A program made the position numbers and the translations under genes. The notes under the pieces are model-generated. The model was not told the origin of the DNA. It did no database searches and worked only from the letters and a program-made list of their open reading frames with translations. Below, in pieces: positions 1-64,000 of a stretch of 64,000 nucleotides of DNA. The stretch is from positions 1 to 64,000 of the forward strand of contig NXFV01000242.1 in the NCBI GenBank assembly GCA_002803225.1, written 5' to 3'. The stretch is from Gamarada debralockiae (Eukaryota > Ascomycota > Leotiomycetes > Helotiales > Hyphodiscaceae). The first letter of the stretch is position 1. Each line of letters begins with the position of its first letter.

Positions 1-1238
1 TCATTTCTGTCCTTGGTTTGCCTTCCAGGTACCCCATTTGCACGTAGTTCTGAACTAAGAAAACCTTTTGCAGGGTCGGAGGCCCTGTTGGGGAGAACAA
101 TTTCAAATTCTTCATCCAGTTCAATGCATATACGGCTTTGTACTGCACACACTTACTTATTGTAATGGCAATTTACATCCAAAAGCAAAGAACGGCCGAG
201 GTCTGAATTGGTCACATGCAATGACTTCGAAGCTTTGCTAATAGGTTGAATAGGGCGAAGAGGTGAATCGACAATTCATTGCAATTATTGTTCTGTAAGA
301 CCACATAAATTACTGGTATAGTTCAATGTTGCTGACTGTAGTTGTGCAGTGCTGGTTTCTTTGGGTTATTCACAGCAGGCATGACAGGCACGTCTCTGGA
401 ATTAGCTGCAAAGAATTTGACACAAGTTGAAAGGCTTGGAGCAAAGACCAAAGTTTACATTTTGGCCATCCTCAAGACGTCCCCGGAACAACTCCGTCAA
501 ATAACTCCACTTGGCGAGATCACGTATCCTTTGGGTGCTGGGTTTCAGCCGAACAACCATATACCAAATCGCGTCCCTATCACAACGGCAGATGGCAACA
601 CCCCATCACCACAAGCCGTGAACAATGCCCAGAATGCCCAGCCATCCGTCGCACCAACAAATCTCTCTCTACACCAGCCTCCACAGAATCTGCCAGCAGC
701 AGGGACAGCAGAGCCATCACGGCAGCCCTCAACACCACAACCAGAAGCGGCACAAGATGCAATTCCATCGGCGGCAGAGCTGGCACAGCAGCCAATACCT
801 TCAACGCGAGAAAACGGAAAACCTGTACCAGGAGAGTCAGGAGCCGCCGAAGATGCAGTTCCATCAGCAGGGGCGGCAGCACAACAATCTATGATGCCAA
901 TAAGAGCAAATGAAAGACTTGGAGAGACTCTCTCCGCTAGGGACTTGGGGGCTTACCGAACCTTTGCGGTTCTGAAGATGCCACAACCTGGCGATAACCC
1001 CTGGGACTTAGGCTCGGCCCGCCTAAACATTGAGACGTTGATGGGTACGAGCATTCTTGACTGGGTGTTGCCAATCCGACGCTCGCCATGTTGTAATCAC
1101 GAGAGTCCTGAGGGTCAGTTTCAATTTGGCCCAAAGGTGGATGCCCTCCGTGCTGCTATAAATCCGAACCAACCGGTACAGTACCGTCTCAATGGGCAAG
1201 CTATCTCAACTATGATACCGAACGTATTCACGGCATGA
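1..1238 (+). CDS. pfa5: Palmitoyltransferase, Pfa5-like DHHC family (5' end outside window)
   Basis: Integral membrane S-acyltransferase that attaches palmitate to cysteines of target proteins. The window opens inside the catalytic motif: bases 1-15 read HFCP and the first two bases of the next codon, and after an intron (16-73) the frame continues as W-VGGPVGENNFKFFIQF, so the motif is the DHFC variant usual for Pfa5. I read exons <1-15, 74-200, 254-294 and 350-1238. Residues after the motif form the third membrane helix (ALYCTHLLIVMAIYI) and then a fourth (IAIIVLAGFFGLFTAGMT), followed by the TTxE-like signature NLTQVE. A proline/alanine-rich low-complexity linker (about 540-900) precedes the conserved tail (NPWDLG, MGTSILDWVLPIRRSPCCNHE). 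The donor at 201 (GTCTGA) is unusual, so that junction is the weakest. The N-terminal half is missing only because of the window edge. Confidence 0.82.
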
Positions 1239-2349
1239 GCAATAGGCGCATGTTGTGAGAAGCGATGATCGGTCATCAAGTTTAGGGGTTTGACTCGCTT
1301 CGAAGCAATAGATAATTTGCTATGCCATCTTTGGCGTTATGAGTTGTATCACACTTTACATTAATGGCATTGGGTGGCGTTGGAATATCAAGCGAAGGTG
1401 GTACAACATATTGTATCTCCATTGTTGATGTATAATGAGTTGGCATTGTGTCACATACTGTTTGGAGTTGGAAATGGAGGTGTATGGGTGTTGGAGCGGT
1501 GAAGACGTTCACCGCTCGGGCACCACCACCATGATACTTTTTCTGCAGGGGATAGCAATGTACAGAGCATAATGATAATGTGTCTCTTGAATTGCACCTC
1601 CTAATGCTGTAAATGTGAATTGTTCCTTATTTCAGAAGAAGATTTTATAATTTTCAGGGTCAGGGAGTTGACGTTCCGGCTACCTGCGCATGGGTTCTTT
1701 CAGCATCAATCATTCCCCATTCAGAATGAGCTCATTGAACTTCAGTGCAAAGAGAAGACTTTCTCGATATTCATTCCAAACCGCGTTGAAGCTTCCATTA
1801 TCTGGAGATTCGTGGCACGTGACATGGGAGAGACACTTGGCCTCCCTGGAGCTACCTATGTCCGAGCTCTAACACCAGCACTACGATCTCTTCTGCATAC
1901 CAAGACACCCACAGCGTTACTCCTCGAAGCAGACGTCATCTGCGGGCCAAAGAAACCATGGACCAAAGAGGATTCAAGCAGGATACTCGTATGCAGGCGA
2001 TGACGCGGATCACTGCCGCTATTGGTAGTAAGCTGCACAAAGTATTGTCTACGAACGGGTAAAGGAGTTCCGCCCATCCTTATGCTTCAGCCTCATCGAC
2101 GACGGCCCTAATTCCGAGCACGAAAACGTAAGGTCCACCCTCTGAAGACGAATTCAGCGAATATGGGATTGCAAGTAACACCGGTATGTCCGCATGGGAG
2201 AGCTCGCTGCAAGCATAAATGAAGCTCTCATATCCCTCGAGGAGGCACATCAATCTCACGACAACAATTTGAAAACAAGATAAGATAACAGAATCCATAC
2301 ACACCTCGACCTCTCTCTCTACCTCAGCATCAGCTCCCAAAGAGCAACA
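1239..2349. other. Intergenic, no supported gene
   Basis: An open frame at 1620-2003 (+) and a shorter one at 1690-1872 exist, but neither has recognisable motifs, a convincing start or matching splice sites. I see nothing else to annotate here. Confidence 0.5.
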
Positions 2350-2717
2350 ATGTCAGCACTATACGACCTCAAAGCACTCACCCGAGAATTCCTCGAAGCC
2401 AGGTGCGCCAAGAAGAACCTCACGAAAGGCATCGCATACATCGACACAAATACAGTCCAATACCCGACGACAGGTCTCCTACCAAAGGCGCGGACAATAT
2501 GGTGGCAGCTTGGACGAGAATTGTTGGGTTTGTGGCGGTCTTCAAGTTTGAGGTGAATGACATGATGTAGGAAGGCAATGAGGCGTGGGTGTTTTCGAGG
2601 ATCTCGGGTCTGCCGGGTGGGGTGGTGAAGGACAGTGTTGATATGACGGTTTGGAACGAGGAGGGGAAGTTGGTGTTTACCAAGGACGTGCAGAGAGAGG
2701 TTACGCAGGGAACTTGA
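2350..2717 (+). pseudogene. Broken NTF2/SnoaL-like small protein gene
   Basis: An ATG at 2350 opens a frame (MSALYDLKALTREFLEAR...) that shifts near position 2485. The next frame reads KGADNMVAAWTRIVGF and FKFEVNDMM, hits an in-frame TAG at about 2565, then continues as EGNEAWVFSRISGLPG and MTVWNEEGKLVFTKDVQRE up to a TGA at 2715-2717. The three parts read as one small alpha+beta protein of the NTF2/SnoaL-like fold with tail residues such as TVWNEEG. No GT-AG intron of sensible size removes both the shift and the stop, so I call it a decayed gene. The family assignment rests on overall pattern only. Two sequence errors could produce the same picture. Confidence 0.5.
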
Positions 2718-3523
2718 TCGCTTTGTGGAGTGGCCGTGGGGTGCCCGAGTTTGGGTGAGTGTGGAGTTGGATGAGTGGGTGTTGGTGTGTGGGGTAAGGC
2801 CATTGAGAAAGGGCCAAGACCTATTTGATATCCAGATATAGGAAGGCGGCAGTGGGCAACGCTAGGATCTCTTGTCGAAAGTCTACTCAACAATTACAAT
2901 CACTCATTCCTAGTCACCGTCATCTGGAAGAAGTCTTCACTGGAGGAAAGAGCCAGATCGTTGTGCTAAGGAGATACATGAAACGAAGCAACATATGAAA
3001 TCGCGAAACCAATATCATTACGCCCGCCGGCCAGGGCTCCGAAGCAAAGAAAACTAAAAGAAGATCCAAGCACCATGTCCATCACTCCAAAAGTTGCCAT
3101 TGTTGTCGTACCACTACGAGGGTCCTGTGATGGAGGCTTAAAGTCACGAGGAATGGGCAGTATGTTGAATACGTGCCTCTTCATGGCCAACAGAACACGA
3201 GTCGTCCAAGACGCCAAAGAGCACCCAAACGCCAAACGCCAGATCAGTTACTCCAAAGTCTGCTTGCGAGGTTGCCAGTGTTAAGCTGTTGTCCATGAGC
3301 CCCATGAGGGCTGCGGGTCACAAGGGTTAGGGAAGAGTGTTTTTGCCTGGCCAGACATAGCAGGAAGAGCGGAAGGCGAAAAGAAAAACAAAAGACAAAC
3401 CCAAGATCCATTCCTCCAAAGTTCGCCCGTCTAAAGTCTCCTTGTTGAGCCGCAGTCCATGTGTATCCGGCGATTGGACTCTAAGCCGAGAGAGTAGGAT
3501 CGATTATTTGGCCGGACTTGTTG
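2718..3523. other. Intergenic, no supported gene
   Basis: Only short open frames without motifs are present. This stretch includes the region 3' of the minus-strand zinc-ribbon gene. Confidence 0.5.
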
Positions 3524-3931
3524 TTAATAGATATAACAATACTCGCACTTTACATGATAACAAGCCGGGCAGGTCCAGTCGCTGACTGTGGGGTTGTTAT
3601 CCGCACCGCACTGGCAGCAATGCCACCACCCTCTCATCGAGGGACGTCGAGGGTATTCAACGGGGTCAAAGCCGTCGGCATATTGTTGTTGGTAAACACA
3701 ATCATCTGAGGGCTTCTGAGTGTATTCGACGGGATAGACGTCATCGGAATATTGGCAAACATATTCCACGGCCACTGGGGCAGGCCTCTCAACCTTGCCG
3801 CAAGATTCGCACTTGCCATGCCCGCAGTCGGGGCAGGTTTCTTCGAACAGTTTCGGATTAACTTCCCGGCCACACGTCTTCCCCTCTCCTCCGCAACACT
3901 TCCACCAACCTTCCAAAGTTGGAGGATTCAT
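3524..3931 (-). CDS. Small protein with two tandem zinc-ribbon-like motifs
   Basis: A single-exon frame of 135 residues, starting at a genuine ATG (3931) and ending in TAA. It holds two copies of a cysteine pattern: GWWKCCGG...CPDCGHGKCESC near the N terminus and GWWHCCQCG...CPACYHVKCEYC at the C terminus, about 60 residues apart. Each copy pairs a CC/CxxC knuckle with a CPxC...KCxxC knuckle, as in zinc-ribbon folds. The linker is rich in Tyr, Val, Asp and Pro and has a repeated DPVEY/YPVEY segment. There is no signal peptide or membrane helix, so a cytosolic or nuclear protein is likely. Small proteins of this pattern are common and uncharacterised in filamentous ascomycetes. A related shorter candidate lies at 54918-55366. 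No function is assigned. Confidence 0.7.
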   Translation of the reverse strand: MNPPTLEGWWKCCGGEGKTCGREVNPKLFEETCPDCGHGKCESCGKVERPAPVAVEYVCQYSDDVYPVEYTQKPSDDCVYQQQYADGFDPVEYPRRPSMRGWWHCCQCGADNNPTVSDWTCPACYHVKCEYCYIY

Positions 3932-4960
3932 AGTGTTAGGAGTTGGTGCAGTTGTTCTGTGAAGAGGTCAATGCTGCTGACTTCAGACGGCTCTCGAGTG
4001 ACATGCCTACTTTCTTGATTGTTTCCAACGTCAAGAGGGTATATAGAGCGCTTTCAGTCCTGAATATCCTTTAAAGTTGGAGCAGCGTCGAGAGGATGGT
4101 GAACGTCTAAGTGGTCATGAAGGTCGTGAGAAATGAGGATGATCGCTGGGAGGTACAGCAGGATTGTATGGCGTCTTGATTCTGTCTACGGTCCTGTGAT
4201 TCCGCTGTATGGAGTTCTGCGATGTCCGTTTGAGTCTTTTGAGCGCTCATCTTCGCTTTATGTCTCTCTTTCCTTCTTATATTTGGACGGCGGAGCTCAG
4301 TGGCTTAGGGGAAAGTGCTTGCCCTCTCGAGGGGCTCAACGGCCGCTCATTATCATGAAGTCATCCGGGCTATGTGCCCTTGGGGTCCTTGTTCGCAGAT
4401 GTTGAGTGGACGGAGACGAGTTTGCTCTTGGACGAGTGGTGCGAGCACTGCCCTTTCTTTCATCCGCCAGTGGCTTCAGGAGTTGCGATGAGCGCCGAGT
4501 GGATGGACATCCTGTGTTTGGGGGATTAACTTCAACTTGTATTGGAGACACACTCACCGAAAGTTAGGGACCTCGTTGAACTGATAGGGAGACTCGGAAA
4601 TGAGTTAGGGCGCCGAAGACACTTCTCCCTGCTTCTCCTGTCATAGCTCGATGATCCTATGGAAGGGTTTATATTAGCGGAAGGTCAGCCTCAAGCAGTT
4701 GGGCACGACAAAGTCAGAGCATAGGTCCTTATGAAGGGGCTTGGACCTGCCGTCCGCCCCGTGGGAGTGTAAATGGGGCCTCAGGTGGGAAATGAGGAGT
4801 CTCATGATCGAAGGTACTGTAGCTTCTTCTTCCTCTGCATACTCCCAAATTGCATATATTCAGTTCCCGAGGGCTCGGATATATCGTTCAAGGCTATTAA
4901 GGCATCTCAGGGGGTTCATTAGATGGCGGTGAGTCGTGCTAGCAGCCCGACGTTGACCCC
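3932..4960. other. Intergenic, no supported gene
   Basis: Several short plus-strand frames occur (for example 4133-4405) without motifs or consistent splice signals. Confidence 0.45.
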
Positions 4961-5469
4961 TTAAGAGGCTGATGCCGATTCGCGGGGTGGAGGGCGAAAG
5001 GCAACACGAGACTCAACTTGGCGCGTTGCCTCGTGAGATGAGGGTTCCCGGTTGCTGTTGCGCAACTTTGAATGAGTCCAGGATGGAAGTGTTCTTTCGT
5101 GATCGTTGAGGCTGAAGCAAAATCGTTCGTAACATTGCGCCGGCCTGGATTCCATTGCGTCAGAGTCGCACGAGGAGGAATACATTAAAAATTTCACAGC
5201 CTCCCTCTGCTGGTCCCAGACTTGTTCGTTGGCAGCTAGGGCGCGTAATCCGTTTTCGGCGACCCTGCCAGGGGGGTAAATAGCATCGTGAGTTCTTCGA
5301 TTGTCACCACTCCAACTCTTTCTTCAAGCATCGGAAGTCTCCTATTGGCAACATCGAAAGTCCTTTGAAATGATTTCATACCGATTCGGGCCCTTGTGAT
5401 CATTTCGGGGCGAAGCTCGTCACAGTACTTGGTCAGAGCCTCGTGAGCTTCCGTGACAACGAGTGCCAT
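4961..5469 (-). pseudogene. Possible degenerate coding region, unknown family
   Basis: A minus-strand frame starting at ATG 5469 (MALVVTEAHEALTKYCDELR...) looks protein-like, with regular charged and aliphatic residues, and stops at 5236. Just before the stop, near 5265, a neighbouring frame takes over with an equally protein-like segment (RVAENGLRALAANEQVWDQQ) that runs to 4961. None of the GT donors and AG acceptors nearby restores a continuous frame in the right phase. I read this as one ancient coding region broken by a frameshift. No domain is recognised, and it could be chance. Confidence 0.25.
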
Positions 5470-7183
5470 TTGGAGTTACCTGCAGTCCCACGTTTAGCTT
5501 CCCATAGAGAGAAAAAGGTCAAATGACAAAATTGCCCCCACTTTTGGAAAGGTACATACGTCAGTGGTCAAGAAACGTATAAGCTCAGGTCACAGCCTTG
5601 CGAAGGTTAAGTACCCGATACAGGGGCACGTCCACCTGACGTAATTCTGCCAAAAAAGTCACATAACTCATCTTCGGGAGCATTCATTGCAGCTCTAGGA
5701 TCGCAGCGCATGCTCTCTCCAACATCAGTCATACACATCGGTATCTATGTAGGAGCGTGGTGGTTGATCGTCTCTCGTCGCGTGGTACAAGTATACCAAG
5801 GAATATCCACCGAATAGGAGAGGTTATGCCGGATGGGGAGCTATGCGGGAATTTGCAGCAGCTTGAAAGCCAGTTTTCAATGCTTTTTGGTCGAATCTGG
5901 GCGCATTTGGCTGTCTCTGGAAACAAAAGATACGCGAGTGCATTCAAATCACCAATTCAAAGACCCAGCGGGGATTGTCTGCATATAAGGGAATCTCACG
6001 TCTGCACTTTGTGTTCAAAACTTATCCATTCAATTCCGTTTATCCCGCGAAAGAGCCTCAACATCGGAGTGTGGCACCCAAATGCAAATTAGTAGCCACA
6101 TTGCATCCGAAAGAGACGACTCGCATGAACTATAGGCCGTTTGTGCACCCCCTTCACAACGATTCTGGCAAGTGCCCGCAGCCCTCGACAATCATAACCT
6201 ATCGTAGAATGAGAGGACCGTTCATGCCGTGCTGAGATCCAGATCTGGTGGTTGCTAATTACTTTGCTTTCTTATCCCGCCTCTCTTCCCATAGTACACG
6301 TTCCTGGTAATGTCAATACGGGCATTTGCTTGCATCATCTCATATGATACTTAAATCTTCTTTCCTCGATCAGCTTCAGTTCTCTATCCTTCCAATCTGC
6401 CCAATGCCTCTTCGATCAATCCGATGTGGCCTCGGAGAGGACCTTCCAACTCATCCCTGTGTCACGAGTAAGGATGTTGTTTTGAAACAGCGGGGTTGAC
6501 GAGGTGGGGTTGAGCGCCTCTATCACAATGAAATCCATTGTCCAATGATATCCCGGTGGCCGAGTCAGTTTAGGTGACTATTTTGAAACACCTAACCGCG
6601 GGTCGTCATCCTTGATGACTGAGATACCATCGAGACCTGAAATTGATTCAGTGCACTGAATTGGTGCCACCGAATGGAATGCACCGACCATTCTTGCTTC
6701 GTGATCTCTAAAAAGCTCTACCATGCGAGAACTGAGCGTACGTGGAGCCTGTAATCACGAGAAGAGTTGTGAGATTGAGAGCTCCTAAGACTGCAGGGTT
6801 TCGAAGAATGGACAAGAAAGACATAATTAAGAGAACTAGATGGTACTAAAAGAATCATAATAATTAAAGAAATATACAATAACTTACAAACTTACAAGTA
6901 CTTGATTGATCTTGCTAGTAGACGTATTCCTCCAGGTCGATGACATCAACGAATGAAAGTATGCCGAGCCGTTTTTGACGCGGTTCGCGCAGACGCGTGC
7001 TCTCAAAGAAACAACGACCTTCGAAAACAACTCCAATATCAACACGACCGCGCGAATGGAACCATTGGCTTGAAGAGCTCGCGGGGAATGCGCAAGGATT
7101 GAAATTCACCTATCGCGATGAAGAACACAACCTAACGAATCGACGCCCGACGACAGTGTCCCTCCCCAACCACGATAACCACG
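5470..7183. other. Intergenic, includes 5' region of polymerase eta
   Basis: No gene is supported over about 1.7 kb. The stretch 6830-6900 is AT-rich. The last 100 bases should carry the promoter and 5' UTR of the polymerase gene that starts at 7184. Confidence 0.45.
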
Positions 7184-9261
7184 ATGTCCTCCTCCCAACC
7201 TTTCCAGCCTTCTTCGCCGCTCTCTACTGCAGGCGCGCATAGAAAGAAGTCTCGATTCACATACAGACATCTGGCACAGCTTGCTCTCTCGTCAACGAGC
7301 TGCCCTCTCCGTGTCATCGCCCATGTTGACCTTGATGCGTTTTATGCGCAATGCGAAATGGTGAGGTTGGGTGTCGCAGAGGACCAACCTCTAGCAGTGC
7401 AGCAATGGTAGGCATCATATCCTTCCACTTGCCGTACTCTGAAAGGCAGCTAACTCAGAGAAGGAACGGGCTCATCGCCATCAACTATCCATCGAGGAAG
7501 TTCGGTCTTTCGAGAATGATCACACCCAATGAGGCCAAGAAGCTCTGCCCAGACATCATACTGCAGCATGTGGCTACATGGAGAGAGGGCGACGAGAAGT
7601 GGGCATATCATGAAGATGCTGCCAAGAGTATTGCAACACACAAGGTCTCTCTTGACCCGTACCGCCTCGAATCTCGGAAAATTCTGGCTTGCATCAAAGA
7701 TGCTCTGCCAGCGAACTTGCAAAAGGTCGAGAAAGCCTCCATCGACGAGGTTTTCATGGATCTGTCGGCCCAAGTTCATTCAATATTATTGGAAAGATTC
7801 CCCAGCTTGTCTGGCCCTCCTCCAGACGACGATCCTATGGAGAACCTCCCAAGACCTCCTACAACAGTTCTTGACTGGCAGGCCGATGCATTAGTCGATC
7901 TGGATGCCGACCAGACTGAAGACGAGGACCCTGACTGGGACGATATGGCGATTTTAATAGGGTCGGAGATTATCAGGTCCGTCCGTGCCGCTGTACGAAA
8001 CAAGCTTAAGTATACATGTTCTGGTGGTGTTGCCCAAAACAAAATGCTCTCGAAGTTGGGATCTGCTCACAAGAAGCCAAATCAGCAGACGGTCATCAGG
8101 AATCGGGCTGTCCAGCACTTTCTTTCGAACTTCAAATTCAACAAAATACGAGGCTTGGGAGGAAAGCTGGGAGATCAAATCACGTCAGCCTACAATACGG
8201 ATACAGTCAAGGACCTGCTGCCAATTCCTGTGGAGCAACTGAAGCAGAAGCTAGGAGACGACACTGGTATATGGGTCTACCAGGTGATCCGTGGACAAGA
8301 TACCAGTGAAGTGAACTCCCGGACCGCGATTAAAAGCATGTTAAGTGCGAAATCCTTTACGACGAGCATAAACACGCCCGAGCAAGCAAATCGGTGGCTG
8401 CGTATCTTTGTTGCGGATATCTACTCGCGATTGGTGGAAGAAGGGGTGCTTGAGAACAAGAGAAGACCGAAAACCATGAATCTACATCACCGCCAGGGTG
8501 GCCATACGAGGTCTCGCCAGGCCCCTATACCTCAAGGACGAAAAATAGATGAGACGACACTCTTTGATCTTGCAAAGACTCTAATGGGTCAGGTCATATT
8601 GGAAGGCCGAGTATGGCCGTGTTCGAACATCTCCCTCAGTGTTGGTGGGTTTGAGGATGGAACATCTGGCAATAGGGGAATTGGGGCTTTCTTGGCGAAA
8701 GGTGACAATGCAAAGGCACTGCAAACCAGTTCAAAAGAGTCGAGTGCGGCCGACGTTGGCCAAGAAAGACCCGATAAACGCCGACGCCTTGAACCCTCAA
8801 CTGGCATCCAGAGGTTTTTCATTAAGACAGAGAACGTGAACGAGCATGATGATGATTTCGGCGCTCAATTACCCGGCGATTCTGTTTTGGCTGAAGGAGA
8901 GTATGCAAATAAGGGAACTTTTGACAAGGCAGCACCAACTTTGCCTTACGAGAACGAGAATGAGGCAACCAAATCTCGCGAGATAAATAGCGTCAATTCT
9001 GGTCTATCGGCCCTCCATCAACGACAAATTAGTGAATATACATGCACTCGATGCAACCACTCCATGGAATCATCCGATGCACTGCAAAGCCACCAAGATT
9101 GGCACTTTGCGAAAGACCTCCATGATGAGGATCGTGGAAGACCAAATCTACCGACCAAGGCCCCTCCGACAACCGGTAGCAAAAAGGCTGCGAAAAATTC
9201 AAATAACAAGACCGGACTCGGTAAACCAGAGAAAGGACAGAGCAGGTTGGCATTTGGATGA
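7184..9261 (+). CDS. rad30: DNA polymerase eta (translesion Y-family polymerase)
   Basis: Copies past UV photoproducts and other blocking lesions at stalled replication forks. Exons 7184-7407 and 7464-9261 (intron GTAGGC...AAG) give 673 residues. The catalytic carboxylates are visible: HVDLDAFYAQ (Asp49, Asp51) and KASIDEVFMDLS (Asp169, Glu170). NYPSRKFGL follows the intron and is the finger region. FNKIRGLGGKLG is the thumb helix-hairpin-helix, and KSMLSAKSFTTSINT opens the little finger. Near residue 600 CTRCNHSMESSDALQSHQDWH is a ubiquitin-binding zinc finger (UBZ, C2H2), and the chain ends in QSRLAFG, a short PCNA-binding (PIP-like) peptide. The ATG at 7184 is the first in frame and leaves about 40 residues before the palm, as is usual in fungi. 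The gene looks intact. Confidence 0.95.
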
Positions 9262-11380
9262 TATGGGCTATTGAAATGCGGTATGAAAAGCCTTCGACAA
9301 ATTCCTTCCTATGGCGAGATGCCACACAATTTGTCTCCACTGCCTTCTTGCATATGGACTGACGGCATCTACCCGGATCGTCAACTAAGAGACGATACCC
9401 GTGCATTCTAAAGCTTCGCGTAGTCCCGGCACCAGAAGCGTGTTTAAACTTTGATCCTTTCCAGGATACTTCGCATCACGACGTTTCATTGTCACAGGAC
9501 TGATACTTCCGAGGACTCGAGAGTTTTGAACAAGCCGCGATTCGACACCCAGTTCGCAAGGACGGCTGTCAGATAAGAACTCAGAATGTCGGGTTGCATC
9601 TGCAGGTCATGGATCAGATGGATATCCTTTCCTGCAGAGAGGATGCGAGTGACGCTCCGAACTGCCAGTCAGTGAGCGTCTGAGAAAATTGGTGGACCAC
9701 TGAAGAAGTATTGCCGTACTTGGTCTGTATGCAGTACTTGAAATGAGAGTACCAGCGAAATTTAGCATTTTCCAGGAAATGTCAATCACTGATGATCTCA
9801 TTGGCAATCATTCCACATGCAGCAGTTGCAGGAAAATTCGACATCTAGTGGCGGTTTCCATCGCATTACTGCATAACTATTTTGAGTTTTCGAAGACGGG
9901 ACACCTGTCACAATTCGAGAACTGAATCTTGGAAATGATGGCGATGGCCTCGGCCACCGAGGTCATAATACTCTCATTCAATCCAAGTACATACTTTAGA
10001 CCAGCCACATGAAGCTATTCAGAAACTCTCTTGATTCTCAGGGTATTATGGATAAGTTTGTCGACACCATTCTTCTAGAAGAGACAGCAGAAAGATGCAT
10101 GTGAAAGACTCTAGAATTTTTGGACCGCGATTTTCAAGCGAACAATTTCCAGCCGCATCGGACGGTTGTCCAGGCTGCCTTACCAATGGGCTAGTGAATG
10201 GAGCCCTATGAGTGGTCGGAAGATTAGGCATGATCGGGCTGTGATGCATGGATACCCAACCCAAGGGATGCAACCGACACAAAGCCTAGCACAATTTCGC
10301 TGGCTGCTTTGCGGTCGGCTGCCAGCCAGTGAAAAAGATACAAACTTTGAGAAAGCCTTCCTCAAGTAAAGGTATTTGTGCAGAAGTGGTGGTAGTTTTT
10401 AATTTTCAGACGAAGCAGAAGGTGATCATGTCGCGGTGCAGGGTCCCCTGGTGGACTCAGGCTGTCATGATACACCACTGGAAGGTCCCAAATCCGGCAG
10501 AGCAGGCAGGATCGTAATATTAGTGGCAGCAAAAGGCTCACCAGAAGCAATAACTGAAAGGGGATTCACCTGTAATGACGAGACCCACTGATTTCACAGG
10601 AGGCGATTTGACTCCGGAATCTCGTTGGGAATTGGAAGGACCGATTCTTTGAGCGTAGCTTGAAAATTCATGCCCTCTTCTCCATAAGTATATAGAAAAC
10701 GCCTGGGACACCTTTTTGGAGGAATTTTGAAACTTTTCGAAGGGTGTGTCGATCGCATACATATCACATCGTCTCGTTCCCTACCTCCACTACATCTCTA
10801 CATCCGGATCAATTGAGTGACATCCCGTCCTCTTCTATCCAAAGATCAGTTGTATCTCATGAGATAGGCTTCAGACTCAGTTATCGCTTTTAAAAGCAGC
10901 GAGACTTGTTCCACTACTTACGCCACCCCGTGATCTCCAAAGCGGCGCTGAACCAGCCCCGAAAGGTCACCCAGCACAGCAGACTTCCGTTAGTTTGCCG
11001 CTCCCACCTCCCACTCGACTTTCTTCGCCATCCCTTCTCCTCACCACTCACCACCGCCAGCTCAGAACCACCCCAGTTCTCTCAGCTGTCAGTCGCGCAT
11101 TGCCATTTGGACTCACCGTTGGCCGGATAATTGGATTAGGATTGGTTAAAGCGCCTCCTTGCTGGACTATTTGTTCTCAAGGCTCCCCCCTTTCCCTCCC
11201 CCGCTGCGCCGGTTACCACGTTAGATCTCTCCCAGGCTTTCTCTTCTTCCAATTACTGCCGATCTGTGCAACCACATTATCCGTTAGGCTGACGTGGTGT
11301 GCGTGACTTGCATCCTCCTTCCTCGTTCTTGGACATCTTTTCTTTCTTCCTACAAAACACATTCCGGATTTTTCTTCATC
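9262..11380. other. Intergenic between polymerase eta and rfeG
   Basis: No gene is supported. From about 10990 to 11380 the plus strand becomes strongly pyrimidine-rich (CT tracts), a common feature of filamentous fungal promoters, and leads into the ATG at 11381. Confidence 0.5.
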
Positions 11381-12590
11381 ATGTCTTCTCGAAGAGATGC
11401 GGAAAGAGATCGCGAGCGTGCATCGCGCGCGCAGCAACAACAAGCTTCGGCTCGTACGAATGAGTATTTCGTCCCGAAAGAAGGCATCGACAGAGAAGTC
11501 ATCACGGCTGACATCTGTCGATACCTCGGTAACGATGCTCTCGTACGGCCGGGCAACTACGAGGTAGGCTTCAAGTCAGATTCCATCGAGAATGTTCGTA
11601 GAGATGGCTAACAGACGTTACTGTAGAACCCGCAGACTCGACAAGTACAGCAAGGGTACTTTATCACTGCATATCGAAATCTCACAACCGTAATATCGCA
11701 CCCTCACAAGCATAAACGAAGATTCTCACTAATCATTCCCTCCACAGGCCATGATTGCGGATCTCAAGGCAGATTCTGAAAGATGGGATGCCGAACGACG
11801 GCAGACCGCATCAAGAGGGCAGCCTTCAAATGGTATTCCTTTGCACGACTCGAACGGAATTGTTCGAAAATCTAACACACCTGTAGTGGAGTATCGTGCT
11901 TCCACCACCCATCAGTCTCGACAATATTATGGACCCACAGAAGCTGCACCTGGAGCAACCGTAGGATACCCAACAGCCGCAACCGCGGGAGGCCAACAGG
12001 GAGTATATGACAATGGATCCCAATACCAGCAGGCTTATAACGCCCCGGTTCAAGCCTATGCCCAACCCACCCAAGGATATGTCTCACAGGACAATTACTA
12101 CGTCGCTGGAGCGGCCATGGAAGTTGATCCCCGTAGTACTGCAAGGGGACAGCCCGTCCAGCAGGCAGGAACAATTCCAAGGACAGGAGCCGTGCAATAT
12201 TCTTCAACCCCCACATACCAAACACAAGCGGATGGCCGTAGCACTTACTATTCCAGTCAAACACCAGTGTCGTCGGCTCAAGGATATCCTTCACAACAAC
12301 CAGCAGATCCATTCTATGGTCGTGGTGCGTACAATCACCCGCCATTTTCTTAATCGTATTTTTCTTTTATTTCGGAATGAAAAGTCTCTAACAGTTCAGC
12401 TCCTCCTCCAACAGGCACCTATGGAGATTCTACTCCGGACATCTATGACAGCCGAGCATACCAGGACACTACTCCATACACCACCCAGGCTCCAATTACT
12501 TCCACTTCAAGTACCACTGCCACCTCGGGATCATCCAGGAGAGATCGTAGAGATGATGATCGCGACAGGCATGGCCATCGCCGCCGTTAG
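11381..12590 (+). CDS. rfeG: RfeG-like putative transcription factor
   Basis: Nuclear protein family named after Aspergillus RfeG; its targets are poorly known. Four exons: 11381-11563, 11627-11689, 11748-12324 and 12400-12590, giving 337 residues. The strongly conserved N terminus is clear: a charged start (MSSRRDAERDRERASRAQQQQ), then TNEYFVPKEGIDREVITADI and CRYLGNDALVRPGNYE, continuing over two introns into NPQTRQVQQGYFITAYRNLT and AMIADLKADSERWDAERRQ. The middle is rich in Gln, Tyr, Pro and Ala (prion-like low complexity). The tail, in the last exon, is Arg/Asp-rich and ends HGHRRR. All junctions keep frame, including G|CT at the last intron. Reading straight through the third intron would stop at 12353 and lose the basic tail. 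The family name is recalled from sequence similarity. Confidence 0.85.
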
Positions 12591-15500
12591 GATTTCCCAT
12601 CAGGTTCCATTGGCATATTTGTATTCAGCGATCCACGGGCATACATCATTTTCTGGCGTTTTTTTCATTACTTATTCCCCTTCTCTGGGTATCCCGGCTT
12701 GTCTGGACCAAAAATTGCCTTGGATATCTGCTGCTTATACATGGAATCAGACCATAATATGATGGGCACTTCCCAGTCTTCAATCAAGACGTTGTTGAGG
12801 TGCCAAGAAGAATGCACTCATACCGGAGTTGGAGGTCCAGATCTTCGTCCCTAGGTTGGATCCGCATATTGTCCTGCACTAGACCTGTTTATGAGACTGG
12901 ATCGAAGACTGGATATACGATCGAGATGTTACCATGCCGAGATGAGATAAGGACCCTCGCACATTCCAGTGCGGCTGCTTTCATGCCATTCACGAGATCT
13001 GGGTCCATTGGGAGAAAGGAGAGGATATTCATTTGCAAGGTTAATACAGTTGGCGATTGCATCAGTGATGCTTGCATACGCAGAGGCCGTTGGGGCGCTC
13101 CATCATGACATTGCGTGTTTTGTTGCTGTTTACATCTTGGATACCACCCTCATGAGCCTGCTGCCTGGATCCATCGTTACCAATTTGGGTTTCGCCGTCC
13201 GGTTTCTTTCTTCATTCCGCTTTCGGGTCTTTGGGTGGGTATTTGAATAGAGAGTTCGGGTTCGATCCAGGCAGCATGGCAGAGGCGTTTTGTGTATATA
13301 CTCTGCCCACATCAAAGGAGCACTTTCACCTTCAGATCCGCATCCTGTCCTTTAGGAACTTTCCATTAGGAGATCGCAACATCCTCAGGATAGGATCTCA
13401 GTACTGATATTTAGCTCTGGCTGTGTGTTGACAGCAGGTACAGTTACACTTCCCTGGGAATGGACTCCTACCATGGACAGGAAATACAGTCCTTGGACTA
13501 CCCGGATTTATCCAGTGGACTTCCCTTGGATTTCATATCAGGTGTCAAGCGTCCCACCAAGTTCATTGTTTGCGATCAAGGCCAGACCAGGGGATACATC
13601 AGCAAAATCAAAATTTCATTGGCCATATTGTGATTGCTTCCTGTCGGCTAACAAAGACACCCGTCACCCGACTCAGAGCTCCATCTGCCGGAAGGAATCC
13701 AAGGACATCCTTCCGAAACCCTCATCAAGGCACTTCAACACCGAGGCAGCCGCCTTGAATCATCTAGATCACAGAACAGAGGATTCGCATCAAAATACAT
13801 CTGGTCTTTTGCAGGTAATTCCCCGTTCTGTCTAGCACTCGTTGATTCGACCCTTCTGGTTCAAACAACCCGTGGTCTTGATTCCAATGAGCCTTGAGGC
13901 CATCAGGCTCGGACGGTTACCAGATCATCTGACCTTGACCCAGGGTGGAAATCTCCAAAGAGCCTGGAACCCATCAGGCTCGGAACCCAGGGCCGCCAAC
14001 ATACGCTCACCCTTTGAGGACCTCCGCACCCCAGGCAGCCGTTATTCGAGCAGGCTTATCCGCCAGTACCTCGCTGACGGCGCAATGTTTTCAAGTACCA
14101 AACCAAGGCTTCCTTCATTGAGCCTCCATTCCGGTTCATCCTCCCATTTCATTACTTTATTATACTACCAAGGGACCTGGAAACTGACTTCTTTGTGTAG
14201 GTCCCAACCCATCATATATTTAGGAACTAGGTACCTGACGAACCCCTTGCTGGAGCTGGAGTGTATGTTGGTCTGGTTGATGCAGAAAAGATGATGAGAA
14301 GGAAAAATCGTAGTGGCAGGAGACTCTCCACAATCAATACATTTATCCACACAACCCTCTTATTCAAATCTCACAATGTGATGTTTATGTCTACCACTTG
14401 AAATCTGTAAGCCGGCTGGAATTGGTGGCTGTCGATCTTCGCATTCCAATATACCATCCTGGTTTTATTTCTCACCTCGCCCACCATAATGATTGGCCTC
14501 AATCTACCCTAACATAATAAGTAGAGCTACAAGAAGAAATGATTCCCCCAACCGGACACTGTCAAAACTCTATACAAGGGCATCAAAGCGACGCCCTGTC
14601 AGCATCTATCTGCCGTGCCTTCTCCTTAGCCCCCCAAATAAAAATAACCCCCGATGCACAACATTAGCCCGTCCCCCAATCCTTCGAAATCCTTTAGGAG
14701 AAAAAATGTTCCCGCGCTCGCTGAGCCGCTGACACCTTCATAAACGAATCCAACATTAACTGTCTGACGACGTAGATACATACCATTTTCAATGCTCCCG
14801 CAGTTCTGTAAGATCGGCCAGATATCATACATGCACCCCTGTAGTATTAAAACAGTTCATCGAATAAATGAGTCAGATCACGGAGCAAAGACCGGAATGT
14901 GAGGCTCCAGGGTGATCAAACGCATCCGAATTCGTTCGGATTCAAGATGAGATCATTGCCGGGGTACAATACTTTCGCTGAGAGGATCCTCTCGCTCTGA
15001 TCACTGCTAATAAAGTACAGATTGCCAGGGTAAGACATAACATGAATCAGTGAATGGGTGTGTAGGATACCAAAGTACAATTAAATTGATACTGTGGACA
15101 TATCGTACGAGACTCGAGGTCAAGTTCCAAGTTAGCAGAACTCAACACCGAGATGCATCATTCAGAGAGGTCTTGCGCGTCCCCTCTTATTCCTTGACCA
15201 AAAGGCTTCTTTTGCCTCACGTACAGTGCACACACCGATAAAGTGCCAACTTTTTGATGTCTTACGCGGCCGTTGGGGAAAGAGGCTGCGATTCATGGCG
15301 GGCAGATCTGTCAAGAAATAAATAGAAAAACTGGAGATGACTGTATGCAGTTCCAACTGATACATTGACAATTTATATTTAGTTGCTGCTTCACAGCTGA
15401 TCTTTGCTGTGGAGGCTCAGTCGTCATTTTTACGGCTGACGATCACTAACATTTTGTTGCCATTTGAGAATCGGATCCACTTGTTTCAGCTTCTTCGGTA

Positions 15501-15978
15501 CGCAAAGCCACCGAACCCAGCAAGAACATTGGACCCCCCGCTGCTGGAATTACAGAAAGGAATACGAATCCGGACAGGAGACGCCATCAGGTTACTTCAG
15601 CAGAGAAGAAGCAAGCATATCTTGGGGCCCAAATCGCATTAATCCTCCAACCTCCTCCCCTCTCAAGTCCGGCCTCTTTTGCAACAGCACAGCGCCTTCG
15701 AGTGCCATATCAGGTCACGGCATATACCCTGGCTTCCCGCGGTCTTCAATCATCCCGACGAACGCGAAACCAAGCACAGGCTGCACAGCCTTCTCTTGGC
15801 AGCGCTTCGTTATATCCAAACTTTTTGCAAGGACAACAACGACGCTAGCTACATTGGAAGGAAGCCACGATACCGTTCCTTCCTTCATCAATTATTTCAC
15901 ACAAAGGAGCATTGGATATTGTTTGCTGTCATTTGCAATCAATCTGGCTGACAGCGACAACGCTGTCAATTGCCCATC
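12591..15978. other. Long intergenic region, no supported gene
   Basis: About 3.4 kb without a convincing coding region. It contains a 12-bp perfect inverted repeat (13160-13171 and 13264-13275) and a 14-bp direct repeat (13900-13913 and 13971-13984). The last few hundred bases are presumably the promoter of the mannosyltransferase gene. Confidence 0.5.
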
Positions 15979-17178
15979 ATGCTCACATTCAGGAGAGCCC
16001 TGATAGCTGCGGCTTTCTTCCTCACGATGCTCTTCCTAGTCACACGAACACACACCTCGACATCCTCCGATCGATTACCCTACAAAGCCGGCGAAGATTC
16101 ACGGCAACCTTCACAGAATGACGAACAAACGACGAAAACTGGATACGTCCCAACGAATCCGGTGTCGACGTCGAGTTCTAACAAGATGCCCGTTGTCCGA
16201 CCTGCGAAGAAACCACAAACAAACCAGCAATTACTACAAGATTTATCGAGAGCGCCATTGCAAGATAAGCTCGCATACCAATTCCCCTACGACGTCGAGG
16301 CGAAGTTTCCAGCATACATATGGCAGACATGGAAATACACACCAGCATCAGGAGATTTTGGGGAGAATTTTAGGCCCGCAGAAGCAAGCTGGTCAGAGAA
16401 GCATCCAGGCTTTATCCACGAAGTCATCACTGACCAAGTCGCTGTCCATTTACTGCGACATCTGTACGCTTCAGTTCCTGAGGTTCTAGAAGCTTACAAT
16501 GCGCTCCCCCTGGCTGTGCTGAAGGCTGATTTCTTCCGCTACCTGATTCTACTGGCTAGAGGAGGCATCTACTCGGATATCGACACACATGCGCTGAAAT
16601 CAGCAGCAGAATGGCTGCCAGATAGTGTGCCGAGAGAGGCAATTGGGTTGGTGGTTGGAATTGAAGCTGATCCTGATCGTCCGGATTGGGCGCAGTGGTA
16701 TTCTCGACGCATTCAGTTCTGCCAATGGACCATTCAGTCAAAACCTGGACACCCTGTTCTCCGCGAGATCGTGGCCAATATTACCCTCGAGACGCTGGAG
16801 AAGAAGAAGAGTGGATCGTTGAAGTCATTCAAGGATAAGAACGTGATCGAGTTTACAGGCCCGGCGGTGTGGACAGATGCAATTTTCGATTACCTGAACA
16901 ATGAGAAGTACTTTGATCTGAGTACTGGGAAGGGGAACATTACGTGGAAGGATTTCACTGGCATGACTACAGCGAAGAAAGTTGGGGATGTGGTGGTTCT
17001 TCCAATTACGAGTTTCAGTCCAGGAGTGCAGCAGATGGGCGCGGGGGATTATGATGATCCTATGGCCTTTGTGAAGCACGAATTTGAAGGTATTTCCACC
17101 CCTTTCTCCTCCAAATCTCTTAGAAACTAACAATTCTCAGGAACTTGGAAACCAGAAAACGAACGCCACATTGGATAG
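15979..17178 (+). CDS. och1: Alpha-1,6-mannosyltransferase Och1-like (GT32)
   Basis: Golgi enzyme that adds the first alpha-1,6-mannose to N-glycan cores, the step that starts outer-chain elongation. Exons 15979-17089 and 17141-17178 encode 382 residues. The N terminus is a type II membrane anchor (RRALIAAAFFLTMLFLV at about residues 4-21) followed by a Ser/Thr/Lys-rich stem. The GT32 core is clear: FPAYIWQTWKYTP, then LADFFRYLIL-type helix, GGIYSDIDTHAL with the metal-binding DxD (Asp200, Asp202), and a GPAVWTDAIFDYL segment. The small second exon adds GTWKPENERHIG. A start nine bases upstream would use TTG, so I take the ATG at 15979. No defect is seen. Confidence 0.9.
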
Positions 17179-18058
17179 GGGTAATAGTAGCCTCAAACGA
17201 AAACCTCTCCGAAATAGAAAGGGGACTTGTATAATTTCACGACGGCGTACAGGGTCAAATTTTTCTGTTACTTGCATATTTTCGAGCACTCATTCATTGC
17301 ATCAGCCGACATACACATACATACATGGACGAAACGAACACATTGGCAGGACCTGTTTGTTTTGACAAAATTATAGACTTGGGGTTGGGGTTTTGGAGCA
17401 TCTGCTCGTTCTTCGAAATTGGAGGAACGGGAAAAAAGTGTAGATTGAGAGTGTGTGACAATTGGAAGGTTGGACAGACAGAATGGCTACCATTGAGTTG
17501 GATGTCACAGCAAAGCGAAGGGCAGAGAACACGAATTTCAAGAGCTGAAACTTGTGTATTGTTGGATTCAAAGCAGGAGATACAAAAGCCGCTGCATGGA
17601 CGGAAGGAAGAAGACTTTCAAAACTCTCGAGGGAGCTCGAGTCAGGGAATCAGGGACCACTTGTGTTTCCACGACGGCAAGACAACTAAAATAATAGAAC
17701 ACAATGCCCTCGTTCTCCCATGTCTACCTCCCACAAATCACTCTTCTGATCAAATGATTTAAGATCCGTGCCTGTCCGTCGCCGTGATCCCTGAATCCTG
17801 TGCTCTGCCGCCTTTGTCCTCCATAAGGGACTTCACATTCAGGGGGCGCCGGACAGAACGCTAATTTTCCGCTCCCGCGGCTTCAACCCCGCACTTTTGA
17901 GACTTCACCATCCGGAAAGAGAAGCTCCACAAGAGCAACGATATGACACCTAGCTGACTCCAATCTCTCTTTCCTTTCTACAATGCCAATACACGAAGCT
18001 GGGCGATTTCTTTTGGTTCCAGAGGACAGACCTGATCTGCAGGCAATGAATTGTAAGA
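17179..18058. other. Intergenic, no supported gene
   Basis: Contains the 3' region of the mannosyltransferase gene and the promoter of the acyl-CoA synthetase gene. No motif-bearing frame is seen; a minus-strand open frame here is antisense to the synthetase exons. Confidence 0.5.
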
Positions 18059-20219
18059 ATGCTGAAGGGATTGAGAGTTAATGGAGCTCTGGAGCGGGGT
18101 CGTGTGTTCCGGAGGGACAACAGCTTCAGACTCAGGACGACATGGAGAGTTGGTTTTGGGATTGGAGTAGCAAGGCAGAAAAGAGGATTGCTCACGCAGA
18201 GCCATTGTAAAGGCCCTACATCCGTACGTAACCCCTCTTCCCATCCCCCCTCTCTCACAAGCACATTCTAACATGTCTCTCAGCCACCGCTCCTCGAACA
18301 CACAATCCCGCAACACTTCGCCAGCATCGTCTCCGCACACGGTGACCGCACAGCAGTCATCTCCCGAAGCCAAAACGAAAGGTTGACATATAGAGAGTTG
18401 GACGAGAGGAGCAATGTACTCGCATATGGATTGAGGGAGAGAGGCGTTAGGAAGGGGGATAGAGTTGCGGTGAGCTTGGGTAATAATTGGGAGTTCGCGA
18501 GCCTAACATACGCTTTATTCAAACTCGGAGCCATCTTGGTAAGGTCTTCCTGCACTCATAACTCGAAATGAGACAGTGAGGGGACGATTGACAGTATAAG
18601 GGCTAATGGAGAGATGTGAATAGGTACCGTTGAATCCTGCGTTCAATGCACCGCAAGTCATTGCCGCGCTCTCGCGTCTGGAAGCTGCGCATCTCATCAT
18701 TGGGGCGGAAACGAATCTTCCTTATAAGTCGCCTAGAGAGAATATCACGCTTCTAAAGACTATCTCCCCCGATCTCTCAGCTTCGAAACTCGAATCTGCA
18801 TCTGTGCCTTCTTTACGCAACATAATCCTTGTTAACAACTCGTCCGATCGAATTGACATTTCTCCCTTCCGTGCAACCTCACCCTTCACCGACCTCCTGT
18901 CAGCGAGTTCGAGGAAAGAAGAAGCAATAGTGCCAGATGAAGAGCTGCATAGAGATGATATCGTGAACATCCAATTCACATCCGGCACCACTTCCGTCCC
19001 AAAGGCAGCATGCCTAACCCACCACTCAATTCTCAACAACGGCTACTTCATCGGCGAACGCATGGAATTAACACCCCGCGACATAGTCTGTTGTCCACCA
19101 CCACTCTTCCACTGCTTCGGCTGCATCCTAGGCTACATGGCAACCGCCACCCACGGCTCAGCCATCCTCTTCCCCTCCGAAGCCTTCAATCCCAAAGCCA
19201 CTCTCCTCTCCACCCAAGAAGAGTCCGCCACAGCGCTCTACGGCGTCGCTACCATGTTTGTTGACGAGCTCGAACTATTAGCCAATGGTACGGTAGAGTA
19301 TAAGGGGTTTGAGCATCTGAGAACGGGGATTGCGGCTGGGAGTTCTGTGCCGAGTAATTTGATGGAGAAGTTGCATAAGACACTTAATTTGACGGGGTTG
19401 ACTATTTGTTACGGTATGACGGAGACCAGTCCTGTGAGCTGTATGACGACGCCACATGATCCGATTGAGAAACGTGTCGATTCTGTCGGTAGACTTCTCG
19501 AACATGTGGAAGCTAAAGTTGTGTCTGAGAAAGACCGCAACCAGATTCTACCGATCGGGGAGAAAGGAGAATTGGTCGTCTCCGGATATCTTGTTATGAA
19601 GGGGTATTGGGGGGATAAAGCGAGAACGGAAGAAGTACGTGTGGTAGAGAAATACAGGGACGAGGATACTGGGGAAGAGAAGGAGAAGGTATGGATGCAC
19701 ACTGGTGATGAGGCGGTAATGGACGAGCAAGGGTACGTCAAGATCACAGGCCGAATAAAAGACCTCATCATCCGAGGCGGCGAAAATATCCACCCCCTCG
19801 AAGTCGAAAACACGCTCTTCAAGCACGATCTCGTGAGCGAAGCTTCCGTCGTCGGCCTTCCGGATGAGCGGTATGGAGAGTGTGTCGCGGCGTTCGTGGT
19901 CGTGCATAGAGGTGTCGAGGTAGGAGTTGATGATGCTGGGGAAGGGAATCCGGAACTGGATTATAAGAGCAAAGATGCGGCGGATAGGGGAGGAGGTAAG
20001 GATTCTGGAAAGGTTGAAGGGAAGACCCTTACGAGACACGATGTGAGAGAATGGGTTAGGGGCCATCTAAGCAATCACCTGGTGCCCAAGTATGTCTTTT
20101 GGGTTAAAGAATACCCGAAGACGGCGAGTGGGAAGATCCAGAAGTTTAAGTTGAAGGAGATGGGGGTGAAGATGCTGAAAGAGGCTGAGATTAAGAAAGC
20201 AAATCAGAGCTCATCCTAG
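18059..20219 (+). CDS. Acyl-CoA synthetase, ACSF2-like (AMP-binding family)
   Basis: Activates a medium-chain or similar carboxylic acid to its CoA thioester through an acyl-AMP intermediate. Exons 18059-18223, 18284-18538 and 18624-20219 encode 671 residues. The first exon is rich in Arg with almost no acidic residues (MLKGLRVNGALERGRVFRR...), a likely mitochondrial presequence, as in human ACSF2. The family start motif GPTSPPLLEHTIPQHF spans intron 1. Adenylation motifs: FTSGTTSVPKAACLTH (about residue 258), YGMTETSPVS (about 403), HTGDEAVMDEQGYVKITGRI (about 499), LIIRGGENIHPLEVEN, and the catalytic-lysine motif PKTASGKIQK (about 638). The usual glycine of TSGTTGxPK is serine here. A charged insert (GGKDSGKVEGK, about 600) sits before the final motif. 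The substrate cannot be told from sequence. Confidence 0.9.
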
Positions 20220-23200
20220 ACCTAAATCAATTTAAGATTCAAACGAAGCCCCATTGTTGCAACGAAGGCATTAGGGTCAAGGGGTGATGTTTCTAGAGCT
20301 CGGCCTTGTCGAAGTCGGCGGCTGGCAGCGGATTATTCAAACGAGTTGAGCGTTTGTGTTTGCAGCTCTTGGTATTCATTCACTCTATCTCAGCAAACAA
20401 GTCTTTCAAAGTTGCAAATTTCCAGCTATATAAAGATACCTATTCCCTTTCTTCCGCGGCCATGCCTGGAACATTGACTTTGGAGAGCACCGACGCAAGA
20501 TGCTGGGCAGTCATTGGTCGTCACTGTCTACCATGTTTGCCTCCGGGACCAGGGCTCCTTTCTCCCCTGCCAACTACCACCTGGAGTTCATATGCTTGGG
20601 TGAGAAATTGGGGGATTGTTGTCATTGCCCTATCTCCTCGTTATTGAAGATATCCTTGTCTGTGTCTTCTCCGCGTCGTCTTTTCTGTCGACTATTGCTG
20701 AGGAAATACACGGCTACTAGGAGTCTTGGGAGTAGATGGTTGCATTGATAATGTTGTTTAGCCAGCGTAATCAGGAGTCCAATTGATTTTTCGCCGGACA
20801 GTCCGCCTTGCTATACCCGTGATATAGCACTGGAGAAGCGTTGACGCCATCGCAGGGGTCCTTCTTGGTAAGCACTGTGGTGAGGTTCTTGTCGGGGCCT
20901 AAAGGAGTTGCATAGACGGAAGAAAATGAGAGAATTATTAATAACAAGATTGTGGCTATAATGAAAGCTTGGAAATGAATAAAAATGAAGAGACCAGGTT
21001 TTGTGTTTTTGTGTTGGGAACTGCTGGAGTGTAACGATGATGATCACTGCGTCAATATCGGCTTGTAGATATCCTTATAGTACGCATGGAGGACACCATG
21101 GTTCTCGAAGTTACCCTGATTCTGTATTCTGTCTAGAGCGATGGCTACAGCTGTTCCTGTAGGATTTAGATTCAAACAGGTCAAGAGATACTGGCCAACA
21201 TCGGCTGAAGCCATATCCTGTGTGAATTGAGAAGCATTGCGAAATTCATTATGGTGCTGTATGAAGTCGGAGAATGTGAATAGGTGCTGGTCGTGTTGGA
21301 AGGTTATGTTGGCGGCATATGTTGATGGCTCATATTGGCGTCTTATGTTGGGCGTCTCATGTTGGCGTCTCATATTCGTGGCTCAAGGGTTGGGTCCTGC
21401 CCCTTGTTTATGAAGTCTATACTTAAAGTAATATTAACGAACTATGCCACAATGTAGTCTCAATTGAGCACTGAAATCTCAATCCTCCACGGACTATCAT
21501 CTAACAGAAGCTGGGAACAGCAGAGTGGTTTTTTAGTAGCAGATGGCATCGCCCACATTAGCAGCCCGTTAATGAAATGCGGTACGCAAGATAGACGAAA
21601 CGATAGGCATGACGATCTGAACGGTTCTGAAACGGCTATATATCTAATAGGCACAATTTTAACTAATAATCCTCGAAAATCATAATAAAGAACGCCTTAA
21701 AGGATTGACCCAAGCGCCAGCCCCTCGCCAGACTGATGAAATTCCAGGGGACAAGACAAATATTTAGTAGCACAGTTATCAGTTATGCCATAGAAAGCCT
21801 GATCTCTAACATATATACACTCAACTCTCAGGTTATATGCCAAAAAATAATAAAAGCCATTTGCTGTAAAACAACAGGAAAAGACTTTGATTCAATATCC
21901 GTGAAAAGAAGCTGTGCTGGATGACATATTGATAATTCTTCACAGCTGCCGCTAGCCTGGAATAAGAAACCTGCATTAACAGACAGTGATGGGTTCTAAG
22001 CACGTTGTGGCATTGCAGCTTACGAAGCCCAGGAGCCCACGTGATATCGGTCTATCCCAATTCATAGTAATGTTCCCATCAACTATACACTCGACGTCCA
22101 TTGCATGGAAAGTCTTACGCATTCGTCTCAAAGGAGAAAGGTAATCGACTCTTCAAATTCAGATTCTCAAGGACTCAAGTTTTATATCAAACAACTCTAG
22201 GCATGCCAGAGACCATGTCGTACTTGTGAATGATATACCCAAAACAACCATCCAAAAAATCCTAGAGAAAGAACTAGGCCGACCAGTACTAGATCACCCA
22301 GAAGTCAGTAATGTCCTAAAACAGAATGCATCAGAAGGAAATGGAGTGACTGGTGCTGAGAGGGGAAAGCTTAGGAGCTAATAGAGTATATGAGGGTATG
22401 AGTGAGAGCGGGAGGTGGGATATGAAAGTGCCGATTGTCCTCACTGCGGGCGGGATGGCGCTGTAGTCCAATATTTGTTCTCGTGAATAAGTATCGCCGC
22501 TCCCGAAAGTGTTATATGAGAAGTGCCCCTGTTGAACGGAGAAGTCTGCTGCTATGTTATAGGGAGGAGGCTGCAGACTATCAGCAACTAGCCCCAAAGC
22601 CTGCTCTTTGCAATTTATTGTTCAACTTACTTCAGTCGCCGGATCAGCCATGCGTGCGGTTCGATCCTCGACTGAGGACAACTTCAGTGCCAGAGATCGA
22701 AGGCAGTTGCCGTCTCTAAGTGATAAAATTGGAAGACGAGGGCGTCGAGAAATTCAAACGAAGCTGATGGGTTGACGCATAGTGGCGTCTTTTCCAGGTT
22801 AGATGGGTCGGTATTCATGTTAATGTTGCTCACTTGAGGATGGGGACTGATCTGCCTGTGTTGATATAAGGTAGGTGCGCCAAATGCGGTTGTGAATCGG
22901 GCCTTGCGGGTACGGAACTCTTAATTATAGCCAAGCGCCAGCCAAGCCCGGCGCCCAACGAGTTAACGTCTTTGCCACTGCTCTTAAATGCCACTTTATC
23001 ACGTGACTAAAAGGAGTATAATTCCTCCGCGGCATGGCTTTAAGAAAAGGGGAATTGTGGCCCGTATATTACATTGACCTACTTAAAATGGACGATTTAA
23101 ACCCGAGAGGGTAGTTCTTTTAGCAGAGCACAGGGCAGATGTGCTTTGGCAGGATAAGTTTTTGTTTTGTGTTAACTGCCTGATTAGGCATCGAACTTTT

Positions 23201-23755
23201 GGGCTGCCAAGGGCTCGATCCGTCCCTCTCACACTTAAAAGTTGACTAAGAGGGGTCAATGTAACTTTTGGGCCGCACGGGGAGGAGCCCAAGTAAAATA
23301 CGGTACTTACTCGCGGATCCTTCCCCTCCCCTCCTTTTAACCCCCAGGCGGAAAATGACCATGATATTTGCCCGGAGAGGCCGATTTATCCCTCGCCCTC
23401 GGCACGAGCTTTCTACGTCATCCCCTGCTCGAAGCAAGATTAAGCCGAACACAACCCCGCCGATTGATCAATTGCATTGCAGCCAACCCCACTATACTTG
23501 TACGGAAGCTGTCTTGAGAAGAGTCAGGACCACAGCTTTCTCCTCTGCTCTACAATCGACCTAACAGCTTAATTGTTTATATCTTCATCCCCATAATTGT
23601 CGTGTCGCATAGACATACGCGTCCGAACACAGGAGTCGTCGCACCAGCAATGCCGTCCACCTAACCTGATTGATAGGCCATCCATTCTGGAAGCCCCACC
23701 TTCGAATTCAATTCGCGACACTTTGACATCGCACTCTCAGCGCAAGTTTTGCAAC
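20220..23755. other. Long intergenic region, no supported gene
   Basis: About 3.5 kb without a supportable gene. It includes a short tandem repeat at 21301-21371, an AT-rich patch at about 21650-21950, and an 11-bp inverted repeat (23069-23079 with 23254-23264). The minus-strand frame at 21044-21373 is partly built from the tandem repeat, so I do not call it. The last part should hold the kinase promoter and 5' UTR. Confidence 0.45.
21301..21371. repeat. Imperfect short tandem repeat, 13-15 bp unit
   Basis: On the minus strand the unit ATGAGACGCCAAC is repeated about five times with substitutions and small length changes. It lies in otherwise unique intergenic DNA. Confidence 0.6.
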
Positions 23756-25271
<1,516 letters not shown>

Positions 25272-26428
25272 AGAAGGAGAGGCGGTTGGGCATTGGGGGA
25301 AGCACGAATGTATGAATGGGGTGGGAAATAGGAAATGGGAACTGTACAGATGGGAAAGCTAAGTCAAGACTCTCGGGCATGCAAGGACACCTCATTAGGC
25401 GTTTTGGGCACTGGTAAGGCAGAACGATCATGATTTTGGGTCTAAAAAACTAGCGTATAGCCAGACATTTTGCATAAAGGCCGAACGAAGATGGAATATT
25501 CATCAATAATCTTCATCACCAGTTATATCATTCTCGAAGAGATTGTCCTCCCATAAAACGCAGTGCTCCGTTTATGGCTTCCATGCAGGCGTTTACTTTG
25601 GCAAGAAGTGGAGAAGAGTCTCCTCTAAAGTCTTTTGCCAAAAGCTGACTCCAAATGATCGTCATGCACGTAAGAAGGCGCGGGATCTCCCTTCTCCCAC
25701 GTCTGCAGCTCCACTACCCAGTCTCGTCCGGCAGGCATTCGACCTACAAATTCAGATTCAACGTCTGGTCGAAGAATGGTTCACTACCCTCCAAGCCATT
25801 GAGGCTACCACGTCACCGGACAGCCGTGCTTCGACCCCCCGCCCCACGCCTCCCCTGCCCAGCTCCAGCTCCACCACCTCCACCATTGCCTTTAGCCCTC
25901 CCGAGAGAGGCAAGCATCGCAAGCCGATCGAGCTCACCTGGATCTACGCCGAATGCCTCGTTCCAAACCCAACCGATCTGTCCCCCAAGGAAATCCGCGA
26001 CCGGATCATGCACGAAGCGGCCAAGGTCTACAACGCGGACGACTTGAGTCGGATTCTGTGGGCGCGTCAGTTGGACGATGATGATCGGACGGTGGAACTC
26101 ACCGTCTACAAGGCGGACGTCAAACGACTTTACGATGTCTGGACCCAAGACGACTCGACCCAACTGAACCTGCACGAAAGGTTGCGCGAGATCCACAACC
26201 CCTTGGTGCTGGGACGACTTCTTCGCGACGACTCCGAACCCGGGAATTTTTACGGACCGCGCTTTCATCCGGCGTACGACAGCTGGCCCACGCCTTTGAA
26301 GTGTGCGAAAGCAAGCTCGTCCGGAGATATTTCACTCGGCTCTACGAAGCCTGGGAGGAGAAGGATCTTTTCTATCATGAAGTCGGCGCCTACCGCGAAC
26401 GCCATGGGACGAAATTCCCCGACCCAGC

Positions 26429-27590
26429 ATGAGTCTTCGCGTGGGCTACGTCAATGTCCAGGGCCTCTCGTCCGACAAGTTCGACGTCTGTTGCTGGCTC
26501 GTGGACACCATTTATGACTTTCTCTTCGTCGCGGAGACGTGGTTTATCGATCACCACGTCCGGAAGCATGACCGTCGTTTCCTCGCCTCCACTCCCAAAC
26601 CACCGCATGACCAAGGGCGACCGAGTGGGGGCGTTTATCTCTTAGGGACAAAGCATGCCCGGAGCATCTCGTCCAACGTCTACATCACCCCTCACTCCAT
26701 CACCTTCACTGCATCTCGGGCGTCTACCTTTCCCCCAGCATGAATAACGGTGAGATTGAACGTCACCTCAAATCCCTCGATTCCTCCGTCGTTATGGGAG
26801 ACATCAACGTCCGCTTTCGCAATGCCCTCCTCCAAGAAGGTTCAGCAGGTCCTCCAGGGCGGATGGACGTCTTCACACGCTGGCTGAAGGAGACGGGTCG
26901 AGCCCAAGCAGTGCCCGTCACCCACTGTACCGGCGTGGAACCGATCATTCGCCACCCCTCGGGCCTCCGTTCCAAGTTCAGCCTGGACCACTGCTTCATC
27001 CGCCACCGCCTCCTCGCGCGGGCCCAACTCTGCTTACTCGACGCGGCCCAGCTCTCCCTCTGGACCGACCATCGCGATGTCCTCCACCTCTCCATCCGTC
27101 AAGCCATCCAGCAGTCCATTAATTCAGGACGATCCCATCCGCTTCCACTTACGCCGGCTGAAAGACAAGAGGGTTCAAGATCAACTTCCCATAGTCATGA
27201 AGGAAGCCATCCAAACCCACTACCAACCGACTGGTGATATTGATCAGCTCAATGCCATGCTCACACGCATCGGTCAATCGGTGGCCCAGGAGTTATGCGG
27301 TTCGTACAAGCCGTCGCAGAAGGCATCCAAGTCTAAATCAGACAATCCCTCCTTCACCCGCCAATACAAAGAAGCCATGCAGACTTCCCTTGACAACAGC
27401 CCTATCCTTCCAACGTCCGATGCAATCGAGGCCATAACGGAGAATTTCCAGCTGTTCAAAGCCCGGTACTCATCTACCCTGTCCTCACGTCCATCCCCCC
27501 CCCACCCAAGTCGACATGCCACCTGACATCTGGAAGGCCTTCTTCTCGACCGAGAAGATCACGGCAGAGATCATCTCCCAACTTGGGGAG
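26429..27590 (+). pseudogene. LINE endonuclease domain, frameshifted
   Basis: Exonuclease-endonuclease-phosphatase fold used for target-site nicking. Starts MSLRVGYVNVQGL with the metal-binding glutamate in FVAETWF, then GVYL, GDINVR, SKFSLDHCF and TDHRDVLHLS. At least two frame changes (about 26715 and 27118) break it, and a third occurs in the C-run at about 27490-27500. It overlaps the end of the preceding ORF1-like frame. It stops at a TAG just after IISQLGEK, where the inverted segment begins. Confidence 0.7.
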
Positions 27591-27599
27591 AAGTAGGCC

Positions 27600-28770
27600 A
27601 AGTAGATTAGCGGTTAGTCGCGATGAGGATTTGGAGCCTCCATTTACCCAGGTCATGAGCTTCTTCCAAGGCTTGAAGGCGTTCGTGAAGGCCTGCTTAT
27701 TGGCTTTGGAACCTCGACGCCAGCTCTCGACCAGGGGAGCTCCGAATTCAAACATGGGCGCGAGGTACTGATTGTAGACGCGGAGACGATTGGCCACGCC
27801 CCAGGTATCCGAGTAGAGGGTCAGGAAGTCCGATCGCTTGATGGCTGCGGTAATTCGGATCTCAAGGTGCTTGATAAAGTCAATTCCAGTCTGCGTGATG
27901 GGGAAGCCAAGGTAGGTGTAGCATTTGGTCATGGGGATGGATTCGCCTTGGAGGAGGAGCCGTGATGGGTGTAGGGTGATGACGGCACACTTCGTGACAT
28001 TAAAGGTCAATCCAGCTTTAGTGGTCCAGGCTTCGGCTATGTCCAGCAGATATTGAGCTTCTCGGAGGTCACGTACGAGGATGACTCCGTCGTCTGTATA
28101 GAAGAGGTAGTGGGGAATGTCGGCGGCATCCGCATTCAAGAGGTAGAGAAGGCCATCAATGAAGATGTTGAAGAGCGCGGGCGAGAGTGGGGAGCCTTAG
28201 AGAACGCCGCAGGTCCGCTGAAATGGGGGGGAGACACCATCATTGATCAGGAGACGAGACTAGACATGGTCGATCATGAGGGAGCAGATGACGTTGACCA
28301 CCTGGCTGGGACACCCTCGGTCGATCAAGAGTTGTTAGAGTCGGCTATGATCGACGACGTTAAATGCGGCTCGGAGGTCGAGGAACACCGCGGTCGTTCG
28401 GATGCCGGTTGAGAGGAGGTGGAGGACGACGGCTGCATTGGTGACGACCGAGTAGCCCCCACGAAAGCCAGCTTGCGCAGGGTGGACTTGAGCCCAGCCT
28501 TCTTTATCAAAGATTCTTAGGAGGAGTCGTTCAAAAATCTTGCGGAACATGCAGATGATGGTGATAGGGCGCAGGTTGTGGGCATCGCGTCTCTTCTGGG
28601 GATCCTTGCTCAAGAGGTGGATGTCCGTCTGATTCCACGCTCTGGGGGTGCGGCCAGTTTGTATACAACGCAGGAAGAGGGTTTCCATGAGGAGCATAAA
28701 CTCGGTCTGGATGAAGGATTTCAGGAGCCGGATGTGGATGCCATCACTGCTTCATATTCGCCCCCATGGC
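27600..28770 (-). pseudogene. LINE reverse transcriptase domain, inverted inside the element
   Basis: Read on the minus strand from about 28770: SSDGIHIRLLKSF, then TLFLRCIQTGRTPRAWNQTD, RPITIICMFRKIFERLLLR, AQAGFRGGYSV, VFLDLRAAFNVVDHSRL, and after a break the catalytic HYLFYTDDGVILV (YTDD in place of the commoner YADD), then CAVITLHPSR and CYTYLGFPI. The frame is interrupted between about 28335 and 28139. It ends at SSRLTANLLG near 27600. Orientation is opposite to the endonuclease upstream and to the C-terminal part downstream. Confidence 0.8.
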
Positions 28771-30692
28771 AAACGATCGACCCTTCGCGACGGTTGTCTT
28801 CCATCCATTGGTGACATCGCTAGAGCAGCCGCAGGTACTCCTCCCACGTCTTCCCTTGGCAGATCCTTCCCCATCACTTTCGTGCTCACTTCCATCCTCA
28901 CTGTCATGCTCACTTCCCTCTTGCTCATCACTCCCTTCAGGTGCAGTTGCAGCATCGTCCAGTTCCTGTAGCTCTCTACCAACCTCCCCCAGGAGTTCCT
29001 CATCGATTATGTCGTCCTCAAATCCAGTGGAAAAGTCCTCCTCAAATGCCGACCGCAGCTGTGGGGGCACAATGCGACCTGCTGGGGGGCTTCGTATTTC
29101 CCGGGCCGGGCCTGGGAAATGCGGGAGAGGCTCCCCATTACCGGCATCTGTACCCTCGAGTTCCAGCCCAACGTTTCCAGCAACTCAAGACCCAATATCA
29201 ACTGGTCATCAAACAACTATCCGAGGAGAACCCACTTTGTATGATCCTGCATACCAATACATCCGTATTCATACGCGCCCTTCGCAGTGATCAGACCTTT
29301 AATGCCTTCCTTCTCACATCCCCTAGCACGGACCTCAAGGCCTAATTACAGACCCACTTGCTCAAAATACGTTGGAAGATCGTCCATCAGGAAGCCCAGA
29401 AGGCCAAGATGTCCCGGATCATCCCCATGGAGTCCCGAACGGTTCCTGGTTTATTCCTGGCGGACATCAGCCTCACGGCACCTATCCTAGCCCAACGCAT
29501 GCTCTTTGCCTACCGACGGAACTGCTTTGGCCTGAAGAAGAGATGTCTATGTAGGTAGCCTTACCTCCGCACCCATGAGATCTGTGCCCACCTCCCACAT
29601 CCTGTTCTACTATCTTTGGAAGACCAGAGGAGAAAGGCTATGATATTCTCTCACCTGGATCCACAAGACGCCAAGGTCACGGACGTGGACTACCTTCTCA
29701 ACATTGGCCGGCTAGACGAAGCTACCAAGGTGCTCACAGCAATCAGCATCAAACTGGGGGAAGCCTATCACCAAGAGCAGTTGGCACTAGCACAGAATGA
29801 TCTTGGTACTGTTGGTTTTGACTAGGTAAGTGGGCCCCTTAGTCCTTTGTAGATTAATGTTAACTAAGTAGGCTGTTACGTCAACCTCCTCTACCCAAAC
29901 CAACCCCACGGACCTAAGCACGTCCGTAAACTGCTCACATGCCTTCTGTTGTCAGTGGCGTGTGTATCGCCCTAAACTATGGCGTTATTCTGGTTTTGTC
30001 AGCTCTGCGGCAGTATCTACTATAACATTGCTGTCATCGACTTAGCTCGTGGCATCTCGTCAGTCGCTGTGGGATGTTGACCGGCCTTTCGGGTAGTCTT
30101 AGCACGAGACGAGTTGAAGAACTCTTAGCTGTGAGCAACAGTAACGGACGGATCAGCGCGGCAGTTCCTGTGCGTTTGATTCCAGAAGTGCGCGCGGGGA
30201 GACAGCGTAGGGTGGACGCCTCTCAGGAGGCCTGCACCAACCGATCACGGACATCTCACCGTACACGAGAGAACCTCTGTCGGCGGAGGGTACTAGGGAG
30301 GATGTTCTGAACTGGGTACTACACCGATCCTATTGGATGAGACGTGGGTCATGGGAAGGTCTCTGGCCAAGTAGCCATGGAGACGCCGGATAGTAAGTCG
30401 TCGAAGTCTGCTGCTGTGGTTCTTCAGGGCGGGAGATGGATAGTGTTGGAAGATCGGTCCAGCCTGAGATCGGACTGTTCTCCAGTCACTCGATTACCTT
30501 GCAAGCACGTAACGTAGCTTGGGGTAGCTCTGTATTAGGACCTGGGTCCTGGTCGTTGCCGTCAGTTCGAGGAGGGAGCTGGTAAATTGAGATGGAAGCG
30601 CCTGGATGTTCGTGTGGTGATGCTGCATTCTGAAATCAGGAACGGCTACTTCAAGATGTACAGTAGTTATTAGCCAAAAATAATAGCATATT

Positions 30693-30708
30693 TAACCCCT
30701 AACCCTAA
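30693..30708. repeat. Short telomere-like sequence
   Basis: The 16 bases TAACCCCTAACCCTAA resemble two to three fungal telomere units, one with an extra C. It lies at the start of an AT-rich stretch between the LINE remnant and the Pogo remnant. It is short enough to be chance. Confidence 0.3.
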
Positions 30709-30834
30709 GCTATCTTAATTTTTAACCACGAAACTATAACCTTTAAATATTAATTATAAACTAATACCTAGAGATAAACTAATAAGGAGTATATATTTGT
30801 GAATCGTATATATTATAGTATATATTAAGGTAGT

Positions 30835-31961
30835 CTTTGTTGTGAGATTTATCTGCCTGTGTATGAGCAACTACACCTGTTTTGCCCTATGGTTCCAAAC
30901 AGCTCCAAGATGGTCAATCTCCCACAAGCCCCTAGCTCGAAAGCAATTTAGTCGTTTGGCTGTACCAATAAACTATGGGGGCAGCTTATTAGTTCCTGAT
31001 GCATTAGTACAAAAGTTGGCTGTAATTCGAGCCTTTGCCTTCTTTGTTCCTTTGGCTTCGAATGTTAATAGAGACTAGTCTAGTTTCATCTTCTAATAGT
31101 AGCCTAATTCATCTATGTTATAAGTAAGCTCTAGTCTATATTCTCTTACTGCCTCTCGTATCTCCTCTATTATCTTCTTACTCTTATCATCTATCTGTGC
31201 TAATGTACCTTCCCTATAACATCGTCTTTCCTAGATTCTATACCTCCTTTTAAAACTATCTAACTACCCAATTAAGAACTTAGGAGCCTCTTTCCTAGCA
31301 TAGCATAGAAGCTTACCCCAAAACTCCTTTGCCTTTAAGACTAATAGTTCACTAGTTATTAAACCTAAATCAAGGTGCCAATTATATCGAATCTACTATT
31401 CAGCTAATGCCTCCTCCAACTTCTTATATTCTAGTCTGTAGGCTCTTGAAGATAAAAGGGTGAATTTGGATAGTTCTTAGTTATCCAGATAGGTATATTC
31501 GAGCTCAAATAATCTAATACTATAAAAGAAGAAAGGACGTGATTAAACCTTATTAGAACTATACAATTGTGTCCTTTTGCTCTCTCTTCCCAAACGTAGG
31601 GTTAGCCTACTATTTGCGAAGCTCCCTACGCTCTTGATTCGTTGCAGTCTAATGGTTCTTTCGAATACCAGTAGGAGTATTTGATCTGTGAAGAGGAGGA
31701 GGTGATATCGGTCGATTTGTAAGAGCAACTGCTGTAGTAGCGCGCTGTTCTGGCGTTGGTATAGGCATAATAAAAGTCTCGAAAATAACACAAAAATGCA
31801 GCTATTCTCGACTAAAACGCTGCTCTAGTTATATCGGAACACACCAAAAAAACCAGCTCTTGAGTCCGATATATGCTGCAAAAAATTTTAGGTTCCGCGA
31901 GCTAGGCCGAATTAGGGAGGATTCCGATATAAGCCAGTCCGATATGACCAAGTTTGACTGT
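30835..31961 (-). mobile_element. RIP-like Pogo/Fot1-family DNA transposon remnant
   Basis: Minus strand from a terminal sequence at 31961 (ACAGTCAAACTTGGTCATAT) flanked outside by TA, the target of Tc1/mariner elements. About 190 bp in is an ATG (near 31770, MPIPTPEQRATTAVALT). Further on, decayed transposase is readable: FKRRY (CENP-B-type DNA-binding region), TLAQIDDKSKKIIEEIREAV, TYNIDELGYY with the first catalytic Asp, then EAKGTKKAKARITANFCTNA, and LPP*FIGTAKR. Conserved tryptophans are TAG stops (YY*KM, PP*FIG), i.e. G-to-A changes as left by RIP, and the DNA is AT-rich. The frame ends near 30835 before the other catalytic residues and no second terminal repeat is seen, so the copy is truncated. 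Confidence 0.78.
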
Positions 31962-32614
31962 ATATGAGAGCTCAGGACGGGCCGATTGAAGCGATGTCTG
32001 TGACTAGATCTCAGTACTGCGCGATATGTGAAAGGCTCGAGCAACGCGGGGTTGAGATAAACAGAAGATGTGTTGTGGGGAAGAAAAAGAGGAGCGGGTG
32101 GTGCCTTCCCTTGTTCTAGCAAATTTCGGGCATCAGCCCTTGCAGCAGCCATGCCCCAGCCACCAGTTTTAGCGCTTCGGGCCTGGCAAGCTTCCATTCA
32201 AGATCCTCACCCCTATCATCTCTTGAAGTTGGAACAATTACCGCTCGAGCAAGTACCTAAACCTGCAACTCATGTATGAGAGACAATTACTGTCTTTAAC
32301 GACTAATCTGAACTCGAATCGAGGATTTTGGAAAAGCCTGATTGGATGCATGTTGCAGGGGCGCAGCACTTGTTGGCGGCAAATGAAACTTAGACCACCG
32401 TGCCCGCTATCTCCCGGTGATAAAGTTAGTCCGAGATTCTTGTGTTCCTGATTCGGGTCTTGTCGCTGCCTGGCACTTTTTCTCTACGTCGCTGCCTGGC
32501 ACTTTTTTTCTGCTTCGCCTTCAACACATTTGAAATATTAAGGTCACTTGTAAAGTATTTTCACCTTCGTGCTAGTTCGATTCTATCTTTCAGTCTCCAA
32601 TAAATTCTACAGCA
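31962..32614. other. Intergenic, promoter region of the ATPase gene
   Basis: No gene is supported. A short direct repeat (GTCGCTGCCTGGCACTTTTT, at about 32461 and 32489) lies just upstream of the ATG at 32615. Confidence 0.5.
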
Positions 32615-35600
32615 ATGGCTAGCCTGTTTTCAAGAGAGCAAGCCAACGAGCACATACGAGAAATTCGTCGACGGAAAGGCGTGGACAATCTAGACGGGCA
32701 GGAATCTGACAATATGCGCGATCTAGATCGAACACTAAACATGTGAGTATCAATCAAAATAGATCTTCTCAGGAATATATTAATAAAGCGTCCTAGACTT
32801 TCCGATCAGCTCTACGAGAAGGAGACGCACTTTCTTCTTGAACTGATCCAGAATGCTGACGACAACACTTTTGACGAAGCAACTCCATCTATTTCGTTCA
32901 CCTGCAATAGCTGCAATGGCCAATGGACTCTCGAAATTGAATGTAATGAGGTTGGATTTAAGCAAGAAAACGTCGAAGCACTATGTCGCATTGGAGACAG
33001 CACGAAGAGAGCCGATCAGCGAACCCATGGGTTCATCGGAGAGAAAGGAATCGGCTTTAAGTCTGTATTCAAGGTTGCGAATATTGTTCGGATCCATTCA
33101 AAGGCATACTCATTCATGCTCGACAGGAGAAAAAGGCTTGGCATGATTGCGCCTATTGTTGATAGATCACCTTGGCAAGAAGCGCGAGACGATCGGCCTG
33201 GAACCCATATGCTGCTGGAGCTTAACAGCGAGTCAGAATCTCGAATCATCATCGGCGAGCTTATTAAATTAGAGCCACAACTTCTAATATTCTTGCGCAA
33301 TATATCCAAACTACGTATCACCACGCCTGCCCGAAAACTTCAATTCAAAATTGAGAAGATAGTACAGGATCAGACGTTCGACGGGATGGAAACTGCAACG
33401 TTGACTAGCACGTCCACCCGCCTGTCCACAAGGTCCTCATCAGATCGCCAAACAACGGTGAGAAAGTATATGATCATTCGCTACAAAGAGAATCTGCTTC
33501 CCACAGATGCCAGAAGAGTCAACGTCAGAGAGACTGAGGTTGTTCTGGCTTTCCCCGTCGACAGCAATGGGCGACCAGTGCTGCAGAGTCAACAAACATA
33601 TGCGTATCTACCTATAAACGACTACGGGTTCAATGTGAGTCATCTCAAATTACTTTGGCTGATGCCGATCGCTGCTAACGTGTCTTTAAAGTATCTCATT
33701 CAAGGAGACTTCCTATTAGTGGCCAACAGGGAGAGTGTCGATTCCTCAGAATGGAATGACGAAGTCCTAAAGGCTGTTCTTACAGCTTTTTTGTCCAAAG
33801 CTGTTCCTCGGTTCAACAAAATTCGAAGCGATCGATCTAGCGGCCTCCGTTACACATGGCCCCTGTATCTTAGAGATGGAGGAGGGTCCAACGCATTCTG
33901 GCGCAGACTCAACAGATGGATTTTTGCTCACCTAGCGACAGCCGAGGCTGTAGAGTCGCAATACGAAGGTCAACTCTGCCGCCCTGGAACCTTATACTAC
34001 ATTCCGCCAGATTATAGATCACGGGAAAGGCCATTGGTTGAAGATGACACCAGCGCCAAATGCCATTTATCTCTTGCATACGATGCTACGGGCGCTGATA
34101 TTCTGCCAATTTTATACCGAATGGGCGTCAAAAACATGGGAATCCACGATTTGGTGGGGGAACTGAGAGAACTCATTGCGAAAAATGGCATTTCATACCT
34201 CGAAACCCGATCAAGACGTTGGCATGCAAAGATTGCAGAACTTCTCCGTCGTCAAATCAATAGATCATGGATTGCTGATATTCCCCTAATACCACTACGT
34301 GATGGAAGATGGGTCCCGTTCGATGATGGGCACATTTTTCTAGAGGAGGACACATCGAACTCAACGATACCCGGGGGATTAGACATCCGCTTGGTTCAAG
34401 CCGAAGCATGTCTGGATCCGAGTCGAAAGGCTTTTTTCCAATGGCTTGGTATTAGAAAGTGTGACCGAGCTGAAGTCTGCCGGATGATCCTGGAACGCTA
34501 CTCCCCTCTCCAGCAAAGAACACTAGACGATGCAGTCGACGATGTCATCTATCTGTTCCAAACGCCTCACTCAGCCAATATCCCTTCCATTCGACATCTT
34601 TTACTCATGGAAGCGTCACCGACTTCATATTTCAAGAAGGGCCACGATCTTTATGTGGAAGAACCTGATAAAATATCTATCATAAGCAAGTTTGCTGACA
34701 ATCCTGACAGTAACATGAACCTTCTGCATCCTTCATATATCGCCAAAGCCTGCGCAGTAGGAAATGAGTCAGAGTTTGTGAGCTGGATATGCTCCAGCCT
34801 CGGTGTATCCACGAAACCACGTCTTGTTGACCTCCGGCAGAGGTTGACTCCGGAATTCCGTTTCCTCTATGACAATGCAAGCAAAGATTTATTACTTCTA
34901 CTTCGAGAGAGCTGGGATAATTATGCTTCTCAGCTTGAACTAAAGGATTCAAAATTGAATAAAGCGCTTTCGGAGATGAAGGTATTGTGTACAGATGGCG
35001 AGATGCACCACCTAGACCAAACGGTCTTGCCACGTGAAGTTTTAATAGCTGCAGGTCCGAACCTGTTTTTTGTCGATATACCTGATGCAGTCGATCCTCG
35101 TTGGGACAAACTTACCCATCTCCGCGTTCTCTGTTCGAGATGCGTGGACCTATACCGGTACCAGTTGAGGGCTCTCGCACTACTTCCCGTAAACGATACC
35201 ACAACAAAAGCAGCCACGGAGGCAGCATATGCCGGACTACAATCGTCCATGCATAGGCCTAGCGGCAGAGTCAAGTAAGTGAGAGAGTAAAGCTTTCTAC
35301 AAAGATAAACCTAATTCATATCGTTTAGAACGGATTTCGAAACTTATCGACTTGTATTCAACCCAGAACTCAATCGATGGGTGGATATATCCGAATGTGT
35401 ATGGAGCGGGCCCAGGTTGAGCATGGTATTTGACCTCAGTTCTCAATATCCGGAATATCAGCTGCTATTCCAACGCTATTTGGAGCTTGGAAACGTGGAC
35501 GCCAATCACATTGTCAGGGAATTACGTGCAACAGGCAGAACTCAGATTGAGAGATTGAAAGAACTGTTGGTTCTGCTTAGCAAGTATCTCAAAGATCCAT

Positions 35601-37584
35601 TTCCCCAAACCCTAGTTACAACACTGCAAGGGATGGCCATATTTCCTGTCAGAACTCTTGATGGCAGCGTCGTCAGCATGAGATATGAAGATGTTTGGTA
35701 CGTAGCAGATCGACCAAGCTTACGAGCAAGTTTTAGTGGGAAGCTCTCCCTTCTGGATTTTGATGTGAAAACCGTCCGAACACTTCAACCTTTAATTATA
35801 GCTTTGGACAAAACGTCGCGGCTACTGTCTATAGCCGATGAGCCAAAATTGGAGAAAATTGGTACGCCTATATTAGACGTACAGAAGACCACGGATCTAA
35901 GGCTCAGAGCGGTCCATTTTTCGTCGTATGTATAGAGCCTGATGAGAGTGGTATTTACTGATCGTGCAACAGACTAGTTGCCGAACCCACTTTCGAAGCT
36001 AAGGCACAGCTTCTGCATAGCTTGAGTACCCTCCAAGTTTGGGTCGTCCCAGAGGTTCGATTGATTCACAAAGTCCACGGCATGCTTGGAGTGGAAGAAC
36101 AAGGCAGTGTCGTATTCAACGACGCCGACAACACGAGGCTCGATATTTACATTTCTCGCAATGAAACGACACAGGCAGTCATCAATCATGAGCTATCTTA
36201 TCAGTTCATACAATATTGCGGAATCCCGAATGACCGTCATTTGATGGTTGAGCCCATCTTAGGTTATCCTTCCGAAGAGCTTCGGCGTTTCCTTGACGAG
36301 CATGGGCTGGAGGGATCACTTGACCATCCTGACACACACATGAACGATCTACAAACAAATCCCGAGGTCAACGAAGATGAGGGACAAGATGAAGTTGTCG
36401 AAATATCCCGTGCGAACTTTATAGCACGAAGAACGCCTAATTCGAGTAGGGCTACTGTTCCCCCAGAGCCAGATCTTGAAGTCTCCAGACAGCCTTACTT
36501 GCTGGAGGAGAGAGCACCACAACCAAACAGAAATAATTTGTCTGTTGGGAGAGCAACTACTCTGCCAAGCACGAGACCATCTTCATTCGCGAATTCTTCA
36601 CGAGAGCGAGCGAATCAAGCTAATCCAGTGTTTGAATCCAACATTGATGCAAGTCGCGCATCCTCTTCAGGCGCCAGCCCTTCCTTGTTGGGTGAGGAAG
36701 TACCAGACTCAAACGAAAGCAGTATGCCTGCCGATGGAGCGGATGCTCTGCCAAACACAGCGACGACTCCAATCATGACCCCTTCGCTAGAGCAAATGAA
36801 TCGTGCAAATCCAGCGCTGAGATCTAATATCGATGCAAGCATTACATCCTTTTCAGGCGTAAGGAGCGAACGCGCTCCAGCTCAACAGGGATCTAATTAC
36901 CCGAGGCAACCCTTATCAATTGTGACCGACAATGATCGACGCATTGGCTTACTAGGAGAAATATTCGTAAGCCACCTTCCACTCCCAACTCCTCCGCGAG
37001 TTTTCACTCACTGTGACAGATCAACGATTGGCTCTCTCAAGAACTCCAAGACTGGGATCCGACTCGTCACTGGACAAGCAAAAATCGCAATCATGTACAC
37101 GCAGGCAATCGGTTTATAGGCAATGAGGGAGACTATGCCGACTTTACATATGCAGATACTCGTGGAAACTTGACGAGTCTACTGTTTAGATGTGGTTTCA
37201 TCCAAGACACATACACCGCAACATGGCTGAGGAGTCCCCCAACTTACCACTTGGAAGTCAAGTCCACGACAGCATCCTGCAACGAGCCATTTTATATGAG
37301 CAATAACCAAGTAGAGATGGTAAGAGAATCACCCTCCGTGTATCTTAAACAGATTCGACAAATGCTAACATAAAAAGTCACGTGGCTGGACTTTCTCATG
37401 GACAAGCAACATAGTACCACAAAATGTATACGTGCTGATAAGGGTCTATAACCTCGAGAGGCAGGCACCAGGATTTAAAGCATATGTGGATCCATGGGCT
37501 ATGTATTTGCGGCGGGAATTGAGTTTCTTTGCTCGAGGAGATTATGCTGTGACTATAAGCACCGATGAAATGGACTTTACTTAA
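32615..37584 (+). CDS. NO VEIN-like GHKL ATPase with C-terminal DUF3883 domain
   Basis: Large intracellular protein, about 1548 residues, from exons 32615-32742, 32797-33634, 33692-35274, 35329-35925, 35973-36966, 37020-37319 and 37378-37584. The N terminus is a histidine-kinase/Hsp90-like ATPase: ELIQNADDN (N-box, Asn62), then IGDS, and GEKGIGFKSVFKV (about residue 125). The body (LPINDYGF, YLIQGDFLLVANRE) matches sacsin/NO VEIN proteins. A disordered stretch (about 1150-1360) contains a degenerate duplication (ANPVFESNIDAS and ANPALRSNIDAS). The C terminus is DUF3883: LLGEIF, GDYADFTYAD, YHLEVKST, PFYMSNNQVEM, GWTFSW. The spacing of E, D and E-V-K resembles PD-(D/E)xK nucleases, which is my inference. 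The second intron is 57 bp with no stop, so it could be retained in frame. The cellular role in fungi is unknown. Confidence 0.88.
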
Positions 37585-37654
37585 CTGGCTCGAGGAGATT
37601 ATGCTGTGACTATAAGCACCGATGAAATGGACTTTACTTAACTGGCTCGAGGAG
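37531..37654. repeat. 57-bp tandem duplication across the ATPase stop codon
   Basis: The 57-bp unit 37531-37587 is repeated exactly at 37588-37644, with the first 10 bases of a third copy at 37645-37654. The unit covers the last 17 codons of the ATPase gene plus its TAA. The coding sequence therefore ends in the first copy and the second lies in the 3' UTR. Confidence 0.93.
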
Positions 37655-37795
37655 GACAACTTTGCTGTTAATGTTTTTACAACATAATGCGCGCAATCTC
37701 ACCAAATCCCCAACGTCGCCAAACCTCGTTTAACCTCATATTTATTTATATACACTTAGAAAGAATAATTCTTCTTCTTTTTGTTTTTAATTTAG

Positions 37796-38181
37796 AAATT
37801 CTACGGTGAGCGCACCCAGGACGAGTTTTATAAGAACGATATACTTGGAATGGATGGTACCTCGCCGTCTCGTCAATTTCGGAGAAAACCTAGTTGTTAA
37901 TATTTTTCACAGTCTGGCTCGAGAATGGAGGTATCGTTGGAAGTGGTGGTCTCTTGGATTATGCTGCTTGGACTGAAAAGCACAATATCAAGGTCGACTG
38001 CCCGTCACACTGCGGAATTCCAGTTGTGCATTTGAAGCAACTCATTATCGAAGAAAACACCGTAACCCGCCCCGGGGACATTGTTTTCATCCGCTCAGGT
38101 TTCACGAAAGCTTACAAGGCGCTCTCTGTTGCCGAGGAGGCCGCTACCTCTAGCAATCCGCCGATTTATGGCATAAATTGA
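37796..38181 (+). pseudogene. Cyclase-family (kynurenine formamidase-like) gene fragment
   Basis: Two exons, 37796-37856 and 37913-38181, joined by an intron with good signals (GTACCT...CACAG). They read FYGERTQDEFYKNDILGMDV then WLENGGIVGSGGLLDYAAW, HCGIPVVHLKQLI, and RPGDIVFIRSGFTKAY. This is the middle of the fungal putative-cyclase family (PF04199 type). The N-terminal part, the metal-binding HxGTHxD region and the C-terminal third are missing, and the conserved SHxxIP histidine context is changed to SHCGIP. Flanks are unrelated, so it is a truncated remnant. Confidence 0.65.
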
Positions 38182-38342
38182 GATCCGCCCACGTAATCTC
38201 CTCCTGGTCAGGGGTTCGCACGGACCCTTCCTCCATAAATATTCTTTCATAAATTGGGCTTCCCCATGGGGGCCCGCCTGCAGCCCTACGGCCGTACAGC
38301 CCTACTACGGCTCGACGGGACTGGGGGGCATTGAGGGACTCG

Positions 38343-38666
38343 ATGGCAGCCAGTTTTATCTATATTCGGGCCTCTAGCGTTGTGCTCTGCGGCGAGTGCC
38401 AGACCTGCCTGTTACCCACGCGCGCCAGCCAGGAACGACACCTCAGGCAGCCACCTCATAACCTAAAGGGGCCGCAGTTGAGAGCCCTACTTGACCTCTT
38501 CGCGACATACCAGCTCCTGCCGCCGGGCCAGGTCGCCTTGCCGGGCCCCCGCTGTGCACCCATCGGAGGGCTGCGGCGCCATCCAGCCTTCACGTGTGGC
38601 TTCTGCGATGACTACGCCTCCTGCCTTGCCCGGTCGAAGCCGGAAGCGCACGACGTCAAGCTTTAG
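38343..38666 (+). pseudogene. OrsD-like zinc-finger domain fragment
   Basis: A GC-rich frame: VLCGECQTCLLPTRASQERH, then LRQPPHNLKGPQLRALLDLF, the segment LPPGQVALPGP, and PIGGLRRHPAFTCGFCDDYA. The pattern C-x2-C near the start, H-L-R..PHN, and C-x2-C at the end fits the DUF3505/OrsD-like zinc-binding domain found in fungal secondary-metabolite gene orsD, telomere-linked helicases and mobile-element passengers. Only about 108 residues are present, and the DNA turns sharply AT-rich right after the TAG. I read it as a fragment. A small expressed protein cannot be excluded. Confidence 0.5.
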
Positions 38667-38912
38667 TTCAGAAGCAAGATCTTAGTTATACTTTTCATTA
38701 ACATATTATTATACTCCCAGCTCATATATATACGCATATCGCACATATAATATCGCAATCGACCCAAAGAAATACCATCCCGATGATACATTTGACTCCG
38801 CCAGTTACCACTTACCCGCCCATGCCGCTAAACAACACTCCCCTCCACTTCCGCATTCCATCTCCCCCCTTTTCCTCACAATTCCTCAACTTCTTTTCTC
38901 CCCACAGCACAC

Positions 38913-39819
38913 TCATTTCTTCCCCTGCAAATGCCACTCAAAGACTTTCTCAAAAATCCCCTTCCCTTCCCCTACAATCGTATCCCCATGACAAGGCACT
39001 ATATTCTCAAACCCCCATCCATTAATCCTTTTCACACTCTTATTGAATCCCTCCCTATCACTTGAACTTATTGCATACCACAGCAACCTCTTCTGCCATA
39101 TGGCGCTACCACTCGTCTTCTGAATGCCCCCAAACAATCTCGTGAAGAACCCCGTCGTACCATTCACCTCCGATCTCGAATACTGCTCTGTCGCAGGCAA
39201 ATTAAACATAAGATCCGCTTGAATTAAAGTCTTGGAAGGTTTATGGAAGAACACCAATTCCTTATTGGGATGTGCATCCACAAACTCATACTCAAAATCG
39301 GCATCGAATTCTTCGCTGACCCTTATCTTATCTTTATCGGATTTGGTGAAGATGGTGGAGATCGGGACGATGGTTACGCTCTTGTCCTTGGCATTTTGGG
39401 CGGCACGTTTCTCGGCGAGTCCTTCGGGGGCTATGATGTGGGCTTTGGGGAAGGCGGCGGACCAGGAGGACAGGAAGATATGGTGTTCGAGATCGGGGGC
39501 TGCGATGTAGGATACTTCGCCGCCGAGGGAGGAGAGCTTGGATTGTACGGTGGGTGTTAGGGCTACGGGGGAGAAGACTGCGAGGGAGCCGGAGCTGAGC
39601 TTGACTATTTATTAGTCAGTATATTTCTCTAAAAGTTACGGAGAGGGAAATTGAGAGAGATTGGGTTTGGGAGAGGGAAGACGAACCAACGGTAGCTCTC
39701 CCACCAATCTTAATCAATCCAAATCGTAGGAAAGGCACAGAGAACGTAGTGATTCCAGGCACCACATCGCGGATGACCATCACCTCCTCTGGATTCTTGG
39801 GCACGAGTTTTGCAGACAT
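38913..39819 (-). CDS. DUF4336 domain protein (metallo-beta-lactamase-like)
   Basis: Two exons, 39687-39819 and 38913-39604, encode 274 residues; the intron keeps frame (GTTG|TCAAG). Starts MSAKLVPKNPEEVMVIRDV, then TTFSVPFLRFGLIKIGGRAT, SSLGGEVSYIAAPDLEHHIF, APEGLAEKR, and FEYEFVDAHPNKELVFFHK. The C-terminal part has ADLMFNLPATEQYS and NIVPCHGDTIVGEGKGIFE. The HH...D...CHGD pattern follows the DUF4336 family, which is distantly related to metallo-beta-lactamases. There is no signal peptide or membrane helix. Substrate unknown. The gene appears intact, with a true ATG at 39819. Confidence 0.8.
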
Positions 39820-40846
39820 TGTTGTTGATTCAATTGACGTTGGTGTTGTACGGAATGTGGGGTGATTGGTGTTTTCAGATGCTTATTATTTGTCAAACGT
39901 CGATAACGCAAGGGTCTTTTAGCGTTCCAGGGGGCTGGTTCTGGCTTCTTCAGTGGACTCTTCCGAATGCGTTGAACTTATGCAGCTTCAACGGCAAGAG
40001 GATTCCAAACTTATATATCAATCTAACAAAGCAGTTACATTTCGCAACGGACGTAGCAAGCCTCATTGAAAGTCTGAAGGTCTGTCAGCACATCAAACTT
40101 CAGAAACTCAAATCATTTGATGGATGTTCGAGACTTGGGTTGTTTAATAAGCATCCGGCAGCATGAAGATGTGATACCGAGCCGTTGTGGGAACGTTGCA
40201 GGGGTGCATTGCCTTGTATTGACAGGTGTGGCTTGTTCGGTCGGATTCGGACGCAAAATAAGGTGGGCGTGCAGGAAAGCCAAACTTCCCGGAGCTGTTG
40301 CCTCGGAACTGCAGGAAGCTTCAGGGTAGGTTGACTAGTAATCAAGGCTGATCCTTGGCATTTTGGGTATTTGGAATTGCAAAATGGATATCAAGATCAC
40401 TAATGACGTTTCTTTATCACTTCAATTATTAAAATTGTTTGAATGAATGAGCGGGCATGTATTTGAGTAATCTTACAAGAACGTTCCTGAGAAGCTGTCC
40501 GATACCCCGAGAAGGACATCGATGATGACAAGGCCGCAAAAAAAGAAAGTGTCAAAGCCTCAAATCTTCTGGACGATCGAAAATACAACTCAAAGTAGAA
40601 ACAAAGAGAAGCCTGCATGTATGATGTGTAGCAGACCATAGACAGAAATTGAAGTGGAAATCCTCCCCGAATGAAAACGCGTATCTGCCAACCGTAAACG
40701 CCCTGCTGTGGGTATCCGAGACTCTGGATCAAATTAAATGACAATCCACCGTAAACTCCGAACGTTCAAATGCATTGAACCTTCCATAATAGTAGAAACA
40801 TGTAAACAATTCGTGCCTTCCTTCTATGATTTCCTTGCGTAACTTC
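39820..40846. other. Intergenic, no supported gene
   Basis: Lies between the upstream side of the DUF4336 gene and the 3' side of the coiled-coil gene. Only motif-free short frames are present. Confidence 0.5.
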
Positions 40847-42807
40847 CTAACCAGGCATAGCGATGGTGGCATGCAGACCAAGCTTCTCAACGAAGTACTT
40901 GAAGACAAATACATCGATGCTGTGCCTCCAATGTTCCGGAAGTGGATAGGCCAAGCGGTGGATCAAGCTCTGGTAGCCATGAGGGCTGTGAAGAAGTTGT
41001 AGGAGGAAGATGCGGGTGCGGTCGTTAGCATCAAGCCAGAGGTTTCGTTCGCGGTAGCAGAGGTAACCCATGGTGATGCAGTAATAGATGATGAGATGGA
41101 AGATGAGACCGAAGAGAGTCTTCGAAACTGATGGAATATCGCCAGGCTGAGGAGAGATGACCTTGGTGTACCATGGTCGGTTTTTGGCGTTGCTGATAGC
41201 GGCTCCCCAAAATGAAGTAGGATCGGCAGCACCTTGGCCACCAGTATTCATATACATGGAAGGCATTGCGGAGTCTTCAACTGGGGGAAGGGGATCGCCA
41301 ATGACTTCTCTGTGATCGGGCTGCTCTTCAAGAGGTGGGAGAAGCTCGCTTGCCTCACGCATACGTCGTTCATTCTCGGCTTGCAGCTCAGCAGCGGTTG
41401 TATCAGCTGGCGTAATAGCCGGTCGAGGAATCGTTGCGGCACCCTGAGTAGCTCCGGGAATATCGAAGTCGGTGGGAGGTGGGGCGTCGAAGTCATTGGG
41501 AGGTGGGAGGTCGAAGTTATCAGGAGGAGGGACTGAGCGACGGGGAAACCTAAGGCGTCGTCGAAGGAAGCTGGAGGTTCGAGAGAGGAACCAAGTAAGC
41601 CAGACAGAGAAGAGAACGAGGAAGTTGAGTTCGGTTTGGATCCAGCAAAGGAGAGGGTTGTGAGACGACACTTGGAAAGGGATGAATATCGTTCGAGTCT
41701 GGATCTGAATGGCCGGCTCGGGGGGTGATGGTTGCTGATACGGACCAGACTCGTCCTTGCCAAGCTTCACAGTGTCGTCTTCACCAGCAGTCGTCGGTGA
41801 AATAGCGCGTTCATCTTCACTTCCATGCTCACTGATTGCTCGTTCGCTTGATGTCGAACTGCCTCCTACGCCAGCAAGTTCGTCATCCAGCGTTGGCGTG
41901 GTAGGGATGGGTTCTCCAGCAACAGGGTTAGGAGTGGCATAGACGGTAGGTCGGGCATCGAAGGGTCGTCGCTCGATATCAATCTTGAGCTTCGCAATCT
42001 GGTCTTCGAGAGCAGCATTCTTGTCACGTGCTTCTTGGAGATCGGCTTCGGTCTGCTGCCGCGTTTCCTCCAGTGCTTTCAGGTCGTCACGCTCTTTAGT
42101 GACGTCTTCGCACTCTTTGGTCTTGTCGGTGAGCAATTTGCTGATGCCGGCATTGTCGCGAGAGCGGGAGTCGGCGAGATCTTTTTCGCGTGTTGTTCTC
42201 TCCGTCTCGGCCTCCCAGTGAGCTTTTGCAGTGGCGAGCTTCGTTTCTAGGGCAGTGATCGAAGTTTTATATTCGTCGGCTTGCGTATCGGCTGCTGCAA
42301 TTTGGTCTCCTTGGGCTTCGATCGTTGCTTCATGCTGCGCGATAGTGGTATTGGCGGTTGCGAGTTTGGCCTCAGCTTCTCTGGTCTTCTTCTTCGCAGC
42401 CGCAAGTTCCTTGTTGATCTCTTCCCAGGCTTCGTCGGCTCTTTCGCGCGCACCCTGCTCACTCTCCAACTCATCTTCCAGTCGCTGCACTTTTGCCTCC
42501 AAGTCTTCGATCTCTTGTTCTTTTTGCTCCATCTCCTCTTTGAGTTCGTTGGCAAATTTTATTTCGTGGAAGACTGTGATCTGGTCTTCGCGGATTTTCT
42601 CGTCCTTGTTCGCGATCTTCACATCTTCTCGGCAATTTCTATCCGCAACCGGACATTTTCCTTCTCCAGCTCCTCGATTTTCTCTTTCATCTCATTCCTC
42701 AACACCGTCTGCTTTTGGGTCTTTGTTGGTCTGGGTCCAGGCGGGGGAGGAGTCGGTTCGCGGCGAGGAACACCGAACGTGAATTTGGGCAGCGGGGTGG
42801 ACGACAA
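40847..42807 (-). CDS. Membrane-anchored coiled-coil protein, frame interrupted
   Basis: About 650 residues in two frames. The first (42807-42620) reads LPKFTFGVPRREPTPPPPG, then NEMKEKIEELEKENVRLRIE and stops. The second continues the heptads at once (IANKDEKIREDQITVFHEI) to 40847. One inserted base near 42625 would join them; no good intron does. There is also no in-frame ATG before the Met near 42690, although protein-like sequence (FKTSEGFTPPSGNFSLSS) runs upstream of 42807. After about 200 residues of coiled coil come an acidic Ser/Thr-rich part, a hydrophobic helix (LNFLVLFSVWLTWFL), FDxPPP repeats, and a second helix (TLFGLIFHLIIYYCITMGYL). It is probably anchored to an internal membrane with the coiled coil in the cytosol. 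Family not recognised. It may be a real mutation or a sequence error. Confidence 0.65.
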
Positions 42808-43369
42808 GGAGAAATTCCCGCTCGGCGGGGTGAACCCTTCAGACGTTTTGAATGATTGATTTTGCGATGTTCAATCGTGTGTCTGATGTTGGAAGAAGAT
42901 GTCAGGAATTCAAGAGAGTGGGAATCTCTGAGTATATGTTCTGATTTCCTTTCTATTGATCTCTAGAGCTAATTGTCGTCGATTTTTCAATTGTTGCCTC
43001 TATTGTCGTGGCTAGAGAGCGCACCAATTGTCACGACAATAGGATGGGGGTTATTCATCAACAACTAATTGTTTAGCTGCAGATCGAAGGAGTCTTCTCA
43101 ATCGCTGGATTATATTAAGCAATTGGAAGCACCTGATCCTCGTCACTCATCTCTAAATTTCATATCCGGATCCTAGAATTCCAATCGCTCAATTCTCATG
43201 AATGATTGAGAGGCCTGCGGATTTAACTGTCGCGACATCAGCATACGGGGTATTCACCAATAAGCCAATTGTTCTAGTGCAAATTCTACACCTAACTTGG
43301 GGAAGAGAAATTTATGCATCATTCAATGTGCTTAGAGCGATTGAGCGAATATTTCGATTGCTCCCAGGC
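42808..43369. other. Intergenic, no supported gene
   Basis: Holds the 5' side of the coiled-coil gene. Two loosely similar segments (about 43045-43085 and 43238-43280, both GGGGT-ATTCA-CAA...AATTGTT) suggest an old duplication. No coding region is supported. Confidence 0.4.
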
Positions 43370-43473
43370 AGTTTTTCCGATATAGCTACCTAAAACTCGA
43401 CGAATCCAGAGCTTCTCGCCGATCTAATAAGGATTCCGATATGAACCAGTCCGTACTCACCGGTTTTGACTGT
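43370..43473. mobile_element. Solo end of a Pogo-type element
   Basis: The 100 bases ending ...GGATTCCGATATGAACCAGTCC...GGTTTTGACTGT, followed by ATA, match the terminal region of the Pogo remnant at about 31860-31961 in the same orientation and with the same spacing of the TCCGATAT motifs. No transposase or opposite end is seen nearby, so this is a fragment or part of a short non-autonomous copy. Confidence 0.6.
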
Positions 43474-43579
43474 ATAGCACCACCCCTCCTAGCCATACGC
43501 ATTCAAAGTCACGAGGCTAGGATTAATCCTACTTCCCGTTCAAGACCACCGCCGGAGTAGACGAAGGCAAAAGTTATGG

Positions 43580-43682
43580 TTACTTCGTCTCTACCCAAAC
43601 AGCTGTAGCATAGGGGTTCCGGGCTGGCACAGACCAGAAAGTACCCTGGCCTCGCTACAGCTGTTTGGCAGAGACGAAGTAA
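43580..43682. repeat. Hairpin-forming inverted repeat, about 29-30 bp arms
   Basis: Left arm 43580-43609 (TTACTTCGTCTCTACCCAAA, then CAGCTGTAGC) is the near-perfect reverse complement of the right arm 43654-43682, apart from a base change and a one-base length difference in the middle. The loop is about 44 bp. It could be a tiny foldback element or a structured RNA; there is no coding sequence. Confidence 0.75.
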
Positions 43683-45350
43683 GAGTAGAATTAAGTTTTT
43701 CATTCTTTTTTCGCTTCTGGCGTGATTTTTAAATATATTTTTAGAGCTGTGAGGTTTGGTGGGGAGCAAAGAGAGAGGGGGTGCATTAAATTCGGAGGAA
43801 TCGTTTCGCAGGTATCGGATAGAACCAGTCAGCACTCGGTTTGAGGAGGATCCACGTGATCAGGTCTCCGTGCATAGACTATCTTACGACACATTCAGCC
43901 GGATATAAATCCAGTGCGCGGAGCCATCACTTTTATAGCTCTTTAGACATTCAATACATTTATTTCAACCCCGTTTTGATTGATCCTAGTCGGCAACCAA
44001 CAGACCCATTCATCCAACAACCAATACAGTCAGTACCCAGGTACGTCGTACTTAACTAAGATCGACTCGCCGGAGACACACTTGGTGTTATGGAATATTG
44101 TGGTTCAAACATGAGTGAAAAATGTTCCAGAGGAATATGCAGTCCTGTGACACCTTGCAGCGTGCTATAATGTAAGCTGTGCACATATCTCCTAGTGCTC
44201 CATGCTTTTGATATAATCAGCACATGCTGTTCATTGATGTACTACATTCCTTGCAAGTTGCAATATTGACTTTCTCCATTATCTCTGCTCCCGATGCGCA
44301 AAAGCAATTTGGAGTAGACTTAACTTATCTGAGATTTGAACTCAAAGATGGAGAACGAGCTGAACGGCCGCGCCTCGTTCGCACAATGGGTATGCCAAAA
44401 CATGGTCAGTAGGTCAAATGACTCTTCATCTCCACACATTTTGTTCACTAAGAGCTGGTACGTATTTGGTCGATAACCTCACTTGATGTGCGGGACTGTT
44501 CGATGGAGCTAATTACAAGAGTGGTTGGCTGAGAATGAATGATATCACGCAAAAGCTGCAGAACGAGTATCTGCGGCGATTCGCACTTCAAAGTCACACG
44601 CACGTGCGTGGGTTTGCTGCAGTTTTACAAAATTTAGATGGCTCATGATTTTGCCGCGAAAACATTGCATACGACATTGGCAAGATCTCGCAGGAGGTAT
44701 TTCGCAGGAAAATATGTCTATTTAAGGCTACGGAGAGTCCTGTTGCGACTGCTATCATTCATGATCATAATCATCATCGGCTTTGCGAGAAAGCCATCTC
44801 GAATCGAGGACCCGAAACATCAATCCAATTTATTACCTTCGACACATCACCTTCGATGAAGCTCACCTCGCACGGCGGGCATGATGCTCAGGGAGAAGAT
44901 GGCTCGTCAACTTCCGGGACTCGTGAGCCGAAACCGAAGCCAAATCCAATTGATCCAGGTAAATGCGTTTCACTGTTCGAGAATGAGGCATTTAACAAAT
45001 TGAAGGTTATGGAAAGTAGCCATTTGCGGCATCGGACAATCTGGAGCACGGAACGAACAGGTGAGCCAAATCGGAGTGATGCATGTGTTCATTGATCTAA
45101 CCGTACCAAGTTCTCCGAAGAGATAGAGAGTGTCTGTTCAAACGGACGTGCTAGGAGGGGTTCGATATGGGTATGGTTTGATATCTGCAGATAGAAAGAA
45201 TGCGTATCCAATGATAGTAAAGTAGTGTAACGCCTGGAATTTCTGCACAGTCTTTTCTCAACAGCCCATTGCTATGAAGCTATTGTGACTCGTTTTCTGA
45301 ATCCAGTTCCAAGTTTCAGATCGACTCTGAGCTTTGTTGCCTTCATGGGA
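43683..45350. other. Intergenic, no supported gene
   Basis: About 1.7 kb with scattered short frames (such as 44856-45095) lacking motifs and splice support. Confidence 0.45.
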
Positions 45351-47025
45351 TCAATTTGGGAAGTTGTTTAGGAATTCGGTTCCATCCTCGTCAGACCTTC
45401 CATAGTTAAAAGAGTATGGAAGATGCTGTTCAATTGGGCGCTCCATGAGCTGATGAGCAGGCGTTGGCGTACTTTGGCGATTTGACATATGCGACGGAAC
45501 TCGGTGTGACTGCGGTGATATCGTGGTACCTGCGGATATATGCGAGGAGTCCAACACTATCTGTGGCAACGCCACCTGATTCTCGGGATAATGTAGCTGA
45601 GTTCTTGAGAGCTCCACCGCATGTTGCGAACCGATAATTGGCCCCATGATGTACTGGGAAGGGTTTTCGTTGGACCATGGCTCAGATGTACGTTGAGAGG
45701 ATCCATGTGCAAGGTCATTCATTCCCGGAAAAGAAGAGTCGAAGTATGCACAGGGACCTGAGATTGTAGGGCGGGTCTGAATGCCCACGGGAATGGGTTC
45801 GGCTCGAGATGTGATCATCTGCGGCAAAGCGTTGTGAGGGGTGCTTTCGTTGACCCATGCTTCAGATGGATTTTCAACGGGTCCATTTGCAAAGTCACCA
45901 ATTCCCGCTAAAGGACGTTCGACATACCCAGCTGCACTAAGGGACGCTGCTTGAGCTTGGAGGGCGACACGGACGGCAGTCTCGAGATGTCTTCGTGTCT
46001 CCTCATCAATCCGCACAGTACCGCGTTGGATATACTGGTCCACAATAGTGTTATACGTTGATAAAATCGCATCAATATGCAATGCAGGATCGATTGGCCG
46101 AATCTGAGCATCTTCCACCCCTGGGAAGGATTGTGTTAGCTGTTGGACGAGGACTTGTAAGTAGTGATAAAACTCACATGGAGTCCCTGGCCGAGGACTG
46201 CTTGGAAAGAGAACATCCCAAATTTCATACCACTTTTCAATATCGTGTTTCTCCTTCTCATTCCCAGAGCCCAACCCCCGTTTTGCGATAAACAACTTCT
46301 CAATGAGTTCCCATTGACCCTCATTAATCCCTTCCTTAAGATCATCAGATCCTTTTTGGCAAGGGGGTTCCTCTAGTCGATGCTCTGTTAGTTCATTGCG
46401 ATCGTCCAAAATTTTGTAACACCTATCGCACTGAGCCGGTCGATGAGTAGATTTGTAGTGTTCTCTATATGAATACATTTAGCTTCGAGTTTCACTGGCT
46501 TGCGACAGATAAATTTCAGTGAATCACTTACTTAAGCCGTCGGAACTCTTGAGCACTTGGACTGAGACATACACGGAACTTCAGGTTATTCTCGGAGCAG
46601 TACGAGTAGCCATATCGTCCGGGATCTTTCTTGTGAAAATGACAGGCATAGCTTAGACGCTGGGAGGTACGTGGATTCGATCTCCTCTGTCTTTTTGAGC
46701 CTACTTGTCCGCCCTGCTCCTCGGATCCAGCGCGCTTGCGCCCACGACTTGGTCGGAGCGAGCCACCATAAGAGCTCTCGGCGCCTATGGGAAATGATGG
46801 CACTGTAGCATCCTTACCATATGTAGGACCTCCGGTAGATCCATCAGATGGAGAAACTGCACGTATTCCGATGTCTGTTCCGAACTGAAGCCGGAATTGA
46901 GCCGTTATCTTTGGTATGAGGAGAGCAGCAAGCTCAAGGTCACTGCTGAAGATCGAGAATAGATCGGACTCGAGAACAGATATCATCTCGTCCGTTAGTT
47001 CTATGGTAGCTTCGCTGCCGGTCAT
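45351..47025 (-). CDS. C2H2-type zinc-finger protein next to the NLR
   Basis: Exons 46532-47025 and 45351-46464, about 535 residues from the first in-frame ATG (47025). A Ser/Lys/Arg-rich region with a basic patch (GRKRAGSEEQGGQVGSKRQR, a likely nuclear signal) precedes divergent zinc fingers: YACHFHKKDPGRYGYSYC, then RRLKEHYKSTHRPAQCDRCY and DRNELTEHRLEEPPC. The second part crosses the intron in frame (AA|A). After that come GINEGQWELIEKLF and KWYEIWDVLFPSSPRPGTP, as in many fungal proteins with this finger pair, then a disordered tail. The frame stays open for 52 codons upstream of 47025 without an ATG, reaching close to the NLR stop, so it may begin with an unrecognised exon or be the 3' part of the NLR gene. 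Its target is unknown. Confidence 0.7.
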
Positions 47026-47271
47026 ATCATCTTCAGACTCAGTATCCCCATCATCAGGCTCTATTTCGCTTTCCGTACTGGTACGATGACTGAAAGGTCC
47101 GGTAAATACCGTAGACTCTCGGGTTGATACTGGCGAATGCGTAGACTCCGCGACCAACCTGGAAGAAGCGGAAGCGGACAAAACAGCAGTATCTGGTGGC
47201 TATATTCGAGTAAGGAACTGTTTCTCTATGATTTATTTAGCACATTGTCAGTATGCCAGCAATTCCGGTAC

Positions 47272-50200
47272 TCACGATGGAAAGGGTTCATCTTTTCCGT
47301 CAGGTCCAGAGGTCCCATAGCTCACGGCCTCTTGCCAGGTTTTCACGCGCGCCTCGATTGGGTTGCCATAGAAGCGAAACTGGGCGTTGATGTCGGCTCC
47401 AGCCAAGCCAGCTTCGAGCAGCAGCCTGACGATGTCTGTCTTCACTTCTGTCTTCTCATCTCCTAATAAGACCGTTAGGAGCGCAGAGCCGTGACTTCCC
47501 ACTTGGGCGTGAACATTGGCCCCGGCCTTGAGGAGCAGCTTCAGGGTATCTATTTTCTCTGCTGCATTCTTGTCTCCTGCCAAGGCAGCCTGGATTGTGG
47601 AGCCGTAGCTTCCCCCAGGGGCATTCACATCCGCCCCGGCTTCTATCAGCAGCTCGACAATGTCCGCGTGCCCTCCGAGCGAGGCAGCCTCGAGAGCACT
47701 ACCATAAAAGCCACCTTGAGCGTTTGCGTTAGCACCACATGCCAACAGCAGCCGGACGGTCTCTGTGCATCCTCCGATAGAGGCCCCCTGGAGTGCATTG
47801 CCGTAGAAGCCACCTTGCTCGTTGACTTGTGCACCTCGTTGCAATAGCAGCCGGACGATGTTTACGTCTGTTCTGAGCGAGGCTGCCTGGAGAGCAGGAC
47901 AGTAGTGCTTATCAACTGGTACTCGCGCATTAACATTAGCCCCGGTTGAGAGTAATAGCTGGACGATGTCCAGACTCGCTCCGAGCGAGGCCGCCAGGAG
48001 TGCCTCGTCAAATTCATCAGCATGCGCGCCGTGGTCCAATAAGACTTTGATGGTCTCAACATGGCCATTTACAGCGGCAGAGTGTAGAGCTGTGCGTCTA
48101 GTCTTATTCTTTGCCCCCATATCAGCGCCAGCATCGAGGAGCATTTTGACCAAAGACGTGTGACCGAACCGAGCTGCATAATGTAGTGCTTGATTCCCGG
48201 CATCATCTTGTGCAAGTACGTTCGATTGGTACTCCCATAGAAGACTTGTGACAACACTTCGAAGATTTGAAGAAGATGCAAGGTGCAGTAGCGTCGAACC
48301 AGTTTGGGGCCTCTTTGCGCTCCAAAGACTTACCCCTGAGGAGAACTTCATCCACGTCCAAAAAGTTGGCCACACTGGGCCACCGAGTTGCTGTATAAGA
48401 TCCTGCTGTAAAACCCCAAGATCTTCGGCCAATTCTGCATGCAGAAACCACGAGTCCATAGCGTAGACCAAAAAAGGATACAGTTCCCGACGTGGAAACT
48501 TTTCCTTAGCTGGAATAGCAGAGTGTCGTAAAACGTCAACGGTTGATGGAAAGCCGGAAAAGGAAAGTAGATGTTTGAGGCATAACCTGGCGAGTCGGTC
48601 ATGACTTCGGCCGGTAATTATGTCCTTCGACAGTTCGGTCGACTGCTTGTGGTACTGAGACAGAACATCACTTGAACTTAAAGTTAGCCACTTTAGACCA
48701 TCTGAGAGAAGGAAGTCTTTAACAGACTGGTGGATGAACTGCACAATGGTCGTAGACTTGTAGTGCTTGACCTCGACTAAACCAGCAGATAGGTTGATAA
48801 CTCGTGTCTCTGTACTGCTATCTGTGTCGTGGCAGGCCCTTGCCTTTTTGCGGTCATATCGTGATTTGAAGACACTACATGTATCATCTTCCACGGCCAT
48901 TGCCTGGTGCAGCTCTGCTAGCGAGAGAGGTCTTGTCGCAAATAGAACCCACTGCATTAGCTGTAGCGATGCTGTCAAGTTCCAGGGGTCAAGGTCCGTT
49001 GTGAAAATGTATTGGTAGAGGGCACTCAGTCCTTGTGGCAGTTGGCGTAGTAGTATTTCGATGTATGAGAAAGGGTCTCCTCCCCTGACCAATTTGATGA
49101 TCAGTGGTACGGCTAGACGCGCCCATTGGAATACTCCGGAAGAGCCCCGCACAATGGAGTCTTGGAGTACTTCATATTCACCAAGCCGAAATCCCGCCAA
49201 TTCCCGTGTTGAAAGTCTGGAGTTAAACTCTTGCTTAACATACTTCGCAATATCATCTTGGTTTTCGTCCTCAACGTAGACCTCTAGACTAGAGGTAGCA
49301 GCTATTTCCGAACGATAACGACTCGAGAGACAGATTTTCACATTGCCGCTTCCGGTCGAGATCTTGTCGCTGATGTTGTAGAAATAGAAGGCGAGTTCAT
49401 CTTCAACTTCGCATGCAACTTCATCTAAAGCGTCCACAAAAATGTATACCGTCCACGATCTTGCAACACGCACAATAGCGTTCGCGAAAAGATCTTCTAA
49501 CTCCTTGCGTTGCCACTCCCACTCGATCCCAGCTTTGCCAAATGCTTGTTTCTCTTGGAAGGCAGCTCGGAGTGGCAAGCGTACTGATGGAACCAGGGTG
49601 CATAATTGATACAACAGAGATCGAAACATGCCGATTGGAGTCTTCTGCAACGTGGCTCCACGTCCATGGAAGAAGAAGTCGAGAAATAGGCTTCGCTTCG
49701 AGAGTTGCGAGGGTGGTCTTTCGCGGAGTGCTTGATAAATGAAGGCCATCAAGGTCGACTTCCCTGAGCCTGGGTTTCCTACTATCCATAGCAGTTTGTT
49801 TTCCTGGCCTCTCCATGCTACATAGGACTCGTGTTCCAGTATCCACTCGCATGTCTGTAAATAGGGTCGGTTTATCTCTTGCCGGCGATAGTTAAGCTCA
49901 GGAAAGGCGAGAGACCGAAGACAATCTTATACTGGTCAGCATTACAACCATCAGCAGGTGGTGGATAGTAGGAAAAGTCATACCAAGTTCGTCGGATGGT
50001 GCCGTTCCGCCACGGTCATCAGTCTTCTCACGAGCTTTAGAGTCAGGCAGCTCTGCTATCGTCTGTTGTGCATTGGCTGAGGGGTTTCCATTGCTCAATT
50101 CATCGTTCAGTGCTGTATCCGTAGACGATTTGGAAGTGGGAGAAATAGTTGGCAGGAGGCATTCTAAAGCGAAATTTCTTAGTTCCATCGAAGGAGAAGG

Positions 50201-53200
50201 TGGAAGCTCCCCTGGAGCCGTGAAATATGTGCCTTGGTGAGCCTCAACGGGAGGGGAGTCTATGCTGGAAGCAAGCATTGATCGAAAACTAGAGAAAACT
50301 TGATCCTGGCAGTCTCGAATCATGTCAGGTAATAAACGTCTCAAAGCGTCTTCCATGATTCGCGTCCCATTCCGTGCAGCCCGTTCAAGGGCACTTTCAA
50401 TTAATACTGGCAGCTCTCGCCTGGAGTATTCTTCATACGCCGCCAATTGTTGAGAATTCGCTGATGAGACCCTGCCAACTACGCTGACTTCCTCGGTCAC
50501 AGGTTCAAAATCTTAATCCAATATTAGCAACTGTACGTGAAGCATGAAGAATGTGAGGATTTTGACGAGAGGCTTAAAAACTGAGTAGATAATGGTCGAA
50601 AATCTTGACGGAAAACGGGACTTACAGGGCGTAGGTATGTCTCTATTTCCGAAGAGCATTTCACTTCCAGAAACGTCTGAAGATAAGGTCGACAGAGTAG
50701 TATCAGCGGCTGTGGTTGGATCAATTGTAGAATTAGATGGAGGTGGAACTGAAAGAGTATATTCAACAGCAGTGGTTGGATTGGAATCTGTCTCTTTATT
50801 GTCAATGAGCCGTTTTGCATCGTCCGAGTGTTTCTCTTGGATAATGAGTAAAGTATTTCTGTTGATATCGAATTGGGGTGTGGAGATAATCTGATGCAAG
50901 ATTCCATGTTCTTGGATAAATGGCCTCCCAAAAATGATATCAAATTTTTCGTTGAGTACCCTGACGGACATTTGAACGAATTTATTCAGACCAATCTTTG
51001 AACATTTGACCTGTATCACCACGAATGTCTTTGGAGTAACCCTTTCGCAGTTCAAGGCGGCAAAGCTTTTGATCTCGTGTCGGGGCAAAGGCATTTCCTT
51101 GAAGCCGTACTGATGCGCAACCTCCTTACTGATAAACGAAGAGCTAGCGCCCGTATCGATGACAGCATTGACAGCTTGAGACTCTCCTTCTGAATCCCGT
51201 ATTACAACTGGCGCATTTGATAAGAGCTTCATGAAGTCTGCTTCGCCTTCCTCACTATATTCTGCGCCTGATTCAATCGCGGATGAGGCCGGTTCTGGGA
51301 TGTCATTTTCAGCAATGGCAGTCGTCCCGTCAATCTTGCTGTCGACTTCATCACCAACGGTAATTTGCTCTGTTTTAAGGCCTATCAGAGGGCTTATAGA
51401 GTCTCCTTCTTTAGCCACTTCATCGTTAAGTGGCTCGATCGTACGTAAGGCTGATGGTTGAGAGTCATTTCCAGCGGTATCAGGTGTCCCTCCAACCTCG
51501 TCTTCTCCGCTATGAATAATAGCGCTTTGCTCTATGGGACCGCTTGCAAGGAACACGGTTGACTGCCCGCCCTGCCTTTCAAGGATATGTTCTGGGACTG
51601 GTTCGATAGCTGGGGTGGCAGGCGCTTGAATAAATTTTTTCGTGTTGTTAAAAGCCCCGTCAATCTTAAAGTTCCCACTGTAATCAATATCACGACCACC
51701 AGTATGATACGCCCGTACTCCGCCGTTTATTTGACCACTCATCAATTCCCTATCTACCCGCCTAGCCGCTTCATCAACCGTTGTTTTCATCGATGAGGAG
51801 GGGGAGTACATTTCGATCCCGCTGTCGACATGAATCCTTGGTGTACAGTAACTCGTTTCGTCCAAATCGTACCGTTTGTTGATTGTGTCTGTTGTACTAC
51901 GCTCGGAACAGCATCGGTCTAGTCCTTGGTTCTCTTGTTTTTCGGAAGGGAGCGGTTTACGCTTTGTAGAGTTGGTAGCTGGCTGTCCAGTAATGATAGC
52001 GCAATTCCTAGTTGCATCAACACTGCGCGATCGTGGATTATTTCGTGGTTGTTCGTCAAGGTCGATAGCGAAGTGGCCGTCCTTCTCTAGTAGTTGCTCC
52101 CAAGGGAATGGCCTCGCAAAGCTGGTACGTTCACATCGGGGCGGAACATGGAGGCCGTATCCTAAAGAGTTGGCTTCGCGAGTTTTTTGATCTGCAACCT
52201 CAACCCGCCGGCCACATATTGCTCTTGTTCCGAGATTCCCCCACAGGGCAATAGTCCTTTGCAGTAACGGCCAACGCGACTGGACATGTTTGCCGACAAA
52301 CCCAATGATGTATACCATAGCGATCATTAAAAAAATGGTAAGAGCAAAAGATCGTGGAGTCGGATCGAAGGGTATAATATCTGATTGCATGCCGAAAATC
52401 GCAGCTGGGAACGCAATAGGATACAGCGCCTAGGATAACGAGTTAGGCATATGTCTCAGGAGATTCAAGAAGATATACTGAGACGTTTAACTCAGAGGAA
52501 ACCTCATTCTGGTCGGCTGCTTCTTTGCTTTCAAGATACAAGCGAAGCTCTAACTATTGCTCATTTATATTGTCAGCCTATCTTCTTCTCCTTTATTACC
52601 TAGTCAACGGCTTTGCAATCATTCGCAACCCCCCCAAAAAAGGAAAAGAATTAAAGGTCAACTTACTTTGCTTGAGAAGCCAGAACAGCTATTTTCCAAC
52701 CTCGCAATCTTTTTTTGGTTCTCCTGCAGTTCCCGAAAGGCAGCCTTGATAGTACGGAGCGATCCCTGAGCGGGGAGAGATATAGGTGCCATATCGGTAT
52801 TACGAAAGTAGCCTATCTCTTCGTTTGCAAAAGAGTTCCATGCATCGACTGTGGCGGAGAGAACGGCGCTAAGCCGGCGCAAAAGGGCCATTGTTTTATG
52901 CGTCCAGTCGAAAGCTTCTTTCATTTCTATGGCTCGCTCACGTGCAGTCTCAGAACGTTGAGTAAACTGATGTTGTTCTATCTAAATTATAGTCAGCAGA
53001 ATAGAACATGAAATAGAAATACCATCAGGACACTTTGGCATCTTACATATGTAGCTATACTCTGCTCCAGCTTATGAGCCAAGTCATCCCACTCCTTTCT
53101 CACTTGCCCTATCCTCACTTCAAACACTTTGAGCCAGTAATCCCTAGGTCTCCATATTGGGAAGTCTACCTCGAGTGCTCCAGCTGCAATTTGGTCGAAG

Positions 53201-54084
53201 AGAAGATCCTCAGAGGAACATTCGGCCAGGACACCATCTATTTCAGCATCAATAAAACCATAGCCGACCCACCGCCAGTCGTCAGATCCAGTAACGACAA
53301 CAGAGATCTGCGCCTCGTGGATGCCCCAAACTTCATTCTCTGTTGTTTTTGGGTCCTCTGGCTCGGAAGTGTATGTACTAGTATCTGAAATCTTCAGGAA
53401 TGATAGATCTGTCCAGCGTCTCTTAGGCTTTGTGTTGGGTTTCCCACCTCTGATAGGCTCCTCGACCGGGGGTGTTTCTTTCCTCAGAATGAAGAATGGG
53501 AGATGAAAGTCTAACTGGAAGGTTAGAGGCGCAGCCGGAATTTTGGCCCCAATTGATGCCTGAAATGCCAAATGTTTACATATAGCTTTTCTTAGCACAA
53601 GGGCCTGGCTCTGTGAGGCAGTAGCGGCAAGAGCGAAGATGCAGGCCGGGTTAAGGTCTGAAACATAAATCAGTCGCCTCGCTGCATCGGGTAAATTCTC
53701 ATGATGAAATCGTGGCTCCTTCAAGGCGCGATAGAGTCCCGTTGCAGTCAGAGGATTTGCATGGCGTCTTTCGTCTCCACGTCCTTTAAGCTCGAGTTCT
53801 GAACTACATTTTCTCTCGTCAAGCCACACCACTTCATGTCCTGCGGCACTAGTGCCTGCTTCTACATCAGAAAGGCTGACGCCACAGCAGAAATCTTTCC
53901 CGACATCGAACTCGCATCGAGGGGTAGTGTCTTCTGAGTCTCTGAAGAAGAGGTCGAGGTCGTCTCCATCGGCATTATTTTTCTTCTTTAATTCGATATA
54001 GGTCTCCTCGTCATGGATTTCCCGGCGTTTGGAAAATCCTGGGGCCCAACTGTTTTCGAAGCACACTTCCTGGTGTTCTCCCAT
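47272..54084 (-). CDS. CorA-like / retropepsin-like / NACHT / ankyrin fusion protein (NLR)
   Basis: Six exons: 53047-54084, 52667-52981, 52479-52553, 50626-52429, 49984-50511 and 47272-49925, about 2137 residues. Domains: a CorA-like cytosolic part (LIYVSDLNPACIFALAATAS, LDFHLPFFILR), coiled coil (about 340-470), and two membrane helices, the first ending FPAAIFGMQ (GMQ instead of GMN) and the second IFLMIAMVYIIGFVG (about 505-525). A long linker follows. The retropepsin-like domain has NAVIDTGASSSFIS (catalytic Asp about 901) and FDIIFGRPFIQEHGI. Then RELPVLIESALERAAR, NACHT Walker A GNPGSGKST (about 1303) and Walker B YIFVDALDEV (about 1418), and ankyrin repeats (about 1800-2110), several with the GGFYGNALQ-type spacer. 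STAND NTPases of this class act in non-self recognition and regulated cell death. The true start may be upstream: the frame is open and protein-like to about 54210 without an ATG. Confidence 0.78.
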
Positions 54085-54230
54085 CTCTTGGAATAGGTAC
54101 TGCTTCTCGAATATCTCAAAGTTGATTGGTGATTCGGTCAGACTAGGATCAGTTTCTATTCGAGAAGAGATTATATCTATTTTTGTCAGATACGAACCAT
54201 AATAAAAGGGATGATCCGGGTTTCAAATAT

Positions 54231-54917
54231 ATTCAGGTGAGATAGTATTATCTATAGAAAATCGTTGGGGTAGAGGATTTGAAAGAGCGTCGATGAATGG
54301 GAACGAAACTGGGCTTCTCTACCAGGTGTTCTTGAAAGCAAGGAAGAATCTCAGAACTATGGTTTGAACGCATGCCGGCAGGCAAGACGAAGAAATAGTT
54401 CTCAATAAGATGAAGTTAAAAAGCCCTCTGTCAATTACATTATGTAGTACAAAAGCCAAGAAAGAAACTGACCGACAATTCTAGGACCAGAACAAACACC
54501 AACAGAATCAATCCAAAAGGGTATACACTTTTATGACTCCATGTGAACGACCAACACCACCGTGACACTGGTACACTGGGACAGTAGGCAACGTAAAATG
54601 GACCGCATGATATATGCTGCAGACCACTCCCGATCCTTCGTCCCTTCAATGTTCGTACACCGCTCCATTGTTCGAATTAACTGCTGATCGCATCTGGAGG
54701 AAAGCACTTTGTTGGGATTCGAAAATAGAAATCGGGTATCAATGCGGTGTTACTGGGGACTGGGGCGATCAGATCAGCTAAGGTCCACCCGCTCCACAGT
54801 TGTGAACATTCTTGTATTGGAACCACGTACGCATCACCACATCTTCTCTCCTTCCACCATGAGCCCTCTCCTTTCATTTCCTCCAGCCTCACCCTTTCTT
54901 CCATATTTGCAGTCGAC
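54231..54917. other. Intergenic, upstream of the NLR gene
   Basis: Probable promoter and 5' UTR of the NLR gene. A minus-strand frame (54677-55087) overlaps the 3' side of the small zinc-ribbon candidate and is not supported on its own. Confidence 0.4.
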
Positions 54918-55366
54918 CTATCGCGTATGTATTTTGGTTGTGGGGCAATAGGCACAGCGAGGGGTCTGACATCCTGGACACGGATCTGTACGAATGTTGA
55001 TTCCAGATAGTTCACACTGGCACTGCGAATTCGGTGTGCCGTCAGTCGCCAGACCTCGGAGACGGAGAAACTCGACGCACTGGGCACTCACGCATTGCCA
55101 GACATACACTGTTTTCCTCCTTGCTGGCGGCTAAGTCGATATGGAAGATTAGCTTGGGGTTCCATTGGTTTTAAATGGTTGGAATCGATAAGGGATGTGG
55201 CCAGATGGATGGAAAGATGAGGCTTACTAGCCAGGCAGCAGACCTTTAGTTGTTGAATAGGTGAAGTTAGGCCTTGACGCGTCTCCGTTGCTTGTGAGGC
55301 GCGATTGCGGTAGTGCCTCGTAAGCTTGGAAGGCAGGGCGACAAAATGACGGCGAACGGGTGCCAT
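54918..55366 (-). CDS. Candidate small zinc-ribbon protein with a 13-codon internal exon
   Basis: Proposed exons 55244-55366, 55092-55130 and 54918-55022, about 88 residues. The N-terminal exon is basic (MAPVRRHFVALPSKLTRHYR). The 39-bp second exon and the third join as KTVYVWQCCQCELSGINIRT followed by DPCPGCQTPRCAYCPTTK. The resulting WxCCQC...CPGC...RCAYC matches the pattern of the tandem protein at 3524-3931 (WWHCCQCG...CPACYHVKCEYC). Splice signals at the second intron are good (GTGAGT...CGCAG). The first donor (GTCTGC) is weak. The zinc-ribbon pattern is the reason for the call; the first exon is the least sure. Confidence 0.4.
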
Positions 55367-57753
55367 TGATCCAGGGAATTGACGTATATCTCGTGTGGAT
55401 GGTTAATGGCCATGTGCTGCCCGTTGAGTGGTGAAAAAAAAAATGTTGAGTCGAGGTACCTCCTGCTGTCTCTCGAAATACCGTCTCATTTCCGCTCCGA
55501 GACTGGTGTAGCGCGGTTTGACGTGGCCTCTGAGGTTGGGTGCTACGCCGCTCTCTCCTATTCTCCTTGTAGGACAATGATGCGAGATACCATGGCCTTG
55601 GATTTGTTGGATTTAGATCCATCTGCGAGCGCGTGAAACATATGTACTTGCGTTGATAGCCTTTGGAGAACAAAAGGAGCTCGAAGCTTCTGATTTGTGC
55701 AAGATGTGCGAGATACACCTCGTGCAATTGAGAAATAAAAATGTATGGGAAAGGAGGATTTCAGCGATACTCTTCCTCAATTTCCCGTGTTCGGGGTTGT
55801 CGTGCTGCGAGCGATTCGCTTAGGTTTTTGTGATGGCTTGGCATAAATTTGAAGATTACGGTTGTGGCGTAAACGCTAAGATCACTGAACGACTGATTTG
55901 CTGTGCCCTGCATACGGAGCGCGGTTGTTGGAGTGCATGGATGTTAAAACGACTCAAAAATAGACTCTCATCTCAGACCAGCGATTGAGGAGGTGAAAGC
56001 TGGCGCTTCGCAGCATGTTCGCGCAGATGACACTCAAAACACTAGGGCAAATGAGCGACTTATACCTGGTACACTCTCTTACATCTATCCCCGGGACCAC
56101 TTGAGATACTGAGAATGCCTCAAAATGTACCTAGACCCTTCCTATTCAGTCAAAGCTCTAGTGGGTTTCTAAATTGCTGGAATATGTTGAAGAAGCGCAA
56201 TCCTTATATGTTCCTTCTCTCTCCGTTTCACATCACTCACTGAAGCCATTTCCATCATCTGTATTTAACGAGATTATAATCCTTCAATTGGAATTCCCGT
56301 GTTATTCATCTACATCCTAGCCCCTGAAATCTAGCGAACGATCCAAATCTCACGTTTGGTCTCTCGGACCCAATTCCTGAAGTTCATTGAGCCATTCATT
56401 TCTTATGCGGCATACTAACAACTCAATCGTCCCAATTGGTTGAACTATTCAGAGCCGGATGTTCATCCCATATCAACACTTGAGAAGATTGGGTTTGATG
56501 AATCCAAACACATCAGCGCAGATTGAAGTTCACCTCTATAACCGTCTATAAAGGCCTCGACCTCATCCCGGAGATGACCAAACCACAAGTCATTCATTCA
56601 CAATTTCGCAACAAACATCGAAGGCTTGAAAAAGCAAGTCCAAGAACTCATCAACGAGTTGGAGAGCCCGAAGTGTACACGCCAAGCAGCAGTTGGGGAT
56701 CTACAATGCTATGTGACTTCACCAGAATTGGGATTGGAGAGCGACAATGATGTCGAAAACGATGATGAAAGTAGCCTCGAATGCGAAAACAATGCCGACG
56801 ACGAATATTCCAATTCGGCGACTCTGAGGTGGGCCATAAGCTACTTCCTTGTATGTTGCAGAGGAGAAGATATCCTTAGAAGGGTTCCCTTCGGCAACAA
56901 GCTGGTGAACGGTGGCATTCTGCTTCCCATCTTCCTTCTACTTCTCCAGTTTCCCAATCGTGCATGGAAATTCCAAGAATTGGAGGGGAAAAGCCTTTTA
57001 TATAAAGCCGCAAGAGAGAAACGGCAGCGATGCTGCTGAATCAACGACCATTCGAATCGTTCAGACGATTGAGCGATTGAGAGGAGACCGGGCCACTTGC
57101 AGCCCCTGCGAATATGGGCCCTTCAGATGTTGCGGGAATGGTTACGGAATACACAAGAAAGGCACGCAAGAGGAAATTCAAGAGAAGTAGAACTCGTCGT
57201 CGAGCAAATTTTCATTGTCGCGTGAAGTCCTTCCAAGTCATATTCTGTCATTCCAAAGCAGTGTGAGCAGGCGAAGCCATAGGTAGAGCAGGAATAGGTC
57301 GGGCTTAGAAGAGACGTTGTTGCTTGCGCCGTGGTCGACACTGGTCTTAGAAGACGCGTTCTAACCGAATTTGAATAGCTCAGCCATGTCGAATGATTGA
57401 TTGTTGAAATTCTTGGTCATTTTTAACAGGAAGTGGCTTGTGTGGAAACGGAGCAATACAGGTAAGTGAATCATCATCCAGGTGAACTAGCCAAGTTGAT
57501 TATTCAGCAGAATTGAGCGAGTGAGGGAACATAGGCACTTGCAATACGGCAAATATCAGAAATAGCACCTTTTTTCTTCCATTATAAACTCCCAGCTGGC
57601 CAAGGCTACCCATCCTCAAGCAAAGATCCGCCCAATCCTGGTATACACTGCAAAAACCTCCCGCACATTAATTCTACATAAGCAAGTGATGCCACCCATC
57701 AGAATCCATATTCCAGTCCCAAAACGCCATTGTGCAAGTGATTGCAAGTTCCT
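55367..57753. other. Long intergenic region, no firm gene
   Basis: A plus-strand frame at about 56611-57039 begins with a short amphipathic helix (IEGLKKQVQELINELESPK), then an acidic stretch (LESDNDVENDDESSLECENN) and a hydrophobic one (GGILLPIFLLLLQFPNR). It has no ATG in a plausible place and no recognised family, so it is left as an orphan frame. The rest looks empty. Confidence 0.35.
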
Positions 57754-59257
57754 CTAAGCATACCATCCCTTCGCGCCAACGTTGCGATGCTCTTCCTCCT
57801 CTCTATGCTTAATCATCGGCGTCTGAATGTCAAAGAGCTCGATCAGCTCTTCCCACTGGGCCATATCAAGCGCAATGACAGATTGATGCTTTGTAGCACC
57901 CGAATCTTCTAGTTCTTCTTTCGTTCGCGGAGTCGTAGGTTCTAGATCTGTTAGTAACCTTGGGATTGTTGGGTGTGGGTTACATACCAAGATACGGCAT
58001 TCCTCTGTCATCTGTCGATATACCGACCTTCCCATCACGGACCAGGAAACTCACGTAGAAGATGTTCTCAATGGTCTGACCGAATGACAGGGGATTGATC
58101 ACAAACTTGAGCAGTGCCAGTCCACCAGTTGAAGACATGCCGTATTCGTCCAAGAGCTCTTGGTCTTGCTCCGCCGAGAAATTTGAGCGATCCACTGCTT
58201 CAATGGCTTCTATTGCGTCGTTTCGGACCTTCACTAACCGAGTGAGAATCTGCGTGCAAAGTGTTGTCAAGTTGCTGTTTTCGGCCTTGTGGATATCACT
58301 CGCTTCTAGGACTTCGGGGCGCGTTTCCTGGAGGGTATTTGGTCGCAAAGCAGCTTTCCGAACAACCATTTTCCGGGCTCGCTTTTCCAGTGATAGTGGG
58401 CCGAGGAGAAACCCAGGCACTGAAGGTCTCGAGTTGTTTGGTAAACAAGCATATCTTCCAAGGTGTTCCCAATTCAGCATATCTCCATCATCCTCTTCTC
58501 CGTCCTCGTCGGCGCCATTGGCTCTTCGTCCTCTTCGGCGCTGGGTGCTGCTCGGAGCTTGCGCAGCTCGTGGTCCATCTTGTATGGCTCCTTCTGCTCT
58601 TCTCATAAATGACATACATTTTGAAATAAATTCGTCAACATCGACCCCTTGGGAGGTGTCCCCTGAAATGAGAGCTATGGTTTTCTTGTACGAAAGATCG
58701 GCCGTTGTAACCAGGAGGCGAGAATCGATCGTTGCGTCAGAAGTTTGCTTGATTTGCTCTGCAAATGTGTCTGCCTCGCGCAAGGTATCTTTAAGAACAG
58801 TCGAGTTCGGATTCAGGGATTCCGTACGGTTTTCGACCAGTTTCTTATTCAGGTCTCTCAAGCCCTTTCGTAGTCGTCGTCGCTCTTCGATGTCTTGATC
58901 GGGATCGTAATCCGCGATACCCTTCTCATCTTCTTCGTCCACCTCTACCGTGCGTCTTCTACGACTCCGTGCTGGTGAGTCATCGCGTTCTACAGGCCTT
59001 CTTCTCTTGACGTTCCCTGATACTTCGGATGGTACAGTGGGGGGTCCCATGGGCTCGCGACCCTTGCCTTTATCAACAGGCCGTGATGAACGATTCTCTT
59101 TGTCAGAGGAGATAGAAACGGACGGGGAAGGTGACATCGAAGGACCTGCATTTGAAGTTCGACGTGCAGTTCGAGGTCGACTTGGACCTGGAGACGCGTC
59201 GTAAAGGTCGTCGCCGAAGGGTGAAGGCGATTCCGAAAACTTTGTAGACCTCGCCAT
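57754..59257 (-). CDS. nse4: Nse4, kleisin subunit of the SMC5/6 complex
   Basis: Bridges the SMC5 and SMC6 heads in the nuclear complex that acts in recombinational repair and replication-fork stability. Exons 57988-59257 and 57754-57947 give 487 residues; the intron keeps frame (CTTG|ATCTA). The N terminus is disordered and basic (RSSRPVDKGKGREP, VKRRRPVERD). The kleisin N-terminal helix region follows (RLRKGLRDLNKKLVENRTES, TVLKDTLREADTFAEQIKQT, TIDSRLLVTTADLSYKKTIA). Next is an acidic loop (EDGEEDDGDMLNWEHLGRYA) and the C-terminal Nse4 domain (GGLALLKFVINPLSFGQTIE, NIFYVSFLVRDGKVGI, then the second exon with LDMAQWEELIELFDIQTPMI). It is divergent from vps34, with about 370 bp between the two starts. 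Confidence 0.93.
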
Positions 59258-59627
59258 GTTGTTCAGACTGTGAGAAGATTGACGCGATAGTCGGACACTG
59301 CGCTTCTAACAGGATGGGTCAAGACAAGGCTGAGTTGATTACCGCGCCTGATTTCACGATATCGACGCGCAAAAGAAGTGAATGTAATTGCGCGCACTCA
59401 GAAAAGAAGGCGCAGACGAAAATTCGCGTGTGGTACTATGTTGTGATCATTGTAGAAGTGAGTCGGCGTTGAGGCATTTCCTTTTGACGAAGAGACGAGA
59501 GTCGCGTCAGGAAAGTGTTCGAGGGGGCCCGCGAACGTGAAGAATCCCGTGGCACGGACCACCTTGAATGAGGCGGGCACAGCTTCCAAATCTTCCACCA
59601 TCCCGCAAAATCTGGGGAAGATGGATC
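59258..59627. promoter_or_regulatory. Shared divergent promoter of nse4 and vps34
   Basis: A 370-bp gap between two divergent start codons. It must carry both promoters and 5' UTRs. An ATG in another frame (59621) lies 7 bases ahead of the vps34 start and overlaps it, opening a short upstream frame that could reduce initiation. No specific factor site is claimed. Confidence 0.6.
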
Positions 59628-62574
59628 ATGGAACCCTTTTCTTTTGCGAGCTCAGAAGCTTTAGAGCTTCCTGTGAGCATCCGGATGTCAGTATATCTGC
59701 AACTCACCTCCAGAGTAAAGCTAATAGCTTCGTAGTGTCAGCCTGGAAGGAGAACAAACACCGATACCATTCTCTACGTTGATAAAGAGACCTGACTTGA
59801 GACATATTGGGTCGAATCTGAGGTATGGGAAGGCTCTGGCAGATCTTGGGTACGGTGGCTGATGTGTTTATCTCCCCACAGTCCGCACTCGGATCTCTAC
59901 GTTACGGTACAGCTATGGGCAGACTCAAAGCCTCTGACAGTCCCTGTTCAAACAGCATATAAGCCGTTCAGAAACGAGAGAAAGTCAGTTGGCCAACTCA
60001 AGGATGAAGGGGATGTTTCTGGTTCGAGCGCTGACATCTGCAAGGTGGAATGAATGGCTCACACTGCCCATCAACTACTCGACGTTACCCTTAAGCTCAC
60101 AGCTCGCGATTACAGTATGGGATCTATCACCGACGGGTGGACAGGGCGCGCAGGGCCATGCCATACCGTTTGGAGGGACTACACTTCCACTTTTTGACAA
60201 GGAGAACCAGCTGCAGAAGGGACGTCAAAAATGCTTCCTGCACCGTCGCAAAGCCGCAGATGGCTTAGATTCCCCTTCAACACCTTCCACACTTCCGAAA
60301 TCGCGACGAGATGGGGCGAAGGGAAAGGAAAATGTCGAATTAGTGGATAAGGAGAGCGAGGAACTAGACAGGCTAGAGAAATTGTTTAAGAAGCACGAGA
60401 TGGGTGAAATACCACGGATTGAATGGCTGGATCAACTGGTATTTCGTGGAATCGAAAAACGTGGCTTTCAGGCATCAAACACATCTTTAAAAGCTCTCGA
60501 ACGAAGACGGTCTCGACGCCGCAGTAAGGTCATGACTCTGGATGACGCTGATGGCGACGCAACGAATGGGGCGAAAGATGGACAGGAAGATGAAGAAGAT
60601 CCGACAGAGGATGAAAGATTCACATTACACGTCGAACTACCGCGATTCGACTTTCCAATCGTATTTGCAGACCACGAATATCCACCACCTCCCATTTCGT
60701 CTCTGCAAATTCTTTCATCGTCCCAATCGAACATTATCCTCAAACCACCACCAGAAGTTCACTATGGGCCCGGTATAAATGGACTTGGGGACGATGATAA
60801 TCATGGATTCGGAGGCCGGCTTGTTCGAGTCTACGACCCAGAAGTAGGCGCCAAAGACAATCCTGCAGAAAGTAAGCATCGACGTCTTGTACGAAGTCAT
60901 CGAACCGGAGTCTTGGACCGAGATCTGAAGCCAAATGCCAAAGTCAGAGATGAGCTCAATAGCATTATGGCTTATTCGCCTACACATATCCTGACTCCGG
61001 AAGAGAAGGATCTGGTATGGAAATTCCGCCATCATCTTACTCGAGACAAGAGAGCTTTGACCAAATTTGTCAAATCCGTAAATTGGCAAGATTCCAGCGA
61101 GCCAAAACAAGCGGTGCAGATCCTTGCAAAATGGACCGAGATCGATGTCGATGATGCTCTTGAACTTTTAGGCCCTACATTCGATAACCCAGCGGTCAGG
61201 GCATATGCTGTGGACCGTTTGCGCAAGTCCGATGACGATGAGCTTCTACTTTACCTGTTGCAATTGGTCCAGGCCCTCAAGTTTGAGCACATCTCACCCG
61301 ACTCAGCTCAGGATGCCACACAAGATTCCTCTCTGGCACGATTCCTCATTTCTCGAGCTACGAATAATTTCATGCTTGGCAACTACTTCCACTGGTACCT
61401 CATGGTTGAGTGCGACGATAAGAGCGAAGATCAAGGGCAAGAATTCCGTAAGCTCTTCCTCAAGGTCGAGTACGATTTCATGACAGAGCTGGTGAAGCTT
61501 CCTGGGGGTGTTGAAAGTCGAAAGACTCTACTGCGACAGGCTGAGCTTATAGCAGTTCTCACGAAGATTTCTGGAGACATCAAGGCATCACGCGAAGCCA
61601 TTCCAAAGAAGATAGAGCGAGTGAAGCAGTTTTTCGCTGATCCCAAAAACGAAATCATCCACATCGACCCACCTCTACCGTTACCATTGGATCCCTCTGT
61701 CATGATCACTGGAGTCGACCCAGCCGAAACTCTGGTGTTCAAGTCATCGCTCTTTCCAATCATGATGACCTTCAAGACGACCACGAAGCAAAAATATCAA
61801 ATCCTCTTCAAGTCAGGAGACGACTTGCGGCAAGATCAGCTGGTCATCCAGATCATCACCCTCATGGATCAGCTTCTCCAGAAAGAGAATCTCGACCTGA
61901 AGCTCTCGCCATACAAAATCCTCGCAACAGGCGTGACGGCAGGAGCAGCCCAATTCGTCCCTTCAATGAGCTTACAAGGCATCGTCAACAAATACAAAGG
62001 CAACACCGTCCTAGCATACCTAAAATACAACAATCCCGACGATAAAGGTCCATTGGGTGTACGTAAAGAGGCACTCGAAACATTCATCAAATCCTGTGCC
62101 GGTTACTGTGTCATCACGTATATCTTAGGCGTCGGCGACCGCCACCTCGACAACCTCCTCCTCTCCCCCGACGGGCATTTCTTCCACGCAGATTTCGGAT
62201 TCATCCTCGGTCGGGACCCCAAACCCTTTGCTCCGGCTATGAAACTCTGCAAAGAAATGGTCGACGGTATGGGCGGTTCCTCCTCCGAACAATATCGCCA
62301 ATTCAAGCAATACTGCTTCACGGCCTACACCACTTTACGAAAATCCTCGAACCTCATTCTCAATTTGTTTAGTTTGATGGTCAATGCCAATATCCCGGAC
62401 ATTAAGCTGGAGCCGGATAAAGTGGTGTTGAAGGTCAAGGAGAGATTTCATTTGGAAATGAGTGAAGAGGATGCGATTAGGCATTTTGAGAGGTTGATTG
62501 AGGATAGTTCGAATGCGATTTTCCCAGTCGTTATTGATCGTTTGCATGGGTTTGTGCAGCATTTTAGGGCGTGA
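59628..62574 (+). CDS. vps34: Phosphatidylinositol 3-kinase Vps34
   Basis: Makes PI3P on endosomes and autophagic membranes, working with Vps15 and Vps30/Atg6. Exons 59628-59690, 59728-59822, 59882-59983 and 60045-62574 encode 929 residues. It starts MEPFSFASSEALELPVSIR; the C2 domain continues as SPHSDLYVTVQLWADSKPLT and KWNEWLTLPINYSTLPLSSQ, then LAITVWDLSP. An acidic/basic insert (RRRSRRRSKV...EDEEDPTEDE, about 240-280) is typical of filamentous fungi. The helical PIK domain has LTPEEKDLVWKFRHHLTRDK and NYFHWYLMVECD. The kinase domain shows FKSGDDLRQDQLVIQII, catalytic GVGDRHLDNLLL (about 782) and HADFGFILG (about 802), and ends VIDRLHGFVQHFRA, the membrane-binding C-terminal helix. The first intron is very short (37 bp) and the third has the donor GTCAGT, so exons 1-3 carry some uncertainty. 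Confidence 0.95.
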
Positions 62575-62996
62575 GTTGCGCATTGGGTGGAGTTAGGGAA
62601 ATGGGGGATATGGATGGGAATGGAATTGGGTAGAGAAGATGTCCTAACATGATGAATATGCCAGCATTGGAGTCTTTATCATTTCCCAAAGATGCTTTCG
62701 CTGGTTTGATCTGTGCATCGCTGAAAACGAAACCTCTAAGTGATTTATGAATTACGTTGAAGCGAGTGTGGAGTAAGACAAGCGATAGCCCCTTTTCCCC
62801 CGAGTCGGCACGGTAACGAAGGAAGAGTCACTTCGCAAAGGGAGGTGAAGCACAATTGATGAAATATACATTCCAACTATCGGAAACTTCATCATAGTTC
62901 ATAAATGCTCTCATGCATAGAAATTGAGAAAGTATGCAAGAAATGCCCATCTCTTTTTCACCATTCCCTTTTAGAACCACTCTAGATGGCTCCCCC
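62575..62996. other. Intergenic between convergent genes
   Basis: Holds the 3' ends of vps34 (plus) and the aspartic protease (minus). No other feature is seen. Confidence 0.6.
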
Positions 62997-64000
62997 TTAT
63001 GCGATAGGAGCAAAACCGAAGCGAGGTCCAGAAGCATCGAAAACGGAGTAGTAAGCGTTGAAGAAGACGTCTCCATAGATGTTTTGGGTACCGCTACCGA
63101 CAGATTGAAGGGCACCGAAGCAGGTGCTTCCTGAGGCGGTACCGAAGTTCATGAGAGAGGCGGGGATGGTAGCTATTTGGGAAAGCGTCAGTATTGCTCC
63201 TTCTAGAAGGTATTGAGAGTGGTTGAACTTCCTCCAACCATTCGAGAACAGTGAGACCAGGCAGGTAGCCTCTGTCAAGCTCTTCAAACGACCTGGAAGG
63301 GGAGAAAGGGGTTTTATGACTACGTACCGTAGTAGGTGGGACCGATCTTGAAGGACAGAGTGGGCAGGGTGGCGCTGCATGGGAAAGTGTAGCCTCCCTG
63401 GGAAGAATCGTAGGATGCGCCAGAGACCTTGGCATACTAGACGGGTGTGTCAGTCATTAACTCGTTCTGAATGATTGAATGTGGAAACTCCTGAGGACCT
63501 AAGGTTTAGGTCGATCAAAGAAATTGGGTAATTAAAGTCTTTAGCCGATCAGGAAGGTCGGAAAGACGAGTTTCAAGAATCACTCAAATGAGTTGGGCAA
63601 ATCAAATTCAATTCTTAAGCCAGGTCAAGTGATGCCGGAGTCATCGCTCAAATGCTTCGGGTAGGTAATTGAAATACGGCAATGACCACAGGGGAGATTA
63701 GTGAAGAAATCGGGAGAGCTCACGTATGCTGAAACAGCAGAGTCACCCATCAAGATCAGGGTGGTTCCGGTGTCGGAGATACCGGTGTAGCCGGATTGGG
63801 AGTGGACAGTTGAGCCAACCTTGTAGGAGGTGGATGGGTATTCCCAGAATCCGTTGGAGCTGTCGACGGATGCGTACTCGATGGTGCCAGTGAACTTGGA
63901 GGAATCGGTGTAACCGAAGTCATAGGCGCCGTCGGCATTTTTTGGGAGGTATGCACAGAAGATGGGGGAGTTGAGAGACGACTGAGCGTTATCGAAAAAG
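62997..64000 (-). CDS. Pepsin-like aspartic endopeptidase (5' part outside window)
   Basis: Secreted acid protease of the aspergillopepsin/penicillopepsin group (family A1). The visible exons are 63724 to beyond 64000, 63328-63436 and 62997-63172, all joined in frame. From the window edge it reads [40 protein letters not shown], then [20 protein letters not shown], where DTGT is the second catalytic aspartate motif. After the first intron: [33 protein letters not shown], then after the second [20 protein letters not shown] and [20 protein letters not shown], ending FAPIA. Two cysteines (FPC...STC) match the conserved disulphide. The first DTGS motif, propeptide and signal peptide lie outside the window. 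Confidence 0.92.

Follow-up and report, generated by a model that had tools for sequence, protein, structure and literature searches.

A probable chimeric fungal NLR gene joining a CorA-like membrane module and a retropepsin-like domain to a NACHT-ankyrin core

Introduction

A minus-strand gene at 54084-47272 of a 64,000-nucleotide stretch of DNA (the window) probably fuses a membrane module, a retropepsin-like domain and an NLR core in a single reading frame. The explanation that best covers the whole is a single chimeric NLR with a membrane-fixed retropepsin that would be activated by clustering, and we assign this reading a probability of roughly 45%. Its two parts differ in standing: the fusion itself is probably real, and clustering-activated protease function is an attractive reading that we infer from the predicted domains.

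In the portions of the literature available, published fungal protease NLRs have domains of the serine (S8) or caspase-like (CHAT) type (PMC9815663, PMC12881547), so the gene, if read correctly, would add another catalytic class. It would also place an NLR permanently in the membrane and offer an induced-proximity mechanism that can be tested directly. In addition, the locus shows that introns of the same phase can let unrelated genes join into a receptor. The window belongs to a genome of 54.3 Mb in 1112 contigs, which we judge to be fungal from its gene content and gene structure, and the comparisons below were drawn from relatives inside this same genome.

Overall gene model

The model has six exons, all on the minus strand, starts at an ATG chosen at 54084, and encodes 2137 residues with zero internal stops. 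Its domains follow in the order of a CorA-like two-helix membrane module, a long linker, a retropepsin-like domain, a short module, a NACHT-type NTPase and ankyrins. Introns 1 to 5 measure 65, 113, 49, 114 and 58 nt, and each is GT-AG. Support for introns 1-3 comes from CorA-like paralogs, for intron 4 from a C2H2-type family, and for intron 5 from an NLR on contig C66. Because introns 1 to 5 are backed by relatives in the same genome, the exons are probably joined in frame as modelled, making the gene a chimera of several families. It is likely that a single gene was assembled from a CorA-like gene, a retropepsin, a C2H2-type tail and an NLR core.

In a Pfam search of the whole model, three families scored above cut-off: Asp_protease_2 (PF13650; 894-980, E 3e-7), NPHP3_N, a model related to NACHT (1277-1456, E 3e-33), and ankyrin (E 7.8e-35). 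NACHT PF05729 (E 2.9e-4; 21.1 bits against the required 26.7) and GPIID_WHD (E 0.0015) fell below cut-off, and CorA was absent from the Pfam results for the whole model. An earlier note on this DNA had placed the end of the CorA-like module and the retropepsin motif in one uninterrupted exon. This proves correct, as the peptides that it quoted share one minus-strand frame and 52429-50626 is free of stops in that frame.

CorA-like membrane part

Exon 1 (53047-54084) encodes an N-terminal domain common to CorA-like paralogs, with 60% identity to C1030 and 59% to C758; it has 32 matches over 14 contigs, the window included. Exon 2 (52667-52981) encodes the helical part of the module. Exon 3 (52479-52553) comprises 25 codons and has identical borders in C1030 and C758, the DNA giving LELHLNLEAKEAAVENG and LELRLHLEVKEAAVENG there versus LELRLYLESKEAADQNE here. 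Exon 4 (50626-52429) opens with a two-helix membrane hairpin (52292-52429) and continues through the long linker and the retropepsin-like domain to LFGNRDIPTP at its end. The first helix of the hairpin, FPAAIFGMQ (52411-52385), is weak, with a hydropathy peak of 1.25; the second, IFLMIAMVYIIGFVG (52336-52292), is strong and clearly hydrophobic, with a peak of 2.47.

We call this module "CorA-like" rather than CorA, a label that draws on marginal scores and on position. Pfam CorA appeared in three of five family members with a best E value of 0.058, and at a marginal E of 0.73 for this protein; no Pfam family exceeded its cut-off in the five members scanned. In a PDB profile search, 8 of 11 matches were named CorA (best E 0.2, covering the C-terminal part), and a further match, 2iub, was named as divalent cation transport-related. 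The GMN motif after the first helix is missing, being replaced by FGMQ here and by FSMQ in four aligned paralogs. The family of such membrane proteins is sizeable (C1030, C758, C48, C473, C453, C559, C131, C520 and others), and its exon structure is partly common.

The CorA-like gene now continues into the linker and the retropepsin-like domain, its usual ending probably lost, because the four paralogs measured terminate 65 to 115 residues past the membrane motif. A short stretch here, LGTRAICGRR, aligns with CGTRAV or LGTRAL in the C-terminal part of two of the four aligned paralogs (C1030, C131). In a fifth paralog, C453, the frame stays open for 85 residues past the membrane motif. The CorA-like end is separated from the retropepsin by 337 open codons, a run found in none of 20,000 shuffles and expected from base composition with P of about 4e-8. 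These open codons rule out the candidate explanation that the CorA-like part and the protease are separate genes.

Retropepsin-like domain

The retropepsin-like domain (50918-51178) carries the two motifs typical of clan AA (PF13650) proteins, a DTG and a second hydrophobic-Gly motif. The first lies in AVIDTGASSSF (51166-51134) and the second in FDIIFGRPF (50944-50918), both in the same exon 4 frame as the membrane peptides. When a 142-residue piece was searched alone, PF13650 matched above the Pfam curated cut-off (E 1.2e-7). Matches to PF13975, PF09668, PF08284 and PF00077 were all below cut-off, as was NCBIfam clan_AA_DTGF (E 9.4e-6). The DTG is intact, and its D and G are invariant in an alignment of nine domains, in which identity between ours and the other eight is 15-26%. 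What distinguishes our domain from other such proteins is that it is joined to an NLR.

Structural comparison gave less. A single-sequence model of the protease had a mean pLDDT of 43.7, and a fold search with it returned no match at E 0.001. A PDB profile built on the retropepsin alignment (A1) gave DDI1 proteins as top matches; these say little about this domain, because one row of that alignment, C814, itself resembles the DDI1 of the genome.

At least 8 PF13650 matches were listed in the genome, along with NACHT matches (at least 88 and at least 83 in the two lists), and among the matches listed only this PF13650 domain shares a gene model with a NACHT. That the domain came recently from one of this genome's retroelements is unsupported, the sole match to the protease side elsewhere being a distant ORF on C37 (21%, E 3.5e-4). 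Scans of exon 4 against prokaryote genomes and viral contigs gave 33 and 3 pattern matches, respectively, and no relatives; they say little, because these collections are non-fungal.

Two other retropepsin-like loci were observed. On C175, a minus-strand ORF of 656 residues with such a domain (6983-7237) lies about 7.3 kb from a plus-strand NLR (14550-15602). By a rough estimate this spacing is not unusual and may be due to chance, given at least 8 and at least 88 listed matches in 54 Mb. On C134 (13797-17066), an ORF of at least 698 residues contains two tandem retropepsin-like domains and is a possible single-chain protease.

Intron 4 and the joining module

Between protease and NACHT sits a module of the C2H2-type family (50656-50279) that is interrupted by intron 4 (50512-50625). 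The intron is 114 nt long, reads GTAAGT...TTAAG and has phase 1. As proposed earlier, it joins exon 4 in frame to the segment leading into NACHT: the model stays open, and position and phase are kept in independent relatives, namely two genes on C126 and one on C558. The earlier proposal had overlooked that the joining piece derives from the C2H2-type family.

In the C126 pair and in C558, an exon ending in LFPN...PS(P/A) is followed by a phase-1 intron with a T/GTAAG donor and then by the matching tail; here, LFGNRDIPTP stands at T/GTAAG. This 11-residue end ranked best of 84,618 stop-free six-frame 11-mers in the window when compared with the three family ends (the C126 pair and C558, with C313 left out). 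Exon 5 (49984-50511) begins as the C2H2-family tail, including a YSRRELP module at about 50446-50279. Matches to exon 5 occur at four other places (a pair on C126, single ones on C558 and C313; best E 5.6e-12), and the tail module after the conserved intron matches the C126/C558 family with E values of 5.6e-12 and 6.3e-12. The fourth relative, C313, has the T/GTAAG donor and lacks the LF motif before it. A stop lies one codon upstream of the post-intron module in the module's own frame, so the module would be incomplete without exon 4.

In C126 and C558, the exons before the intron resemble zinc-finger exons of C2H2 type, which we take them to be; no Pfam match above cut-off was obtained for the C126 pieces. 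Such an exon is missing here, where just its last residues remain, following a retropepsin. We also considered that a retained intron 4 might supply a meaningful hydrophobic tail; when retained, the intron in a C126 gene likewise reads as a hydrophobic stretch.

Intron 5 and the NLR core

Intron 5 (49926-49983) is 58 nt long, reads GTATGA...TATAAG and has phase 1. Removing it leaves the reading frame open, in keeping with its original prediction. The closest NACHT-ankyrin relative, C66 (53%), has a pre-NACHT intron of equal length and phase. The intron follows ...GACGAACTTG here and ...GAAGATCTTG in C66. In an ungapped comparison, 32 of 58 intron positions are equal, and 20 of 20,000 shuffles that held the first six and last three bases fixed did as well. 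The tail matches and the C66 intron match together indicate that exon 5 resembles a C2H2-family tail at its start and the pre-NACHT exon of an NLR at its end, all in one open frame.

Exon 6 (47272-49925) encodes the NACHT/NPHP3_N domain (49857-49318), a winged-helix-like part (48960-48691, below cut-off) and ankyrin repeats (about 48300-47356), and ends in a stop. Walker A (GNPGSGKST) and Walker B (YIFVDALDE) are both intact, and the latter agrees with the published NACHT consensus as given in the excerpt available. A NACHT-type NTPase with both Walker motifs and C-terminal superstructure repeats, here ankyrin, are thus present, as in fungal NLRs. The predicted core of NACHT, winged helix and ankyrin is intact. 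The N-terminal part is an open, splice-supported fusion that falls outside the canonical fungal-NLR domain list as available to us in part.

Possible C-terminal continuation

The NLR stop is immediately followed, on the same strand, by a C2H2-type gene (45351-47199) that has no Pfam match; C824 and C740 carry relatives of it. A GTGAGT donor overlaps the stop of exon 6, and the chance that this downstream gene is in fact the end of the NLR gene falls only slightly short of even. Exon 6 would then be spliced to 47158, adding exons 7 and 8 (47158-46532 and 46464-45351), for a model of 2716 residues without stops whose C2H2-type end may be a sensor. Two of the four relatives elsewhere, C824 and C740, match the downstream ORF from residues 17 and 18, which is the predicted acceptor; the other two match from residues 46 and 71. 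Moreover, C824 and C740 each carry their own upstream Cys-rich ORF, for which the roughly 110 nt available here leave no room. Such endings have precedent, since the accessible part of a survey of Sordariales NLRs reports 57 with zinc fingers, 52 of them C-terminal and 34 of C2H2 type (PMC12258605).

However, exon 6 possesses its own stop, and the first AG past the likely branch point is a different one and out of frame. Upstream of the first ATG in the C2H2 ORF, the codon signal is also weak (0.019, a value reached by 232 of 1278 open shuffles), and the downstream exons have no Pfam match. The longer gene is compatible with the single-chimera explanation, which we retain below.

Proposed mechanism and alternatives

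CorA proteins have a two-helix membrane module with both ends in the cytosol, and proteases of the retropepsin class require dimers. By analogy, the two-helix module would fix the receptor in the membrane with both of its ends cytosolic, and the ankyrins would sense a ligand. Clustering through NACHT might then unite retropepsin halves into dimers, switching on the protease beside the membrane. The active protease could cut a substrate near the membrane or release a portion of its own receptor, and defence or cell death would follow. A half-site aspartic protease suits NLR clustering because clustering supplies the dimerization.

Only tentatively do we propose, from domain content and order, that the protease may be an effector activated by proximity. 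The most specific version is rather unlikely in all its details: a NACHT wheel would force retropepsin dimerization at the membrane, as an aspartic-protease counterpart of caspase-activating NLR complexes, in an exon-joined gene perhaps equipped with a C2H2-type sensor end.

The retropepsin might instead be bait within an NLR, either as an integrated decoy or by sensing, in the manner of a substrate, proteases or protease inhibitors of foreign origin. In the available portion of one study, non-canonical domains of fungal NLRs are described as rare in many cases, with a decoy role argued for some, although the Sordariales decoy candidates named there were C-terminal (PMC12258605). Here the protease precedes NACHT, in the usual place of an effector, and its DTG is intact, which makes bait an unlikely role.

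We regard as improbable a reading with two overlapping genes, in which a CorA-like/retropepsin fusion reads through intron 4 to a stop at 50513, and an NLR begins at ATG 50659 or later. Neither this ATG nor the possible C2H2-type continuation was recognized in the earlier note. The ATG is in frame and directly precedes LFGNRDIPTP, and the exon 4 ORF does stay open to 50513. In codon scores trained on 23 long ORFs from other loci (shadow frames not being filtered out), the model frame outscored the other five in 34 of 35 segments. It failed to do so at residues 1021-1080, next to ATG 50659, and the score at residues 661-720 is slightly negative, yet still the highest of the six frames. The ATG, the weak codon signal beside it and the C313 relative without an LF motif thus weaken the predicted single-gene model.

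Nevertheless, a transcript running past 50625 would be carried by splicing into the NLR, because the donor there is strong and conserved. Three relatives have I or L where ATG 50659 encodes M, and the next in-frame ATGs (50356 onward) fall inside or after the conserved tail module. Finally, the protease and the LF motif share a stop-free frame over about 58 codons, which would occur by chance with a probability of about 0.07 if stops make up 4.5% of codons, times one third for the frame. Even with two genes, the CorA-retropepsin fusion would remain unusual.

Quite improbable is a third alternative, in which the CorA-like module is the effector, NLR clustering opens a cation path and the protease merely trims the receptor: CorA channels are pentamers of two-helix subunits and the plant ZAR1 resistosome, in the source material available, is a pentameric calcium channel, but GMN is lacking here (FGMQ) and the CorA homology is marginal.

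Relation to known NLRs

Four NLRs of the same genome (C66, C266, C143, C155) share the NACHT-ankyrin core of the chimeric gene, with 39-53% identity over the query, and C66 also shares intron 5. They differ upstream, where their hydrolase-like part, which by motif we take to be a sesB-type hydrolase, stands in place of the CorA-like, retropepsin and C2H2-family pieces. Pfam gave no match in the pieces of these four that were scanned.

Fungal protease NLRs of the S8 or CHAT type, linked to gasdermins, likewise carry a protease before the NLR core, according to the portions available (PMC9815663, PMC12881547); our gene differs in its aspartic (retropepsin-like) class and its membrane hairpin. 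No gasdermin match was noticed in a Pfam scan of 10 window ORFs, a scan not aimed at gasdermins. Aspergillus nidulans AN6960 combines WD, ankyrin and CorA-like Mg2+ transporter domains, and so shares the CorA-like and ankyrin parts with our gene; unlike here, neither NACHT nor a protease is named for it in the available part of the source (PMC5371717).

The available portions of the main texts of four papers (PMC9815663, PMC12258605, PMC4986451, PMC12881547) contain no relevant passage on CorA, aspartic proteases or retropepsins. In the partly accessible literature searched, serine and caspase-like protease NLRs are already published, and neither an aspartic-protease NLR nor the present combination was met; a similar case may hide among the 185 rare Sordariales NLR domains of a supplement. 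Fungal NLRs commonly carry rare extra domains, to judge from the part of one survey available (PMC12258605). This makes the architecture alone less surprising; how well a half-site protease suits clustering makes it more so.

Elsewhere in the window, an ORF of 843 residues (32747-35278) has a Sacsin domain match (Pfam SACS, E 5.8e-9).
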